Shown: piece by piece, positions 1 to 64,000 of the stretch
Position numbering within the stretch: position 1 is the first letter of the stretch
How the letters are laid out: each line of letters opens with the position of its first letter
NCBI GenBank assembly: GCA_002172675.1
Contig: NETF01000012.1
Location: forward strand, 1 to 64,000
Length of the DNA: 64,000 bases
Direction of reading: 5' to 3'
Origin: an unicellular cyanobacterium SU3
GTDB taxonomy: Bacteria > Cyanobacteriota > Cyanobacteriia > Cyanobacteriales > Microcystaceae
Notes under the pieces: model-generated
Told to the model about the DNA's origin: nothing
What the model saw: only the letters and a program-made list of their open reading frames with translations
Database searches by the model: none
Program-made: the position numbers and the translations under genes

Positions 1-136
1 CTGTCTCTTGGTGCGCGTTCCCTAGGCGATTACGAATCGCCGGGGTCGCACCGCAATAATATTTTTTTTGTTCTTGATAATCTGAAGGTCTTTCAATAGC
101 CTGTTCTGCGCTGTCTACAATCAATTCTTTTTTGAA
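1..136 (-). pseudogene. IS5-type DDE transposase fragment
   Basis: The minus strand reads an open frame containing KELIVDSAEQAIERPSDYQE followed by QKKYY, which I recognise from IS5/IS1031-group transposases. In that family this stretch precedes the conserved S-G-K-K-K-Q-H-T block. Here the frame runs directly into a palindromic repeat (translated GATPAIRNRLGNAHQE) and leaves the window. An in-frame TAG stands just upstream at 137-139, so the N-terminal part is missing. This is a broken mobile-element gene; whether the frame continues beyond the window edge cannot be seen. Confidence 0.65.
4..54. repeat. Palindromic repeat element, copy 1
   Basis: The outer arms GGTGCG (10-15) and CGCACC (47-52) are complementary. 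Inside lies a perfect 7-bp hairpin, GGCGATT-ACG-AATCGCC (25-41). The same outer sequence with a different inner hairpin recurs at 27838-27888 in opposite orientation, and a degenerate relative lies at 765-813. The copy sits inside the transposase fragment and is open in that frame. Confidence 0.75.
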
Positions 137-152
137 CTAATTATTCATTTTA

Positions 153-359
153 TTATACTATATTTCTTGATTTTATTAAATTATGGAGATGTCTAATGGC
201 AGGTTTCCAGTCTTCTAAACGGGTTTCTACAATGGCTAACCTTTTATCAATAGTTGTTAATTGTTCTTTTAAATCAGCTTGACCTTTTTCTAAAGCTCTA
301 TGATTATTGATAATGAGGTCTTTTAATTCTTTGAGGTCATTCTCTGTAACTGTTGACAT
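153..359 (-). CDS. Small coiled-coil hypothetical protein
   Basis: This 68-residue protein is rich in Leu, Lys and Glu with a heptad-like pattern from about residue 10 to 50 (L-D-K-R-L-A-I-V-E-T-R-L-E-D), so a coiled coil is likely. It resembles the N-terminal half of longer cyanobacterial coiled-coil proteins that end in a membrane anchor. No anchor is present here, so it may be a shortened copy. The ATG is preceded by GAGGGGAACACC, a good ribosome-binding site. It lies just downstream of transposase debris, which fits truncation by a mobile element. Function is unknown. Confidence 0.5.
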   Translation of the reverse strand: MSTVTENDLKELKDLIINNHRALEKGQADLKEQLTTIDKRLAIVETRLEDWKPAIRHLHNLIKSRNIV

Positions 360-640
360 GGTGTTCCCCTCAAATTATTGTCAAATTAGTGATAGCTTAT
401 GTTATGCCTTTATCTATTATCCTATTTTTAACTGTGTCAGTCAATCCTAATCATCTTAAGAGTTATTTTATAACTGATAATTGATAACTGAAAATCAATG
501 CTCTTTAGAAAAGAAAAATCCTATTTAACTAACCCATCCTACTAGATTGACACAGATAAAATAGTTTAATGTCGTCAATCGGCAGTTAAGGATTTAGCCT
601 TTTAAGGCTCGCTACAAAGCATAATAACACTATAAAAAAG
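360..640. other. Intergenic region without recognised gene
   Basis: About 280 AT-rich bases separate the small coiled-coil gene from tRNA-His. I see short AT-rich direct repeats built on GATAACTGATAATTGATAACTG around 470-495 and a GCCTTTTAAGGC palindrome near 598-609. I see no coding frame or recognisable RNA. Confidence 0.4.
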
Positions 641-714
641 GGCGAACGATGGGACTTGAACCCACGAATGCCGGGACCACAACCCGGTGCCTTAACCACT
701 TGGCTACGCTCGCC
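641..714 (-). tRNA. tRNA-His (GTG)
   Basis: The minus strand folds as a complete cloverleaf. The acceptor arm GCGAGCG pairs with CGTTCGC, a five-pair anticodon stem CCGGG/CCCGG encloses the loop TTGTGGT with anticodon GTG, and the T-loop is TTCAAGT. Position 714 supplies the extra 5' G (G-1) and position 641 the discriminator C73 that it pairs with, the identity pair of histidine tRNA. CCA is not encoded. A T-run follows the 3' end and may terminate transcription. Confidence 0.97.
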
Positions 715-764
715 ATACATACACCTTTGTTATTATAACATCATTTTCCCAGTATGCACAAAAA

Positions 765-813
765 GCGGATGCGACCTACTAGTCACCTGTGGGCGAGTCG
801 CACGCGCACCAAG
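765..813. repeat. Palindromic repeat element, degenerate copy 3
   Basis: The sequence GCGGATGCGACC at the left and CGCACGCGCACCAAG at the right matches the outer arms of the copies at 4-54 and 27838-27888, but the inner part has diverged and only folds weakly. It is intergenic, between tRNA-His and the peroxiredoxin gene. Confidence 0.5.
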
Positions 814-871
814 CAAAAGTAGGGCCAATTCATAAATTAGACCCTACCCTTCACGACTGTAAAGATGAAAA

Positions 872-1444
872 TTAGCCAACGAATGCTTTAACGGGTTCAG
901 AAACACCAGAAGATTCTGTTCCTTTGAGGTAAGCTAACATGGTATCAGCGTCAGACACTTCAAAGGGATCAGCGGGGCAGTTATCTTCATAACCCGGTTC
1001 TATAAATATTTTCTCGATTTTGCAGTCGTTAACTAGCATAGAATAACGCCAAGAACGCATTCCAAAACCGAGGTTAGATTTATCCACTAACATTCCCATT
1101 TTACGGGTGAATTCACCGTTTCCATCAGGTAATAAGAAGACGTTTGTCGCTTCTTGCTGTTTTCCCCATTGGAACATGGTGAAAGCGTCATTGACAGAAA
1201 TACAAATTATTTGGTCAATTCCTAACGCTTTAAATTCATCGTATAACTCTTCGTAGCGAGGTAAGTGATTAGAGGAACAAGTGGGAGTAAAGGCACCAGG
1301 TAAGGAGAAAACAATTACTTTCTTCCCTTTAAAAATTTCTTCGCTGGTTAAATCCTGCCAACGATAGGGGTTAGGTCCGGGAACGGACTCATCACGAACA
1401 CGAGTCTTAAATACAACACTGGGTACAGTTTCAATAGCGGCCAT
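872..1444 (-). CDS. Type II peroxiredoxin
   Basis: This 190-residue thiol peroxidase of the PrxII/Prx5 group reduces hydrogen peroxide and alkyl hydroperoxides. The peroxidatic site is P49-G-A-F-T53-P-T-C56, with the active-site Arg at 133 (S-W-R-Y-S). Other cysteines are at 81, 141 and 156; which one, if any, resolves is not clear from sequence. Length is normal for the family. The ATG at 1444 is preceded by AGAGGTG. It is divergent from a PerR-type regulator, the arrangement of slr1738/sll1621 in Synechocystis, where PerR represses the peroxiredoxin gene. The same control is therefore likely here. Confidence 0.95.
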
Positions 1445-1501
1445 ATTTCACCTCTTGACAATCAGTTTTGTATCAGCTTTTACTGCTACATCTCAGAATA
1501 A

Positions 1502-1515
1502 TTCTTATTTAAGAA
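1502..1515. promoter_or_regulatory. Candidate operator between prx and perR
   Basis: TTCTTATTTAAGAA is a perfect inverted repeat (6-bp arms, 2-bp spacer) about 58 bp upstream of the peroxiredoxin start and 112 bp upstream of perR. A second AT-rich candidate, TTATAATATAA, lies at about 1588-1598, close to perR, and could equally be a -10 region or a PerR site. The binding role is inferred from position only. Confidence 0.4.
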
Positions 1516-1626
1516 AAAGTCAAGAGTAATAATTACCTAGTTTCTTGAACAATCTTAATATAAGACCTAATCTGAACAACATTAAATTATAATATAAGAA
1601 CGCATCAATAAGATAAAGTTAAGACG

Positions 1627-2043
1627 ATGAAAAAAGAAGCGAATACCATCGTAAACACCCTAAAAGAAAAGAAATTGCGGGTTACACCGCAGCGTTTTGC
1701 AGTTTACGCCAATTTGCTCGACAGAACAGATCATCCTACTGCTGAGCAAATTTTAAGCGATCTCAACAAAAATGCCCCCACCTCTTCCCAAGCAACGGTT
1801 TACAGTGCCTTACAAGCTTTACGGGAAGTGGGTTTAGTGCGAGAAGTATTGTTAGAACCAGGAATTTGCCGTTATGATGCTAATGTCGAATCACACCATC
1901 ACTTTCGTTGTCGTTGTTGTGGTGTGATAGAGGACATTGCTTGGGAAAGCTTTGACTCTCTTAATTTAAAGGGATTACGCCAGGGAATTAAAGCAGAAAG
2001 ATATGAAGTAGTTGTCGAAGGGATTTGCGATCGCTGCGAATAA
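1627..2043 (+). CDS. perR: Fur-family peroxide regulator PerR
   Basis: This 138-residue protein has an N-terminal winged helix (recognition segment around S-S-Q-A-T-V-Y, 53-59) and a C-terminal metal-binding dimerisation domain. The structural zinc site is C95-x2-C98 and C134-x2-C137, both intact, and a His cluster follows at 90-92. Short length and divergence from a type II peroxiredoxin point to PerR rather than Fur. It should act as a repressor relieved by metal-catalysed oxidation, controlling its neighbour and itself. The call of PerR over Fur or Zur rests mainly on context. Confidence 0.88.
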   Translation: MKKEANTIVNTLKEKKLRVTPQRFAVYANLLDRTDHPTAEQILSDLNKNAPTSSQATVYSALQALREVGLVREVLLEPGICRYDANVESHHHFRCRCCGVIEDIAWESFDSLNLKGLRQGIKAERYEVVVEGICDRCE

Positions 2044-2234
2044 TTGATTTAAGTTAAGTCATTGGATGGGAAATAATCAGCCAACATCAAAGGTATCAAT
2101 TGAGTTTGTCATAAAGATGTTTCGGCAACTATACAAATTCCTGAAGTTAACGTAACTTATACGGTGTGTTATCAGTCTTAAAATTAGGTAATACTCATCT
2201 ATACTGGATGCCATAAGAATCAAATATAAGTATT

Positions 2235-3452
2235 ATGAAACTTTCAGATCATCTTAAAATGGCTACCTCTGCTCTTTTGTCCCATAAACTTCGTAGTGGT
2301 TTAACCATGCTAGGCATTATCATTGGTAACGCTTCTGTGATTGGTATGGTTGCCGTGGGAGAAGGGGCCAGAAAAGCAACTGCAGAACAATTTGAAGCCC
2401 TCGGTCCGAATGTTTTATTTGTTAGCTTATCTTCTACTCGTGTGAGACGAACATTATCATCAGATGCCAAACCCCTGTTACTCGAAGATGCAGAGGCGAT
2501 CAAACAATTAATCCCTAATTTAACGAATATTTCTCCAGAAATCCAGATCAATCAATTAATTACTTATCAAGATCAAATTCTCAGCAACTCGATTATCGGA
2601 ACCACCCCTGATTATCTTCCCGTGAGAAATTATGAAATAGAAAAAGGGCGTTTTATTAATAATATTGATGTTCAACGTAATCAAAGAGTTGTGGTATTGG
2701 GGGCAGAAATTGTTGAGAAGCTATTTAATAATCAAGATCCCATTGGTCAACAAATTAGAATTAAAAATATAACCTTTGAGGTGATTGGTACGTTAGCGAA
2801 AAAAGGAGCTTTATTTGACTCTAATCAAGATAATAGAGTCATTGTTCCTATTACCACGGCACAACATCAATTAAGAGGTTGGAATTCTCCTTATGGTATT
2901 GTTTTAAATACGATTGCTTTACTAGCAAAAGATCAAGAGAGTGTGGATGCAGTTCAGTTTCAAGTCAAAAATTTAATGTTACTACGTCATGGAACAAGTC
3001 GGGAGAATGATATTAAGATTTTTTCTCAGAATTCTTTACTAAATATGGCAGAAGAAACAAATGCAGGATTAAAACAAATGTTAGGAGCGATCGCTTTTAT
3101 TTCTTTATTGGTTGGTGGTATTGGAGTGATGAATATTATGTTAGTTTCTGTGAAAGAAAGAACAGGAGAAATAGGCTTAAGAAAAGCGTTAGGAGCGACC
3201 CCAAAAGATATTTTAGGACAATTTGTCTTAGAAGCTATTTTATTAGCAACCTTTGGCAGTTTAGTAGGGATTGGAGTTGGTTTAGGCGGTGTTTTTATTG
3301 CTCATCTTTTCTTTTCTATTGCAGCAAGTGTTTCTGTTCCATCTATTATTATTGCTGTTAGTGTTTCGGGTAGTGTTGGCTTATTTTTTGGTGTTTTCCC
3401 GGCTCAACAAGCAGCTAAACTCGATCCCATTATTGCCTTGAAAAGTTATTAA
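2235..3452 (+). CDS. MacB/FtsX-type ABC transporter permease
   Basis: This 405-residue membrane protein has the MacB layout. One transmembrane helix at about 20-42 is followed by a long periplasmic domain (about 45-275), then three helices near 283-305, 330-358 and 365-390. The F-G-V-F-P-A-x-x-A-A-K-L-D-P-I motif near the C-terminus is typical of MacB-type permeases, as is the E-R-T-G-E-I-G-L-R-K-A-L-G-A segment. Proteins of this type work as dimers with a MacB-like ATPase and often a periplasmic adaptor, neither of which is next to it here. Substrate is unknown. The downstream thiD is only about 45 bp away and may be co-transcribed. Confidence 0.9.
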   Translation: MKLSDHLKMATSALLSHKLRSGLTMLGIIIGNASVIGMVAVGEGARKATAEQFEALGPNVLFVSLSSTRVRRTLSSDAKPLLLEDAEAIKQLIPNLTNISPEIQINQLITYQDQILSNSIIGTTPDYLPVRNYEIEKGRFINNIDVQRNQRVVVLGAEIVEKLFNNQDPIGQQIRIKNITFEVIGTLAKKGALFDSNQDNRVIVPITTAQHQLRGWNSPYGIVLNTIALLAKDQESVDAVQFQVKNLMLLRHGTSRENDIKIFSQNSLLNMAEETNAGLKQMLGAIAFISLLVGGIGVMNIMLVSVKERTGEIGLRKALGATPKDILGQFVLEAILLATFGSLVGIGVGLGGVFIAHLFFSIAASVSVPSIIIAVSVSGSVGLFFGVFPAQQAAKLDPIIALKSY

Positions 3453-3499
3453 TTGAAGCAAGACTGGTATAATGATAAAGTAATTATTTTAAACTGATA

Positions 3500-4303
3500 A
3501 TGGGCTTTTCTAATATTGCTTTAACTATCGCTGGCTCAGATAGTGGAGGAGGAGCAGGAATTCAAGCTGACTTAAAAACCTTTGCCTTTTATTGTGTTCA
3601 TGGAACCAGTGTTATTACCTGTATTACGGCTCAAAATACCCTAGGAGTTGATCAGGTTCAAGGGATTAATTCGGACTTAGTAAAAGCTCAAATTAACGCA
3701 GTAATGAATGACATTAATGTGAGAGCCGTTAAAACAGGAATGTTGTTTAATGAGGACATTATTTCAACGGTTTCTCAACAGATTAAACAATGGAAATTAA
3801 CTCAGTTAGTGGTTGATCCGGTGATGGTTTCTCGCACAGGAGCGAAGCTAATTAGTGAAGAAGCGATCGCTAGTTTAAAATATCAATTAATTCCTCAAGC
3901 TTTGATTGTTACCCCTAATCGTTATGAAGCACAAATTTTAAGCAATTTATCAATTAACTCTTTAGAAGATATGAAACAAGCTGCCCAAATTATTCATAAT
4001 TTAGGATCTCAATTTGTCTTAATTAAAGGAGGTGCAATGAAAGATAAATTACAGGGGGTTGATGTTTGGTTTGATGGCAAAAATTGGGAAATTTTAAGTA
4101 CAGAAATGATTCAAACTCAACATACTCATGGAACCGGTTGCACTTTATCAGCAGCGATCGCGGCTAATTTAGCTCTAGAAAAAGAGCCTCTTTTAGCAGT
4201 AAAACACGCTAAAAATTATGTAACAACCGCTTTAAAATATTCCTTAAATATTGGCAAAGGAATCGGACCAGTGGGACACTTTTTTCCTTTATTAAATAAC
4301 TAA
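3500..4303 (+). CDS. thiD: Hydroxymethylpyrimidine/phosphomethylpyrimidine kinase
   Basis: This 267-residue ribokinase-fold enzyme phosphorylates HMP and HMP-P in thiamine synthesis. The N-terminal substrate-binding motif A-G-S-D-S-G-G-G-A-G-I-Q-A-D and the C-terminal catalytic motif T-H-G-T-G-C-T-L-S are both intact, and length is normal. It is cytosolic. It follows the MacB-type permease by about 45 bp. No other thiamine genes are near, and I see no THI-box riboswitch upstream. Confidence 0.95.
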   Translation: MGFSNIALTIAGSDSGGGAGIQADLKTFAFYCVHGTSVITCITAQNTLGVDQVQGINSDLVKAQINAVMNDINVRAVKTGMLFNEDIISTVSQQIKQWKLTQLVVDPVMVSRTGAKLISEEAIASLKYQLIPQALIVTPNRYEAQILSNLSINSLEDMKQAAQIIHNLGSQFVLIKGGAMKDKLQGVDVWFDGKNWEILSTEMIQTQHTHGTGCTLSAAIAANLALEKEPLLAVKHAKNYVTTALKYSLNIGKGIGPVGHFFPLLNN

Positions 4304-4365
4304 ATTATATAAAGCTTTTTTAGAGGTAGGGGGGATATAGCCGATTTAATGTAAGCATTCAGCCG

Positions 4366-4566
4366 TCAGCGTTCAGCATTCAGCTTTTGAATAAAAGCGG
4401 TAAGCATTCGTTTAATCTCAATCAGTTTCGATGATAAAGATTCATAGTTTTTGCCTTCGAGTAAGTTAAGATCATAAGCAAGTAGTAAGTGATATTCAAG
4501 TTCACTAGCTGAACCCATAGCAATTTGAAGAAAACGGGCTAGTTCAGCTGATCCCCTTCTACCACA
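4366..4566 (-). pseudogene. Four-helix-bundle (S23-type) protein, C-terminal part
   Basis: The minus strand encodes 66 residues beginning C-G-R-R-G-S-A-E-L-A-R-F-L-Q-I-A and ending at a normal stop. This matches the C-terminal half of the 23S rRNA intervening-sequence/four-helix-bundle family, whose hallmark is the E-G-C-G-R-R motif. The frame starts exactly where the group II intron ends (4567), so the intron entered the conserved Gly-Cys codons. The N-terminal half is not found beyond the intron, because the IS66 element and the sugar transferase remnant now occupy that side. The family's cellular role is not well defined. Confidence 0.8.
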
Positions 4567-5645
4567 GTTAAACTAAGCCGAGAAGTCGCCTTCTCGACTC
4601 GTCTTCAAAACGGTACGTGAGAGTTTCCCCTCATACCGCTCCTCGATTGGTTGGTGTTTGTCATACATACCTCTATCGTGTGCTGTTTTTATATCGTGAC
4701 AATGTTTATGTAAGAGTTGGAGATTGTTGTATTCATCTTTACCGCCTTGAGAGCGGGGGATGATATGGTCGATATTTAGTGTGTCTCCTTCTCTAAACAT
4801 TAATCCGCATTCACGACATTTTCCTTATAATAGTTTTAAACCCTAGTATTTTTCCTTGATGATTTTTACCTGAATGACATTTTCCAACAGGGTATTGTCT
4901 GATGGTAAATCCAAGAAAATCAAATCCAGGCTCTTGACCTTCATGGGTATGAAGTGTATGAGCTATTTTGGTTTTACTGGGTTTTAATTCTAATCCCATG
5001 TCTTTAAGCCACTCTGTTAGGACTCTTTGGCATTTGAGAATGATTTCTAGTTCTGAATGTAGAATTACTAAATCATCAGCATATCGAATTAGATTCGGTT
5101 TATACCTTTTAAAAGGTTTGCTTTTGCCAGGAATAGCGTCTCTGATTCTTTGTTCCATGCCATGTAGGGCTATATTTGCCAATAGAGGGCTAATACATCC
5201 ACCCTGTGGAGTTCCTTCTGTTGTTTCGACAAATATTCGGTCATCTATAACACCACTTTTGAGCCAAGCTTTGATTTGTCGGCGTAATGATGGATAGGTG
5301 TTTATTTTGTCTAACAAAGCTTTATGGTTGATGCGGTCAAAGCATTTTGCAATGTCAGCATCAAGCACATATTTAGGCTTTTTACTGATTGCTGAAAATA
5401 TTGCTCCTATTGCATCGTGACATGAGCGTCCTGGTCGAAACCCGTATGAGTTAGGCTCGAATTTAGCTTCCCATTCTGGTTCTAATGCTAGTTTTACGAG
5501 CATCTGTAATGCTCTATCATGTATTGTCGGAATTCCTAGTGGGCGTTTTTCCTCTTTTCCAGGTTTGGGAATCCAAACTCTTCTTGTTGGTTTTGCTTTG
5601 TAGGAGACTTTCAGGTTTTTGACAAGTTTTAACCTTTGGTTGGGT
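4567..5645 (-). mobile_element. Group II intron, 3' part only
   Basis: The 3' end is well supported. A domain V hairpin lies at 4607-4641 on the minus strand, with GAGCGGTATGAG pairing with CTCTCACGTACCG around a GGAAAC loop. It is followed by a domain VI stem (about 4570-4604, GTCGAGAAG/CTTCTCGGC) and a terminal AAC. Upstream is its reverse-transcriptase ORF, overlapping domain V as in many cyanobacterial introns. The 5' part, including domains I-III and the start of the ORF, was removed where IS66 begins at 5646. The intron cannot splice. Confidence 0.85.
4573..5645 (-). pseudogene. Group II intron reverse transcriptase (LtrA-like), broken
   Basis: The RT part reads from the IS66 border (T-P-N-Q-R-L-K-L-V) through W-I-P-K-P-G-K, S-Y-G-F-R-P-G-R-S, T-P-Q-G-G and the catalytic Y-A-D-D, and stops after G-F-K-T-I-I-R-K-M-S at 4811. 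In another frame, from about 4829 down to 4573, comes an HNH endonuclease end with C-R-E-C-G-L, D-H-I-I-P-R-S-Q-G-G and L-L-H-K-H-C-H. The maturase X domain that should join them is deleted, with the join at about 4829-4832. The protein is truncated at the N-terminus, internally deleted and frameshifted. No function is expected. Confidence 0.85.
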
Positions 5646-5659
5646 GTAAGGATTCAGGT

Positions 5660-7149
5660 CTAAGAATTGGGAATAAGTGAAGGAAAGAAAGAATCAGAAT
5701 GACCAGCTTTTGCCATCAATGACTTCTCGAAAAAATCAATAACTGAACGTCCTTGACGACGACACGGCAGTCGCTTCAAGTCGGGGAACCCGCCCAACGC
5801 GCTGCCTCAACTTTGAACCACTGTCAACAAGTTAGCTGTTTGTTTAAATCGTTCCATGCTTCTTGAACCGCCACTAACTTTCCGTTTCGTGATAGCTAAT
5901 CTTAAGGATCTTTCAGCCAGATTATTATCAGGGGGGATCTCTGGATGCTCCAGAAAATACCACCATTGCTCTGTCTTTTGTCGGAGATTTCGCAAAAGTT
6001 TTCCTGCTTCATAACCAGCTTTTTTGCTCCATTTTTGAAGAGCTATCCTTATCTTATCTTTGAATTGGTTTGCCCAAATTTGATAACCATGCCTATCGGA
6101 GTTATTTTGCCAAGTTCGATAATGACGAAACGCCTCATCAATTAATTCTTGAAAAGTTTGACCGATGGCTCGGTTATTTTTCCCTGGAGTCTTGATTAAT
6201 TTCTGAAAATGACGACGTAAATGGGCTAAACATTTCTGTTGGGCGACAACAGCATAACCATTGTAAACACTCAAATCATCACTGCTTAAAACACCACCAT
6301 ATTCACGACCCAACTGTGCTTCAAGTTCAACCCGGCCTCTAGTATCACCAGCCCGAAACAAACACAAATTTTGATTGGTAAACACCCACAGCCATTCTTT
6401 GACTCCTTTGACTGACCAGGGCGTTTCAGAATCGCTGGTTGCTCTAGTTTTACCCATTGGGATAATTGTTCAACTGAGGGATTAATGGCCGTCTCTACTC
6501 GTTGATTTGTGGCCACTATGGTTCCCACACCAATCTCAATTTTTCCCAATTCCCACAACATTTCCTGTTGTTTTTTATAGGGGAGATGACCATAATTTCC
6601 TAACCATCCTAGAAATCCTTGTAACTTCACCCCTAAATCTTGCCCTGGTATCATTTTTGATGACCAAGATGCTGAGGTGATTTGACCACACTTGGCACAT
6701 TGGCAATGATGGCGGTGATATTCTACGACTTCAATGGGTCTATCTACCAGTTGTGCTACTTGCCTTGAATCAACTTTTACTGGTTCGCCTAATAATTCTG
6801 TTTGGCCACAGTGGCCACAAATCGATGGTTGCAAAGTTTCAATTCTGTCAACTCTCCCAAACCCTTTCCTGGTTTTTCCCTTATGTCCAGGTTGTCCCCC
6901 TGGTTTTCTTTTCTTATCCTTATCGTCTTCAGTTGTTTTAGCTTTCTCAGACTTCTTCAATAAGTCTGTTGATGGGGGTTTTGATGAGGTTTGGCTGTCT
7001 AAATTACGACTGAGCTTTAACTTTTCTGTTTCAACTCGCAGTTCTTCGATGAGTTTATATTGAGTCAGGATAATTTCTACCAATTGATCTTTTGACAATT
7101 GGTGCAAGTCCTCTGGATTTAATGGTTGCCTTGACTGCTTTTGACTCAT
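5660..7149 (-). pseudogene. IS66-family transposase, frameshifted and interrupted
   Basis: The N-terminal part (from 7149) has the leucine-rich start, a zinc-finger-like region C-G-H-C-G and C-A-K-C-G, and the S-S-K-P-P-S-T-D motif of IS66 TnpC. Near 6435 the frame shifts; the catalytic domain continues from E-T-P-W-S-V-K-G onward in another frame (5807-6457), including the N-N-x-A-E-R motif with the last catalytic Glu. The normal D-E-T-P-W is disturbed at the shift, so the first catalytic Asp region is damaged. A 43-bp repeat then adds a TGA at 5807-5809. The original tail C-R-R-Q-G-R-S-V-I-D-F follows in frame and ends at 5660. Confidence 0.88.
5765..5807. repeat. 43-bp hairpin repeat inserted in the IS66 transposase
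   Basis: The insert begins CGGCAGTCGC and ends GCGCTGCCT, with complementary GGCAG/CTGCC ends and a GGGGAACCC core. It is flanked by CA on both sides (5763-5764, 5808-5809), consistent with a 2-bp target duplication. Removing insert plus one CA restores an uninterrupted transposase reading frame. I recognise this type of repeat as widespread in cyanobacterial genomes. Here it introduces a stop codon. Confidence 0.75.
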
Positions 7150-7205
7150 ACCGTTACTTTAACGCAGTCGTCTGTTTTGTCAAATCCTGCTACCTGAATC
7201 CTTAC

Positions 7206-7675
7206 GTAGGAGGACGAGTTCCCACTAAACTCATATCTCCTTTTAAAACGTTCCAAAATTGAGGAAATTCATCTAAACTACTACGACGGAGAAAGTAACC
7301 AATATTAGTTATTCTAGGATCTTTATTACTTTTAAAAAAATAACCTTGTGCTTCATTTTTAACGAGGTGTTTTTGGTTTTCTGCATTAATAACCATAGAA
7401 CGAAACTTCCACAGACGAAATAATTTTCCATTGAGGCCACAACGCATCTGACTATATAAAATAGGACCAGTATTGTCCCATTGAATGGCAATAAAAATAG
7501 GAATGGCTATAATACAGGTAAATAACAAGCCTATAATTGCGCCTATAATATCAATTAAACGCTTGGTTTTACTATAAACAGAATCATGATCAATACGACT
7601 CTTATTAAGAGGAGAATGACAAAATAAAGAATATTGAAATCTTTGAGGGGTAAGGCTTTTAAAAGTGTTACTCAC
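7206..7675 (-). pseudogene. Bacterial sugar transferase, truncated by IS66
   Basis: The remaining 157 residues are the N-terminal part of an undecaprenyl-phosphate sugar phosphotransferase, which starts exopolysaccharide or O-antigen synthesis. Features are K-R-L-I-D-I, a membrane helix at about 38-60, R-x-G-x-x-G, W-K-F-R-S-M, D-P-R-I-T-x-x-G-x-x-L-R-R and S-L-D-E-F-P-Q-F-W-N-V-L-K-G-D-M-S-L-V-G. Reading breaks off after G-T-R-P-P-T, and the TAA stop (7202-7204) belongs to the IS66 inverted repeat. About the last 70-80 residues, including the P-G-L-T-G-x-W-Q region, are missing. Confidence 0.85.
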
Positions 7676-7855
7676 AATGGTTTAACCCTGATTAGTCTTA
7701 TCCTTAGTTTTCCCTAAGTATCCCTAATTAATTAACATCCGAATCATAAAAAAATACTACAAAAGTTCGTAAAAACAACTAAAAATGAAACTAAAATAAA
7801 ATAGGGAATCAGTAATATTGATTAAATAATCTCACTGATTAATTATTAATTCATC

Positions 7856-8386
7856 TCAATTTTCCATTTGCTGTAAATAAGTTTCATAACCAAGTCGTTC
7901 CAGGTTTTCTTGTTTATCTAACACCATTTGTTGTAATTCTTGTCGATAGTTTTGGACTTTTTTCAGTAACGTAGCATCGTGTGACGCTAACATTTGAACC
8001 GCTAATAGTCCCGCATTTTGAGCATTACCAATAGCTACCGTAGCCACAGGAATGCCTCTAGGCATTTGTACAATGGAATATAAAGAGTCTACCCCTTGTA
8101 AGTGACGAGTCGCAACGGGAACCCCAATGACTGGTAAAGGAGTCAAAGAAGCAACCATCCCAGGAAGATGAGCTGCTCCCCCTGCACCGGCAATAATCAC
8201 CTTTAAACCCCGTTCATGGGCAGTTTTGGCGTAGTTAACCATCTTTTCGGGAGTACGATGGGCTGAAACAATAGCCACTTCCCATCCTATTTCAAACCTC
8301 TCACAAATAGCGATCGCTTTTTCCATAGTGGGCAAGTCCGAATCACTACCCATAATAATACCGATGACAGGAGAAAAAGAAGTCAT
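7856..8386 (-). CDS. purE: N5-carboxyaminoimidazole ribonucleotide mutase
   Basis: This 176-residue class I PurE converts N5-CAIR to CAIR in de novo purine synthesis in the cytosol. The active-site loop G-S-D-S-D-L-P-T-M is at 13-21, and the V-S-A-H-R-T-P motif and the [11 protein letters not shown] segment follow, as expected. Length is normal. The purK partner is not adjacent. Its minus-strand start is divergent from nagA. Confidence 0.97.
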
Positions 8387-8559
8387 GAAGCGTAAATGAT
8401 AAAATAAATAACCATTTTATGATATCATTTGACTAGAAATTATTTCATAATGGAAATCTTTACTTTTAAGTTTATAGTCAATATTTCCATAATTATTAAT
8501 GCTTCTTCATCATTATAATTAGGTGTCAAAAAAATAAATTTATTCTAAGTTAAATAAAA

Positions 8560-9720
8560 ATGTTAAAAAATACTACTATTATTAACGCTAAATTATACGG
8601 ATATCAAGAACAACAAAAAATCTTGATCAATGAGCAAGGAATCATCGAAGATATCCGATCAATCGGTGTCGTTGATTCTACTCAAAAAGGGAATAATGTT
8701 TATGATGCTCAAGGAGATTGGCTCTCCTTGGGGGGAATTGATTTACAAATTAACGGAGGGTTAGGATTAGCCTTTCCAGAAATCCAAGAAAAACACATTC
8801 CTAAATTACACCAAATTTGTGAATTTTTGTGGCGAGAAGGGATTGACGGATTTTTACCTACTTTAGTAACAACCTCGGTAGAAAATATACAGCGATCCCT
8901 CTCTATTTTTGAGCGATTTATGAAGATTCAGAAAGAAGATGATACTCCCAGTGCAAAAGTTCTAGGAATTCATTTAGAAGGTCCTTTTTTAAACCACGAA
9001 AAAAAAGGCGCACATCCTGGCCAATATCTGTTAACACCTTCTGTAGAAGCCATAGAATGGCTATTAGGAAGTTATGAATCTATCGTTAAAATTATTACCT
9101 TAGCTCCTGAATTAGATATAACCGATGAAGTAATTTCTTATTTATCTTCGAGGGGAATTATTACTAGTTTAGGTCATTCTCAAGCCAATGCAAAACAAGC
9201 AAAAAAAGCTTTTGAAATGGGTGCTTCAATGGTGACTCATGCCTTTAATGCGATGCCTCCTTTACATCATCGTCAACCTGGATTATTAGGGGAAGCAATG
9301 ATTAATCATCAGGTTTATTGTGGCTTAATTGCTGATGGTAATCATGTCTGTCCAACGATGATTGAATTATTACTTAGAGGCAGTCTTTATGAAAGAGGTG
9401 TTTTCTTAGTTAGTGATGCGTTAGCACCCATTGGTTTAGGAGATGGGGTTTACCCTTGGGATGATCGACAAATTGAAGTCAAAAAAGGAACCGCAAGACT
9501 GGCTAATGGTACATTAGCAGGAACAACATTACCTTTATTAATGGGAGTTAAAAACTTAGTTGAATGGCAATTATGTCCCCTAGGAAATGCGATTGCCTTA
9601 GCAACAGAATCCCCTAGAAAAGCTATCGGTTTATCAGGTATTTCTCCAGGTCAATCTGCTAATTTATTACAATGGCATTGGGATAAAGATAATAATCAAG
9701 TTAATTGGAGAAGACTGTGA
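8560..9720 (+). CDS. nagA: N-acetylglucosamine-6-phosphate deacetylase
   Basis: This 386-residue amidohydrolase removes acetate from GlcNAc-6-phosphate in amino-sugar recycling. Metal and substrate motifs are present: H-L-E-G-P-F near 142, L-G-H-S-Q-A-N near 208, T-H-A-F-N-A-M-P-P near 226, G-L-I-A-D-G-N-H and the catalytic V-S-D-A near 283. The family's N-terminal H-x-H metal site is replaced by Q-I-N-G-G, as in NagA enzymes that use a single metal. Length is normal. No nagB lies next to it. Confidence 0.94.
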   Translation: MLKNTTIINAKLYGYQEQQKILINEQGIIEDIRSIGVVDSTQKGNNVYDAQGDWLSLGGIDLQINGGLGLAFPEIQEKHIPKLHQICEFLWREGIDGFLPTLVTTSVENIQRSLSIFERFMKIQKEDDTPSAKVLGIHLEGPFLNHEKKGAHPGQYLLTPSVEAIEWLLGSYESIVKIITLAPELDITDEVISYLSSRGIITSLGHSQANAKQAKKAFEMGASMVTHAFNAMPPLHHRQPGLLGEAMINHQVYCGLIADGNHVCPTMIELLLRGSLYERGVFLVSDALAPIGLGDGVYPWDDRQIEVKKGTARLANGTLAGTTLPLLMGVKNLVEWQLCPLGNAIALATESPRKAIGLSGISPGQSANLLQWHWDKDNNQVNWRRL

Positions 9721-9809
9721 ATAATTAATCGTTAATAATTAATAATAGTTTAAAGTTTTTCTGGCTTTTAATGATATGATTTGAGATAGGAAGTGATTAT
9801 TTTTCAACC

Positions 9810-10913
9810 ATGCCGGAATCCCATCTATCTCTCCACCTCCACACCGCTTATAATCCTTATCCGAAGTGTATTTTTCTTCAAGTAACCCCGAAATCATCAG
9901 CGATGTCTCAGGGTAAGCTTATTTTGGACTTAAATGTTAGCTTCAATGAACAAGAAAAATCTTTACTCAATGGCCAAATCAAGTTTGGCATCAAAGGGGG
10001 TAAACTCAATTTAAAAGTACAACAAGGGAAAATTATTGAACCTCAATTAAATGGTAATGTTCCTTTTAAGTTAATAGAATCTTACGATAATAATGCAGTA
10101 TGGCATTTAGTTCCGCAAACGGGGAAATCTACTCTTAAAATTGATTATTCATCTCTCTTAGCTACTATTCAACCTATCAATGAATCTGTTGAGGTTACTG
10201 TCTCTTATGCAGTTAGTTTAGCCGATATTTCTATTACTGATGTCTCTGGGTTATGGCGACATGATATCCATCCTAATAAACATAGTATTCTAGAACGGAA
10301 ACTGGCTCAATTTTTGTGGAAAGAACGGCTTTCTCCTGAAATTTCTATGATTCAATTAACTTCTAATGTATCAGAAGTCAAAAAAATAGATAGCCCTACC
10401 ACGAATATTGAACCACAACATCTTGCTGATTTACATCAATTAATTAATAACATTTATGATGTCAAAACCAGCAATTTATTAGAATTAACTAAAATTGCAC
10501 AATTAGATTCTCAAACTGACTTAGCAGGAGGCAATTTTTTGGGAAACGAATTAAGTGGAATTGAATTAAATGGGGCTAATTTAACTCAAAGTAATTTTCG
10601 GGGGGCTAATTTAACCGATGCTGATTTAAGTGAAGCCACATTAAGTTATACTCGGTTTAGTGGGGCTGATCTCAGTGGAGCTTATTTAGGTAATGCTAAC
10701 TTACAAAAAGCAGATTTTTATCGCAGTAGTTTGGCCTTAGCTAATTTAATTGGGGCTGATTTAAGAGGGGCTAATTTGCAAGAAGCTAACTTAAGTCAAA
10801 GTAATTTAAGTGGGGCTTTAATTGAAGGCTCTATGTTTGGTAATAACGATGGAATGACAACTGAAATAAGAAGGAATCTATTAGAAAGGGGTGCTATTTT
10901 TCCTGAAGTATAA
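9810..10913 (+). CDS. Pentapeptide-repeat protein
   Basis: This protein has up to 367 residues. The N-terminal 200 residues form a domain I do not recognise, predicted to be beta-rich. From about residue 235 to 340 there are about a dozen pentapeptide repeats of A(D/N)LXX form (G-A-N-L-T, G-A-D-L-S, E-A-N-L-S), which fold as a right-handed beta-helix. Cyanobacteria have many such proteins of unknown function. The first 31 residues are poorly typical, and the internal ATG at 9903 (M-S-Q-G-K-L) could be the real start. There is no signal peptide or membrane helix. Confidence 0.85.
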   Translation: MPESHLSLHLHTAYNPYPKCIFLQVTPKSSAMSQGKLILDLNVSFNEQEKSLLNGQIKFGIKGGKLNLKVQQGKIIEPQLNGNVPFKLIESYDNNAVWHLVPQTGKSTLKIDYSSLLATIQPINESVEVTVSYAVSLADISITDVSGLWRHDIHPNKHSILERKLAQFLWKERLSPEISMIQLTSNVSEVKKIDSPTTNIEPQHLADLHQLINNIYDVKTSNLLELTKIAQLDSQTDLAGGNFLGNELSGIELNGANLTQSNFRGANLTDADLSEATLSYTRFSGADLSGAYLGNANLQKADFYRSSLALANLIGADLRGANLQEANLSQSNLSGALIEGSMFGNNDGMTTEIRRNLLERGAIFPEV

Positions 10914-10925
10914 AAATAAAGTCTA

Positions 10926-11279
10926 TTAATCATCTGAAGTTAAGCCTTCTTTAATTTCTAAAAATAAAGCGACAATATCAGTTAAAGAAATCTTCAATAA
11001 AGAAAGTATCCCTATGGCAATTAAGATGATTCCTAAGAAGAAGTTATCATCGGCTAAAATGAGTCCTACCACGACAATAAAATAGGGAGAAACAATATTA
11101 CTAATTTTCTCAACAATAGTGACAACTTCGGGGTTGTTTTCCTCAATTGATGAGTCTTCTATATTACTAATTTGACTTAATTCTGTGTCATCTTCCGTAG
11201 CTTCTTCTAGTTCAGATTCTGAAGGAAACATAATATCAGGAACCTCTATATTTTCTTCTTTTGGTTGTCTTCCAAACAT
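10926..11279 (-). CDS. Small membrane protein with acidic N-terminus
   Basis: The protein has 117 residues. The first 60 are strongly acidic and probably disordered; two hydrophobic segments follow at about 66-78 and 80-98 (P-Y-F-I-V-V-V-G-L and F-L-G-I-I-L-I-A-I-G-I-L), then a short acidic tail. I do not recognise the family. It lies 36 bp downstream of the desaturase-like flavoprotein on the same strand and may share its transcript. It converges on the pentapeptide gene. No function can be inferred. Confidence 0.6.
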   Translation of the reverse strand: MFGRQPKEENIEVPDIMFPSESELEEATEDDTELSQISNIEDSSIEENNPEVVTIVEKISNIVSPYFIVVVGLILADDNFFLGIILIAIGILSLLKISLTDIVALFLEIKEGLTSDD

Positions 11280-11315
11280 AATTTACCTCTAAATTGTTCA
11301 CTGCGTTAGTTTGGT

Positions 11316-12815
11316 TTAAGGTAGCCAAAACTGGGGGATGATATCATTAATTATTTTACGAACATTCTGGTTAATGACTCGCCCTAGTTGAATATGGGGT
11401 TCATCGGGTTCTACAGGAATAATTTTAGCAGTATTTCCCTCTAATTGTTTTATGACTAAATTAGCAGCTTCTAACCCAGTTACATAAGCTTTTTCTTGTG
11501 ACCAAGAACCATGACTTGTGATAACCCAATCCCCACTTAAGTATAAATTAGGGATGGGAGATTGTGCAGGGAGTAAATATTGATAACTACCAGGGGCAAA
11601 GTGAGTGACTCCTTGACGAACTTTAATAACGCGACTATCTACAATCTTAGCATCAGCAAAGCTAGGAATACAAGTGGTTAAATCTTGATGAACTTTGTTA
11701 ATAATTTGTTCGTCATTCATAGCTAATAGTTGATTAGCGTGGTAAAAATCTGCTTCAATAACACTTCCCGATAAATCTTTGTATTCATCATGAAGATGAT
11801 TGAGATCAAAAAATGTCCATCCTGTGGTTTTATCAAAGCCAAAACAAGCATTAGAAGGCAGAGGAATATCAACTTTTTTATCAAACCATAACCGAGTTGC
11901 TAAAATATCGATTCCCCCTAAATTAGATAAATTGTAAAATTCTGGATACTGATTTAACACCTTACTTTCTGACACTATCTTTTTAATTCCACTAATACTA
12001 ACCCCTAAAATAACTGCATCTGCTGCAAAAATTTCATTATCACACATAACCCCTTTTGCTGTTCCTTGATTATTAACAATAATATCAGTGACTCGCTGAT
12101 TAGTTAAAATTTTGCCCCCTAAATCTTGTATCTTATCTACCCAAGGTTTAAAAATCATTTCTCCTACCGTTCCTCGACACCAAACCACATCAAAATTAGG
12201 TTGATGAGCTAAGATAAAATAATAAAGCATTCCTAAAGTTGCTGCTGCACTACATTGTTCTCCTGGGGCAAATAAACCCACTAATAACATGGGTTCAAAC
12301 GCATCTTTATAGAGGCGAGAAGATACTCCAAATTGTTTAAATAATTCCCTAGCCGTGATTTTATCATAGCGTTCCCAAGCTTCAGGAGAGTTATCAAAAT
12401 CCAGTAAGCTGTAAAGTAAGGGTAAAGCTGATAATCTATCGATTAAAGGTAGTCGTTGAAACTTAGTATATAGAAACGTTCCTAACGGAGTTGGTAAAAG
12501 AGGTTTATCTTGAAAAATTGGCGATTCTACTTCTAAACCAGCAGGAGAATATTGAGAAGAACGAGTCCAATTTGTAAATGGACTTAACCCTAATTCTTTT
12601 ACTAATTGAAAAATATTTTTGTAGGGATACCAAAATCCATGAATTCCTGCTTCTATAGATTTTCCATCCTCTGTTTTCCAGCCAGCAACTAATCCCCCAG
12701 GATAAGGAGATGCTTCTAATAAAGTGACATCATAACCTTGTTTTGCTAAGTGATAAGTTGCTCCTAAACCAGCCCAACCTGCGCCTACAACCACAACTTT
12801 TTTTTGTTTTGACAT
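11316..12815 (-). CDS. Carotenoid-desaturase-like FAD oxidoreductase
   Basis: This 499-residue flavoprotein belongs to the amine oxidase/phytoene desaturase superfamily. The N-terminal dinucleotide fold V-V-V-G-A-G-W-A-G-L-G-A and E-A-S-P-Y-P-G-G are clear, and the C-terminal FAD motif N-L-Y-L-S-G-D-W-V lies around 430. The G-I-H-G-F-W-Y-P-Y-K-N segment resembles the zeta-carotene desaturase motif G-L-H-V-F-F-G-C-Y. It is not close enough for me to call it CrtP, CrtQ or CrtH. A role in carotenoid, isoprenoid or lipid redox chemistry is possible. Confidence 0.8.
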   Translation of the reverse strand: MSKQKKVVVVGAGWAGLGATYHLAKQGYDVTLLEASPYPGGLVAGWKTEDGKSIEAGIHGFWYPYKNIFQLVKELGLSPFTNWTRSSQYSPAGLEVESPIFQDKPLLPTPLGTFLYTKFQRLPLIDRLSALPLLYSLLDFDNSPEAWERYDKITARELFKQFGVSSRLYKDAFEPMLLVGLFAPGEQCSAAATLGMLYYFILAHQPNFDVVWCRGTVGEMIFKPWVDKIQDLGGKILTNQRVTDIIVNNQGTAKGVMCDNEIFAADAVILGVSISGIKKIVSESKVLNQYPEFYNLSNLGGIDILATRLWFDKKVDIPLPSNACFGFDKTTGWTFFDLNHLHDEYKDLSGSVIEADFYHANQLLAMNDEQIINKVHQDLTTCIPSFADAKIVDSRVIKVRQGVTHFAPGSYQYLLPAQSPIPNLYLSGDWVITSHGSWSQEKAYVTGLEAANLVIKQLEGNTAKIIPVEPDEPHIQLGRVINQNVRKIINDIIPQFWLP

Positions 12816-12895
12816 TTTCTAATCTTGAGTCTTTTTAGTGTTTTTACAATTGCTTATGTTACAATTAAGAGTACGTCAATTTTAGAGGAAAAAAG

Positions 12896-13239
12896 ATGAA
12901 AACTTCTGTTAATTTAACCTTTGAAAATTATCTAGAATACGATGATAACACAAATTGTCTCTATGAACTGGTAGATGGAGAATTAAGATTAATGACTCCT
13001 GCTAGTCCATTATATTCAGATATTATTGACTTCATTTTTAAACAATTTGATCGAGAAATTGAGCGGTTCAATTTAGATTATGTGGTCAAACAAACATCCA
13101 TTGGTATTCGTACAAATTATAAAACTTCTCGTTTACCTGATGTCTGTGTTATTCCTAAGCAAGAGTGGCAAAAATTACGAAATACCAAAGTAAATTCAGC
13201 AGTTTTCGAGGTTCCTTAGAACAAATTTTATTATTATAA
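12896..13239 (+). pseudogene. Uma2-family endonuclease, internally deleted
   Basis: The first 107 residues (to 13219) match the N-terminal half of the Uma2/DUF820 restriction-endonuclease-like family (Y-E-L-V-D-G-E, L-P-D-V-C-V-I). The family is usually about 190 residues. At F-E-V-P the frame closes, and in another frame the next bases read L-E-Q-I-L-L-L followed by TAA (13237-13239), which is the usual end of this family. A middle block carrying the catalytic E-V-x-S-P-S region is deleted. GAGG before the ATG is intact, so a short peptide may still be made. Confidence 0.75.
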
Positions 13240-13341
13240 AGCGTTAATTGTCATTCCAAGAAAACGAGAAATTTCATTAACTTTCTAATCATAATGTGTA
13301 GTATGATATCTATATTATTAATATGAAAATCAACTAGAATT

Positions 13342-13640
13342 ATGTTGAAATCATCTAAAACCGTATTATTTTTGTTACTCTTATCCCTAGGGCAATTATT
13401 GCTTAATCTGCCAAAGCTGAACAAGTCTGTAAAGTAACAGACCCCACCGGAACCCCTCTTAATGTTCGGGAAACCCCCAATGGTAGCCTTGTGGGTACGT
13501 TAAGAAATGGGGTTGAAATTTATATTATTAAAATTGACTATGACTCTCAAGGTCGTCCTTGGGCTTTAGTCGGGCGATATCGTCAAAGTAGTGCATTTGG
13601 TTGGGTGTTTCGAGAATTTATTAGTTGTTTTAATGGCTAA
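13342..13640 (+). pseudogene. Secreted SH3-domain protein, frameshifted
   Basis: The ATG at 13342 opens a signal peptide (L-K-S-S-K-T-V-L-F-L-L-L-L-S-L-G) that soon leaves frame and stops at 13435-13437. From 13410 another frame encodes A-K-A-E-Q-V-C-K-V-T-D-P, N-V-R-E-T-P-N-G and G-W-V-F-R-E-F-I-S-C, a bacterial SH3 domain of about 70 residues with its own TAA at 13638-13640. That frame also contains a TAA at 13404-13406, within the former signal peptide. At least one indel and one stop are needed to explain this, so it is a decayed gene for an exported protein. Confidence 0.7.
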
Positions 13641-13866
13641 TTAGGAATCTAATATAATTAATTGTTTTAAAACTTCACTTAACTATATATTTTTTTATAT
13701 AAAAAGTAATTATTAAAAATATTTGTTAAAATTATAGTAGAAGTAGCTGAAAAAATAGACTGTGTTTAAGTATCCTAGAGTTATTCGGGTATTTATATCA
13801 CTGAAACTTTCGTTTTTTGAGTATTAATGCTCAGCCTTTTTGTTAATTGATTTAGAGGATAAAAAT

Positions 13867-13980
13867 ATGTCTACTGACTTTACACAAGCTTTAGAAGTAG
13901 TTGGCTTAATTAGCGTTGCTTGCACCATTATATCACCCATTTTGATTTGGTTATTAAGTCATCAACCAGAAACAATTTAA
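13867..13980 (+). CDS. Very small single-helix membrane protein
   Basis: This 37-residue ORF (M-S-T-D-F-T-Q-A-L-E-V-V-G-L-I-S) has one hydrophobic helix (about residues 11-32) and a short polar tail. The ribosome-binding site GAGG lies at a good distance from the ATG. It does not match photosystem or cytochrome b6f small subunits that I know (PsbX, PsbM, PetM, PetN, PsaM). The ORF is shorter than most gene finders report. Its reality rests on the RBS, helix and clean start only. Confidence 0.45.
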   Translation: MSTDFTQALEVVGLISVACTIISPILIWLLSHQPETI

Positions 13981-14018
13981 TTGCAGTTTTGTCGTTAAAC
14001 AATTTCCAAATTGTGAGA

Positions 14019-15956
14019 TCATGGAGAGGTGACAACTTTTCTCTCGTCACTCACTTCAGTTGTAAACTCATAACCCCCTGCTTTTACTTGTAGTTTTCCT
14101 TGTTTATAACCTAGAAAAATAGGCGATTTATCTTTGGTTTGACTGTTATAAAGGGCAAAATTTTCTGACCATCGATGTAAATCCCCATTACGGATAATCA
14201 TTGGTAAAAGATTGAGAGTATTGTAAATTAATTGTAAGTTTTGTCCTTTCGTCCCTTGATAATTGACAATTCCTGTAGTCAGTGATTCTAAATTAAGCTG
14301 ACTATTTTTTTTGATATTTTCTTTGAATTGTTCATAATTTCCATGAGTTTCTGTTTCCCCAACTTCTAAAACGAAACCATAAAAGGTTTCATAGGTTTTT
14401 TCTGCTGTTAAAAATCTTTCTTGTGAATATTTTTCTTTTTTCCTAGTTACTTCTTGATAAGGTTTTAAGTTAATGGGATGAACCGCTAACCAAGTTTTTT
14501 CAAGTTTAAAAAACCAAATATTATCTTCAATTTCTGCTAAAGAATTTTTAGGAATTTGAAAATTAAAATTAGATTGAGAGGGTGGACGTAACCAAATTAA
14601 AAGATTACGATACTGACCAATTTCATCCCCTGGTTTTTTACCTTGTTTAACAAACTTTTTACCCGTATTAACCACAAAATAATCAACCCCTTGCTGAGAA
14701 TTATAAGCCATTAATTTAAAGGGGGCAACATCGCCATCAGGAAATTTTGCTGCTAAACTTCCCATTTGATAACTATGTCCAAAAAACTGAGTTTCCCAGT
14801 AACCAGGTTCATCAGATTTCCCAGGTTTCCAATTTTCATATAATGGTTTACTACTGAGAATTTCTAGAGGTTTTTTAAAGTTTTTGTGGGCTAATGCTAC
14901 GGCTGCTAAAGGGGGACGATAGGAACTGGTAATTAAGAATAAAGTATCCTCTTCAGGATGATGATTCGGTAAAGGAGTATCACCAAAATATAACCAAAAA
15001 GTTCTAGCAGAAGATGACCCCATCGCCACATTTCCCCCTCCATAATCTCGTTTTACTGGACCTCCCCAACCCCCTCGATAATATTTAATTGCAGCAGCCA
15101 CAGACATCCAATCTAAGGCAGCTTTTGCTAATAATTTAACTTCGGAATCTTTGGCAAAATCATAAAGATTTAGATAGGGGGCAAAGGTGTGTCCGTGATA
15201 CACTTCTGAGTCCCATTCTCCCATACCAATATGATACAATGCCCAGACATATCGCTGGATTTTTTCTTTATAAATTAATCGTGTTTCTTCGTTACCTGTT
15301 TCTTCAGCCATTAAGTAAACAGACGTTTCTCTCATCGCCCTTAAATTGTCCGTATTTCTGCCATCAACCCACCTTCCTCGACGGCGAATATCCCAGTCTC
15401 TACCGCTACCATCTCCTAACCCATAAACAGGATGAGGGCGAGTTAAAGGATCTTCGGATGTCCATTTTTTTGCCCCTTCAAACATTCGCTGTTTATAGTC
15501 GGGATCGAGCAATTTTCCGTATAAAAAATACTTACGAATTTGTCCCTTTAAAGTAAAACAATAATAGTAATCAATGCCATTTGTCTGTTGATGTTCTTTA
15601 GCTTGGGCATCTTCTTGTTGTAAAAAAGCGATTGCTTTCTCTTCATTTCCTGCTAAAAAATCCAACATCGCCCTAGGATAAGACCGTTTTTCGTTTTCTC
15701 CATAGGTATTGCCATAACTTTCTCGACCAGCATAAAAATCAATAATTTCTAATGCTCTCTTTTGAAACTTTTTTTCTAATTTTACTGTCCATTGATTACG
15801 GTATTTTTTCTCAACTGAAGGCACATTTAAAGACGCAAGTTGACTAAATTCTGTTGTTACGGGTGCTGTTTTGACAATACCAGAAGAACAACTAATTAAT
15901 GAAGTTGAACATAAAATAAGAAGACTAATAGGATAACTCAGTATAGATAATTTCAT
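14019..15956 (-). CDS. Large lipoprotein, possible polysaccharide-active enzyme
   Basis: This 645-residue protein has a lipoprotein signal (L-I-L-C-S-T-S-L-I-S-C, lipidated Cys near 23). A helical domain (about 60-330) is rich in Trp, Tyr and Gly motifs such as W-G-G-P-V-K-R-D-Y-G-G-G, followed by a beta-rich C-terminal part. This architecture is reminiscent of alginate or heparin lyase families (alpha/alpha toroid plus beta-sandwich), but I do not recognise a specific family. It is probably anchored in the outer or plasma membrane. It is 6 bp downstream of the periplasmic-binding-protein gene and likely co-transcribed. Confidence 0.6.
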   Translation of the reverse strand: MKLSILSYPISLLILCSTSLISCSSGIVKTAPVTTEFSQLASLNVPSVEKKYRNQWTVKLEKKFQKRALEIIDFYAGRESYGNTYGENEKRSYPRAMLDFLAGNEEKAIAFLQQEDAQAKEHQQTNGIDYYYCFTLKGQIRKYFLYGKLLDPDYKQRMFEGAKKWTSEDPLTRPHPVYGLGDGSGRDWDIRRRGRWVDGRNTDNLRAMRETSVYLMAEETGNEETRLIYKEKIQRYVWALYHIGMGEWDSEVYHGHTFAPYLNLYDFAKDSEVKLLAKAALDWMSVAAAIKYYRGGWGGPVKRDYGGGNVAMGSSSARTFWLYFGDTPLPNHHPEEDTLFLITSSYRPPLAAVALAHKNFKKPLEILSSKPLYENWKPGKSDEPGYWETQFFGHSYQMGSLAAKFPDGDVAPFKLMAYNSQQGVDYFVVNTGKKFVKQGKKPGDEIGQYRNLLIWLRPPSQSNFNFQIPKNSLAEIEDNIWFFKLEKTWLAVHPINLKPYQEVTRKKEKYSQERFLTAEKTYETFYGFVLEVGETETHGNYEQFKENIKKNSQLNLESLTTGIVNYQGTKGQNLQLIYNTLNLLPMIIRNGDLHRWSENFALYNSQTKDKSPIFLGYKQGKLQVKAGGYEFTTEVSDERKVVTSP

Positions 15957-15962
15957 AACTAA

Positions 15963-17411
15963 TTAATCATTAATAATTTCAAAATCATATTCAGCAAAAT
16001 TACTACTTGTAGGAATAACTCGAACTAATAAAGGATCAGTATTGCGATCGCCACTTTTTAGAAATTGTATGGGTTCTCCTGATGTTTCATTAGAAGATAA
16101 TTCTGTTTGTTGTAAATTACTTAAAACACTTTTTCTTGTAGCATTTTCAGATAATACTTTAGTAAAGGCTTTAGTTGCATCATAACTGGTTGCTGTGCGC
16201 CAACTCACTCGCCCTCCCCATCGTTTTGCTGCTAAACTTGTGTAAGGATAACTACTTTTAGCAAACCAAGGAACAGCTAAGACTAAATCTTTGACACCTC
16301 CTTGACTTAATTGTAACGTGGCAGGATTATATAAAGCATCACCGCCTAATAATTTTTTCGGGTTTGCTAGATTAGCATTAGCATCAGCAACCTGCAAAGC
16401 AAGGTTAATAATCTTATTGTCAGTGTTAGGAAATAAAACAAAAGCATCCACTTTGTTTTGTAAAGCTTCCACAGTATTTTTAGGATTAAAACTAGGAAGA
16501 CTCATATCTATTACTGTTGCACTTCCTAATAGTTGAAAGCCATTGACAAACGCATCTTTAAGACTTTTACTATAATTGCTCGTTGATGTGTAAAAAACAG
16601 CCACATTACTAATACTATTTTGAATGGCATATCGGGCTAAAAACTGTCCTGCTTTAGCATCAGATGGCACAGTTCTAAAAAATACATTACCCGATAAACT
16701 GGTGCTAGTGCTAGTAGGAGAAATCATCGCTATTCCTGCTGTTTCATATTCTTTTAAACCCTCAGCAGTTGCACTACTAGAATTATGACCAATCACTCCT
16801 AAAATATCATTATTGTTAACAATTTTTTCAGCCACTTGTTTAGCATAATTAGGGTCATTACTATCATTAACAATCACAATTTCTAATAGTCTTCCATTGA
16901 TTCCTTTTTGATTAAATTGACTTTGTGCTTGTGCCACTCCCCGCAACATTTCTTCTGCATTGGTGGGTTTTTGATCCACCGGAACAACAGCTGCTAAAGT
17001 AAAGGGATTTCCTGCTTTTCTTGCTTCTGAGTTATTAAGATAGATTTGAATTTCTGGATCATTATTACTAGGTTTAGTCTTGATAGCTTCAGAAAACTGT
17101 TCATAAGCTTCTTCATAGTTTCCTGCTTTAAACGCTGCTATTCCTTGCTCAATATTAGGGTTATTTTGATTCGTAAATAAACGGCGATCGCCACTACTAA
17201 ACCGTTTGTCTAAAGGAATTTCTGTTAAGCTATGATCACTAGGAGATGGGGTAGAAGTTGGGGAAGAAGTAATAGTAGGAGTTGGGTCAGGAATTGGGTT
17301 ATTATCACTAATTAGAAGGGGTTTAACTGCTAATTCCCAAAGGATAACAATAATGGCTAGTGTTCCAATGGTACTTAAAGTGGCGAATATTATTTTTAAT
17401 GTTTTATCCAT
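15963..17411 (-). CDS. Branched-chain amino acid-type periplasmic-binding protein
   Basis: The protein has 482 residues. An N-terminal membrane helix (about 8-30) anchors it, followed by a Pro/Ser/Thr-rich linker and a TPR-like pair of helices (N-I-E-Q-G-I-A-A-F-K-A-G-N-Y-E-E-A, about 84-115). A type I periplasmic-binding domain (LivJ/AmiC class, about 135-480) completes it. Cyanobacteria have many such anchored sensors that lack transport partners, and none is adjacent here. It may sense or deliver a small ligand to the large lipoprotein gene product downstream, which is my inference from the 6-bp spacing. Confidence 0.8.
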   Translation of the reverse strand: MDKTLKIIFATLSTIGTLAIIVILWELAVKPLLISDNNPIPDPTPTITSSPTSTPSPSDHSLTEIPLDKRFSSGDRRLFTNQNNPNIEQGIAAFKAGNYEEAYEQFSEAIKTKPSNNDPEIQIYLNNSEARKAGNPFTLAAVVPVDQKPTNAEEMLRGVAQAQSQFNQKGINGRLLEIVIVNDSNDPNYAKQVAEKIVNNNDILGVIGHNSSSATAEGLKEYETAGIAMISPTSTSTSLSGNVFFRTVPSDAKAGQFLARYAIQNSISNVAVFYTSTSNYSKSLKDAFVNGFQLLGSATVIDMSLPSFNPKNTVEALQNKVDAFVLFPNTDNKIINLALQVADANANLANPKKLLGGDALYNPATLQLSQGGVKDLVLAVPWFAKSSYPYTSLAAKRWGGRVSWRTATSYDATKAFTKVLSENATRKSVLSNLQQTELSSNETSGEPIQFLKSGDRNTDPLLVRVIPTSSNFAEYDFEIIND

Positions 17412-17481
17412 AAATAAAAGTCATTTACTGTAACTCTATTATAATTATCGATTTCTGGACTGTTCCCCGTTCCCTGTTTTC

Positions 17482-17511
17482 AAAAAAAACCCCCTAAAAA
17501 CTTAGAGGGTT
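17482..17511 (-). terminator. Rho-independent terminator of tkt
   Basis: On the minus strand, AACCCTCTAA pairs with TTAGGGGGTT (one mismatch) around a 4-base loop and is followed by eight T. It lies about 33 bp after the transketolase stop. Confidence 0.85.
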
Positions 17512-17543
17512 GCGATTAATTAATAACAAGAATAAGGAAAAGG

Positions 17544-19556
17544 TTAGCTTAAAACAGCTTTTGCTTTAGCTAAAACATTATCAACACTAAAGCCAAATTT
17601 TTCCATACAAGTTGCACCAGGAGCAGACGCACCGAAACGGTCAATACTTACGGTATCACCTTCAGTACCGACATATTTCGCCCAACCAAAGCTAACGCCA
17701 GCTTCAACGGACACCCGTTTTGTAACCGCCTTAGGTAAAACAGACTCTTTATAAGCTTCGTCTTGCGCTTCAAATAACTCCCAAGAAGGCATAGAAACCA
17801 CACGAACTTTCTTCCCTTCGCCAGTTAATTTTTCTGCTGCACCGACACAAAGGCTAACTTCTGAACCCGTACCAATGAGGATAATATCAGGGGTTCCATC
17901 ACAGTCGACAATGGCATAAGCCCCCTTACTAACCCCTTCGATAGAAGTTCCGGGGAGGTTAGGGACATTTTGACGAGTGAAAGCCATCAGAGTAGGAGCG
18001 TTTTGTTTCGCCTTCTCAATGGCGACTTTATAAGCTCCAGAACACTCATTACCATCTGCAGGACGAATCACCGTTAAATTAGGAATGGCGCGTAAAGAAG
18101 CCAAAACTTCCACGGGTTGGTGAGTCGGTCCATCTTCCCCTTGTCCAATGGAGTCGTGAGTCATCACCCAGATAGAGCCAGCTTGGGATAAGGCCGATAA
18201 ACGGATAGAAGCCCGCATATAATCGGTAAAGATGAGGAAAGTCGCACCATAAGGAATTAAACCAGAACCATGTAAGGCCATTCCGTTACAGATAGCACCC
18301 ATACCATGCTCTCTGACCCCAAAGTGAACGTTACGGTTCTCGAAGGCTCCTTTTTGGAAGTCCCCAGAAACCTTTAATTCCGTTAGGTTAGAGTGGGTTA
18401 AATCAGCCGAACCCCCGATTAATTCAGGAATTACAGGAGCCAACTTATTGAGGATAGCAGCAGAATGCTTACGAGTGGCTGTGGCAGAATCTTCAGGGGT
18501 AAACGTCGGTAGTTCTTTCTCCCAACCTTCACGCAGTTGACCACTTAAATAGCGTTCAAACTCAGCAGCTTCTGCGGGATATTTTGACTTGTAAGTTTCA
18601 AACGCTTTATTCCATTCGGCTTCATAGTTGGCACCGCGATCAATGGCCTTATTCATGTGGCTTAGTACATCTTGAGGCACGACGAAAGGCTCATGATCCC
18701 ATCCTAAATTATGACGGGTTAACTCAATTTCTTCAGCCCCTAAAGCAGCCCCGTGAATACCGGCGGTGTTTTGTTTATTGGGGGAACCGTAACCGATGGT
18801 GGTGGTTACTTTAATCATCGAAGGCTTATCGGTAACTTTTTTGGCTTCTTCTATTGCCTTGGCAATACTATCTAAATCGGTGTTACCATTTTCCACATGG
18901 AGAACGTGCCAACCGTAAGCTTCAAAGCGTTTAGATACATCTTCGGTAAAGGCTACATCGGTCGAACCATCGATAGAGATATGGTTATCGTCATAAAGGG
19001 CAATGAGTTTGCCTAAACCCCAATGGCCAGCAGCCGAACAAGCTTCACTGGCAACCCCTTCCATATTGCAACCATCCCCTAGGATGACATAGGTGTAATG
19101 GTCAACAATGGTAGCATCAGGTTTGTTGAAAGTAGCGGCCAAATGAGCTTCTGCTAAGGCTAAACCCACCCCATTGGCGATCCCTTGTCCTAGAGGTCCG
19201 GTGGTAACTTCAATCCCTTCGGTTTCAAAGTTTTCTGGGTGTCCTGGGGTTTTCGATCCCCATTGACGGAATTGTTTGATGTCTTCGATGGTGACACTAT
19301 CGTAACCGGTCAAATAGAGTAAGGCGTACTGTAACATACAGCCATGACCCGCCGATAAGATGAAGCGATCGCGGTTAAACCATTTGGGATTTTTGGGGTT
19401 AAACCGCATGAACTGATCCCACAGGACATAAGCCATCGGGGCCGCGCCCATGGGCAGTCCTGGGTGTCCTGATTTTGCTTTTTCTACAGCATCAACTGCT
19501 AAAAAACGAATAGAATTAATACAAAGTTCTTGAAGTGACTGGGTGGCAGCGACCAT
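17544..19556 (-). CDS. tkt: Transketolase
   Basis: This 670-residue thiamine-diphosphate enzyme moves two-carbon units in the Calvin cycle and pentose-phosphate pathway. The ThDP motif G-D-G-C-N-M-E-G-V (near 157) and the D-D-N-H metal/cofactor segment are intact, as are G-H-P-G-L-P-M-G near 29 and the central [11 protein letters not shown] motif. Length is normal. Codon use is richer in GC than its neighbours, as expected of a highly expressed gene. A strong terminator follows. Confidence 0.97.
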
Positions 19557-20062
19557 AATTTTTCTTGAAATAAACTACGATAAGACAACAATTCAGTACG
19601 GAGTGGGCAACTCCCGATCTGTAATTTGCCCCAAGGTTTGTCTTTATCATCCCACTCTTGGGTAACGATGGGAAGATATAGGATAACAATTTTCTGATCA
19701 ACTTTAAATCTTATGGGGACGATAAGGATATTCAGTCGATCAGCAATATCTTTGTTACCCTTGGGGATGAGTCGAGGCAGTTGAGTTGGATTTTTATCCT
19801 AATTATTTTATTATTTTTCTGTTTTAGTGGCCATCTTTTTTCAGATAATTGCCTTAAGCTCAAAAAAAAGATTAAATTTATTAAATATCAACATAAACAA
19901 CTTAAAAAAGTTCTCTGTATCCCGTTTGTCTATAGCAACGAAAGATGTTTATTTGATGACTCAATCCCACTAACAATTCTGCCAAGAAGCGATAAACTAT
20001 AGAAACGGACGACACAAAGCAAAAGTAAAAAGAGACGAAAAAATTAGGAGATTTGTATTATT
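19557..20062. other. Intergenic region between tkt and gor
   Basis: About 500 bp. The first part must carry the tkt promoter. A TTG-initiated frame of 73 residues (19781-20002) begins with a hydrophobic run, but its start is weak and its tail has no recognisable content. GATTTGTATT with AGGAG at about 20044-20049 serves gor. I see no RNA gene. Confidence 0.4.
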
Positions 20063-21415
20063 ATGAGTTATGATTTTGATTTATTTGTTATTGGTGGCGG
20101 TTCAGGAGGTATTGCAACTGCCAGAAGGGCTGCAGAATATGGGGCAAAAGTCGGATTAGCAGAAAATAATCGCTTAGGGGGAACCTGTGTCAATGTAGGT
20201 TGTATTCCCAAAAAATTAATGGTTTATACGTCTCATTTTCCAGCAGCGTTTCAAGAGTCTCAAGGATATGGCTGGAGTCCGGTTAAAAGTACCTTGGATT
20301 GGTCAAAAATGATCACGTCTGTTCAACAAGAAACTCAACGTCTTAATGGTATTTATCAACGGATGTTAGATAAGTCCAATGTAGAACTTTATCGGGACTA
20401 TGCAAAATTACTTGATCCCCACACCATAGAAGTGGGAAATACTAAAGTTACCGCCGAAAAAATCTTAATTGCAGTGGGTGGACACCCCGTTACACCAGAT
20501 ATTCCAGGGATTGAAAATACGATCATTTCTGATGATATGTTTACCCTAGCTGAACAACCGAAACGACTGGTAATCTGGGGAGGGGGTTATATAGGGGTAG
20601 AATTTGCCTGTATTATGCGCGGGTTAGGATCAGATGTCATTCAAATTATTCGTCGAGATAAAATTCTTAATGGTTTTGATGAAGATATTAGAACCACGAT
20701 TCAAGAGTCAATGGAACATCATGGTATCCAAATCCTTAAAAATTGCACCATTACCTCCATTGAAAAAACATCTCAAGGATTAAAAATTTCCCTCGAAGGG
20801 GATCAAAATAATGAGATGATCTTAGCTGATACCATCAGTTTAGCAGCCACCGGACGAAAACCCAGTTTAGATAATTTAGGATTAGAAAATGCCGGGGTTG
20901 AAGTTAAAGAAGAGGCGATCGCAGTTGATAAATATAGCTGTACGTCTCAAGAGAATATTTATGCTGTCGGAGACTGTACTGATCAAATTAATTTAACCCC
21001 TGTCGCTATCAATGAAGGACGGGCTTTTGCTGACACCCATTTCGGCGGAAAGTCTCGCATTATGAGTTATGAAAATGTTCCCTCTGCTGTGTTTAGTACC
21101 CCCGAAGCAGCTACGGTAGGGTTAACCGAAACAGAAGCGAAAGAACAGTACGGAGAAGACGCTATCAAAGTCTATCGCAGTAAATTCCGTCCCATGTACT
21201 ACGTTTTACCAGGAAAAGAAGAAAAAACTCTAATGAAATTAGTGGTGCATCAAGAAACAGAACAAGTGTTGGGGGCCCACATGGTCGGAGACTACGCGGC
21301 TGAAATTATTCAAGGGGTTGCGATCGCTGTTAAGATGGGAGCGAAAAAATCTGATTTCGATGCAACGGTTGGTATTCATCCTACTTCAGCAGAAGAGTTT
21401 GTTACTATGCGTTAA
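20063..21415 (+). CDS. gor: Glutathione-disulfide reductase
   Basis: This 450-residue flavoprotein reduces oxidised glutathione with NADPH. The FAD motif G-G-G-S-G-G-I-A is at 11-18. The redox-active disulfide is C42-V-N-V-G-C47, the second nucleotide fold is G-G-G-Y-I-G-V-E near 172, and the C-terminal H-P-T-S-A-E-E has the catalytic His-Glu pair. The I-I-R-R segment after the second fold fits NADPH preference. AGGAG precedes the ATG. Length is normal. It fits the glutaredoxin and peroxiredoxin genes elsewhere in the window. Confidence 0.95.
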   Translation: MSYDFDLFVIGGGSGGIATARRAAEYGAKVGLAENNRLGGTCVNVGCIPKKLMVYTSHFPAAFQESQGYGWSPVKSTLDWSKMITSVQQETQRLNGIYQRMLDKSNVELYRDYAKLLDPHTIEVGNTKVTAEKILIAVGGHPVTPDIPGIENTIISDDMFTLAEQPKRLVIWGGGYIGVEFACIMRGLGSDVIQIIRRDKILNGFDEDIRTTIQESMEHHGIQILKNCTITSIEKTSQGLKISLEGDQNNEMILADTISLAATGRKPSLDNLGLENAGVEVKEEAIAVDKYSCTSQENIYAVGDCTDQINLTPVAINEGRAFADTHFGGKSRIMSYENVPSAVFSTPEAATVGLTETEAKEQYGEDAIKVYRSKFRPMYYVLPGKEEKTLMKLVVHQETEQVLGAHMVGDYAAEIIQGVAIAVKMGAKKSDFDATVGIHPTSAEEFVTMR

Positions 21416-21426
21416 TTGTATCTTCA

Positions 21427-21456
21427 CCTCACCCACATCAGAGTTGTGGGTGGGAG
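21427..21456. terminator. Hairpin after gor
   Basis: CACCCACA and TGTGGGTG form an 8-bp stem around a short TCAGAGT loop a few bases after the gor stop. There is no long T-run, so terminator function is only possible. Confidence 0.4.
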
Positions 21457-21573
21457 TTAACGAAGTCTGAAGCTCCTAACCTCCAACCCCTTCAAGACTT
21501 ATTGCCTATGTCTGATGTTCATCTATGATTTTAATAATTAAATTAAATGCTCTTATTAAGTTATTTTTCACCT

Positions 21574-22086
21574 CTAAGATTGATTGGATCGATAAATGTC
21601 CATAAGATTATTATAAAATATAGTTTTTCTTTCGTACTTCATTCCTAACTTTTTAAGCACTCTTACTGATGCTGTATTTGTAGGTTCGACAATTCCAAGA
21701 ATATAAGGCAAATTAAATTGTCTAAATCCTTGTTTAACCACTGCTGCTGCTGCTTCAGTTGCTAATCCTTTCCTCCAAAACTCTGGAGCTAGTCGATACC
21801 CAATCTCCGGTTCATCTACGTTGTCAACTTGCTCTACTGCAATACCACAATAGCCGATCAATTGATTACTTCGTTTGTGTATAATTGCCCATTTTCCAAA
21901 ACCATGTTTCTTATATGAATTGATAAAACCGTCTACTTTCATTGACGTTTGTTCAAATGAAAGAATACCAGTTGGAGAAAATTCCATCACTTGTGGATTT
22001 GCCAGTATTGGTGCAAGTTTATACGAATCTTTAGGTTGAAATTCTCGTAATATAAGACGTTGCGTTTCTAACCACATCGTTTTCAC
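21574..22086 (-). CDS. GNAT-family N-acetyltransferase (RimJ/RimL type)
   Basis: This 170-residue protein has the RimJ-like start L-E-T-Q-R-L-I-L-R-E-F, the central G-Y-C-G-I-A segment, and the acetyl-CoA-binding Y-R-L-A-P-E-F-W-R-K-G-L-A-T-E-A motif (about 97-111), with N-x-A-S-V-R-V-L-K-K-L-G-M near 140. These proteins acetylate N-termini of ribosomal proteins or small amines; the substrate cannot be told from sequence. Length is normal. It stands alone on the minus strand. Confidence 0.88.
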   Translation of the reverse strand: MKTMWLETQRLILREFQPKDSYKLAPILANPQVMEFSPTGILSFEQTSMKVDGFINSYKKHGFGKWAIIHKRSNQLIGYCGIAVEQVDNVDEPEIGYRLAPEFWRKGLATEAAAAVVKQGFRQFNLPYILGIVEPTNTASVRVLKKLGMKYERKTIFYNNLMDIYRSNQS

Positions 22087-22261
22087 AAGACTTTAAAAGT
22101 TAAAGCAAATTTCCTCCTATTATATCATTTTTGTAAGAAAAATTATGACACTTAAAAATAATTAAACTCGAAAAAATAAATCCGAACTCCTAACGGATAA
22201 ACCCTAAATCTTTACCCTCAACCTCCTTAAGACTTGTTACAAGATCCCTCATCTCTATGTT

Positions 22262-22306
22262 ATGAATAGGGACATAATTAAAACATTTTTTTGTGTCCCT
22301 ATTCAT
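22262..22306 (-). terminator. Long hairpin at the end of the 22.3 kb membrane gene
   Basis: ATGAATAGGGACA (22262-22274) and TGTCCCTATTCAT (22294-22306) are perfectly complementary around an AT-rich loop of about 19 bases. The right arm overlaps the stop codon of the minus-strand gene. The loop contains a seven-A run on the minus strand. It may end transcription or stabilise the transcript. Confidence 0.5.
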
Positions 22307-22637
22307 GACATAATGCCCATACAAAATACACAACGGGTAAATATAAGGTAACTAGGAAAAGAAATATATATTCGGAAATTTTAAATAACTTTTCTACTAC
22401 AAAATTTTCTTTTTCTTTAAAAGAATTGCTACCATATTGAATAATAAGAAAGAAGCCAAACAGGAAACTACTATATCGATCAAACTTATCATAATCATTA
22501 ACAACTATACACAGTTTAGTATATCGAAAGCCTTTTTCAACTAAGAAAAGAGTAATAGCAAATAATATTAAAATAGTGATAACACCTAAATTAATCACTT
22601 GAACTAAATTATCAATAGATTTATTTTCATTATCCAT
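22299..22637 (-). CDS. Small two-helix membrane protein
   Basis: This 112-residue protein has hydrophobic segments at about 13-32 and 88-108, and a middle part rich in Phe, Tyr and Lys. I do not recognise it. A degenerate copy of its first half and of the sequence beyond its start recurs at about 24628-24710, next to the Nudix gene, so this locus arose by, or took part in, a segmental duplication. Base composition is very AT-rich. Expression and function are unknown. Confidence 0.45.
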   Translation of the reverse strand: MDNENKSIDNLVQVINLGVITILILFAITLFLVEKGFRYTKLCIVVNDYDKFDRYSSFLFGFFLIIQYGSNSFKEKENFVVEKLFKISEYIFLFLVTLYLPVVYFVWALCHE

Positions 22638-22660
22638 GTTAAATTTTAATCCATTAAGCT

Positions 22661-22752
22661 AATATCGTTAATCCTTGTCAATAATCATTTAATTGGCAAT
22701 CATGATCATGAGAAAGATTGCCTAATGGTAAACTATCAAGGGAATAAGTATA
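22661..22752 (-). pseudogene. Duplicated 3' end of a Nudix gene
   Basis: This stretch closely follows the 3' end of the intact Nudix gene at 24712-24800. Both contain ATTAAGCTAATA, GTTAATCCTT, TCATTTAA-TGGC, and TCATGAGAAAGATT followed by ACCTAATGGTAAA or GCCTAATGGTAAA. The copy breaks up after about 90 bp and encodes no usable protein. It is a fossil of a duplication that also included the start of the neighbouring two-helix gene. Confidence 0.65.
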
Positions 22753-22794
22753 AATATATTCAATAGTTGTTTTACAAAAAAAATTTTTTTATCT

Positions 22795-23130
22795 TTATTC
22801 AGCCGTCCAAACCACGTTATCACCTTGTCCCCAAAATCCATCGTATTTAGTTAATCTTAAATCTCCATACACTTTAGTTTGACAAGCTAAACGACGATTT
22901 TTTTCTAAAGAATGGGGAGGTAAAGAACGTCTTGCTTTATCTTTCCAGTTAGCTTCGGATACTAAACCTTCTATTTCTAAGGCACAAGTTCCACAGGTTC
23001 CAATACCCCGACAATTGATCATTTTTGCTTGACCATTATAAAGATCAATATTGTTTTTAAGAAGAACACGGCGTAAATTTTCTCCTTGATGACAAGTCAT
23101 AGTTTTTCCCTGTGCAGTAATTTTAAACAT
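22795..23130 (-). CDS. [2Fe-2S] ferredoxin
   Basis: This 111-residue plant-type-fold ferredoxin has cysteine ligands C40-x5-C46-x2-C49-x33-C83. The first spacing is one residue longer than in photosynthetic ferredoxin PetF (x4). It thus belongs with the divergent cyanobacterial ferredoxins rather than the main photosynthetic one. It should carry electrons to a specific partner. The best candidates are the Rieske oxygenase or the FAD monooxygenase just upstream on the same strand (28 bp gap to the latter's C-terminal end). Confidence 0.88.
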   Translation of the reverse strand: MFKITAQGKTMTCHQGENLRRVLLKNNIDLYNGQAKMINCRGIGTCGTCALEIEGLVSEANWKDKARRSLPPHSLEKNRRLACQTKVYGDLRLTKYDGFWGQGDNVVWTAE

Positions 23131-23157
23131 ACAATCACTAATAATAGAAATTTTCCT

Positions 23158-24606
23158 TTAATTATACATTACAATAAAGAATAAAATTAAGATAATGCCT
23201 AAAACACCAGTACCCCATAAAATTTTTGTTGTTCTGTTACTTTTAGCAAGAATTTCTGAATAAGATAACTCATGATTTTGAATGAGAACAAAGGAATGAG
23301 GACTAAATAGAAAAGGTAATAAACGACTCAATAATAAACGAATAAAAAAGTTGACACTCCATAATTTTTTTTGTAAAGGATCTTGATTATATTGCCAAGG
23401 ATAACTAATCTGAACTAAACGAATTAATGCTTTAATATCATCTTATCGTTGGTTTTGATAAATTGGAAATGCCTCAGACAGATTATCTTTAGTTTCCTCT
23501 AATATTTCTTGCAAGATATAAACATCTTCTAAAGCAGAATTAACCCCTTGTCCAATATCAGGGGGAAAACAATGAACAGCGTCCCCTAATAAGATAACAG
23601 CTGTGCCTTTATTTATATCAGGTTCTCCCCAAATTTTATAGACTCTTGAACAAAATTGAGGAATAGGAAATTTCCCCCCTTCACTCTTAGTAAATCTTGC
23701 TATTTCTTCCTCAGAAATAATCTTTTCTAAAGGAATTTGAGGAAAAGCTGTTTTTAAAAATTGTTTAACTTCTTCTGATGTTTTTAATTGCCAAATTTGA
23801 TGATTGGGGTAAGTAATAATATTAGCGGTTCTAGGTTGGTTAGGATTTTTAAAAGGTAATAAGCCTAAAGAAATTGCTTTCTTTTTTTCCTTAAAAATAG
23901 AGCGAATCGCATAAGCCATTGTAGATTTAGTTATATCGTTTTCTTCTTCTGATAAAGGAAATTGAGGCGGTAAAGTAAGCACTTTATACCTAAGTCCAGA
24001 ACTAGGAGAAGGAAACATTTGCATGACAAATGAATTAGATTTTTCTTCGGTTTCATGGAGCGTTTGAAGAACAATTGAGTTGAGTCCATCACCCCCCACT
24101 AATAAGGTTGGAGTAAAGATTAGTTGTTGATTCTTTTGATCTTGAGCGATAACTTTTAACTGATCTTCAATGACTTTAATTTCATGACAATTAGTATTAA
24201 ATAAAACTTGAATAGAGCCTTGCCATTTTTTTTGAATTTCTTCATAAAATAATTGTACAAAAGAAGCTCTAGGCAACCAATAGGCGGTTTTTCTTTCAGG
24301 ATCAACGATAGGAAGTTTTGTTACTTTTCGTGTTCCATCTGGTTTAATAAGTGTTAAATAAAAGTCTGTGTTAGGAACACTTAAATCAGCAAGTTTATCA
24401 GTAAGATTTAATAAATCTGTTAATTTTTGTCCCCGACCATCAATTTGATAGTTAAAAGATTTATCTGGTTCATAATAATCAGCAGCGGGTCTTTTTTCAA
24501 TTACGATAATCTCTTTCCACCCTCTTTTTGCTAACATTAAAGCAGTGCCTAACCCAGTGGGTCCTCCCCCAATAATGACTACATTCTTTTTGTAAAAGTA
24601 ATTCAT
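23158..24606 (-). pseudogene. FAD-dependent monooxygenase with an internal stop
   Basis: From 24606 the frame encodes a kynurenine-3-monooxygenase-like flavoprotein: G-G-G-P-T-G-L-G near 13, and the FAD motif G-D-A-V-H-C-F-P-P-D-I-G-Q-G near 340. A TAA at 23443-23445 follows Q-N-Q-R. The same frame then continues without further stops for 94 codons: D-D-I-K-A-L-I-R-L-V-Q-I, W-S-V-N-F-F-I-R, and a hydrophobic C-terminal helix, ending at TAA 23158-23160. That tail is what full-length relatives have. One base change explains the stop. The 387-residue product keeps the FAD domain but lacks the membrane anchor, and it might still be active. Confidence 0.8.
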
Positions 24607-24627
24607 AATAAATAATATTAATTTAAA

Positions 24628-24710
24628 GCATTTTTAAACTAGAAAAAGAGTTAAAGGAAACAATATTAAAATATTGATAATACCTAAATCAACCAATTTA
24701 TTTCAATTAT
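24628..24710. repeat. Second copy of the duplicated segment beside Nudix
   Basis: This non-coding gap shares ACTA-GAAAAAGAGT and AATATTAAAATA-TGATAA-ACCTAAAT with the coding region at about 22545-22610, in the same orientation. Relative to that copy about 40 bp are missing before the Nudix end. The two copies form imperfect direct repeats about 2.1 kb apart, enclosing the ferredoxin and monooxygenase genes. Confidence 0.6.
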
Positions 24711-25165
24711 TAAGCTAATACAGTTAATCCTTTTAAATAGTCATTTAACTGGCGATCGTGGTCATGAGAAAGATTACCTAATGGTAAATTATTGAGGGAG
24801 AATGCTTCAATTCCTACTACTTCTAGAGTATCTTCTACAGCAAAATTTCCTGTAACTTCTGCTTCTATTAAAATAGAAATAGAGTGCATTCTTGGGTCAC
24901 GATCCATTGAAGAATAAACCCCCACTAAACGACCAACTTTTAATAAATCTAACCCTGTTTCTTCTTTTAATTCTCGCTTAGCTGTGGTTAAAATGTCTTC
25001 TCCCCAGTCCACAATACCCCCAGGAAGTCCCCATTTTCCTGTATCTTTTCGCTGAATCAAAACAATCCGGCCATCAGGAAGCACTGGAATAATTGTAGCA
25101 CCTGTAATAGGGTGACGAAAAATAATCCCCATTACGGCCTTTATATATCGCCATATTTGATTCAT
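24710..25165 (-). CDS. Nudix hydrolase
   Basis: This 151-residue protein has the complete Nudix box G-G-I-V-D-W-G-E-D-I-L-T-T-A-K-R-E-L-K-E plus E-T-G-L-D (about 49-73), which binds metal and cleaves nucleoside diphosphate-linked compounds. Substrate is not predictable. It sits between the Rieske oxygenase and the FAD monooxygenase on the same strand. Its 3' end is duplicated at 22661-22752. Confidence 0.92.
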   Translation of the reverse strand: MNQIWRYIKAVMGIIFRHPITGATIIPVLPDGRIVLIQRKDTGKWGLPGGIVDWGEDILTTAKRELKEETGLDLLKVGRLVGVYSSMDRDPRMHSISILIEAEVTGNFAVEDTLEVVGIEAFSLNNLPLGNLSHDHDRQLNDYLKGLTVLA

Positions 25166-25235
25166 GTTAATAGTATCACTCTTTAAAGGTAAGGATGGTT
25201 AATTATAGCAAGTAGTCAGTTAATCAAAGTGTTAG

Positions 25236-26621
25236 TTACCAATCATATAGTTTTCTAATGGGTAATCCATGTCTCGGTAAACCACTCATAAAACTATGAC
25301 GTAAATCATCGGAGAGCAATGAAATCAAAACACTTATGACAGCAAAAATTGTTGATAAAATTGCAAGTTTACTTGAGATTGGTAACAGCAATAAAAGTAA
25401 TGTTAAAATTGAAAAAATCATAATTGAATAACGAGAATAGCTTTCAACTTTTCCTAAAAAGTCTACAGTAGCTCGACAACTGGGACAGTATTTTGTGTGT
25501 CGATGCCATCGATCATATAATTGTTCTTCTGTCAAGGCTTGATATGACTTTTCTTGCACATTTTCCCAAGCTGGTGTTCCCCCAGCAAACTGATCCAACC
25601 ATTGGCGAAAAGTAATAATTCCTACATCAGCTTTAGTGGGTAAAAAATAATTTTTGTTCCAAGGTTTGTTTAAGGTAGATTGTAAGGTTTCTTGGGAGTG
25701 CATAACCATTAAATCTTGGTCGCTTAACTGATAATTTGATAGATGTTGAAAGCCTATTTTTAATTGTTTTGGTAGCTGATCTAACATCAATTTTTTTTGT
25801 GAAAAACTGTGGTTAAAAATGAACTTACCAATATAACGGCATCGACCGGGTTCAGTGGGAACAAAATAGAGTTGAGATAACATCATATTCCCATTAGAAT
25901 AACGGTAAATGGTCGTATTGCAACAAGGAGGACTAAATTTTCTAGTTGCTTCCATATCTTTGTTAAAAATATTGTAACCACTATGTTTTAAGGTAAAACC
26001 TGCTTCTGCTGATATTTCTTCTATTGCTTTAAAATAAGTCATCGGCACAGTTCTATCAGGAGAAAACCCAAATAAACCTTCATGAAGAAATTGAGCATGG
26101 GACGGATCAAAACTACTTTCTACTGAAACAATATAACCCACAGGAACTTCTGATAAATGCCAGTCTGTAGCGGTCACATCTAAACCACATTCGGGAATAA
26201 TTGCTGGTTCTTTTAACTGACAATCTTTAAATGCTGTTTCTGTATCGTCAGGCCAAATCCATAGTAATCCCTGTTTAACTTGTGTGGGATAAACTGTTAC
26301 TTGTGAACGAGGACTATTACAAGCTGTTTTTATAGCTTCTTCTTCTTTTAACATAGGAATTTTTGTACAGTTTCCTTCCTCATTAAAACACCATCCATGA
26401 TGGCGACACATTAGGGTTCGGTCTTCCTCTATTTTTCCTAAAGAAAGTTGTGCTAACTTATGAGGACATTGGTCATCCATAACCACCCATTGTTGATTTT
26501 TATTCTGCCAAATAACCAAATTTTTACCCAAAAGGATAACAGGAGTGGGAACAGAAGCATCCAAATAACTTAATGGACTGATAGGATACCAGTTTTGACT
26601 CCAAGAAAATTGATCACTCAT
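25236..26621 (-). CDS. Pheophorbide a oxygenase-like Rieske oxygenase
   Basis: This 461-residue protein has an N-terminal Rieske cluster C52-x-H54 and C72-x2-H75, and a mononuclear iron site in the segment E-S-S-F-D-P-S-H-A-Q-F-L-H-E (about 166-179). The C-terminal C-P-S-C motif (about 380) is characteristic of the PaO/TIC55/ACD1 group, and two membrane helices lie near 400-440. Plant relatives open pheophorbide or modify chlorophyll-related molecules using ferredoxin. A ferredoxin is encoded in the same gene run, which supports electron supply from it. The actual substrate is unknown. It is divergent from crtR. Confidence 0.88.
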   Translation of the reverse strand: MSDQFSWSQNWYPISPLSYLDASVPTPVILLGKNLVIWQNKNQQWVVMDDQCPHKLAQLSLGKIEEDRTLMCRHHGWCFNEEGNCTKIPMLKEEEAIKTACNSPRSQVTVYPTQVKQGLLWIWPDDTETAFKDCQLKEPAIIPECGLDVTATDWHLSEVPVGYIVSVESSFDPSHAQFLHEGLFGFSPDRTVPMTYFKAIEEISAEAGFTLKHSGYNIFNKDMEATRKFSPPCCNTTIYRYSNGNMMLSQLYFVPTEPGRCRYIGKFIFNHSFSQKKLMLDQLPKQLKIGFQHLSNYQLSDQDLMVMHSQETLQSTLNKPWNKNYFLPTKADVGIITFRQWLDQFAGGTPAWENVQEKSYQALTEEQLYDRWHRHTKYCPSCRATVDFLGKVESYSRYSIMIFSILTLLLLLLPISSKLAILSTIFAVISVLISLLSDDLRHSFMSGLPRHGLPIRKLYDW

Positions 26622-26888
26622 GATTATTAAATCTTTTTACTTTTTATTTAATTTTAACGTTTTATTGATGTTTAAGCTGCCTTCTAAGAAATCATTAAAA
26701 TAGTCATGTTTTATTCCTGAAATGACCCCTACCTAAACTACTCTTAACTTATGAAGTCTTATCGGCAAACTAATGAACTACACTTTAAGCTTGAGTTTTC
26801 GTAATTTAACCTCAATCTTTATATAAGATGAGATAATGTTACAAATCTTTATTAAATTTCTGTTATCGTGTAAACTACTCAAAGATCA
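26622..26888. promoter_or_regulatory. Divergent promoter region, Rieske oxygenase and crtR
   Basis: About 265 bp between two divergent genes must hold both promoters. I see AT-rich stretches and TTATCGTGTAAACT just upstream of crtR, but no confident operator. Confidence 0.35.
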
Positions 26889-26921
26889 ATGATAATGTCG
26901 ATAAAGGAGCAAGAAACAGCC

Positions 26922-27917
26922 ATGCAGTCGGCACAAACGCTGCAAACAGTCCCTAGAGAGTTTCTCAAACCCCCAGGAGGGTTTAACCCCAACGTGGTGA
27001 TGTTTTTTACCGCTTTATCCCTCATTGGTTGTTCGATTTGCGGTTATTGGTTATGGGAATGGCCAGACTGGATTTGTTTTGTTTGTAGTGTTCTTGCCCT
27101 ACATTTATCAGGTACAGTGATCCATGATGCCTCTCATAATGCTGCTCACCGTAATCGTATGATCAATGCTATTTTAGGTCATGGAAGTGCCTTGATGTTA
27201 GGTTTTGCTTTTCCTGTGTTCACACGGGTTCATCTACAACATCATGCGAATGTTAATGATCCCGATAATGATCCGGATCATTTTGTTTCTACTGGTGGGC
27301 CTTTATGGATGATAGCAGCGCGTTTTTTTTATCACGAAATTTTCTTTTTTAAACGTCGTCTCTGGAAAAAATATGAACTTTTAGAATGGTTTTTAAGTAG
27401 ATTATTTTTATTTACTGTTGTTTTTCTGGGGATTTATTATGGATTTATTGGCTATGTAATGAATTTTTGGTTTGTTCCTGCTTTGGTGGTAGGGGTTGCC
27501 TTAGGATTATTCTTTGATTATTTACCTCATCGACCGTTTGAAGAACGCGATCGCTGGAAAAATGCTAGGGTTTATCCTAGTGCGGTTCTAAATATTTTAA
27601 TCTTTGGACAAAACTATCACTTGGTTCATCATTTATGGCCGTCTATTCCTTGGTATAAATATAGACCAGCTTATCATGCAACCAAACCTTTATTAGATGC
27701 CAAAGGGTGCGATCAATCCTTAGGATTATTTAAAAGGAAAAACCTTTGGAATTTTCTCTACGATGTATTTTTAGGCATTCGTTTTCATGGTCATCATAAA
27801 AAGCGAGTGCGTATTTCTGAATCGCATTCAGAATGTAGCGGTGCGACCCCGGTGCTTTGTAAGCACCTAGGGAACGCGCACCAAGAGAAGACGCACTCAA
27901 GACAATCCCCTTCTTGA
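26922..27917 (+). CDS. crtR: Beta-carotene hydroxylase CrtR, 3' end extended
   Basis: This membrane di-iron enzyme adds the 3- and 3'-hydroxyl groups making zeaxanthin. Histidine boxes H-D-A-S-H, H-L-Q-H-H and H-L-V-H-H are intact, with several membrane helices between them. I prefer the ATG at 26922 (M-Q-S-A-Q-T-L-Q-T-V-P-R-E-F), since cyanobacterial CrtR starts about ten residues before T-V-P-R-E-F; an upstream ATG at 26889 is in frame. Relatives end soon after G-I-R-F-H-G-H. Here about 38 more residues follow, encoded by a palindromic repeat unit (27805-27898). The catalytic part looks intact. Confidence 0.93.
   Translation: MQSAQTLQTVPREFLKPPGGFNPNVVMFFTALSLIGCSICGYWLWEWPDWICFVCSVLALHLSGTVIHDASHNAAHRNRMINAILGHGSALMLGFAFPVFTRVHLQHHANVNDPDNDPDHFVSTGGPLWMIAARFFYHEIFFFKRRLWKKYELLEWFLSRLFLFTVVFLGIYYGFIGYVMNFWFVPALVVGVALGLFFDYLPHRPFEERDRWKNARVYPSAVLNILIFGQNYHLVHHLWPSIPWYKYRPAYHATKPLLDAKGCDQSLGLFKRKNLWNFLYDVFLGIRFHGHHKKRVRISESHSECSGATPVLCKHLGNAHQEKTHSRQSPS
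27805..27898. repeat. Palindromic repeat unit, copy 2, in crtR
   Basis: The outer arms GAGTGCGT (27805-27812) and ACGCACTC (27891-27898) are perfect inverses. Inside are a hairpin TTCTGAAT-CGC-ATTCAGAA (27815-27833) and the core shared with 4-54 (27838-27888), whose inner hairpin is GGTGCTT-TGT-AAGCACC. The unit adds codons to crtR. The core translates as G-A-T-P-V-L-C-K-H-L-G-N-A-H-Q-E, in the same frame as the copy in the transposase fragment. Confidence 0.75.
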
Positions 27918-27965
27918 GAGAAAACGGTAAAGACCTGGTCTTTAAGGACGAGGTTTATAATCTGT

Positions 27966-27993
27966 GTAGAGGTCAATTATTCTTGACCTCTAC
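27966..27993 (+). terminator. Terminator-like hairpin after crtR
   Basis: GTAGAGGTCAA and TTGACCTCTAC form an 11-bp perfect stem around TTATTC, followed by TTGTTT. It lies about 48 bp after the crtR stop. Confidence 0.65.
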
Positions 27994-28048
27994 TTGTTTA
28001 AGGAACTATGAGAATTTAAAAATTGTATTAAAATTACTTTGATAAGTT

Positions 28049-28642
28049 ATGAATTATCTGGCTCATTTGTTGTTGGCAGAAAAAACTCCAGAATCCCAGA
28101 TCGGAAATTTATTGGGAGATTTTGTTAAAGGAAGAATTGATCAAAAAGATTCACTATACTCTCAAGGTATTATTAAAGGAATTGAAACTCATTTTAAAGT
28201 TGATAAGTTTACCGATACCCATGAAATTTTTAAACGAAGTAAAAAAAGAATTTATCAATCTCAAGGACGATTTTCTGGGGTTTTAATTGATATTTTTTAT
28301 GATCATTTTTTGGCTAAAAACTGGAGTTCCTTTTCTGAGGAAAATTTAGAAACATTTGCCAAAAATATTTATAATATTTTGCAAAAAAATCATTATTTAC
28401 TTCCTGAAAAATTGCAGTTAATTTTACCCAGAATTATTCTGGAAAATTGGTTGGTTTCTTATCAACAAACAGAAGGAATTAAGCGAACCTGTCAACGACT
28501 CGCTAAACGAATTAAACGATCTAATTATTGTGCGATAGCCCATGAGGATTTACAACACAACTATCATGAATTAGAATCAGATTTTTTATTATTTTTTCCT
28601 CAACTTGTCAAGTATGTCAACCAAAATCGTCATACTTTTTAA
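28049..28642 (+). CDS. Acyl carrier protein phosphodiesterase-like (AcpH family)
   Basis: This 197-residue DUF479-family protein starts M-N-Y-L-A-H-L-L-L-A, a hallmark of AcpH, and contains G-N-L-L-G-D-F-V-K-G near 24, H-x-x-V-D-K-F-T-D near 48-56, and F-Y-D-H-F-L-A near 83-89. These correspond to the metal-binding HD-like sites. AcpH removes the phosphopantetheine group from acyl carrier protein; in cyanobacteria relatives are also reported to act on carrier proteins. Length is normal. The substrate is inferred from family only. Confidence 0.85.
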   Translation: MNYLAHLLLAEKTPESQIGNLLGDFVKGRIDQKDSLYSQGIIKGIETHFKVDKFTDTHEIFKRSKKRIYQSQGRFSGVLIDIFYDHFLAKNWSSFSEENLETFAKNIYNILQKNHYLLPEKLQLILPRIILENWLVSYQQTEGIKRTCQRLAKRIKRSNYCAIAHEDLQHNYHELESDFLLFFPQLVKYVNQNRHTF

Positions 28643-28643
28643 C

Positions 28644-28856
28644 CTATTGAACATTCCACCACCCCAACCCAGGGCCGACAACACGGACTGTTAGCCAAAT
28701 AGCAATCATAATGCCGATACCAATCCAAGCCCCTCTTGTTGTCCATTGATAAAATGCTTGAGCTTGACGCTTAGAAACAGGGAGCCAAGGCAAAATACGT
28801 TCTTCTTGACCGTACTGTTCTCCTAAAGCTTCTTTACGGCGTTTTGCTTCACCCAT
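28644..28856 (-). CDS. DUF2839 family protein
   Basis: This 70-residue protein starts M-G-E-A-K-R-R-K, has a conserved basic/aromatic middle, and one membrane helix at about 44-62 (G-A-W-I-G-I-G-I-M-I-A-I-W-L). I recognise it as DUF2839, a family restricted to cyanobacteria and plastids, of unknown role. It converges on acpH with a 1-bp gap, so the two transcripts must meet. Confidence 0.85.
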   Translation of the reverse strand: MGEAKRRKEALGEQYGQEERILPWLPVSKRQAQAFYQWTTRGAWIGIGIMIAIWLTVRVVGPGLGWWNVQ

Positions 28857-29285
28857 ATATTATCCTAAAACTCATCATTTTTCATCATAACTGTTGAAGG
28901 GAATTTTCAGTCAACTTTTAACACAAAGTCATCACATTGATGGGTTAATATTAGTGAGGAGGGAATCCTAAAAACATCAGGTAATTAATTCCGTGAAGAC
29001 CCTTATCGTCGTAGCATAGATCATGAAACTCAATTTTGGAGATTCGTGAAAGTTTACAAAGTTCAACTAATTAATCTTATCTTCGCTCTCAGTGTCCGTT
29101 GAATCTGTACCATGACTTGTTTGGCGTATTCTCCTTCAAATTGTATCCTAGAAACCTATCACTCAAGAAATTGCTTAATTATTAATACGAATTATGACCA
29201 CTAACTCCTAGCTCCAAAGGAGCGATCAAATGATCATTACCTAGTTAGCAATTTTGTCCTCCATTAATTCATTCAACTTATCATC
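28857..29285. other. Intergenic region, nothing recognised
   Basis: About 430 bp between DUF2839 (minus) and DUF1824 (plus), so both promoters lie here. I find no open frame of interest, no tRNA and no clear hairpin repeat. Confidence 0.4.
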
Positions 29286-29705
29286 ATGACTCAAACTAAT
29301 ACTAATTTAAGCGTAGATGAAGCTCTCACAATTCTTAAAGAATATAGCTGTCTTCAAATTAAAATTGTAGATTTTGAAGCAGATAAAAATAAACTACGAC
29401 AATCTATTAAAATTGTTTCAGATTTGTGTGTCACGGAAAACATTGGTATTTGTGCTGATAGCTTTCAAGAAGGATTTAAAACCCTTAAAAGTTATTTGAA
29501 AGCTTTAGGAATATCTGAGAAGTTAGACCCCTCTCCCACAGCACCGAGACAAACTCCTATCTATATTAAATTTAATACTGAAACCATGTCTTATTATGTT
29601 GATTATTATACAGGAAGTTACCGTGGTGTATTGCTTTCGTGTCAATCTGATAACCATAATTTAGTCGGAACCTACGGGCATTTTCCTCTCAATTTATTTG
29701 AGTAA
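29286..29705 (+). CDS. DUF1824 family protein
   Basis: This 139-residue soluble protein has an N-terminal helical half and a C-terminal half with T-E-T-M-S-Y-Y-V-D-Y-Y-T-G and Y-R-G-V-L-L-S-C. I recognise the cyanobacterial DUF1824 family, whose function is unknown. Length is normal. It is followed by map on the same strand after about 93 bp. Confidence 0.82.
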   Translation: MTQTNTNLSVDEALTILKEYSCLQIKIVDFEADKNKLRQSIKIVSDLCVTENIGICADSFQEGFKTLKSYLKALGISEKLDPSPTAPRQTPIYIKFNTETMSYYVDYYTGSYRGVLLSCQSDNHNLVGTYGHFPLNLFE

Positions 29706-29798
29706 TTCTTCTGAGTTGACGAATGATGCCAAAGCTGTAGAATCAAGAAATTTGGTATCATAGAAAAAACCATTATTAGTTAATTTCACATCGAAAAC

Positions 29799-30560
29799 AT
29801 GGGAGAAACCATTACCTTATTATCGAAACGAGAAATTGAAAAAATGCGTCGGGCTGGACGCTTAGCAGCTCAACTCTTAGACCATTTAGCCCCTATGGTT
29901 AAACCAGGAGTTAGTACCCTAGAAATTAATGATGAAGCGGAAAAATGGACCCAAGCCCACGGCGCATCTAGCGCACCTTTAGGGTATCATGGCTTTCCTA
30001 AATCAATTTGTACGAGTGTTAATCATGTGGTGTGTCACGGTATTCCTAATGCAAAACAAATCCTTAAAGAAGGGGATATTATTAACATTGATGTGACTCC
30101 CATTTTAGATGGTTATCACGGGGATACTTCAAGAACTTTCTTTGTGGGGACTCCTTCTCCTTTGGCCAAAAGATTGGTGGAAGTGACCGAAAAATGTTTA
30201 ATGGAGGCCATTCAAACCGTTAAACCAGGGTCAAGAATTGGTGACATTGGGGCGGCCATCCAAGAATGTGCTGAACCTCAAGGATTTTCTGTAGTGAGGG
30301 ATTTTGTCGGCCACGGCGTGAGTAATATCTTTCATACCGCCCCCCAAGTTCCCCATTACGGAAAGCGAGGAAAGGGCAAAAAACTACGGTCTGGGATGGT
30401 GTTTACCATTGAACCCATGATTAACGAAGGTACGTGGGAAGCAGTGATTTTAGAAGATGGTTGGACGGCTATCACTAAAGATGGTAAGTTATCAGCACAA
30501 TTTGAACATACTATTGCTGTGACTGAAACAGGAGTAGAAATTTTAACCCTTCCTGATTAA
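29799..30560 (+). CDS. map: Methionine aminopeptidase, type I
   Basis: This 253-residue metalloenzyme removes the initiator Met from nascent proteins. Metal ligands fit the type I pattern: D in I-I-N-I-D-V-T (about 98), D in G-D-T-S-R-T (about 109), H in V-G-H-G-V (about 173), E in T-I-E-P-M (about 206) and E in Q-F-E-H-T (about 237). The substrate-binding His is in the G-Y-H-G-F-P-K segment. It is complete and of normal length. The downstream glyoxalase-like gene starts 2 bp after its stop. Confidence 0.97.
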   Translation: MGETITLLSKREIEKMRRAGRLAAQLLDHLAPMVKPGVSTLEINDEAEKWTQAHGASSAPLGYHGFPKSICTSVNHVVCHGIPNAKQILKEGDIINIDVTPILDGYHGDTSRTFFVGTPSPLAKRLVEVTEKCLMEAIQTVKPGSRIGDIGAAIQECAEPQGFSVVRDFVGHGVSNIFHTAPQVPHYGKRGKGKKLRSGMVFTIEPMINEGTWEAVILEDGWTAITKDGKLSAQFEHTIAVTETGVEILTLPD

Positions 30561-30562
30561 AA

Positions 30563-30931
30563 ATGTTGCAATATAGCACGGCTTTTCTGGCATTAGGGAC
30601 GACTAATTTTGAATTAGTCGTTAGTTTTTACAGTCAATTGTTATCCCAAAAACCCGACTCTTATCAACCCAAACGTTATGCTGAATTTAACTTATTGGGT
30701 TTACGGTTGGGAATTTTTCAACCTCAAGATAGTCATGAAACTGAGTTTAACAATTCAGCAAGGAGTGGTTTGAGTTTGTGTTTAGAAGTTGAAAACTTAG
30801 AACAAGCGATCGCTCTTTTAACGGATATAGGTTATCCTCCTGACGGAAAGATTAATGTAGCGTCTCATGGTCAAGAAATTTATGCTTATGATCCCGATGG
30901 AAATCGTTTAATTTTACACCAATTGTCCTAA
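30563..30931 (+). CDS. Glyoxalase/bleomycin-resistance (VOC) superfamily protein
   Basis: This 122-residue single VOC fold has F-Y-S-Q-L-L near 22, A-E-F-N-L-L-G-L-R-L-G-I-F near 41 and the C-terminal A-Y-D-P-D-G-N-R-L-I-L-H motif near 110. Metal ligands are only partly conserved, so the reaction is unclear. The 2-bp gap to map suggests one transcript. Length is normal for a one-domain VOC protein, which would work as a dimer. Confidence 0.85.
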   Translation: MLQYSTAFLALGTTNFELVVSFYSQLLSQKPDSYQPKRYAEFNLLGLRLGIFQPQDSHETEFNNSARSGLSLCLEVENLEQAIALLTDIGYPPDGKINVASHGQEIYAYDPDGNRLILHQLS

Positions 30932-30943
30932 ATATTAGCGAGG

Positions 30944-31324
30944 TTAAATATCATTTAAACAAAGTTTTAAACTCGGTAAACTAGGAGAAACAATGGGATC
31001 TTTTAAACGATATTGTTTTTGTTGATAATCTACAATCCAATATTCTGGAATTCCTAATAAAGCGTATTTTTCTACCTTTCTAGCATAATCCGTTTCCCAA
31101 TTATTACTTACCACTTCAACAACTAATTTAATGGATTTTCCTAACGTAATAACTGGTTCTTTTTTCCATAGGGGTTCATGAACTAAAACCGTTTCATCTA
31201 GTACAATAATATCGGGACGGCGAGCGGTTGGTGTGTTGGCAAAAGGACGAATTAGACAAGTTCTAGGAATAAACCAAGTGGGTTGTTCTGCTGTTAAAGC
31301 AATACCAAATCGAAAATTGTCCCT
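30944..31324 (-). pseudogene. Uma2-family endonuclease, N-terminally truncated
   Basis: The minus strand holds an open frame without a start codon: A-E-Q-P-T-W, R-R-P-D-I-I-V-L-D, I-K-L-V-V-E-V-V-S, Y-A-R-K-V-E-K-Y and G-I-P-E-Y-W-I-V-D. These are the catalytic core of the Uma2/DUF820 family. The N-terminal part is gone (TAG at 31325-31327). A block is also missing between Y-R-L and D-P-I-V-S-P near the C-terminus. It is a second dead member of this family in the window. Confidence 0.75.
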
Positions 31325-31477
31325 CTATCTTTTCAACTATTGACATTATACATTAATATTCATGAGTTTCTAATTTGAACTTTTATGAAAAATCAAAATA
31401 GTATTTTTACTTAAATTAAACTAAAATGTTATAACCAAGAAAGTTAAGTATAATATCCCTATCTTTAACTTCTCATT

Positions 31478-32698
31478 ATGATCAAAGTTCTTCACTTTTC
31501 AGATATTCATCTCGGTAGTGGATTTTCTCACGGAAAAATTAACCCCGAAACAGGCTTAAATACCCGTTTAGAAGACTTTATTAATTGCTTGAAGTTATGT
31601 ATTGATAGAGCAATTAACGAACCTGTTGACCTGGTTTTGTTTGGGGGTGATGCCTTTCCTGATGCCACTCCACCTCCTTATATTCAAGAAGCATTTGCTA
31701 CTCAATTTCGACGGTTGGCCGATGCGAATATTCCTACCATTTTATTAGTAGGAAATCATGACCAACACTCTCAAGGAAATGGAGGGGCAAGTTTATGTAT
31801 TTATCGTACGTTAGCGGTTCCTGGTTTTATTGTTGGGGATAACTTAATCACCCATAAAATAACTACTAATAATGGGGATATTCAAGTCATTACTTTGCCC
31901 TGGTTAACTCGATCTTCTTTGTTAACCAAATCGAAAACAGAAGGGTTATCTTTAGACGAAATTAATCAGTTATTAATTAAAGCATTAGAACCTGTTTTAG
32001 AAGAAGAAATCAGAAAATTAAATCCTGAACTTCCTACTATTTTGTTAGGTCATTTAATGGTTAACCGTGCTAGATTTGGGGCAGAACAATTTTTAGCAGT
32101 AGGTCGAGGTTTTACCATTCCTATTTCTTTATTAATACGTCCTGAATTTGATTATGTAGCGTTAGGTCATGTTCATAAACATCAAAATCTAAATCCTAGT
32201 AATGATCCCCCTGTCATTTATCCAGGTAGTATAGAAAGGGTTGATTTTAGTGAAGAAAAAGAAGAAAAAGGTTATATTTTAATTAATCTCAAAAAAGGGC
32301 AAATCAATTGGGATTTTTGTCCTTTACCGGCTCGTCCTTTTCTCACTATAAAAGTTGATATTTCGCAAGTAGAAGATCCTCAAACTACTTTACTGAAAGC
32401 CATTGAAAAGAAGACCATTGATAATACAGTGGTAAGAGTGAATTATCAAATTCGTTCTGAACAATTAGAACTCATTAATAATAGTGTCATTCATGAAGCT
32501 TTAAAAACTGCCCATAGTTATACAATTCGTCCTGAAATCATTAGTCAATTGTCTCGTCCCCGTTTACCAGAATTAGGAATAGGAAAAAGTTTAGACCCCA
32601 TCGAAGCATTAAAAACTTATTTGGATAATCAAGAAGACATTAAGGACATCAGAAATGATATGTTAGAAGCAGCACAATTATTATTAAATGAAGGATAA
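31478..32698 (+). CDS. SbcD-like DNA repair exonuclease
   Basis: This 406-residue calcineurin-like nuclease has the phosphoesterase motifs in order: S-D-I-H-L-G near 8, G-G-D-A-F near 54, G-N-H-D-Q near 92, G-H-L-M near 191 and G-H-V-H near 227, all with metal ligands intact. SbcD works with the SbcC ATPase to open hairpins and process DNA ends. No sbcC lies next to it. Given many DNA palindromes in this genome, the enzyme is of contextual interest. The C-terminal domain is typical of SbcD-like proteins. Confidence 0.88.
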   Translation: MIKVLHFSDIHLGSGFSHGKINPETGLNTRLEDFINCLKLCIDRAINEPVDLVLFGGDAFPDATPPPYIQEAFATQFRRLADANIPTILLVGNHDQHSQGNGGASLCIYRTLAVPGFIVGDNLITHKITTNNGDIQVITLPWLTRSSLLTKSKTEGLSLDEINQLLIKALEPVLEEEIRKLNPELPTILLGHLMVNRARFGAEQFLAVGRGFTIPISLLIRPEFDYVALGHVHKHQNLNPSNDPPVIYPGSIERVDFSEEKEEKGYILINLKKGQINWDFCPLPARPFLTIKVDISQVEDPQTTLLKAIEKKTIDNTVVRVNYQIRSEQLELINNSVIHEALKTAHSYTIRPEIISQLSRPRLPELGIGKSLDPIEALKTYLDNQEDIKDIRNDMLEAAQLLLNEG

Positions 32699-32820
32699 CT
32701 ATTATCAATTAATAATGGTTCTACTGAACTTGCCATCTGCTTATGGAGTTTTCTCTCCCTGCTCCCTACTCCTTGCTCCCCTGCTTTCACAAAAGAGGTT
32801 TATGGCAATCGGATTAAGTC

Positions 32821-34413
32821 TCAAACCTGATCAATCCAGTTGATTTTTTGAGCCTTAACTGTGTTTGCATCTGGCATTTTTTGTTCGCGCATCAATTCGG
32901 AGATAGCAGCTATCTCTCGATCTCTGTTCATCCCTGCCACTGCCATAACTTTATTATTTTGGAGATAAAATGCTAAAAACTCTAGTTGATCTAAATCCCC
33001 ATTGATCGCTATTTCGTCCCATTGTTCAGCGTGTCCGACATAACGCAATTTAGCGTTATATTGTCCCGACCAAAAGAAAGGCACAATTTGAGAAACTTTT
33101 TGCAATTTATTGCGACTTAACATATTTTTGGCTGCAATACGCCCGTGTTGGGCCGCTAGTCGCCAATGTTCGATGCGAGTTGATTTTTTCATAGGGAAAT
33201 AAGGAAACAGAGCTATATCACCGGCCGCATAAATATCTTCGATGTTAGTCTGTAGATATTGGTTAACAGTGATACTGTTATCTTCTGCTATGAGATCCCT
33301 ATCAGTCAGATAGTCTGTATTTGGCACGACACCAATACCAACAATAACGAGATCAGTGGCAATGGTTTCTCCATTTTCTAATTTGGCTGACTCAACTTTC
33401 TGATCACCATTAAATTCAACCGCTTTTGTGCCAAATTTAAAGATAACACCGTTGGTTTCGTGAAGTTTTTGAAACCGCTTACCTAACTTATCCCCTAATA
33501 TTTTTTTGAAAGGAACATCACTAGGAGAAACCACTGTAACGTTTAATCCCTGCTGAGTTAAACTAGCGGCTGTTTCCATACCGATAAAACTTGAACCGAT
33601 AATTAAAACGTTTTTGACATCTTTAGCAGTCTCTAAGATTAAGTTAACGTCTTCTGGTTGACGTAAAGTGAATATATTAGCTAAATTTGACCCTGGGGCT
33701 TTTAATTTTTTAGCTTTTCCTCCCGTGGCTAATAGTAAAGAATCATATTCAAGATTGGAGTTATCGTCAAAAGTAATGATTTTCTTCAATGGATCGACTT
33801 TGGTGACGGTTTTGCCTAATTTTAATTCGATATCATATTGATCGTAAAATTCATGACTCCGTAAAGATAACGCCTTTTCTGTCGTTTTCCCCTGTAGATA
33901 CTTCTTACTTAATTGAGTCCGATCATAAGGTAACGTTGCTTCGGCACTAATAAAAATGACTTTACCTTGAAACCCTTCGTGCCGTAATGTTTCGACTGCG
34001 TTTATTCCTGCTGCACCTGCACCCAAAATAACAAAAGTGCGATGATCTGCATTCGGAACATATTTAGCCATTTCTAAGGTTCGCTGATGGGATGTTTCCT
34101 CAGGTAACTTAACAAAGACTTGTTCTCCTTCAACTCTAGTCATATAAGCAAATAAAGAGTTGAGTCCCGGTGGTTCTTCTTGTTGCCCTGCGATCGCATT
34201 AAAACAAGCATTATGCCAAGGACAAACTATCCTTTCTCCGGACAAAATTCCTTTTTCTAAAGGTGCGCCAGAGTGAGGACAAAATGCTCCAGTCGCATAA
34301 AATTTATCGTTAATTTTAGAGAGTAATATTTGTGTATTGTTGACAGCTATTTGCTGCATTTGACCATTTTGTAGGTCATTTATATGGGCTATAGCTATTT
34401 CTTTCATGGACAA
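32821..34413 (-). CDS. Rieske-domain ferredoxin reductase (AIF-like)
   Basis: The protein has 530 residues. The N-terminal Rieske domain (about 1-105) binds [2Fe-2S] with C45-P-H47 and C64-P-W-H67. Then comes an NAD(P)H:ferredoxin reductase-type flavoprotein: G-A-G-A-A-G-I-N near 132, a second nucleotide fold I-G-S-S-F-I-G-M-E near 272, and the T-D-Y-L and Y-A-A-G-D-I-A-L-F FAD motif near 395. The C-terminal domain fits the AIF/rubredoxin reductase group. This fusion resembles vertebrate AIFM3. It probably passes electrons from NAD(P)H to an unknown partner. Confidence 0.88.
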   Translation of the reverse strand: MSMKEIAIAHINDLQNGQMQQIAVNNTQILLSKINDKFYATGAFCPHSGAPLEKGILSGERIVCPWHNACFNAIAGQQEEPPGLNSLFAYMTRVEGEQVFVKLPEETSHQRTLEMAKYVPNADHRTFVILGAGAAGINAVETLRHEGFQGKVIFISAEATLPYDRTQLSKKYLQGKTTEKALSLRSHEFYDQYDIELKLGKTVTKVDPLKKIITFDDNSNLEYDSLLLATGGKAKKLKAPGSNLANIFTLRQPEDVNLILETAKDVKNVLIIGSSFIGMETAASLTQQGLNVTVVSPSDVPFKKILGDKLGKRFQKLHETNGVIFKFGTKAVEFNGDQKVESAKLENGETIATDLVIVGIGVVPNTDYLTDRDLIAEDNSITVNQYLQTNIEDIYAAGDIALFPYFPMKKSTRIEHWRLAAQHGRIAAKNMLSRNKLQKVSQIVPFFWSGQYNAKLRYVGHAEQWDEIAINGDLDQLEFLAFYLQNNKVMAVAGMNRDREIAAISELMREQKMPDANTVKAQKINWIDQV

Positions 34414-34631
34414 CTAAACTGGTTTGCGTCTTGTCAGTATTTTCCTTAAATTAAATTGATTTGACATCTAGCTATAGACTGAGACTAGGTCTCATTATCA
34501 TAGGTTACTAACGAAAATCGGCAATAGGCAAAAAGCAATAGGCAACAAAGTTGTTTGTTTAGTCTACTTTAAAAACAGACTTGGTACGATAACCATTGAA
34601 TAAAAAGCTCTGCTCGATTCCCATCTAAAAT

Positions 34632-35411
34632 TTATGAAGATAGCTTTTTAATGTTAATCGGCTCAACTGGTGCTATTTTTGCTGATTGAGTTGCGGTAGA
34701 AGTCTTAGGGGAAGCCGAAGATTCTTGTATGACTTCTGAGTTGAATCGATAACCAACATTGCGAACCGTTTGAATTAAACTGGGTTGACGAGGATCGGTT
34801 TCAATTTTCTTCCTTAAGGACAACACATGAGTATCAATGGTACGGGGATTATCGATCGCCTCTGGCCACGCTCTTTGTAGCAATTCTGAGCGACTGAGGG
34901 GGTTTCCTTCGGCTTGAGCGAGGACGTATAATAAGCTAAATTCTTGGGGGGTCAAATCCACAAAATGTCCTTGAAACTGAACCCGACGTTGTACCAAATC
35001 AATTTTTAGATCACCATAATCTAGGAATAGAGGAGCAGCCGCAACGCGCACCCGTCTAATTAAGGCTTCTACCCTAGCCATGAATTCTTGCATTCCGAAG
35101 GGCTTTGTTAAGTAATCGTCTGCCCCTGCATTTAACCCTCTGACAATATCTTTTTCTGTATTGCGGGCCGATAAAATAAGAATCATCGATTGCCGTTGTT
35201 GATGAAGCCACCGGCACAATTCTAGAGGATCTCCGTCAGATAGATCAGCATCGAGGATCACTAAGGTGGGTTGGCGACGGTTAAAGACACTACGGGCTTG
35301 CTGCAGATTCGCGCACTGTTGCGCCGTATAACCTGCTTGTTGCAGATGCCAACCTAATAATGAGCGTAGATGAGGATTCCCCTCAACAATAGCAGTATAA
35401 ATAAGACTCAC
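34632..35411 (-). CDS. OmpR-family response regulator
   Basis: This 259-residue protein has a receiver domain (about 4-118, phosphoacceptor D54 in V-I-L-D-A-D, conserved K103 in T-K-P-F) and a winged-helix DNA-binding domain (about 130-235, ending T-V-R-N-V-G-Y-R-F). One of the two acidic residues that usually precede the first helix is replaced (V-E-G-N instead of V-D-D or E-D), which may alter metal binding. A Ser/Thr/Pro-rich tail follows. No kinase is adjacent. Its regulon cannot be told. Confidence 0.9.
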   Translation of the reverse strand: MSLIYTAIVEGNPHLRSLLGWHLQQAGYTAQQCANLQQARSVFNRRQPTLVILDADLSDGDPLELCRWLHQQRQSMILILSARNTEKDIVRGLNAGADDYLTKPFGMQEFMARVEALIRRVRVAAAPLFLDYGDLKIDLVQRRVQFQGHFVDLTPQEFSLLYVLAQAEGNPLSRSELLQRAWPEAIDNPRTIDTHVLSLRKKIETDPRQPSLIQTVRNVGYRFNSEVIQESSASPKTSTATQSAKIAPVEPINIKKLSS

Positions 35412-35733
35412 CTTAGTTTTCGTCCTTCTAATTTGACAGTCATTAGCGTAACAAACGTATTGTCAAGAATTTGTAACATCGGCTACGCTGGCTTTGGGCA
35501 TTTCCTAAGAAAACCTTAAGATTTTACAAAATTCAACTTTGTCTAGATCAACTTAACCGTACGGTTTAAAAATGGATAAGACAGAGATAGAATATAAAAT
35601 ACAGAACTGGTAGGATTTTCTTAAATTTTTGATTTACTTAAATATTGTAGCTTGTTTTTTTCTTAATGATTCATTAAGATTAAGTCATTTCTTTTTTATC
35701 AACGCCCTTTGAAATTATTCCTATTCATCAATT
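35412..35733. promoter_or_regulatory. Divergent intergenic region with a 12-bp palindrome
   Basis: The region serves the response regulator (minus) and the 83-residue gene (plus). AACCGTACGGTT (35565-35576) is a perfect 12-bp palindrome about 155 bp upstream of the regulator, a candidate operator. The rest is AT-rich, with T-runs near 35647-35700. Confidence 0.4.
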
Positions 35734-35985
35734 ATGCTGCAACATCCCTTGGCAATTCGTTATTACCAAAATCTCACAGACGGCATGGTGGAACTATGGA
35801 ACCGAGGCCGTCGCTTTGATGAAATCCAATGTTATATGGATGGCTATCTTGCTTGTCTGCGACAGGTAGATGTTTTAGAACCCTATGTCATTCATCGTTT
35901 AGAAGAAGATGCTTGGCGTTTTTTCCGCGATCCTTCTAATTTTGAATTCACTGCTTTAGAACGTGAAACGGATTATTATCGATAA
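35734..35985 (+). CDS. Conserved small cyanobacterial protein
   Basis: This 83-residue soluble protein starts M-L-Q-H-P-L-A-I-R-Y-Y, with conserved W-N-R-G-R-R-F-D-E and R-D-P-S-N-F-E-F segments. I recognise it as widespread in cyanobacteria but without a known function (I believe DUF6761). It is followed by a good terminator at 36077-36104, and grxD converges on it. Confidence 0.78.
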   Translation: MLQHPLAIRYYQNLTDGMVELWNRGRRFDEIQCYMDGYLACLRQVDVLEPYVIHRLEEDAWRFFRDPSNFEFTALERETDYYR

Positions 35986-36076
35986 TGCTCCTATTTGTGT
36001 TTTCGGTCAATATGTTAAGAAAAAAGACTATGAATATCCTAAACTTTGACCTGAAAAAATTATGGGAAGGAACCAT

Positions 36077-36104
36077 AGCCCGCACAAGCGGGCTTATTTT
36101 TTTT
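36077..36104 (+). terminator. Rho-independent terminator
   Basis: AGCCCGC and GCGGGCT form a perfect 7-bp stem around ACAA, followed by TATTTTTTTT. It ends the plus-strand transcript of the 83-residue gene and abuts the grxD stop at 36103. Confidence 0.9.
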
Positions 36105-36426
36105 AAGAGGCTAGAGCTACTTCTACCATTTGTTGTAGCTCGCCATTTTGATACATTTCGATCATAATATCAGAGCCACCCACAAATTCCCCATTAATAT
36201 AAACTTGGGGAATGGTTGGCCAGTTGGAATACTCTTTAATTCCTTGACGAATTTCAGGATCAGCTAAAACATCTACAGTCTCAAAAGGAACACCAAGGGT
36301 ACCCAAAATTTGTACCACATTGTTAGAAAAGCCACATTGAGGCATTAACTTATTACCTTTCATAAAGACCAATATTTTATGATTGTTAAGCATTTGGTCA
36401 ATTTTTTCTTTGAGTTCTGGGTTCAT
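36103..36426 (-). CDS. grxD: Monothiol glutaredoxin (CGFS type)
   Basis: This 107-residue protein has the active-site motif C31-G-F-S34 and the G-G-S-D-I glutathione-binding loop near 84-88. CGFS glutaredoxins bind a [2Fe-2S] cluster with glutathione and deliver or sense it, often with BolA. The bolA gene is its upstream neighbour on the same strand. A ribosome-binding site AAGGAGC lies just before the ATG. It is complete and of normal length. Confidence 0.95.
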
Positions 36427-36574
36427 ACTTGCTCCTTGAGGAATTTATTCAATGATAATTGGCTTACTTGAGCCGTGAGGGATAGAATGTTTTTTTCTGT
36501 CAAGTCTATCAGGGATAGATAGACAAATCAGCCCTACCGTTATAACAAGGTTATCTCAGTATAGATAGCATTTA

Positions 36575-36826
36575 TTATTGGGCTGATTCCCAAGCTTGAG
36601 GGGTGTATGTTTTTAAGGCTAGGGCATGAATAGCCTCAGAGGCCATGGCATCTTGAAGTGCGCCATACACGATTTGATGCTGTTTGATCATGGTTTTTCC
36701 TTCAAACTCAGCAGAGACAACGATCGCCTCAAGATGATCACCTCCACCGGTTAGATCCCTCACTACCACCTGAGCATCGGGGAGTTGGGCTTTAATCATA
36801 TCTTCAACTTGTGCAAGTGCAACCAT
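36575..36826 (-). CDS. bolA: BolA-family protein
   Basis: This 83-residue protein contains the BolA signature ([11 protein letters not shown], about 27-37, and the [10 protein letters not shown] segment, about 50-59). BolA proteins pair with CGFS glutaredoxins to hold a [2Fe-2S] cluster. Here bolA precedes grxD by 148 bp on the same strand, a well-known gene pair. Length is normal for the cyanobacterial and plastid type. Confidence 0.92.
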
Positions 36827-37075
36827 GGGCTTTTTCTTTGGAGAATGAATAAAAATACTACTATTAATTTTAGCGGTTTTTGATCAATCCCTCTGTTTTC
36901 TTTCTGGTAGCCAATACCTATCTAACCTAGAGGATATGAAGGTTGATGTCTGGTTGATCTAACTCAACACGAACAATGTTCTTGAGAAAACCCTCTAATG
37001 GTGGTAGTTAAAGCAAAAAAATCTTACACTAAGGTCAAATTAAGATGATCCATTGCCTTGAGGAGTGACTCAATA

Positions 37076-38398
37076 ATGAATTCATTGTTAACCCAATATC
37101 GCTTAAAGTCCCCTATCGCTTGGGGTTTAGCCCTTGCCTTTAGTAGTAGTTTGTTGGTGGGGTGCAATAACCAAACTCCCACCGACACAGGAACTTCCCC
37201 CAGTCCCGATCCAACCTCAGCCGACGGAAATGGCTTAAAATTAGGGGCATTACTACCGGTTACAGGGGATCTCTCATCTATTGGGGCTAATATGCCAGAA
37301 GCGGTTCAACTAGCCATTGATGAGATTAATGCTTGTGGTGGGGTTAATGGTCAACCCGTCACTCTAGTCACAGAAGATAGTCAAACAGACCCCACCGCCG
37401 GGGGTGCAGCCATGACCAAACTCGCAGAAGTTGACCGGGTTGCTGGTGTGGTTGGGGCGTTTGCCAGTAGTGTTTCTGGGGCTGCGGTAGGAACTGCAGC
37501 GCAAAATAAAGTGATGTTAATCTCTCCAGGTAGTACCAGCCCTGTGTTTACCGATCAGGCGAAAAATGGGGAATTCAACGGCTATTGGGCAAGAACAGCC
37601 CCTCCAGATACCTATCAGGCCCAAGCGTTAGCAGCCTTAGCCGAAAAACAAGGCTTTGAAAATGTATCAACCGTGGTTATTAATAATGATTATGGAGTTG
37701 GGTTTGAACAGCAGTTTGTAGGCGCATTTGAAAAGTCAGGGGGTAAACTGACCAATAAAGAACAACCGGTGCGTTACGATCCTAAAGCAGCAACCCTCGA
37801 CAGTGAAGCAGCAGCCGCATTTGCTAATAACCCCGACGCAGTGGCAGCAGTGCTTTACGCCGAAACTGGCAGTATTTTATTACAAGCAGCCTACAAACAA
37901 GGGTTAAGCGAGGGTGTTACCGTTTTATTAACCGATGGGGTTTACTCTGAAGATTTTGTGGAACAGGTGGGCAAAACCCCTGACGGTAAGTACATTTTAG
38001 AAGGGGCGTTAGGAACCGTTCCTGGGGCCGATGGTGAAGCCTTGGATGCTTTTACTACGAAGTGGAATGAGAAGACAGGGAAGGATGTAACGGCCTTTGT
38101 TCCCCATAGTTGGGACGCAACCGTATTATTAATGTTGGCCGCCGAAGCTGCCAAAGCTAACACAGGAGAAGCCATACAGAGTAAGATTAGAGAAGTAGCC
38201 AACGCTCCTGGCACAGAAGTGAGTGACCCTTGTGAAGCGATCGCTTTAGTCCGTGATGGGGAAGATATCAATTATCAAGGAGCCAGTGGTAACGTTGATA
38301 TTGATGAAAATGGGGACGTTGTGGGTAGTTACGATGTTTGGACGGTTAAAGCAGATGGCACTACCGAAGTGATTGATAAAGTAAGTCCCACGGAATAA
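37076..38398 (+). CDS. Amino-acid ABC transporter substrate-binding lipoprotein
   Basis: This protein of 440 residues from the ATG at 37076 has a lipoprotein signal (F-S-S-S-L-L-V-G-C, lipidated Cys about 30), a Pro/Thr/Ser-rich linker and a LivJ-type type I binding domain (about 55-440). I prefer this ATG over the in-frame TTG at 37058 because it gives a compact signal peptide and has AGGAG about 11 bases upstream. Relatives feed neutral and branched-chain amino acid transporters such as Nat. No permease genes are next to it. Confidence 0.9.
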   Translation: MNSLLTQYRLKSPIAWGLALAFSSSLLVGCNNQTPTDTGTSPSPDPTSADGNGLKLGALLPVTGDLSSIGANMPEAVQLAIDEINACGGVNGQPVTLVTEDSQTDPTAGGAAMTKLAEVDRVAGVVGAFASSVSGAAVGTAAQNKVMLISPGSTSPVFTDQAKNGEFNGYWARTAPPDTYQAQALAALAEKQGFENVSTVVINNDYGVGFEQQFVGAFEKSGGKLTNKEQPVRYDPKAATLDSEAAAAFANNPDAVAAVLYAETGSILLQAAYKQGLSEGVTVLLTDGVYSEDFVEQVGKTPDGKYILEGALGTVPGADGEALDAFTTKWNEKTGKDVTAFVPHSWDATVLLMLAAEAAKANTGEAIQSKIREVANAPGTEVSDPCEAIALVRDGEDINYQGASGNVDIDENGDVVGSYDVWTVKADGTTEVIDKVSPTE

Positions 38399-38426
38399 CT
38401 TTCAACCTTAATTATTAAGAAAGATG

Positions 38427-38452
38427 ACCCGCTACGGCGGGTTTATTTTTTT
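38427..38452 (+). terminator. Rho-independent terminator
   Basis: ACCCGC and GCGGGT pair around TACG and are followed by TTATTTTTTT, 28 bp after the stop of the binding-protein gene. Confidence 0.9.
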
Positions 38453-38572
38453 GATATAAAACTTAAAACAAGTTAAGAAAATCTATAATCTTCTTGATTC
38501 AACAATGAGAATTAATAGAATTTAGATATTGTGTTTCTTATGCTCAATAACTAAGAAATAAAAGAGGGAAAA

Positions 38573-39115
38573 ATGATATCTGAATTAGCGGGCAATAAAT
38601 CTGTTAATTATCTTAAAAAATTTGGCATTGTCATCATTATTATTAGTTCTCTTGGTTCTCATTTTGTTCATAATACACCCCTCAAGAGTCCTATTTTTAC
38701 CCATCTATTTGCACGGTTTACTACGTTAACTCGCATGAGTAATCAGTGGCGAATATTTTCGGTGGTAGATCGTTTTAGCTGGCGACTAGAAATTGTGGCA
38801 ATTCATAAAAAGGGAAAAACACAAACATTGCCTATGTTTGCTGAATAAGAGAAAGGTTTTTTTGAGAAACAGTTTATTGATTTCAGGGAAGGAAAACTAC
38901 ATCATAATTTATTTATTTATCCCGATGCTCGTTATCACTATGGTGATTATTTATGTCGAATGTTTCAAAATGAAACTAATCCTATCCAAGCGATTCGCTA
39001 TGATTTATTTTGGAGACAAATTTTACCCCCTCAACAAGCAGCAATTAGAGAGCAATATTTAACTGAAGAATTTAGTGATATAGGCAAATTAGGAGAGTAT
39101 CAATGCCAGAATTAA
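38573..39115 (+). pseudogene. Unidentified gene with internal stop, partner of HTTM-like gene
   Basis: The frame reads 91 codons with an N-terminal membrane helix (about 17-32), then a TAA at 38846-38848 after P-M-F-A-E. It continues in the same frame with E-K-G-F-F-E-K-Q-F-I-D-F-R-E-G-K, Y-P-D-A-R-Y-H-Y-G-D-Y-L-C-R and ends at 39113-39115, overlapping the next gene by 13 bp. The continuous reading before and after the TAA shows a 180-residue parent (probably Gln to stop). Such proteins are found beside HTTM-type membrane proteins. Function is unknown. Confidence 0.75.
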
Positions 39116-39852
39116 TAAAAAACGTCACTAAAAAAATATATGATTTTTGGTTTGCTAAAGAATCAACCTTAAGTTTAGGGGTATTTCGGATTGTTTTTGG
39201 TCTATTTATTTTCAAGATTTTATTACTCAGTTATTTCCATTGGAATGAGTATTATGGGGTCAATGGAATTATATTTTTAGATCGATTTATTAATGCTAGA
39301 GGAGGTTGTTTTTTAGCTTCTTTTAAATCTATTTTCGCTCTATCTAATAATCCTCAATTTATTTGGGTAATCTATGGACTGGGTTTAGTGGTAACTTTAT
39401 GTTTTATTCTTGGTTTAGGAACTCGTATTGCTTTCATTTATCCTTTTTCTGCTATAGATAAACTGTATAGTGATATTGCTTGGCGAGAGGGTAGTATTAT
39501 GTATTATATTTCTCTGTATGATGCTTGGTTTCGCTTTACTGATGTTGAATTATCTCACAATTATTTCTTGAGTCTTATAACAACTTATAGTTCATTAATA
39601 CTTAAGTTTTTATTTCCTATTTTAGTTTGGTTTAAATGGACTAAATACTGGATATTGAGTATTATGGTTTTATTTCATATTTCTATTGCCATTGTCATGA
39701 ATGAATTTGTCTTACAATTTAGTGTAGTAATGTTGATTTCTTATACATTATTTGTTGAATCTGAAACCATCAAAAAATTATTGTATAAATTCAAGAGTAA
39801 GTATTATTTTGTTAGTCAAAAATTAGTGATGCAAAATAAAGTCAATTCATAA
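39103..39852 (+). CDS. HTTM-like membrane protein
   Basis: This 249-residue protein has about five to six hydrophobic helices. The start ([15 protein letters not shown]) and the Y-Y-G-V-N-G-I segment recall the HTTM family (vitamin K-dependent gamma-carboxylase-like). The family's middle region seems shorter here, so part may be lost. It overlaps the interrupted upstream gene by 13 bp, so the pair is translationally coupled. The Met codon lies in that gene's last codons. With the partner broken, its activity is doubtful. No reaction can be assigned. Confidence 0.6.
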
Positions 39853-39869
39853 CACATAAGGAGAAAATA

Positions 39870-41243
39870 ATGAGAATTGAACAAGATAGCATGGGGAAAA
39901 TTGAGGTTTCATCAGACGCTTACTGGGGCGCACAAACTCAAAGATCCCTACATTATTTTGCCATTGGTGATGATATTATGCCCAGGGAAATGATTCGGGC
40001 GATCGGTATCCTTAAAAAAGCCACTGCTATCGTTAACAAAGACTTGGGAAAATTAGACCCAGAAAAAGCAGAATTAATTATACAAGCCGCCGATGAAGTA
40101 ATAATAGGAAAACTCGATCAACACTTTCCTTTAAAAATTTGGCAAACCGGAAGCGGTACCCAAACTAACATGAATGCTAATGAAGTGATTGCTAACCGCG
40201 CTATCGAATTAGCCGGGGGAATATTAGGAAGTAAAGATCCGATTCATCCTAATGATCATGTTAATATGTCTCAATCTTCTAATGATACCTTTCCCACTGC
40301 CATGCACATTGCAGCCGTAGAAGAAATACACCATCAATTATTACCGATGGTCACTAAATTACGGAATAGTTTAGAAATAAAAATTAAAGAATTTCAAGAC
40401 ATTGTTAAAATTGGTCGCACCCATTTAATGGATGCCGTTCCCTTAACCTTCGGACAAGAATTTTCTGGGTATATTTCTCAACTGGATAAAGATATAGAAA
40501 GAATACAATCAAGTCTACCTGATTTATATGAATTAGCTATCGGGGGAACCGCCGTAGGAACCGGACTGAATACCCATCCAAACTTTGCTGAAAAAGTAGC
40601 CCAAGAAATAGCTAAAATAACAGATTTACCCTTTATTTCTGCTGCCAATAAATTCGCTGCACTAGCTGCCCACGATGCTATTATAATGTGTAGTGGAACC
40701 CTGAAAACCTTAGCCTGTTCATTGATGAAAATCTCTAATGATATTAGGTGGTTAGGATCAGGACCTCGTTGTGGAATTGGTGAGCTTATTTTACCAGCAA
40801 ATGAGCCAGGATCATCCATTATGCCAGGAAAAGTTAACCCAACCCAGTGCGAAGCTATGACCATGGTTTGTGTGCAAGTAATGGGCTATGATACGGCTAT
40901 TAGCATAGCGGGTAGTCAAGGTAATTTCGAGTTAAATGTTTTTAAACCTTTATTGATTTTTAATTTGTTAAATTCTATTAGATTGTTAGCTGATGCTTGT
41001 TCATCTTTTAGCGATCATTTAGTAGTTGGTTTAAAAATTAATCAAGAACAAATTGAACATTATTTAAGCAATTCTTTGATGTTAGTTACCGCCTTAAACC
41101 CCCATATTGGCTATGATAAAGCAGCCAAAGTGGCTAAAAAAGCGTATGAAGAAAACACCACGTTAGAAGCCGCTTGTATTGCGTTAGGGTTTCTCAGTGC
41201 AGAAGAGTTTAAAACTATTGTGAATCCTGAAAACATGACGTAA
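39870..41243 (+). CDS. fumC: Fumarate hydratase, class II
   Basis: This 457-residue enzyme interconverts fumarate and malate. Signature [11 protein letters not shown] near 314-324 is intact, as are [10 protein letters not shown] near 95 and the [14 protein letters not shown] segment near 127. An AAGGAG site lies before the ATG. Length is normal, and the protein is a cytosolic tetramer. It follows the HTTM-like gene by 17 bp. Confidence 0.96.
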
Positions 41244-41385
41244 ATTAATTAATAATTAACAATGAATAATTAATAATTATTTAGGTTAGTCGAGAAAGTT
41301 CCCTATCTATTAACAAATTAATGAGAGATTTTTTGTTGCTATTTCAGTTTATAATAATAAGAGGATTCTAACTGAAAGGAACTGA

Positions 41386-42201
41386 ATGAAACCTTATCTA
41401 GCTGCTGCCATTCAGATGACAAGCAAGCCTGATCTAGACAAAAATCTAGCAGAGGCCGAAGAACTTATTGAACTTGCTGTTCGTCGTGGGGCTGAGTTAA
41501 TTAGTTTACCCGAAAACTTTGCTTTTTTAGGTAAAGAAGAAGATAAACTGAGCAAAGCCCAAGAAATTTCTCAAAAATCCCAGAAATTTCTCAAAACCAT
41601 GGCCCAACGTTTTCAAGTAACCATTTTAGGCGGAGGGTTTCCTGTCCCCGTTGAAGGTGATCCCAGTAAGGCTTATAATACCGCTATTTTAGTTGATCCT
41701 ACCGGAAAAGAACTCTATCGCTATCAAAAAGTTCACTTATTCGACGTTGATCTTCCTGATGGTAACACCTATCAAGAATCAAGCACGGTGATGCCAGGAA
41801 CTCAATTACCTGATATCTATGCCTCTCCCAACTTAGGAAACTTAGGAATCTCGATCTGTTATGATGTTCGCTTTCCTGAGTTATATCGTCATTTATCTTA
41901 TCAAGGGGTGGATGTTCTCTTTGTTCCTGCTGCCTTTACTGCTTTTACGGGTAAAGATCATTGGCAAGTTCTGTTACAAGCCAGAGCCATCGAAAATACT
42001 TGTTATATCATAGCACCGGCACAAACAGGCAACCACTATGCTAGACGGTTTACCCACGGTCATGCGGTTATTATTGACCCTTGGGGTATCATTTTAGAAG
42101 ACGCAGGACAACAACCCGGCATGGCCTTGGCAGAAATTAACCCCCATCGCATTAAACAGGTACGTCAACAAATGCCATCATTGCAACATCGCGTATTTTA
42201 A
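41386..42201 (+). CDS. Nitrilase-family amidase (Nit1-like)
   Basis: This 271-residue carbon-nitrogen hydrolase has the catalytic triad E43 (L-P-E-N), K115 (Y-Q-K-V-H-L-F-D-V) and C158 (I-C-Y-D-V-R-F-P-E). The K-V-H-L-F-D-V-D and C-Y-D-V-R-F-P-E-L-Y-R segments are those of the Nit1/deaminated glutathione amidase group. That enzyme repairs glutathione derivatives formed by transaminases. It is cytosolic and complete. Confidence 0.92.
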   Translation: MKPYLAAAIQMTSKPDLDKNLAEAEELIELAVRRGAELISLPENFAFLGKEEDKLSKAQEISQKSQKFLKTMAQRFQVTILGGGFPVPVEGDPSKAYNTAILVDPTGKELYRYQKVHLFDVDLPDGNTYQESSTVMPGTQLPDIYASPNLGNLGISICYDVRFPELYRHLSYQGVDVLFVPAAFTAFTGKDHWQVLLQARAIENTCYIIAPAQTGNHYARRFTHGHAVIIDPWGIILEDAGQQPGMALAEINPHRIKQVRQQMPSLQHRVF

Positions 42202-42299
42202 TTCAAGATGAAGGCTTCAGGGGTTAACGTAATCTCATTATTAAGATTAATGGCAAAATCTTGGTGATTAACCGAAGAAAGCCTTAAGACTTAATTGTG

Positions 42300-42354
42300 C
42301 CTCCGAAGTAATCTATCTTTTTCTGTTGGATATTATTCTAGATTGCTTCGGAGG
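42300..42354 (+). promoter_or_regulatory. Long hairpin covering the ribosome-binding site of the next ORF
   Basis: CCTCCGAAGTAATCTA (42300-42315) and TAGATTGCTTCGGAGG (42339-42354) form a 16-bp stem with one mismatch (G-T wobble in RNA) and a U-rich loop of 23. The right arm ends in GGAGG, 3 bases before ATG 42358, so folding would hide the ribosome-binding site. Confidence 0.65.
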
Positions 42355-42357
42355 ATA

Positions 42358-42669
42358 ATGACTACCACTAACTCCTCACCTTATTTTGTTCTTTTTGTCA
42401 AGAGCAGCTTTACATGGGTTGACTCAAGTTTAGTACAATTGCTCAAAAAAGTTTCTATATTTCCCCGAAAAAAGCTTATTTATAGCGATCGCCTACCAAG
42501 GGATAACGGACAATTGGGAATATTGACTGCTATTTTGAATGTAGACATACGTACTGTAGAGTTTCAGTCTTGTCTATCATACCACAAGCCCGTAACTTCG
42601 TTGCTTATTGACAAGACTTATCACATATTGCGTAATGTTAAGACAGTGGAAATTTTTTATTTTATATAA
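42358..42669 (+). CDS. Hypothetical protein behind an RBS-sequestering hairpin
   Basis: This 103-residue ORF starts M-T-T-T-N-S-S-P-Y-F-V and is soluble; I recognise no domain. I chose ATG 42358 rather than the upstream TTG at 42295 because GGAGG lies 3 bases before it and the region upstream forms the hairpin. The C-terminal part is rich in Ile, Thr and Val. Composition is similar to the neighbours. It may be a short real gene or a remnant, and no family can be assigned. Confidence 0.35.
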   Translation: MTTTNSSPYFVLFVKSSFTWVDSSLVQLLKKVSIFPRKKLIYSDRLPRDNGQLGILTAILNVDIRTVEFQSCLSYHKPVTSLLIDKTYHILRNVKTVEIFYFI

Positions 42670-43305
42670 TATTGTAATTTTAAATAATATTTACTTATGT
42701 TTTTTGAGGATAAGGTGGGCAAAATGTAAAAATAGGAGATTATAGATAAGAATTAGAAAAATTACCTAAAATATTAGTATTAAGAAAAATAATCATTATA
42801 GATAAATTAAGAGGATTTAAACAAAGAGTATTCATCAGGCGATCACTTCGTTATTCTGTCTTTATTTTTATCAACTTCTACAAATAACTAGTTACCTTGA
42901 GCATCTTTTGTGATTTTTAATTTCTTGCTAACTCTTGTATGTAAAGTGAACAAAAAATAGGAATTCCTCGATATTCAAGAATTTTGTTATGTTTATCCAA
43001 TAATACAGGATAAGTGATTAAGTTTATTTATTAATTAAAAACCTATTCTTGAGTTTCAGTACACCCAAAAGGAGTGGGATCAATAGGCATAGCACTACCC
43101 ATTAAGGTTAGGACATTAAGTTGATACATATTTCTCAATGCTGTGATCAAACTAACCATTTAAAATAATCGGACAAACGGCAAAATTATCCTATTTGTCA
43201 TCCCATCTTATACTTTAGAAAGAGATAGGGAGTCTAATGGAATATTCTCATCTTTCTCGTGATACCATAGTTATCTGAAAATGGAAAACCATTACGAGAG
43301 ATTTC
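42670..43305. other. Long intergenic region with coding debris
   Basis: About 635 bp without an intact gene. On the minus strand near 43045-43135 a 28-residue frame reads M-Y-Q-L-N-V-L-T-L-M-G-S-A-M-P-I-D-P-T-P, and near 42930-43010 another frame reads L-L-D-K-H-N-K-I-L-E-Y-R-G-I-P-I. Both are stopped quickly, which suggests remains of one or two minus-strand genes that I cannot identify. The promoter of the GH13 gene should lie near the right end. Confidence 0.4.
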
Positions 43306-44766
43306 ATGGCTATTAAAACTCCCGACTGGGTGAAACACGCCGTTTTTTATCAAATTTATCCCGATTCCTTTGCGAGAAAGGTTCCCCCCCATCAAAAATG
43401 GTTATTAGATGTTCCCTTAGAAGACTGGGATGCACCTCCAACCTATCAAGGATACAAAGGGGGAAATCTTTGGGGAGTAATGGAGAAATTAGATTATTTA
43501 CAAGAGTTAGGAGTAACTGCTCTCTATTTTACCCCTATTTTTCGCTCAGCTAGTAATCATGGCTATCATACCCATGATTATTATGGTATCGATCCTCTAT
43601 TGGGAGATAGAGAAGCCTTTGATGTATTACTCAAAACTGCCCACGATAAAGGGTTCAAAGTTGTGTTAGATGGGGTGTTTAATCACGCCAGTCGGGGCTT
43701 TTTCTTTTTTAACGATATCTTAGAGAATGGACCTAATTCTCCTTGGTTAGATTGGTTTAAGATTGAAGGTTGGCCTTTATCTGCTTATGATGGCAGTCTT
43801 CCGGCTAATTATGTATCCTGGATCGATTATCGTGCTTTACCCCAGTTTAACCACGACAATCCTGCGGTTAGAGAATATATTATGCAAGTGGGGGAATATT
43901 GGTTAAAACAAGGGATCGATGGTTGGCGGTTGGATGTGCCAGACTGCGTTAAAGCCAAAGGATTTTGGGAAGACTTTAGAGACCGAGTCAAAGGAGTTAA
44001 CCCTGAAGCCTATATTGTTGGAGAAATTGCTTTTGATGCCACGCAATGGCTGGATGGAAAGCAATTTGATGGGGTGATGAATTATCCCTTTGGTCGTTTA
44101 ACAGCCGGATTTATTATCGGCGATCGCGTAGACAAAGAAATCATACCCCATTTTTATCAACCCTACGAAACCCTTGATGCGGCTGGATATGCAAAGGGAA
44201 TTGAAGAATTACTGGCTCGTCATCCTTGGGAAATTCAATTAACCCAGTTGAACTTACTCGATAGTCATGATACTCCCCGATTCCTGAGCATTGCTAACAG
44301 CGATCGCACTTCGGCTAAATTAGGGGCTTTATTATTAATGACGTTTCCTGGAACCCCTAATATCTTTTATGGAGATGAAATTGGTATTGAAGGGGGCCAT
44401 GAACCGGATTGTAGAAAAGGCTTCCCCACAGAAGACAAATGGGACTCTGAAGCGTTAGCTTATTATAAACAACTAATCCAAATTAGGAAACAATATACGG
44501 CTTTACGCACAGGAGACTATCATACGCTTTATGCGAAAGACAAAGTGTATATTTTTGCTCGTATTTTGGGAAAGGAAGGATTAATTATTGCTCTCAATAA
44601 TGATGAAGCAAAAGCTGAAATTACTGTTTCTGACTTGGATAAGGTAGCTTCAATTAAGCAAGCAAAACCCAGTAATGTTATTTATGGAGAAGGATCGAGT
44701 CATTGGGATAAAGATGAGTTAAAATTAACTATTCCTCCCCGTAGTGGCTTGATATTAGCTGATTAA
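43306..44766 (+). CDS. Glycoside hydrolase family 13 (neopullulanase/maltogenic amylase type)
   Basis: This 486-residue protein has the four GH13 regions: D122-G-V-F-N-H127, G-W-R-L-D210 (nucleophile), V-G-E240 (acid/base) and L-D-S-H-D322. The I-Y-P-D-S-F start, Y-K-G-G-N-L-W-G near 50 and L-D-G-V-F-N-H are like cyclomaltodextrinase and neopullulanase. No N-terminal starch-binding domain is present. It should cleave alpha-1,4 glucans or maltodextrins in the cytosol, in glycogen turnover. No signal peptide is seen. Confidence 0.92.
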   Translation: MAIKTPDWVKHAVFYQIYPDSFARKVPPHQKWLLDVPLEDWDAPPTYQGYKGGNLWGVMEKLDYLQELGVTALYFTPIFRSASNHGYHTHDYYGIDPLLGDREAFDVLLKTAHDKGFKVVLDGVFNHASRGFFFFNDILENGPNSPWLDWFKIEGWPLSAYDGSLPANYVSWIDYRALPQFNHDNPAVREYIMQVGEYWLKQGIDGWRLDVPDCVKAKGFWEDFRDRVKGVNPEAYIVGEIAFDATQWLDGKQFDGVMNYPFGRLTAGFIIGDRVDKEIIPHFYQPYETLDAAGYAKGIEELLARHPWEIQLTQLNLLDSHDTPRFLSIANSDRTSAKLGALLLMTFPGTPNIFYGDEIGIEGGHEPDCRKGFPTEDKWDSEALAYYKQLIQIRKQYTALRTGDYHTLYAKDKVYIFARILGKEGLIIALNNDEAKAEITVSDLDKVASIKQAKPSNVIYGEGSSHWDKDELKLTIPPRSGLILAD

Positions 44767-44771
44767 GCCTA

Positions 44772-44806
44772 AACAGTGAACAGTACATTGGTAACTGTTC
44801 ACTGTT
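44772..44806. terminator. Perfect 13-bp hairpin after the GH13 gene
   Basis: AACAGTGAACAGT and ACTGTTCACTGTT are exact inverses around a 9-base loop, 6 bp after the stop. There is no T-run, so it could be a repeat element or an mRNA-end stabiliser rather than a terminator. Confidence 0.5.
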
Positions 44807-44841
44807 GACAAACAATTTGATTGATGAACGAAAACTGACTT

Positions 44842-45129
44842 ATGGAAGACCTCAAACAACGCCTAAAAGAAGACATGGCTAATGTTAATTGGAATGATAT
44901 TAAACCCCATGCTCAACGAGACGCTGTTATTGTTGTCGATGAAAATTTAAACTTATTGGATGTTGGCGTTGCCATTGCTCAAGATAATAAGATGGTTGTC
45001 CAACATTGGATTACAGAAGAACTGATCACTAAACCCTCTAATCAACAATTGAGTGATTGGAATATTAACCAAACTCAATTATTTAAGACTTTGATTGTAC
45101 AGCCATTTGTTTTAGTTCAAAGTATCTAA
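44842..45129 (+). CDS. DUF2288 family protein
   Basis: This 95-residue soluble protein starts M-E-D-L-K-Q-R-L, with N-W-N-D-I-K-P-H-A-Q-R-D-A-V-I-V-V-D near 15-32 and L-I-V-Q-P-F-V-L-V-Q at the end. I recognise the DUF2288 family, found in cyanobacteria and proteobacteria with no known function. Length is normal. Confidence 0.85.
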   Translation: MEDLKQRLKEDMANVNWNDIKPHAQRDAVIVVDENLNLLDVGVAIAQDNKMVVQHWITEELITKPSNQQLSDWNINQTQLFKTLIVQPFVLVQSI

Positions 45130-45134
45130 GGAAA

Positions 45135-45168
45135 GTAGGGTGTGGGGTGCAGGGTGTAGGGTGTAGGG
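45135..45168. repeat. Short tandem GT/GC-rich repeat
   Basis: About five imperfect units of GTAGGGT/GTGGGGT/GCAGGGT occur in tandem between DUF2288 and psbT. Such AGGGTGT tracts are common in cyanobacterial intergenic DNA. No function is implied. Confidence 0.6.
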
Positions 45169-45266
45169 AAAATTAGTTGATGCAAGATGTGAGTTGAGAA
45201 ACTCCCTTTAATTTTGTCATTTTTTTGATACACTAAGAATGAAAATAATTTTAGGAAATTATTAAG

Positions 45267-45362
45267 ATGGAAAGTGTTGCTTATATCGTTGTTTTAACAA
45301 TGGCTCTAGCCGTTCTCTTTTTTGCGATCGCCTTTCGCGAACCCCCCCGTATCCAAAAGTAG
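45267..45362 (+). CDS. psbT: Photosystem II protein PsbT
   Basis: This 31-residue single-helix membrane subunit of photosystem II reads M-E-S-V-A-Y-I-V-V-L-T-M-A-L-A-V and ends F-R-E-P-P-R-I-Q-K. It is nearly identical to known cyanobacterial PsbT, which sits at the PSII dimer interface near the QA site. Usually psbT lies beside psbB, which is not seen here. A TTAGGAAATT segment before the ATG gives a weak ribosome-binding site. Its intactness argues for a photosynthetic organism. Confidence 0.96.
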   Translation: MESVAYIVVLTMALAVLFFAIAFREPPRIQK

Positions 45363-45408
45363 GGTTAAGGGTTTAATCCCCCTACAATCAGTTACTTTTC
45401 ATAACTAT

Positions 45409-45458
45409 CTGAGCCGCTATTTTTCCTAATCTTACCTGGAAAAATGAGGACGGCTCAG
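45409..45458. promoter_or_regulatory. Two-part hairpin between psbT and nrdR
   Basis: CTGAGCCG (45409-45416) pairs with CGGCTCAG (45451-45458), and inside TTTTTCC pairs with GGAAAAA, with unpaired bases between the two stems. It lies 47 bp after psbT and 84 bp before nrdR. It may stabilise psbT mRNA, stop transcription or act in the nrdR leader. Confidence 0.45.
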
Positions 45459-45541
45459 ACTATAGTATTTTCCAAGGGTTAATTAATCAGTCTGGTATCT
45501 TACTCTTTTTACCTTCATATTCCGTTGCTACGGATAGTCCT

Positions 45542-46105
45542 ATGCAATGTCCCTACTGTCAGCATACTAATAGCCGTGTTCTAGAATCTCGTTCTTCCGA
45601 AGGTGGACAAAGCATCCGTCGCCGTCGTGAGTGTTTAAACTGTAAACATCGTTTTACGACCTACGAACGCATCGAGTTTGTTCCTATCACTGTCATTAAA
45701 CACGATGGAAAAAAAGAATCCTTTGATGGATCGAAGCTCTTGAGAGGTATGGTTAGAGCTTGTGAAAAAACAGGAATTTCCCATCAACGTCTTGAGACTA
45801 TTGTAGATGATATCGAGGCCTATTTACAACAACGTCCTCAACGAGAAGTAACTACGCATGAAATTGGTCAGTTGGTTCTAAAATATTTACGGGAAGAAAA
45901 TGAAGTCGCTTATATCCGTTTTGCTTCTGTGTATGGAAGATTTAAAGGGATTAAAGATTTTATGGAAACTCTCGATCAACTACAAGAAGAACCCATTACT
46001 TCGTCTGTGTCTCAATGGTCACAGTCTTCGGCTAACGATAGAGATAAATCAAAAGCCTCTCCTTACCTTAGTTTAAGTCATAATGGTTCTGATAATTCTC
46101 GATAA
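45542..46105 (+). CDS. nrdR: Transcriptional repressor NrdR
   Basis: This 187-residue protein has a zinc ribbon, C3-x2-C6 and C31-x2-C34, with the R-R-R-R-E-C and F-T-T-Y-E-R motifs, followed by an ATP-cone domain (about 49-139). NrdR binds ATP/dATP and represses ribonucleotide reductase genes through NrdR boxes. The C-terminal 35 residues are Ser/Lys-rich and variable. It is downstream of psbT, a neighbourhood I recall from other cyanobacteria. Confidence 0.97.
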
Positions 46106-46161
46106 GTGATAGGGATAACGAATAATTGACAATAGATAATTGATAATGAATAATAAATCAG

Positions 46162-46202
46162 TCAGAGATTACTCGGCCTTACGAAGACAGAGTAATCTCT
46201 GA
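46162..46202. promoter_or_regulatory. 13-bp hairpin between nrdR and ktrB
   Basis: TCAGAGATTACTC (46162-46174) and GAGTAATCTCTGA (46190-46202) are exact inverses around a 15-base loop. The hairpin ends 36 bp before the ktrB start. It could be a terminator of nrdR without T-run, or a leader structure of ktrB. Confidence 0.5.
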
Positions 46203-46238
46203 CCATTGGTCAATCTTATCGTAGAATTATAATTTCTG

Positions 46239-47603
46239 ATGACAATTTCCAGGACGATTTGTTTGGGATTTCTTGCAGTGATTACTGTAGGAACCCTTTT
46301 GTTAATGTTACCTTTTGCGACTAATGATGGAAGTTGGAATAATCCCTTAGTTGCTTTTTTTACCTCGACTTCTGCTGTTTGCGTTACTGGATTAATTGTT
46401 GTCGACACCGGTAGTTATTTTTCTTTTTGGGGTCAATTAATTATCCTTCTATTAATTCAAATTGGAGGATTAGGTTATATGACTACTACAACTTTCTTGA
46501 TTTTGTTGCTAGGTAGAAGATTTGATCTCAGACAAAAATTAGCAATACAAGAGTCTTTTGATCGTCCTTTTTTACATGGAAATAGTCAAACTCTAATTCG
46601 TTCTATTATTGCCACTACTCTGGTTTTTGAGATATTAGGTATTATATTAATGTTCAATGTTTTCGCTGAAGAATATGGAACATTACAAGGGGTGTGGTTA
46701 GCAATTTTTCATAGTATTAGTGCTTGGAATAATGCAGGTTTTAGCTTATTTACTGATAGTTTAATGAGTTTTTATGATTCTTGGATAATTAATTTAGTTG
46801 TTCCTCTATTAATTATTTTTGGTGGTATTGGGTACCAAGTCATTATGGAACTTTACATGGCCATTGTTCATTTTGTAACTAATAAGCAGGAAAGATTGCT
46901 GTTTTCATTGAATTTCAAAGTAGTGATTAGCACAACAGCCATTTTATTAGTAGCCGGAACCATTATCTTTTTTATCATTGAATATGCCAATCCCGATACA
47001 TTTGGCAATCTGGATTTTAAAGGAAAGTTACTAACAGCATGGTTTCAATCAGTAACTACGAGAACTGCAGGTTTTAATAGCATTGATATCGGACAAATGA
47101 CCTTTGCGGGTTTATTTTTGACCATGGGATTTATGTTTATCGGTGCCAGTCCAAGTGGTACAGGAGGAGGAATTAAAACCACAACACTGCGGATTTTGTT
47201 TAATTGTACTCGTTCGGTTTTAAGGGGTAATGATGAAGTGGTCATGTTTCGTCGAGAAATACCAGTTTCTTTGATTTTAAAAGCAGTTGCGGTGGTATTT
47301 GGATCGACTAATATGGTGGTCTTAATTACTTTTTTGATTTCGTTAAATGAAGGAATTGTTAACCCTAGTTTTTTCGATTCTGGTGTTAGTTCATTACAAG
47401 TTTTATTTGAGGTTATTTCTGCTTTTGCAACGGTGGGATTATCTACAGGAATTACAGCGAGTTTATCCCCCGTCTCTCAACTTTTATTAATCTTAACTAT
47501 GTACACTGGTCGAGTGGGAATTCTTCTTTTTATGGCAGCACTTGTAGGGGAAACTCGTCCACGGATTGTTCAATATCCCGAAGAAAATTTATTAGTGGGA
47601 TAA
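46239..47603 (+). CDS. ktrB: Potassium transporter KtrB (TrkH/KtrB family)
   Basis: This 454-residue membrane protein of the SKT superfamily has four pore repeats. Selectivity-filter glycines are in T-S-A-V-C-V-T-G-L, H-S-I-S-A-W-N-N-A-G-F, S-V-T-T-R-T-A-G-F and F-A-T-V-G-L-S-T-G. The gating loop in the third M2 (F-I-G-A-S-P-S-G-T-G-G-G) is present. With KtrA it forms a Na+-dependent K+ uptake system, important in osmotic shock in Synechocystis. ktrA follows after 63 bp. The ribosome-binding site before ATG 46239 is weak. Confidence 0.95.
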   Translation: MTISRTICLGFLAVITVGTLLLMLPFATNDGSWNNPLVAFFTSTSAVCVTGLIVVDTGSYFSFWGQLIILLLIQIGGLGYMTTTTFLILLLGRRFDLRQKLAIQESFDRPFLHGNSQTLIRSIIATTLVFEILGIILMFNVFAEEYGTLQGVWLAIFHSISAWNNAGFSLFTDSLMSFYDSWIINLVVPLLIIFGGIGYQVIMELYMAIVHFVTNKQERLLFSLNFKVVISTTAILLVAGTIIFFIIEYANPDTFGNLDFKGKLLTAWFQSVTTRTAGFNSIDIGQMTFAGLFLTMGFMFIGASPSGTGGGIKTTTLRILFNCTRSVLRGNDEVVMFRREIPVSLILKAVAVVFGSTNMVVLITFLISLNEGIVNPSFFDSGVSSLQVLFEVISAFATVGLSTGITASLSPVSQLLLILTMYTGRVGILLFMAALVGETRPRIVQYPEENLLVG

Positions 47604-47666
47604 GCCTAAAATTTGATATGATAAAGAATTGAAAAACTGTTATCAAATTGAAGCTGAGGTATTAAT

Positions 47667-48359
47667 TTGCAATCCTTAAACTTCTTAAGTAGTCTTCGGC
47701 GGGAAACCCGTCAATTTGCTGTTATTGGATTAGGTCGTTTTGGTCGTGCGGTGTGTGGAACCCTCCATAAATTAGGTTACGAAGTATTAGCAACTGACAT
47801 AAATGAAGCCTTAGTTGCTCAAGTTTTAGCTGAAAAAATGGCCTCTAGTGCCATTGAATTAGATTCGACAAAACCTAATGCGTTAAAAGAAGCAGGAATC
47901 TTTGAATTTGACACGGTGATTGTTGCTATTGGTAACTATTTAGAAGAAAGTATTATTACCACTTTGAACGCGAAAGAAGGAGGGGTAAAATATGTGGTAG
48001 CGAAAGCTTCTTCTGATATTCATGGTAAACTGTTACAAAGGGTAGGAGCGGATTTAGTGGTGTTTCCTGAATATCAAGCAGGATGTGATTTAGCCCATGT
48101 TTTGACGCAAAAACCAGGGGTTATGGAACGATTTGAACTTGACCCCGATCATTGCATTGTAGAGACTCGTATTCCTGAAGAGTTTCATGGTAAAACTCTA
48201 GAAGAATTAAGGTTAAGAAGTCGTTATAAAATTAGTGTGTTAGCCATCGGCAAAGATGATAAATTTAAAATTAATCCTCATCCTCAAGAAAAGCTAAGTA
48301 AGGATTTAGTTATGGTGGTCATTGGTTCTAATAAAGCGATTCAAAAATTACCGTTATAA
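47667..48359 (+). CDS. ktrA: KtrA regulatory subunit of K+ uptake
   Basis: This 230-residue RCK protein has an N-terminal nucleotide-binding fold (V-I-G-L-G-R-F-G-R-A-V, about 19-29) and a C-terminal TrkA_C domain (about 150-225). It binds nucleotides, and in other bacteria the C-domain binds c-di-AMP. The start is TTG at 47667, with GAGG seven bases upstream and a natural protein start M-Q-S-L-N-F. It is partner to ktrB directly upstream. Confidence 0.94.
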   Translation: MQSLNFLSSLRRETRQFAVIGLGRFGRAVCGTLHKLGYEVLATDINEALVAQVLAEKMASSAIELDSTKPNALKEAGIFEFDTVIVAIGNYLEESIITTLNAKEGGVKYVVAKASSDIHGKLLQRVGADLVVFPEYQAGCDLAHVLTQKPGVMERFELDPDHCIVETRIPEEFHGKTLEELRLRSRYKISVLAIGKDDKFKINPHPQEKLSKDLVMVVIGSNKAIQKLPL

Positions 48360-48373
48360 TTTTTATCGATTGT

Positions 48374-51115
48374 TTAAGATTGAGGTGGGTCTAATATATT
48401 AGCAAAAAAGGCGACAGGAATCATAGGTAATATTGGTAAGAGACAAATTAACCATTGATATCCGTTTAATGGGGCAGTGTTAAATAGACTGTTCATTAGC
48501 CCCCATTGACTAAAGAGAATTTGTAAAATAATAGCGGTTGCAATTCCGATAACAATCATCGGTGTATTTTTAATCAGGGTCGAACGGGAAGGAAAACGAC
48601 TGACTAAACTCATCCCTAAAGAACTAATACTTAATAGATAAACGATTCGCGCTGCCACTAAAGCCTGAATAGCCATCGTCCGAGCGATCGCAATATTTCC
48701 TGTGGTGGTGTTAGCCCACTCGAAGATGCCAAAAATCAGCATCCAGTTAAACAGAGAAATGAGCAAAATACGACGGAGTAATCGTTTTGTCAATAGCGGT
48801 TGCTGAGGATCACGGGGGGGTTTTTGGATCAGGCCAGGGGTTTTCGGTTCAAAGGCTAAAGGGACTGTCATCGTCACCGAGTTAATCATATTCAACCACA
48901 ATACTTGCAAGGATAGAATCGGTAAATCTCTGGCTAAAAAGGCACTAATTAAAATGGTCATAGACTCTCCCCCATTCACTGGTAAGAGAAAAGCGATGGC
49001 CTTACGCAAATTTTGATACACGGTTCTGCCTTCTTCTACGGCAGCCTCTATAGAAGCAAAATTATCATCCGTTAACAGCATATCCGCAGCATCCCGGGCC
49101 ACATCCGTTCCCCCTTTCCCCATAGCGATACCGATATCTGCTTGTTTCAATGCAGGGGCATCATTGACCCCATCTCCGGTCATGGCCACGATTTCCCCCT
49201 GAGATTGCAGGGCTTCTACCAGTTGTAGTTTTTGGGCTGGGGCAACACGGGCAAACACCGATCCCCCTTCTACGGTTTGCACCAAGGTAGAAGTATCCAT
49301 TTGACTTAATTGTTGTCCAGAAAAGGCCAGAACTTTCTCCCCTGATTGAATGCCCATGCGTTGGGCAATAGCTTTGGCGGTGGCCAGATGATCCCCTGTA
49401 ATCATCTTGACTCGAATGCCAGCAAATTGGCAATTATCAATAGCAGCGATCGCTTCGGGACGAGGGGGATCAATCATGCCTTGTAACCCCAAAAAGATTA
49501 ACTCGGTTTCAATATCTTCATGATTCAAAGAATGTTGATAACGGTTCACTTCCTTTTTAGCAAAGGCTAAGACCCGTAACCCTTGTTCTGCCATCGCCTC
49601 AACTTTTTCTTCAATGAAAGAGCGATCAATTCTCACTCGTTGACCATTATGCTGTAATTGATATTGAGAGCGACTTAAAATGGCTTCTACAGACCCTTTC
49701 ACATAAACCACCCTTTCAGACTGCTGTTCTTCCCCATCCCGATGTAAAGTTGCCATATACTGAAACTCTGATTCAAAGGGAATGACATCTAAGCGAGGCA
49801 TGGCGTTGTTGAGGGCAGCTTGGCTTAACCCGGCTTTAGCCCCGGCCGCTATTAAAGCCCCTTCGGTGGGGTCTCCTACTACGATCCAATCTGAATGACG
49901 GGCTTCTAAATGGGAATCATTACACAATAATCCTGCTGTTAAACATTCTTCTAAGACTGGACTTAAGGTATCGATAAGTTCATGGGAATGAGGTTCTTGA
50001 AGATCGCAAGAAATCTCTCCTTTGGGACCATAACCACCACCACTGACACTATATTGTTCTTCTCCTGCATAAATGGATTGAACCGTCATTTGATTTTCTG
50101 TGAGGGTTCCTGTTTTATCAGAACAAATGACGGTAGCACTCCCCAAAGCTTCGACGGCACTTAATTTACGAATAATGGCGTTACGTTTGGCCATGCGGTT
50201 AACTCCGATGGCCAAGGTGATGGTGACAACAGCCGGTAAACCTTCAGGAATAGCACTTACGGCCAAAGCTACAGCCGCCTCAAACATATAGACCCAAGAT
50301 TCTCCTTGGCCGATACCGATGGTAAAGGTGAGGGTTGCCAACGCTAAAATGACATACACTAAGGTCTGACTGAACTTGGTAAATTTACGGGTGAGAGGAG
50401 TGTTCAGATTGACCCGTTGGTCAAGGGACTGGGAAATTTTACCAACTTCGGTGGCTTCTGAGGTGGCGACGACCATCCCTTTACCTTGGCCAAAGGTGAC
50501 AAAACTGCCTGTATAAGCCATATTCGTGCGTTCGGCTAAAGTGGTTTCGGCAGGTACAGGGGAGACAGATTTAGTGACAGGGAGGGATTCTCCTGTGAGG
50601 GCAGATTCATCAATTTGTAGGTTACGGACGCTTAAGAGTCTTAAATCTCCAGGAACTTTATCCCCAGACACTAAGAGAACAATGTCTCCTGGGACTAAAT
50701 CTCGTGAAGGAATTTCGATGGTGCTATTATCACGGATGACAGTGGCTTCGGTGGTGACGACTTTGGACAGGGAGGCGATCGCTTCTTCGGCTTTTGATTC
50801 TTGAATAAAGCCGATCACGGCGTTGATCATCGTTACCCCCCAAATAACCCCTGCATTAGTCCAAGAACCGAGGAAGGCTTTGATCGTTCCTGCAATGAGT
50901 AGGATGTACAGCAGAGGCTGATGAAATTGTAAGAGTAATCTTAACCAGGCAGGTTTTCCTTGTTTGATTTCAAGTTCGTTAAAGCCGTATTTTTCTAATC
51001 GTCTGGCGACTTCTTCAGCGGTTAAACCCGTTTCGGCATCGCTGTTGAAAGTTTTGAGGACTTCTAAGTCTGAAAGTTCGTGATACAGGTGAGAAGATGA
51101 AGATTTTGTCTGCAT
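48374..51115 (-). CDS. P-type ATPase, cation transporting (Pma1-like)
   Basis: This 913-residue P2-type pump has the actuator T-G-E-S, the phosphorylation motif D-K-T-G-T-L-T (about 335), T-G-D and [10 protein letters not shown] hinge motifs, and about ten helices. In M4 it has P-E-G-L-P as calcium pumps do. In M6 the usual T-D of N-L-V-T-D is replaced (N-M-I-N-S-V-T-M), removing a calcium-ligand Asp, so the ion may not be Ca2+. This resembles the Synechocystis Pma1 group. It converges on ktrA with a 14-bp gap. Confidence 0.92.
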
Positions 51116-51142
51116 TTTATCCTCACGATGAAAGCTAGATGG

Positions 51143-51703
51143 TTAAATCATTTCTCTGGCAACTGATGTAGGGTTTAAGAGAAAAATTGAAGCGCGTTTT
51201 GCCGTTTCTGAGGATAAGTGAATCTGGGTTAAATTGACTAATCCATCTTTGAGAAAAGCATCCCTGACCAGAACTTTTTCCCCTTTATTAAACCCTGTTT
51301 CATAAAAAACTTCTTTAATGCCTGCAGAGATAATTAATTTTAAACAAGAAATGCACGGCTCTAAGGTAACATAAATACTAGCTCCTCGGGTAGAAATGCC
51401 ATGTTTGGCGGCTTGAGCGATCGCATTAGCCTCAGCGTGGACGGCACGGGAAGGTAAACTGCTAGAAGTATCACAGCTATCGAGTCCAGGGTAACAAAAT
51501 CCTTGTGCGGTACAATGGGCTGAACCGGAAGGAGAACCATTATATCCTGTCGCTAATACTTGTTTTTCTTTGACGATTACCGCACCCACAGGAAACGCCA
51601 AACAGGTTGAGCGAGTCGCCGCTAATTTAGCGATCATGATAAAGTATTCGTCCCAACTGGGTCTTTGTTCTTCAAGAAAGGTCATTGATAATTTTAAACC
51701 CAT
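51143..51703 (-). CDS. dCMP deaminase/ComEB-type deaminase
   Basis: This 186-residue zinc deaminase has the H-A-E-A-N motif (about 90-94) and P-C-I-S-C (about 117-121) of the cytidine deaminase superfamily. The G-Y-N-G-S-P-S-G segment is diagnostic for dCMP deaminases, which make dUMP for thymidylate synthesis. Extra cysteines in the loop (H-C-T-A-Q-G-F-C-Y) fit ComEB-like forms. It lies 27 bp upstream of the P-type ATPase on the same strand. Confidence 0.9.
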   Translation of the reverse strand: MGLKLSMTFLEEQRPSWDEYFIMIAKLAATRSTCLAFPVGAVIVKEKQVLATGYNGSPSGSAHCTAQGFCYPGLDSCDTSSSLPSRAVHAEANAIAQAAKHGISTRGASIYVTLEPCISCLKLIISAGIKEVFYETGFNKGEKVLVRDAFLKDGLVNLTQIHLSSETAKRASIFLLNPTSVAREMI

Positions 51704-51728
51704 ATAACTGTTTATAACTGTTCAAGCA

Positions 51729-52127
51729 CTATGGTTGAAATCGAATTCCATTAAATAAACGTACACTTTGAATCATTTCAAAATCTCGATCATTATGAAT
51801 CAAAGTCAATTGTGACTCAATGGTTAACTGAGCAATACAACAATCGATACTACTTCTAACAGTTAATCCCTGTCGCTGCAAATCATAGTAAATACGAGCA
51901 GTGGCTGTCCAAGTGCTAGAATTTACCTCAATATAGTCTTGATCTTCGAGATAAGTTTCTAATAACCTCCATTCTCTCTCATCCCGACACCCTTGTAATA
52001 ATTCCATTTGAGTAAAACGAGTCAAGAAAATACTATCATTTTTGATAATAGACTCTAATGTTTGACGACTCTTTCCCGTCTTGTCTCGAAAAACACTAAT
52101 CCAAACAGAAGTATCAATCAAGAACAT
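51729..52127 (-). CDS. vapC: PIN-domain toxin VapC
   Basis: This 132-residue ribonuclease of the PIN family has the acidic active site residues D5 (L-I-D-T-S-V-W), Glu in T-Q-M-E-L-L-Q (near 43), Asp in S-S-I-D-C-C-I-A (near 95) and Asp in H-N-D-R-D-F (near 113). VapC toxins cut tRNA or rRNA. Its first codons overlap the end of the antitoxin gene by 14 bp, typical of toxin-antitoxin operons. It appears intact. Confidence 0.93.
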   Translation of the reverse strand: MFLIDTSVWISVFRDKTGKSRQTLESIIKNDSIFLTRFTQMELLQGCRDEREWRLLETYLEDQDYIEVNSSTWTATARIYYDLQRQGLTVRSSIDCCIAQLTIESQLTLIHNDRDFEMIQSVRLFNGIRFQP

Positions 52128-52326
52128 TTTGATTGTCTCGTGTGGATTTATAATCGTAGTTATCTAAAAATTCAACTTTACCGCTTAAATCTAGTAAATT
52201 ACGCTTTTTATGATGACGGATAAGTTCTTTAAGTGCAAAATTAACTAAATCCTTCTTTGTGCGTAAATTTGTTAATCGAAATGCTTCTTCAACTAATTGA
52301 TCATCAAGATCGATATTGGTTCGCAT
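52114..52326 (-). CDS. vapB: VapB-type antitoxin
   Basis: This 70-residue protein starts M-R-T-N-I-D-L-D-D-Q-L-V-E-E-A, the ribbon-helix-helix DNA-binding motif of VapB (type II, COG5450/DUF2191), followed by K-K-D-L-V-N-F-A-L-K-E-L-I-R and a toxin-neutralising tail. It precedes and overlaps vapC. It should bind the promoter region at about 52327-52400 with the toxin. Confidence 0.92.
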   Translation of the reverse strand: MRTNIDLDDQLVEEAFRLTNLRTKKDLVNFALKELIRHHKKRNLLDLSGKVEFLDNYDYKSTRDNQNVLD

Positions 52327-52492
52327 AGCTAGATTTAATGTGTCTATTGTACAAAATCATCCACATTATACACTATAAAGAGACAGTAATTATGTACTAT
52401 GTTTATAACTGCTGTGAAAACTCTAGCACTAGAGAGTTAAGAGGGCATAATACCACTATTAATTGTTAAGTTATGGATACTTATATTATGTC

Positions 52493-53422
52493 TTAACTTC
52501 TTTGTTGCTGTATTTCTTTAATAATCAATAAAATAATAGCAACTATCAAAGGTAAAAAATAATAAATGCCTCGATAAGCAATCAATCCCCCTAAAATATC
52601 TGCTTCAGAAATAGTATTAGGAAGAGATAATAATATCACGGTTTCAAAAACTCCTAATCCCCCAGGAACACTACTAATCAAACCGGCAGTTAATCCTAAA
52701 ATATAAATACCAAAAAAGCCAGGAAATGATATTGTTTCTGATAAAGGAAGTAATAAATATAAAACTGCTGAAGCGATTCCCCAGTCCATTCCAGCAATAC
52801 AAATCGAAGCTAGAGAGATTTTAGGAGAAGGGAAATTAATCAATTCCGAACCAATCTGAAAAGGTCTTTTCCTAGAAAAACTAATAACAAAGTAAATAGA
52901 AATTAAAACTAAAAAGATTAAACCAATGGGATGAGCCGATTGAAAAGGTAGCTTTAAAATTTTGGGTAAACTTAAAGGATCAATTAAAAAAACAACCCCA
53001 CTAACCCCCAATAATCCCACCCAAAAAGTTAAATGAGTAAAAATAATTAATTGAGCAATTTTTACCTTAGAAATGCCCCAACTTCCATAAAAACGATAAC
53101 GAATAGCTGTCCCTGATAAAGCAGTAAAACCGATTGTGTTACCAACAGCATAACTAATAAAAGCTGTCATAATAATTTTAGAAGGTTTTAATAATTGATT
53201 AATATAATAAAACCCTAAAAAATCGTAACCAGTCATAATTAAATATCCTAAACTGGTTAAGGCAATAACTCCCATTTTTCGAGTTGTGTTTAGGTTACTT
53301 AAATAGTGTAAAATTTCAGCAGGATTGTGATCTTTAAATTCATGGCTAATGGTAATAATAGAAAGGGTTAATAAGGAGATAGCTAAAAGAACGGGCAAAT
53401 ATTTGATAAAACGCCGAACCAT
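52493..53422 (-). CDS. Lysylphosphatidylglycerol synthase-type membrane protein (UPF0104)
   Basis: This 309-residue protein has about eight hydrophobic helices. The motif G-L-I-S-S-V-P-G-G-L-G-V-F-E (near 248-261) and R-Y-R-F-Y-G-S-W-G-I (near 104-113) are typical of the transmembrane part of MprF-type flippases and UPF0104. No C-terminal aminoacyl transferase domain is present. It may be a lipid flippase, but the substrate is not known. It is monocistronic and divergent from the secreted protein gene. Confidence 0.88.
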   Translation of the reverse strand: MVRRFIKYLPVLLAISLLTLSIITISHEFKDHNPAEILHYLSNLNTTRKMGVIALTSLGYLIMTGYDFLGFYYINQLLKPSKIIMTAFISYAVGNTIGFTALSGTAIRYRFYGSWGISKVKIAQLIIFTHLTFWVGLLGVSGVVFLIDPLSLPKILKLPFQSAHPIGLIFLVLISIYFVISFSRKRPFQIGSELINFPSPKISLASICIAGMDWGIASAVLYLLLPLSETISFPGFFGIYILGLTAGLISSVPGGLGVFETVILLSLPNTISEADILGGLIAYRGIYYFLPLIVAIILLIIKEIQQQRS

Positions 53423-53515
53423 GAGATAATTTAGTAAGTTGAAATGACTGGTCTTGTTATTATAATAATCAAGAAGTCTATATTACCTTAAAACCACAAG
53501 TTGAGGAAATGATTA

Positions 53516-53965
53516 ATGTTACAGTCTATAAAAACCTATGCGATCGCAATAATAATAGGGTGTGTCTTCTCTTTACTCACCAGCTTCTGGAGTCAACCAG
53601 CTTTGGCTTTAACTAATATTGATTTATTCGATATTTCTTATAAAGATTGTCCGCCAGAATTAGCAGAAGGAAACGTTACCAGTGGCGGATCAAGTCTTCC
53701 TGCTGATTGTTATATTATCACAGGAAAAGCTAAAAATACATCCGGTAAAACCGTTTATGATGCTGATGTATTTGGGCGTATTTTAGATGCTAATAATGAA
53801 CCTGCTTTACAGAATAGAAGTCGTGTAGGTTCTATTACAGAAGTTCCCCCAGGAGTGAGTAATTTTGAGGTAAGAATTACCGTTCCGGCTAATCAACCCA
53901 CCCCTTTAAAATTGAAGAAATTTAAAGCCTCTGGGTTTACCACAAAAGTTACCCCTATCTTTTAA
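53516..53965 (+). CDS. Secreted protein of unknown function
   Basis: This 149-residue protein has a signal peptide (about 1-32, cut after A-L-A) and a mature part of about 117 residues, probably a beta-sandwich, with a Cys pair in K-D-C-P-P-E and A-D-C-Y-I-I-T-G-K-A-K-N. The pattern G-K-A-K-N-T-S-G-K-T-V-Y-D-A-D-V-F-G-R resembles Ig-like FxLYD-type domains. It is likely periplasmic. A HIP1-like GCGATCGC lies in the signal sequence. No specific role can be given. Confidence 0.75.
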   Translation: MLQSIKTYAIAIIIGCVFSLLTSFWSQPALALTNIDLFDISYKDCPPELAEGNVTSGGSSLPADCYIITGKAKNTSGKTVYDADVFGRILDANNEPALQNRSRVGSITEVPPGVSNFEVRITVPANQPTPLKLKKFKASGFTTKVTPIF

Positions 53966-53973
53966 CAAAAAAA

Positions 53974-54125
53974 TGCCCCATCGTAAGCTGTTAATCATTT
54001 AAGTTGCTAGTTTAGACTGCATGGGAGCAGGGAGCAAAGGGAGCGCAGGAGAAAGAGTTTCAGCCTTTGTACTAAACCTTTAAATACCCTGTTTAAATAG
54101 ACAACAGCTTAATAGGGATGGGGTA
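53974..54125. terminator. Terminator split by a 128-bp element
   Basis: TGCCCCATC (53974-53982) and GATGGGGTA (54117-54125), with A-runs before and T-runs after, form a bidirectional terminator between two converging genes. The 128-bp element lies exactly within its loop. Confidence 0.75.
53984..54111. mobile_element. MITE-like 128-bp element, copy A
   Basis: The element begins TAAGCTGTTAATC and ends ACAACAGCTTA, so its ends TAAGCTGTT/AACAGCTTA are inverted repeats. It differs by one base from the inverted copy at 59839-59966. The terminal TA on both sides suggests a TA target duplication, as for Tc1/mariner or IS630-driven elements. No coding capacity. Confidence 0.8.
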
Positions 54126-54138
54126 TTTTTCTGATCAT

Positions 54139-54429
54139 TTAGAATCCTGTCATACTAGAAATATATAAGCTATCGATGGCACTCGAAAGAAATTGTAAAG
54201 CCAAAATCGCTAAAATAGCAGAAAAATCAATGCCACCTAATGGGGGAATAATAGAACGGAAAATGTTAAGATAAGGGTCAGTAATAGGACTTAAAAAAGA
54301 CATGGCATTCATCGCCCATTCTGCGCTTTGAAACCACGATAAGAGAATGCGAACAAAAAGCAATACTAAATAGATGTTAAGAAACGCGCTGAGAGTTTGA
54401 AAAATTAATTGAGTAATGGAACTATCCAT
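54139..54429 (-). CDS. YggT family membrane protein
   Basis: This 96-residue protein has two hydrophobic segments (about 9-31 and 65-90) and the YggT pattern S-W-F-Q-S-A-E followed by P-I-T-D-P-Y-L-N-I-F-R-S-I-I-P-P-L-G-G-I-D-F-S. Cyanobacterial and plastid relatives (Ycf19/CCB3) take part in thylakoid membrane organisation or cytochrome b6 maturation. The role here is inferred from the family. Confidence 0.92.
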   Translation of the reverse strand: MDSSITQLIFQTLSAFLNIYLVLLFVRILLSWFQSAEWAMNAMSFLSPITDPYLNIFRSIIPPLGGIDFSAILAILALQFLSSAIDSLYISSMTGF

Positions 54430-54522
54430 AATGAACTATTTTCCTGATAAATAATAGGTCTACTCAATGATCTTATATCAAATTTAGATGAAATGTAACT
54501 TACTGGTATCTTGCACCTGCGT

Positions 54523-56139
54523 TTACCAATCATCCTCTTCTTCTTCTTCTAACACCGCTTGTTGTTGTAGAGGGGGTTGTTTGAGGGGTTTTCTATCTTC
54601 TATCTCTTCTGTTTCTTCATCCCAACTGTCTGATAGGGGTTGCACCACTTTAGTGATAGCATCTTTGACAAAAACTTTGAGAAATTCATCTTTGCGACTG
54701 AGTTGAAACTGTCGTTGTACCACTTCTGTCATTCCCCCATCACCCCAGTCTTGATCTTGACGAAAATATTCAACAAAGCTTTTGCCAGCGATACGGGTTA
54801 AATAAGCTGCCGTTACCCCTTGAATGGCTTTCCCTACTAAATAAGTGGCTATATGTAATTGTAAGGCTCTTCCTAAGAGATCAACTGCCCCTTTAACCAC
54901 CCCTAAACTCACTAAGGTTCTACCTAATGATAAGGCTAATTCTTTACCGCGATCGCTATTAATTTCACAGCCATAAACTTTGCCGATTTCTATTACCATT
55001 TGAGCATTAACGGCAGCTGTTGCTAACATATCAACCACGGGTAAGGGAGTAACAGCAATCACCCCTGCACTAATCCATTGATAACGATCAATAATTTGAT
55101 CGCTTTGTCGTTTTCTTTGACGATCAATGAGTTGTCTGGCTTCTTCTCCTAACCGTTGAGATTGTAATAAGATGTTATCAGCGATTAAGTCTTCTCCTTC
55201 TGCTCTTAAAATAGTTGCGAGTCGTTTAATTAAGGGAAGAATATCAGGAGAAGGTTGAACTTTTTGACTTGTTTCTGATGGAAAGCTTTGGGGATTAGCC
55301 GCTATAGAAATAACGTCTTGTTCGGGGATAAATGATTTCACTCTTTCTTTGAGTTGTTGCAAGATTTGTGTTTCTTCTTCTTCGGTGTAAAGATCCACTT
55401 TATTAAAAACTAATAGCGATCGCTTCCCAATATCCACTAAAATTTGTAAGGGTTTATATTCTGATTGTCTTAAATCATTATCGACGACAAATAAGAGTAA
55501 ATCCGCTTCAGTTGCTAATTGTCTAGCTAACTGTTCTCTTTCCGTTCCTTCTATTCCTGCTTCTAGAATACCAGGTGTATCGGTAATTAATATTTCTCTG
55601 GATAAACCTTTTAATTTTAAAGAATAGGTTTCTCCTATTTTTGTTGTTCCCATCGTTGCTTGAACTTGACCGATAATTTCCCCTAATAAGGCGTTAACTA
55701 AGGAGGTTTTTCCGGCTGAACCTGTGCCAAAAATAACGACTTTAAACTCTCCTCTCATTAAATTTTCGGCAATTTCTTGGGAGCGATTTAATAGAGCTTT
55801 TTGAGCGACTTTATCTTGAATAGTTTCGAGTTGTCTGCGAATGGCGTTTAAGTTTTCTTGAGCAGCTTCGGTTTTTTGTTCGGGTAATTTTAGGTTAGCA
55901 TAACGCTTATTACGACGACGAGACGCTTTACGAGAAGAAAAAATATTAAAATAATAAATAAAGGCATAAATTAGCAAGCCCAATAATCCCATAATCAGAA
56001 AAATAAGAAAATTAGCTAATAAGGGAGCCGTAAAAGAAATTGATATATAAAGTCGATAAATAGAGTTAATTAACCAGATAATTAAGCCAATAATGACACT
56101 TAAGCCAATAATTAAAATAATTAAACGAGGAAGAGGCAT
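54523..56139 (-). CDS. DUF697-type dynamin-like/Era-like GTPase
   Basis: This 538-residue protein has two N-terminal helices (about 8-28 and 38-62), a basic region, and a GTPase domain with G-T-G-S-A-G-K-T-S (P-loop near 138), D-T-P-G near 188 and N-K-V-D near 245. A C-terminal DUF697 helical domain follows (about 335-460), with an acidic tail ending E-E-E-E-D-D-W. DUF697 GTPases are membrane-associated proteins in cyanobacteria and other bacteria, of uncertain role. Length and motifs are intact. Confidence 0.9.
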   Translation of the reverse strand: MPLPRLIILIIGLSVIIGLIIWLINSIYRLYISISFTAPLLANFLIFLIMGLLGLLIYAFIYYFNIFSSRKASRRRNKRYANLKLPEQKTEAAQENLNAIRRQLETIQDKVAQKALLNRSQEIAENLMRGEFKVVIFGTGSAGKTSLVNALLGEIIGQVQATMGTTKIGETYSLKLKGLSREILITDTPGILEAGIEGTEREQLARQLATEADLLLFVVDNDLRQSEYKPLQILVDIGKRSLLVFNKVDLYTEEEETQILQQLKERVKSFIPEQDVISIAANPQSFPSETSQKVQPSPDILPLIKRLATILRAEGEDLIADNILLQSQRLGEEARQLIDRQRKRQSDQIIDRYQWISAGVIAVTPLPVVDMLATAAVNAQMVIEIGKVYGCEINSDRGKELALSLGRTLVSLGVVKGAVDLLGRALQLHIATYLVGKAIQGVTAAYLTRIAGKSFVEYFRQDQDWGDGGMTEVVQRQFQLSRKDEFLKVFVKDAITKVVQPLSDSWDEETEEIEDRKPLKQPPLQQQAVLEEEEEDDW

Positions 56140-56322
56140 AGACCAAAATTTATTAATTTATAATTAGTTGAATGAGTTGATGTAAAATAGAATAAAATAA
56201 GTAGATATTGCCTAATTTATCAGTCTTTTTTTATTATATAACAGAGGTTAAAACATTAACTTTTTATAAAAAGAGGAATAAACTCTTGACAAATGAACCA
56301 AAGTCAGGTAATAAATAGAGTA

Positions 56323-56477
56323 AAGGAAAGTCAGCCTAGTTTCTTGCTACCCAAACTGGGAAAGCAAAAAAGCGGGGGAACCAATCGTGGGGCGCATTTC
56401 TAGGGGAACGCCAACTAGAAAGGGATAACTCTCAATCCTAGCCCGTCAGCTAACCTCGTCGGCAATGAGAGAGGACT
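56323..56477 (+). ncRNA. c-di-AMP riboswitch (ydaO-yuaA type)
   Basis: The order of conserved blocks matches the ydaO motif: AGCGGGGGAACCAA (56371-56384), TGGGGCGCA, a variable stem, GGGATAACTCTCAATCCTA, then CCCGTCAGCTAACCTCGTCGG (56442-56462) and GAGAGAGGA. The CGTCAGCTAACCTCGT block is the family's most diagnostic sequence. The pair of GGGGGA and CAGCTAACCTCG segments forms the ligand pockets. It faces right, toward the ExoD remnant and the calcium-type P-ATPase. I have no alignment tool, so the call rests on recognised motifs. Confidence 0.82.
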
Positions 56478-56520
56478 GAAAAATCAGCATTTTGAGAAAA
56501 TGCCTTGATTTCATTCAGTG
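56475..56520 (+). promoter_or_regulatory. Hairpin just downstream of the riboswitch
   Basis: ACTGAA (56475-56480) pairs with TTCAGT at the far end, ATCA pairs with TGAT, and GCATTTT with AAAATGC around GAG. This extended hairpin could belong to the expression platform. It has no T-run behind it. Confidence 0.5.
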
Positions 56521-56693
56521 ACTCTGAGTTTGACGCTACTTTAACTTAGATTGTTGTTTTGAAATTGAGGCTAAAGGTATGAAAATAGCTTAAAAAAAGA
56601 AATTAGAAACAAAATATAGACATTTTTTTAGCGATGAATAGCTGAAACTTATTTTGATAGCTGTTTAGTCGAAAAAATGGACTCAAACCACTA

Positions 56694-56716
56694 GGGGCAA
56701 ACTAATGTTCGCCCTT
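56694..56716. repeat. Short hairpin repeat GGGCAAAC/GTTCGCCC
   Basis: GGGCAAAC and GTTCGCCC pair with one mismatch around TAAT, between the riboswitch and the ExoD remnant. I recognise this as a common cyanobacterial intergenic hairpin. Confidence 0.5.
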
Positions 56717-56788
56717 AAAAAATAGGGTTATACTCGCATCTTGCACCTTCGATTAAATTAGCTAGTTTAGGGAGGCAATTGCTTATGT

Positions 56789-56996
56789 ATGGCCTGGTTA
56801 GCGGTGTTACCCATTCCTTTTCACCAACCCCCCACCCACCATCGCTATTTTAGTCCTGGCAGTGTCCACCCTCGAAAAAGACGGGCTTATTATGTGTATC
56901 GGTTATGGCTTAACTCTGCTCAATACCCTATTTTTTGGTTCTTTAGCCTATCTAACTTGGCAAGCACCCCAATTTTTACCCAAACTCTTTCAATAA
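56789..56996 (+). pseudogene. ExoD (exopolysaccharide synthesis) C-terminal remnant
   Basis: Starting M-A-W-L-A-V-L-P-I-P-F the frame shifts near 56822. The other frame continues T-N-P-P-P-T-I-A-I-L-V-L-A-V-S-T-L-E-K-D-G-L-I-M and ends at TAA 56994-56996 after [12 protein letters not shown]. This is the end of ExoD-family membrane proteins. The N-terminal two thirds are missing and the shift breaks the rest. It stands between the riboswitch and the P-ATPase gene. Confidence 0.75.
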
Positions 56997-57015
56997 TTCT
57001 CTTAAATCAACTCCC

Positions 57016-59832
57016 ATGACCTTTCCTACCACGTCTACTCCCTTATCTCCTGCGTTTCCCGAACTCAGTGACTCATGGCAGGCCCTGTCTGTTGAAGCAT
57101 CCCTAGAAAAATTACACAGTGATGCTAAAAAAGGGTTAAACCAAGAACAAATTAAACAACGTCAGCAATATTTCGGACCCAACGAACTCAAAGAAATGGC
57201 TGGCCGTTCCCCTTTAAAAATTTTATGGGAACAGTTCACCAATATCATGCTGGTGATGTTAATGGCGGTGGCTGTTATTTCTGCTATTTTAGATATCCGC
57301 AAAGGAGAATTCCCTAAAGATGCCGTGGCTATCTTCGCTATTGTTATTCTCAATGGATTATTAGGCTATTTTCAAGAAAGCCAAGCAGAAAAAGCCCTGG
57401 CTGCCCTAAAACGACTCTCCTCTCCCAATGTACGGGTTATTCGTGGGGGTCAAGTCGAAGAAATTTCGGCCAGGGAACTCGTTCCAGGGGACATAATGTT
57501 ATTAGAGGCCGGTGTTTCCATTGCAGCGGATGGCCGTTTAATCGAAAGCCATAACCTACAAATTCGGGAGTCTGCCTTAACCGGAGAAGCAGAAACCGTC
57601 AATAAACAAGCTGACAAGGTGTTAGGGAAAACGGTTCCTTTAGGCGATCGCATTAATCTAGTCTTTCAAGGCACGGAAGTGGTTCAGGGACGGGGAAAAG
57701 TGCTAGTCACTCGCACCGGTATGGACACCGAGATCGGTCACATTGCCATCCTCATCCAAGGGGTAGAAGCAGAAGACACCCCCTTGCAACGCAGAATGTC
57801 CCAACTTGGCAACGTTCTAGTAAGTAGTTCTTTGGCATTAGTGGTCTTAGTAGTATTTGTGGGAGTTTTGCGCTCAGGATGGCAAAATTTTGAGGAATTA
57901 TTAGAAGTTTCTTTAAGTATGGCTGTAGCGGTGGTTCCTGAAGGGTTGCCGGCGGTTGTCACTGTCACTTTAGCCATTGGAACCCAGCGCATGGTACGCC
58001 GTCACGCTTTAATTCGTAAATTGCCGGCGGTGGAAACATTAGGTTCGGTGACTACCATTTGTTCTGATAAAACTGGAACCCTAACCCAAAACAAAATGGT
58101 GGTTCAAAAGATTCACACCCGAACCCGTACCTACGAAGTAACAGGGGAAGGATACGCCCCTCAAGGGGATTTTATCGTTGAGGATAGTGACGAATACGAA
58201 ATTAATCCCGAATTAGAACAGCTTCTACGGGCTTGTGTGTTATGTAATGATGCTTTGCTACACAAAAAAGCAAAAAACTGGGAAATTTTAGGCGATCCCA
58301 CCGAAGGGGCGTTATTAACCTTAGCTGGTAAAGGGGGATTATATCGGGAAGATTTATGGTTAAAGATGCCTCGTATTGCAGAAATTCCCTTTTCTTCTGA
58401 ACGTAAGCGGATGTCGGTGATAGTGCAGACGTTTCAAGAAAAAGGAAGAAGTCCCTATGTTATGTATAGCAAGGGTTCTCCAGAAATCATTTTAGAACGA
58501 TGCACTAAGATTTATGGAAATAATCAAGCCGTTTCTCTTAATAATGAACAACGCAGACACATTTTAGCCCAAAACGATCAATGGGCAGCCCAAGGATTAC
58601 GGGTATTAGGGTTAGGGATCAAACCCCTAGATGAGATTCCTGAAGATCACGACTCAGAAACAGCAGAAAATGGGCTGATTTGGTTGGGATTAGTGGCTAT
58701 GATTGATGCACCGCGAAAAGAAGTTAAACAAGCGGTTTTAAGCTGTCGTCAGGCCGGTATTCGCCCCGTTATGATTACCGGAGATCATCCCTTAACTGCC
58801 CAAGCGATCGCCACTGAGTTAGGTATTGCCCAACCCCATGATCCTATTCTCACAGGTCAAGAGTTAGAACGGATGAACTCATTAGAACTAAGAAAAATTG
58901 TCTCAGAGGTGAGTGTTTATGCCCGTGTTGCCCCGGAACATAAATTGCAAATTGTCCAAGCCCTGCAATACAAAGGGGAGTTTGTAGCCATGACAGGGGA
59001 CGGGGTAAATGATGCCCCGGCCTTGAAACAGGCCGATATTGGTATCGCTATGGGGATCACCGGAACCGATGTTAGCAAAGAGGCCAGCGATGCCATTTTA
59101 CTGGATGATAACTTTGCCACCATTGTCGCTGCAACCGAAGAGGGACGAGTCGTTTACGACAATATTCGTCGCTTCATTAAGTACATTTTAGGCAGCAATA
59201 TCGGCGAAGTCTTGGTTATTGCGGCAGCCCCCCTTATTGGGTTGGGTGGGGTTCCCCTATCCCCCTTACAGATCCTTTGGATGAACCTTGTTACCGATGG
59301 TTTACCCGCTTTAGCTTTGGCCATGGAACCGGCAGAACCCAATGTTATGCAGCGTCCTCCTTATAGTCCCCGTGAAAGTATCTTTTCTAGGGGTTTGGGG
59401 TTATATATGGTGAGAATTGGGGTTATTTTTGCCATTTTGACCATTATTTTAATGGTTTGGGCTTATGATCACGCTCATCAGTCTGGTGATCCTGATCGCT
59501 GGAAAACCATGGTATTTACGACTCTATGTTTAGCCCAGATGGGCCACGGGTTAGCGGTGCGATCGGATAGTCAGTTAACTATTAAGCTTAATCCTTTTTC
59601 TAATCCTTACATTTTAGGGGCAGTCAGTTTAACCACTTGTCTACAAATTTTGTTGATTTATGTTCTTCCATTACAGCAGTTTTTCGGTACTCATGTTTTG
59701 AGTGTTTCTGAGTTGTTAATCTGTTTTGGTTTTAGTGCTTTAATGTTTGTTTGGATCGAGTTAGAAAAGGTAGTTTCTCGCTGGTTTCTAGGCAAGAAAT
59801 CCAAGCCTAAATCTAAATTAAAACATATTTAG
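57016..59832 (+). CDS. Calcium-type P-ATPase (PacL-like)
   Basis: This 938-residue P2A ATPase has the phosphorylation site C-S-D-K-T-G-T-L-T (about 352), T-G-E-A in the actuator, T-G-D-H, and [10 protein letters not shown]. Ion-binding motifs are P-E-G-L-P (M4) and [12 protein letters not shown] (M6), the same as in SERCA-type calcium pumps and cyanobacterial PacL. It should export Ca2+ from the cytosol. It is the first intact gene after the candidate c-di-AMP riboswitch, at 540 bp. Length is normal. Confidence 0.93.
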
Positions 59833-59838
59833 ACGAGG

Positions 59839-59966
59839 TAAGCTGTTGTCTATTTAAACAGGATATTTAAAGGTTTAGTACAAAGGCTGAAACTCTTTCT
59901 CCTGCGCTCCCTTTGCTCCCTGCTCCCATGCAGTCTAAACTAGCAACTTAAATGATTAACAGCTTA
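59839..59966. mobile_element. MITE-like 128-bp element, copy B (inverted)
   Basis: This is the reverse complement of copy A at 53984-54111 with a single base difference (ATATCC for ATACCC on the A strand). It begins TAAGCTGTTGTC and ends GATTAACAGCTTA. It lies 7 bp after the stop of the P-ATPase. The two copies invert the intervening 5.7 kb as a possible recombination unit. Confidence 0.8.
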
Positions 59967-59995
59967 AGTAGGTAGGCAAAAATAAACACAAGTTT

Positions 59996-60053
59996 GTAGT
60001 GAGTCCTTTAGGACCTGAAAACGAGTCAGAATGAAAGCTAAAGCCTTCACTAC
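59996..60053. repeat. Hairpin repeat GTAGTGA...TCACTAC
   Basis: GTAGTGAGTCCTTTAG at the left pairs with CTAAAGCCTTCACTAC at the right over 16 positions with a few mismatches. A GTCCTTTAGGAC palindrome lies inside the left arm. This type of element (GTAGTGA ends) is widespread in cyanobacterial intergenic DNA. Confidence 0.6.
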
Positions 60054-60216
60054 GGACTTTTTTGTTTTATATTTAATTACACCTATCTACTTATAACAAT
60101 GTAGAAATAGTTAACCCTTGTTTATTTCTCACTCTATTTTCAGTGAAAAGTTATTTATAGTTTAGGCTCTCTTTTGACATTCTAAATTCTAAATTTTAAA
60201 TTCTAAGTTCCAAAAT

Positions 60217-62001
60217 ATGCCAATTCTTCTTACTATTTCGATTATTATTATTGCTTTAGTTTTCTTCATTTTTGAATGGCTACCTGCTGATTTAACAGCT
60301 TTATCAGTCGCTGTTGTTTTAATTTTACTCAAGTTAGTGAGTCCAGAAGAAGGAATTTCAGGCTTTGCTAATAATGCCACTATTACTGTGATGGCTATGT
60401 TTATTTTAAGTGCAGGAATTACTCGCACAGGAGTGATACAAATTGTTCGAGATTTATTAATGAAATGGGGTGGGAAAAGTGCCAGTCAACAAATTTTAGT
60501 GATGGGTTTAATCGTGGGACCCATTAGTGCATTTATTAATAATACGGCTGTTGTAGCTATTTTTTTACCTATTGTTGAAGCTTGGTGTAAACAACGGAAA
60601 ATATCGGTTTCTAAACTATTAATTCCTTTATCTTTTGTCACTATTTTAGGAGGAATGTTAACTTTAATTGGAACCTCAACTAATCTTTTGGCTAGTGGTG
60701 TTTCTAAACAATTAGGTTATGGGGAATTTAGCTTATTTCAGTTTACAGGATTAGGAATTATTACTTTTATCATTGGTTTAGTTTATTTAATGATTTTTGC
60801 CCCTAAATTACTCCCTGAAAGAATACCAGCCAAAAGTAACTTAATGAGTGAAAATTATGACTTAAAAGATTATGTCACAGAGTTGATTATTTTACCTGGT
60901 TCAAGTTTAGTCAAACAAACCTTAAGACAAAGTGGAATCCAACGTAAGTTTGATATTGATGTCTTAGAGTTAATCCATAACGACACCCATTTTGTCCCCC
61001 CTTTTGCTGACAAAAAGTTATCCGTTGGAGATATCCTATTAGTCAGAGGAAGTCGAGAAAGCTTACTACAAATTAAAGATGAAAAAGGAGTCGAAATTTT
61101 TGCTGATTTTAAATTTAGTAACCTAGAACAAACTAATCAGGAAAGTGAGGAAAAAATAGCAGAAGTTTTAGTCTTATCTAATTCTCGTTTAATTGGTTCA
61201 ACACTAAAAGATTTACGGTTTCGACAAAGATATAATTCCACTGTTTTAGCGATTCGTAGAGGAGAAGAATTAGTCAGAGAAAGACTCGGTAAAGTTCCTA
61301 TAAAATTTGGTGATTTATTACTTATACAAGCCCCGAAAGAGAGTTTTATTGGCTTACAAACTACCAGAGAATTATTAGTTTTAGAAGAAAGAGACTTAGA
61401 AACTCTCAGGACTAATAAAGCTTGGATAGCCTTATCTATTATTTTAGGTGTAATATTGCTCGCAGCTTTTAATATTTTGCCTATATTAGTTAGTAGTTTA
61501 ATGGGGGTAATTTTGATGGTGGTTACTGGCTGTTTAAAACCAGGAGAAATTTATGGGGCAGTTCGTTGGGATATTATCTTTTTATTAGCAGGATTGATTC
61601 CTTTGGGCATTGCTATGGAAAACTCAGGAACAACTGAATGGTTAGCTAATTTTTTAGTCAATTTAGGAGGAAATTTATCAGGATATTTAATTTTAACTTG
61701 TTTCTATATTGTCACTTCATTAATGACGGAAATTTTGTCTAATAATGCTAGTGTTGTTTTGATGATTCCCATCGCTGCTGAAGTCGCAAAAAGCTTAAGT
61801 TTAAACCCGATGGCGTTTATTTTTGCTGTCACTTTCGCGGCTTCCAATAGTTTTTTAACCCCTATTGGCTACCAAACTAATACTATGGTTTATGCACCAG
61901 GAGGCTATAAATTTTCAGATTTTGTCAAAATTGGTCTATGGTTAAATCTATTATTTATGATAGTAACCCCGTTACTGATTACCTTAATTTATGGATTATA
62001 A
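60217..62001 (+). CDS. SLC13-family permease with two RCK_C domains
   Basis: This 594-residue protein has N-terminal helices (about 1-200), a cytosolic insert with two TrkA_C (RCK_C) domains (about 215-295 and 305-390), and a second set of helices (about 400-590). The pore signature is I-N-N-T-A-V-V-A-I-F-L-P near 107-118, mirrored by L-S-N-N-A-S-V-V-L-M-I-P near 507-518. This architecture is known for sodium-coupled sulfate and other dicarboxylate-type transporters in cyanobacteria. Substrate is not determined. It is followed by a related permease after 24 bp. Confidence 0.9.
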   Translation: MPILLTISIIIIALVFFIFEWLPADLTALSVAVVLILLKLVSPEEGISGFANNATITVMAMFILSAGITRTGVIQIVRDLLMKWGGKSASQQILVMGLIVGPISAFINNTAVVAIFLPIVEAWCKQRKISVSKLLIPLSFVTILGGMLTLIGTSTNLLASGVSKQLGYGEFSLFQFTGLGIITFIIGLVYLMIFAPKLLPERIPAKSNLMSENYDLKDYVTELIILPGSSLVKQTLRQSGIQRKFDIDVLELIHNDTHFVPPFADKKLSVGDILLVRGSRESLLQIKDEKGVEIFADFKFSNLEQTNQESEEKIAEVLVLSNSRLIGSTLKDLRFRQRYNSTVLAIRRGEELVRERLGKVPIKFGDLLLIQAPKESFIGLQTTRELLVLEERDLETLRTNKAWIALSIILGVILLAAFNILPILVSSLMGVILMVVTGCLKPGEIYGAVRWDIIFLLAGLIPLGIAMENSGTTEWLANFLVNLGGNLSGYLILTCFYIVTSLMTEILSNNASVVLMIPIAAEVAKSLSLNPMAFIFAVTFAASNSFLTPIGYQTNTMVYAPGGYKFSDFVKIGLWLNLLFMIVTPLLITLIYGL

Positions 62002-62025
62002 TTAAACAAAAAAGGAGCAATAATT

Positions 62026-63360
62026 ATGTCTTTGCCTGCACTCATTTCTATCTCTAGTTTCATCGGTGTAATGTTTGCCATTATGACCGAAAGATTACAC
62101 ATCACTGCCGCTGCTTTTTTGGGGGCTTTAATTCTTGTTTTTGCCCACATAATGACCCTACAAGAAGCCTTCGATTATATTAGTAAAAGTCATGGAACTT
62201 TAGCTCTGTTTTTTGGGGTTATGGTTTTGGTTAGAGCCTTTGAACCAACAAAAATATTTGAATATTTAGCGACTCAAATGGTATTAATGGCTAAAGGAAG
62301 TGGTAAACTTTTAGTTATAGGAATTATTGGTATTACTACTCCCATTTGTGCCGTTTTACCCAATGCCACAACCGTGATGCTTTTAGCCCCATTAATTCCT
62401 CCTATTGCCCAAGAAATAGGGGTAGATTTTGTTCCGTTGCTCATTTTAATGGTGTTTGTTGCTAACAGTGCTGGACTATTAACTTTAGTGGGAGATCCAG
62501 CCACTTTTATTGTGGGTGATGCCATCAATTTAAGCTTTACAGATTATCTGACTCGACTGAGTTTAGGAGGGGCGATCGCAGTCATGACAATTTTAGTAAT
62601 GGCCCCTTTTCTCTTTGCTAAAATATGGAACAAAAAATTTACTCATTTAGAACAGTTACCCCATCCAAAAATTAATCATCCCAAAGTCTTAATATTCGGG
62701 GGATTCATTATTGCTTTTGTCCTCTTATTCTTTGTCATTGGGGAGTCTTTACCTGCTCCTATTTCTCCTGCATCTGTAGCATTATTTGGGGCGGTATTGG
62801 CTCTAATTCTAGCCCACCAAAGTAAAATTGATACGATCAATAATATTTTTCGAGATTTAGATTGGAGTACCCTACTCTTTTTTATGTCTACCTTCGTTTT
62901 AATTGGTGGGTTACAAAAAACTGGTGTTACTAGCTATTTATCTAAATTACTTGCTTTAGTTATTGGTCAAAATATTATGTTAGGGGCATTAGTTCTCTTA
63001 TTTCTAGTAGGAATTTTATCCAGTGTTATTCCTAATATTCCTCTAGTTGTGGCTATGGTTCCATTGTTAAAAGAGTATATTGTTAACATCAATTTAGCCA
63101 GTCCCGAAATCTTAAATTCTGACTTTTCTGGTCAGTTACCTCCCGAAGTTTTACCCTTATTTTATGCTATGATGTTTGGAGCAACTTTAGGCGGAAATGG
63201 TACATTAGTCGGAGCATCTTCTAATATTGTGGCCGCAGGCGTTTCCGAACAACATGGTCAACCCATTTCCTTTAAAACCTTTCTTAAATATGGTTTTCCT
63301 GTGATGGGAATGCAGTTAGTTATCTCTGCTTTATACGTGGTCATTTTCTTGTCAAAGTAG
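62026..63360 (+). CDS. SLC13/ArsB-type permease
   Basis: This 444-residue protein with about eleven helices belongs to the ion transporter superfamily (citMHS/ArsB/NhaD-like). Conserved segments are V-L-P-N-A-T-T-V-M-L-L-A-P near 106-118 and G-A-T-L-G-G-N-G-T-L-V-G-A-S-S-N near 385-400. There is no RCK insert, unlike the upstream paralogue. The two lie in tandem with a 24-bp gap, with an AAAGGAG site before this ATG, so they are surely co-transcribed. Ion is unknown. Confidence 0.88.
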   Translation: MSLPALISISSFIGVMFAIMTERLHITAAAFLGALILVFAHIMTLQEAFDYISKSHGTLALFFGVMVLVRAFEPTKIFEYLATQMVLMAKGSGKLLVIGIIGITTPICAVLPNATTVMLLAPLIPPIAQEIGVDFVPLLILMVFVANSAGLLTLVGDPATFIVGDAINLSFTDYLTRLSLGGAIAVMTILVMAPFLFAKIWNKKFTHLEQLPHPKINHPKVLIFGGFIIAFVLLFFVIGESLPAPISPASVALFGAVLALILAHQSKIDTINNIFRDLDWSTLLFFMSTFVLIGGLQKTGVTSYLSKLLALVIGQNIMLGALVLLFLVGILSSVIPNIPLVVAMVPLLKEYIVNINLASPEILNSDFSGQLPPEVLPLFYAMMFGATLGGNGTLVGASSNIVAAGVSEQHGQPISFKTFLKYGFPVMGMQLVISALYVVIFLSK

Positions 63361-63426
63361 AGTAGAATGTAGAGATAATTTATTACGTATCTCTATATTC
63401 GCAAGATAAGAATCACTCTTTTAACT

Positions 63427-63924
63427 ATGTTTCGACCCCAAAAAATCGAACCCAAAGAAGGACAAGAATCAGTTTGGGATTATCCCCGGCCTCCCCGTTT
63501 AGAACCTTGCAATAAACATATCAAAATTATTTTTAATGGGGTTACAATTGTTGATACAAAAAAAGCCTATCGTGTCTTAGAAACCTCCCATCCTCCTTCT
63601 TATTATATTCCTCCCGAAGACATCAAAATGGAATACTTACAACCCACCGAAAAAAAATCTTTTTGTGAATGGAAAGGGGTAGGACATTATTACACCCTAA
63701 CTGTTAACAATAAACAAGTGGTTAACGTGGCGTGGTATTATCCCAACCCCACCCCAGACTTTGCCGATATTAAAGATTATGTGGCTTTTTATCCCGATCC
63801 AATGGATGAATGTTTAGTGGATGGGGAAACCGTAACCCCTCAACCTGGAAACTTTTATGGAGGGTGGATCACTTCTGATATTGTTGGGCCATTCAAAGGG
63901 GAGCCAGGCAGTTGGGGATGGTGA
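63427..63924 (+). CDS. DUF427 family protein
   Basis: This 165-residue soluble protein has V-W-D-Y-P-R-P-P-R-L-E near 17-27, V-D-T-K-K-A-Y-R-V-L-E-T-S-H-P-P-S-Y-Y near 42-60 and the C-terminal V-A-F-Y-P-D-P-M-D-E-C-L-V-D-G-E. These are the features of DUF427 (NTP_transf_9-like) proteins, small beta-barrel proteins of unknown function. It is complete, with the stop at 63922-63924. About 75 bp remain to the window end. Confidence 0.85.
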   Translation: MFRPQKIEPKEGQESVWDYPRPPRLEPCNKHIKIIFNGVTIVDTKKAYRVLETSHPPSYYIPPEDIKMEYLQPTEKKSFCEWKGVGHYYTLTVNNKQVVNVAWYYPNPTPDFADIKDYVAFYPDPMDECLVDGETVTPQPGNFYGGWITSDIVGPFKGEPGSWGW

Positions 63925-64000
63925 ATACCTTTCATTAGCTCCTTTAATTTTAACTAAAATGGCCACAATTTTAGTTGATACTAAAAGATTATAGTTTTTA

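Follow-up and report, generated by a model that had tools for sequence, protein, structure and literature searches.

Two short palindromes that share their outer arms and differ in their inner stems raise the question of whether structure rather than sequence is maintained in them, by what means, and whether their location in reading frames is itself selected. The window analyzed here, the whole stretch of 64,000 nucleotides, is contig C12 of an assembly that comprises 5.6 Mb and 208 contigs. The two copies that the sequence-only reading had claimed are present, at 4 to 54 on the forward strand (copy 1) and at 27838 to 27888 on the reverse strand (copy 2), with common outer arms and with inner stems, GGCGATT/AATCGCC versus GGTGCTT/AAGCACC, that differ by two matched changes in each arm. 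Both are members of a family of 51-nt elements, here called type A, with the architecture TSTCTTGGTGCGCGTTCCCT-[inner hairpin]-GGGGTCGCACCGC, in which the ends are nearly constant (TSTCTT...GC), with two stems and the unpaired segments CGTTCCCT and GGGGT between them. In copy 1, the outer arm GGTGCG (10 to 15, forward strand) pairs with CGCACC (47 to 52, forward strand; from alignment and folding), and the inner hairpin GGCGATT-ACG-AATCGCC lies at 25 to 41 (forward strand; from alignment, covariation, and folding); that of copy 2, GGTGCTT-ACA-AAGCACC, lies at 27851 to 27867 (reverse strand; from alignment and folding). The elements were recognized by sequence and by a covariance model, which was built from relatives of the window copies, including the twin of copy 1 on contig C66, and which matches each of them with an E value of about 1e-17 (90,989 bases searched). 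A possible diverged third copy at 765 to 816 on the reverse strand (13.9 bits, E = 0.22) is left uncounted. Folded with DNA parameters as single-stranded DNA, on one strand each, copy 1 reaches -14.2 kcal/mol (z = -2.67) and copy 2 reaches -14.0 kcal/mol (z = -3.56).

Copy 1 stands at the very start of the contig and interrupts a transposase-like relic (1 to 195, reverse strand; identical to C66 positions 888 to 1082), which, judged from its motifs, we take to resemble a DDE transposase. In the C66 version, the transposase frame stops two codons past the element, and the homologous reading continues in another frame. Copy 2 lies within a gene of the fatty acid desaturase family (PF00487; 26889 to 27917, forward strand), named crtR by the sequence-only reading, whose product ends HHKK-[34-aa insert]-SPS. 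The insert is a 102-nt composite (27803 to 27904, reverse strand; -25.7 kcal/mol as single-stranded DNA, z = -5.41, with both strands folded) in which a second 51-nt family, type B (TGTCTTGAGTGCG...CGCACTCGC), hosts copy 2 between its left part (TGTCTTGAGTGCGTCT, 27889 to 27904, reverse strand) and its right part (inner hairpin and CGCACTCGC end, 27803 to 27837, reverse strand). Type B without a nested element occurs at two Okeania loci. Of the two reading frames named by the sequence-only reading, crtR holds the composite in frame, and the transposase is a relic. Elsewhere, the window holds a c-di-AMP riboswitch at 56338 to 56478 (forward strand; Rfam RF00379), a group II intron-like match at 4567 to 4644 (reverse strand; RF00029, RF04357) that is possibly an intron relic, and a 128-nt inverted repeat (53984 to 54111 and 59839 to 59966) that is 99% complementary, with 5.7 kb between its arms.

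A search of the genome and its relatives reveals a family with many copies and a patchy distribution in cyanobacteria beyond the genus. In the source genome, 11 copies are found by pattern with up to 3 mismatches, and the covariance model (R1), built from 53 gapless 51-nt sequences, raises this to 44 with a cutoff of E ≤ 1 or to 35 with one of E ≤ 0.001. At the latter threshold, all nine genomes of the genus are positive (35, 29, 6, 27, 47, 18, 5, 8, and 10 matches), some of these matches spanning model positions 10 to 46 only. With E ≤ 1e-5 and stricter filters, the element is found in 18 of 59 relatives, namely, 9/9 of the genus, 2/27 of the rest of the family, and 7/23 of other families of the order. 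Among the matches listed in a scan of named genomes there are at least 111 stretches, from Okeania, Moorena, Xenococcus, Baaleninema, ESFC-1, Trichodesmium, Crocosphaera, Spirulina, Leptolyngbya, and others, a number that for this reason gives no frequencies. Length is nearly fixed: 144 of 162 copies in an arm scan that allowed 49 to 79 nt are 51 nt long, with at least one of the 162, a 78-nt match at L172, being unrelated. Two plasmid records (Stanieria and Chondrocystis) carry a single copy apiece, each within the frame of an annotated protein, and an IMG/VR contig carries five exact-pattern copies in two head-to-tail arrays with 51-nt spacing; no match was found in the phage records searched. 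On that contig (L255), the arrays at 1407 to 1500 and 12724 to 12868 lie in long ORFs and have several open frames. Genome G006 (L244 and L252) has fifteen 52-nt copies with one identical score, the two compared loci matching over about 160 nt at 89%. A shorter related form, with a CGTTCCC...GGGGTCGC core and different ends next to TCGTC, occurs at four loci of the source genome (L213, L214, L216, and L219). Open-licence PMC text yielded no recognized description of the element and no text with four of its letter strings.

Mobility is supported by empty sites, both at crtR and across the family. The crtR products of two other genomes of the genus (G004 and G008) end HHKKSPS, the empty form of the HHKK-34 aa-SPS end in the source genome (G000). 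The insert is present in G005, in frame, and in G006, with a stop inside it; the genes of G001, G002, and G007 are without the insert and have slightly different ends, and no crtR match was found in G003. Overall, for 29 of 155 copies with sufficient flanking sequence, the fetched loci include an empty site that aligns without gaps, and the implied insertion is 51 nt in 27 cases, 52 nt in one, and 70 nt in one. Fourteen of these sites align at ≥85% identity and 15 below that (lowest, 68.5%), and eight of the 29 rest on one relative, L137; the best pair, L162 and L182, both from ESFC-1, is 100% identical over 200 nt. We read the element, with a probability of roughly 0.6, as a non-autonomous family of mobile DNA, 51 nt long and recognized mainly by its shape, and the leading inference for the mobilizing enzyme is an HUH-type single-strand transposase.

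No target duplication of ≥4 nt is seen in 88 nonredundant copies, whose flanks are repeated over 2 nt in 7, over 3 nt in 4, and over 4 or 5 nt in none. The right neighbor is T in 72/88 and A in 14/88, C is enriched on the left, and A is avoided at position -3; a left C together with a first base T is found at 40/88. C|T junctions of this kind without duplication are expected if a recombinase crosses over within a very short core common to both sites, so that a site-specific recombinase, whether an IS607-type serine enzyme or an integron-type tyrosine enzyme acting on the folded strand, could take the place of the HUH transposase, an alternative that we consider unlikely. HUH enzymes fit the manner of movement, as far as one account of them goes (PMC6006769). 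Under the preferred reading of a mobile family recognized by shape, an enzyme acting in trans, most likely a single-strand (HUH/Y1-type) transposase, would recognize and move the folded strand, and pairing would be maintained in that only copies able to fold would propagate.

The elements also insert into each other. Among 174 left halves, the right half follows 86 nt on in 8, which corresponds to a 51-nt element within a 51-nt element, and 53 to 59 nt on in 10; 19 have no matching right half. Half-nested forms of 70 to 71 nt occur at L082, L096, L115, and L160, and at L089 with small differences. Those of L096 and L115 match a nested pair after one deletion between GCGGGGTC repeats, as we infer it, and those of L082 and L160 are similar with one arm type; L044, L048, L168, and L179, which are of similar length, have different inserts in the inner hairpin. 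Entire inner hairpins may thus also be replaced in one step, if a second element nests at the internal TTCCC|T site and a deletion then follows between the duplicated GCGGGGTC segments, which would exchange the inner hairpin and keep the outer arms; the 70-nt half-nested forms would be akin to intermediates of this process. An autonomous version, sought as a left half and a matching right half 100 to 6,000 nt apart, has candidates at only 3 of the 174 left halves. The two with halves more than 400 nt apart were rejected, their sites being two separate listed copies in each case, and the third is L168, with 107 nt between its halves.

Whether the pairing is maintained was assessed with 92 candidates selected on outer-arm pairing (≥5 of 6) and a conserved segment and not on the inner stem. 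Because outer-arm pairing was a selection criterion, the inner helix is the clean test of covariation. All seven inner pairs form in 43 of the 92 sequences, which include those of four odd arm types, compared with 4.0 expected from re-dealing, and the set contains 44 different inner stem pairs. An alignment of 53 sequences (A1), for which the four odd arm types were dropped, each combination of arm, stem, and loop was represented by a single row (55 rows), and two of these were omitted, has 94.2% of cells paired over 16 pairs (75.9% when shuffled), two-sided changes at 11 pairs (7.8 when shuffled), and a covariation score of 0.410 compared with 0.091 (none of 500 shuffles was as high); with the partner slid, the score is at most 0.097. 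For the outer arms, the head T[CG]TCTT retrieves 20 distinct elements whose arm is not GGTGCG and in which the exact complement is followed by GC, while five control heads in the same test gave 0, 1, 1, 3, and 2 matches. Eighteen of the 20 look related and represent nine arm types, some being type B or a differently organized 50-nt form; the other two look unrelated. The proposal that structure is kept through paired changes is thus supported by 53 distinct aligned sequences, and most cleanly by the inner stem.

Compensation is not perfect, however, since the top inner pairs, 27-33 and 28-32, are unpaired in 23/53 and 12/53 sequences. Among 36 pairs of copies with homologous flanks on both sides, the closest differ in loop sequence or in one partner of a base pair, and no clear two-sided stem change is found among copies with closely similar flanks; compensation in place is therefore not directly observed. 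In L087 and L141, with flanks 83 to 84% identical, the inner stems are quite different. Pairing could also be kept by replication rather than by selection for mobility, if hairpin-templated correction copied a mutation from arm to arm, and the variation of closely similar copies in their loops and little in their stems would suit this. Such correction should nevertheless remove the mismatches at the top pairs, and it sits poorly with the 44 distinct inner stems, which makes it distinctly unlikely as the explanation.

If a Y1 transposase moves the folded strand, as the preferred reading of a shape-recognized mobile family would have it, its genes should be considered. They are present in 9/9 genomes of the genus and in 47 of the 59 genomes overall and are thus too common for their presence to be informative about copies; two genomes, G019 with two strong copies and G029 with a single weak one, show no Y1 match. 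None of the nine Y1 transposase loci of the source genome has the element in its fetched flanks, and no mobilizing gene was found linked to it there. Among the matches listed, at least five neighborhoods of an element and a Y1 gene were seen by eye in G002, G004, and G005, one with the element inside the Y1 ORF, and we read these as insertions into IS605 elements. At the homologous IS605-like loci L022 (G002:C9) and L025 (G004:C154), a 51-nt insert lies in the Y1 ORF of one and in tnpB of the other; the locus with the Y1-ORF insert has an empty site at the tnpB position. The elements could instead be REP-like repeats of a Y1 transposase (a REP/RAYT system), given that they are palindromic, dispersed, and free of target duplication, that every genome of the genus has Y1 genes, and that one Y1 ORF, in G002, contains an in-frame copy close to its N terminus; the same account (PMC6006769) tells of a subclass of tnpA(REP) genes, abundant in cyanobacteria, into which REP sequences have inserted. 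This reading was already weakened by the lack of a constant GTAG/CGTC tag at the foot of the hairpin, and the Y1 loci of the source genome are without the element, so that it appears quite improbable.

The sequence-only reading had further likened the copies to elements that keep the frame of the genes they enter, which raises the question of selection for the reading frame. Each window copy can be read as GATP-xxxxx-LGNAHQE in the same frame, as it had noted, but the two have an identical set of three open frames out of six, so that agreement in frame would arise by chance about once in three times. In-frame copies are real and are found in crtR, Uma2, polyketide synthase (PKS), RND, TnpB, and transposase ORFs. 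In the source genome, 29 loci went through ORF analysis, 6 of them at contig edges and unjudged, and six of nine scanned ORFs match Pfam above the cutoff. In Uma2 ORFs, the copy lies inside the domain (L213) or after it (L212); the element follows the domain in a 23S rRNA-intervening-sequence protein (L202), and in DDE transposases it precedes the domain (L204 and L211) or lies inside it (L217). Two ORFs have weak Pfam matches (L208 and L216) and one has none (L219); the elements of L213, L216, and L219 are of the shorter related form. Among 30 scanned ORFs, from the 50 distinct ones of ≥190 aa that hold copies in a wider set of 139, 17 match TnpB families and one has RRXRR and HNH domains, which presumably makes it IscB-like; the rest include an RND transporter, a polyketide synthase (two copies), DDE, HTH, GNAT, and HEAT-repeat proteins, and weak or no matches, and in L118 and L129 the element precedes the domain. 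A TnpB profile of our own identifies 42 TnpB-like ORFs, 32 of them with an in-frame copy at more than 10 positions by reading, counts that come from loci fetched for the element and are not a frequency. In a tree of 34 TnpB-like proteins with the inserts masked, the largest site group requires 5 changes, 3 of them forced by supported branches, no more than a hint of several insertion events, given that its labels misplace two loci, with L093 assigned to that group and L143 treated as empty.

An excess of in-frame copies over chance, however, is not demonstrated. Of 139 copies, 51 lie within ORFs of at least 190 aa (relative to the element as written, 41 of these run antisense and 10 run sense), while such ORFs make up 61% of the bases in loci L082 to L192, a rough comparison in which short loci and stop-bearing copies depress the first figure. 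Element frames are free of stops in 79% of cases compared with 76% when shuffled (97 sequences in six frames). As most copies are 51 nt, or 17 codons, wherever they are placed, the frame is usually kept without selection, and in-frame reading largely follows from this length and from mostly open frames. The second outcome by which the sequence-only reading would be refuted, in-frame placement no commoner than chance, is thus partly realized, as such placement is real but not shown to be favored. The earlier interpretation is supported for structure, mobility, and in-frame residence and is not supported for frame selection. That the element acts as an RNA, whether as a terminator or as a signal for processing or translation, and persists because of this function, its dispersal being incidental, is very improbable. 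Its good single-strand folding is set against the occurrence of copies in either orientation relative to ORFs, within heptamer repeats, and nested in one another, and against Rfam searches of ten loci and of the window that gave no match at the element.

For the mobile family recognized by its fold, copies would persist where an insert of 17 to 34 aa is tolerated, that is, at gene ends, in linkers, and in multicopy TnpB and transposase genes. A broader proposal, which we hold tentatively and as rather doubtful, is a new mobile class in which shape is the heritable identity, an enzyme reads a fold of fixed length, stems either drift or are exchanged as cassettes through nesting and deletion, copies insert 17-codon peptides, TnpB genes serve as a refuge, and viruses contribute to spread. 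With many variants, one fold, and exact empty sites, the family offers a tractable natural experiment in the spread of very small, gene-less mobile elements, and it shows that small palindromes insert peptides in frame in organisms other than Rickettsia, one such site lying close to the C terminus of a desaturase-family enzyme (crtR).

Several known systems resemble the element in part. REP and REPIN sequences, which depend on RAYT (TnpA-REP) proteins, are likewise imperfect, dispersed palindromes, and REP sequences leave no target duplication; here, the 5' end is mostly TSTCTT and the 3' end GC, with CGTC at the start of 4/92, and no repeat-flanked Y1 gene is found among the nine Y1 loci of the source genome. 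The SDR of Nostoc are also very small mobile repeats of cyanobacteria, reportedly described by Elhai et al. in 2008 as 21 to 27 nt long and inserted into heptamer repeats; this length differs from the 51 nt of the present element, but the two may be related. A paper that cites them gives about 20 bp (PMC2884548). The likeness to Rickettsia palindromic elements (RPEs) drawn by the sequence-only reading holds as an analogy of behavior, in that both are palindromic, dispersed, and in frame inside protein genes (here crtR, with empty orthologues, as well as Uma2, PKS, and RND), but not for length: RPEs, described as ten families of about 150 bp (PMC10969869), belong to Rickettsia, whereas the 51-nt cyanobacterial element is often in TnpB or transposase genes and nested in its own kind, the comparison being one of descriptions. 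MITEs such as Nezha are similarly nonautonomous and dispersed but are given as 70 to 300 bp with terminal inverted repeats of 15 to 30 bp (PMC3733652), in contrast to 51 nt, 6-bp arms, and no target duplication of ≥4 nt in 88 copies. IS200/IS605-type single-strand transposition is described with tetranucleotide targets (PMC6006769), where the element has only a weak preference for C before and T after, and it shares with the element, as regards structure only, the absence of target duplication and the hairpin structure at the ends.
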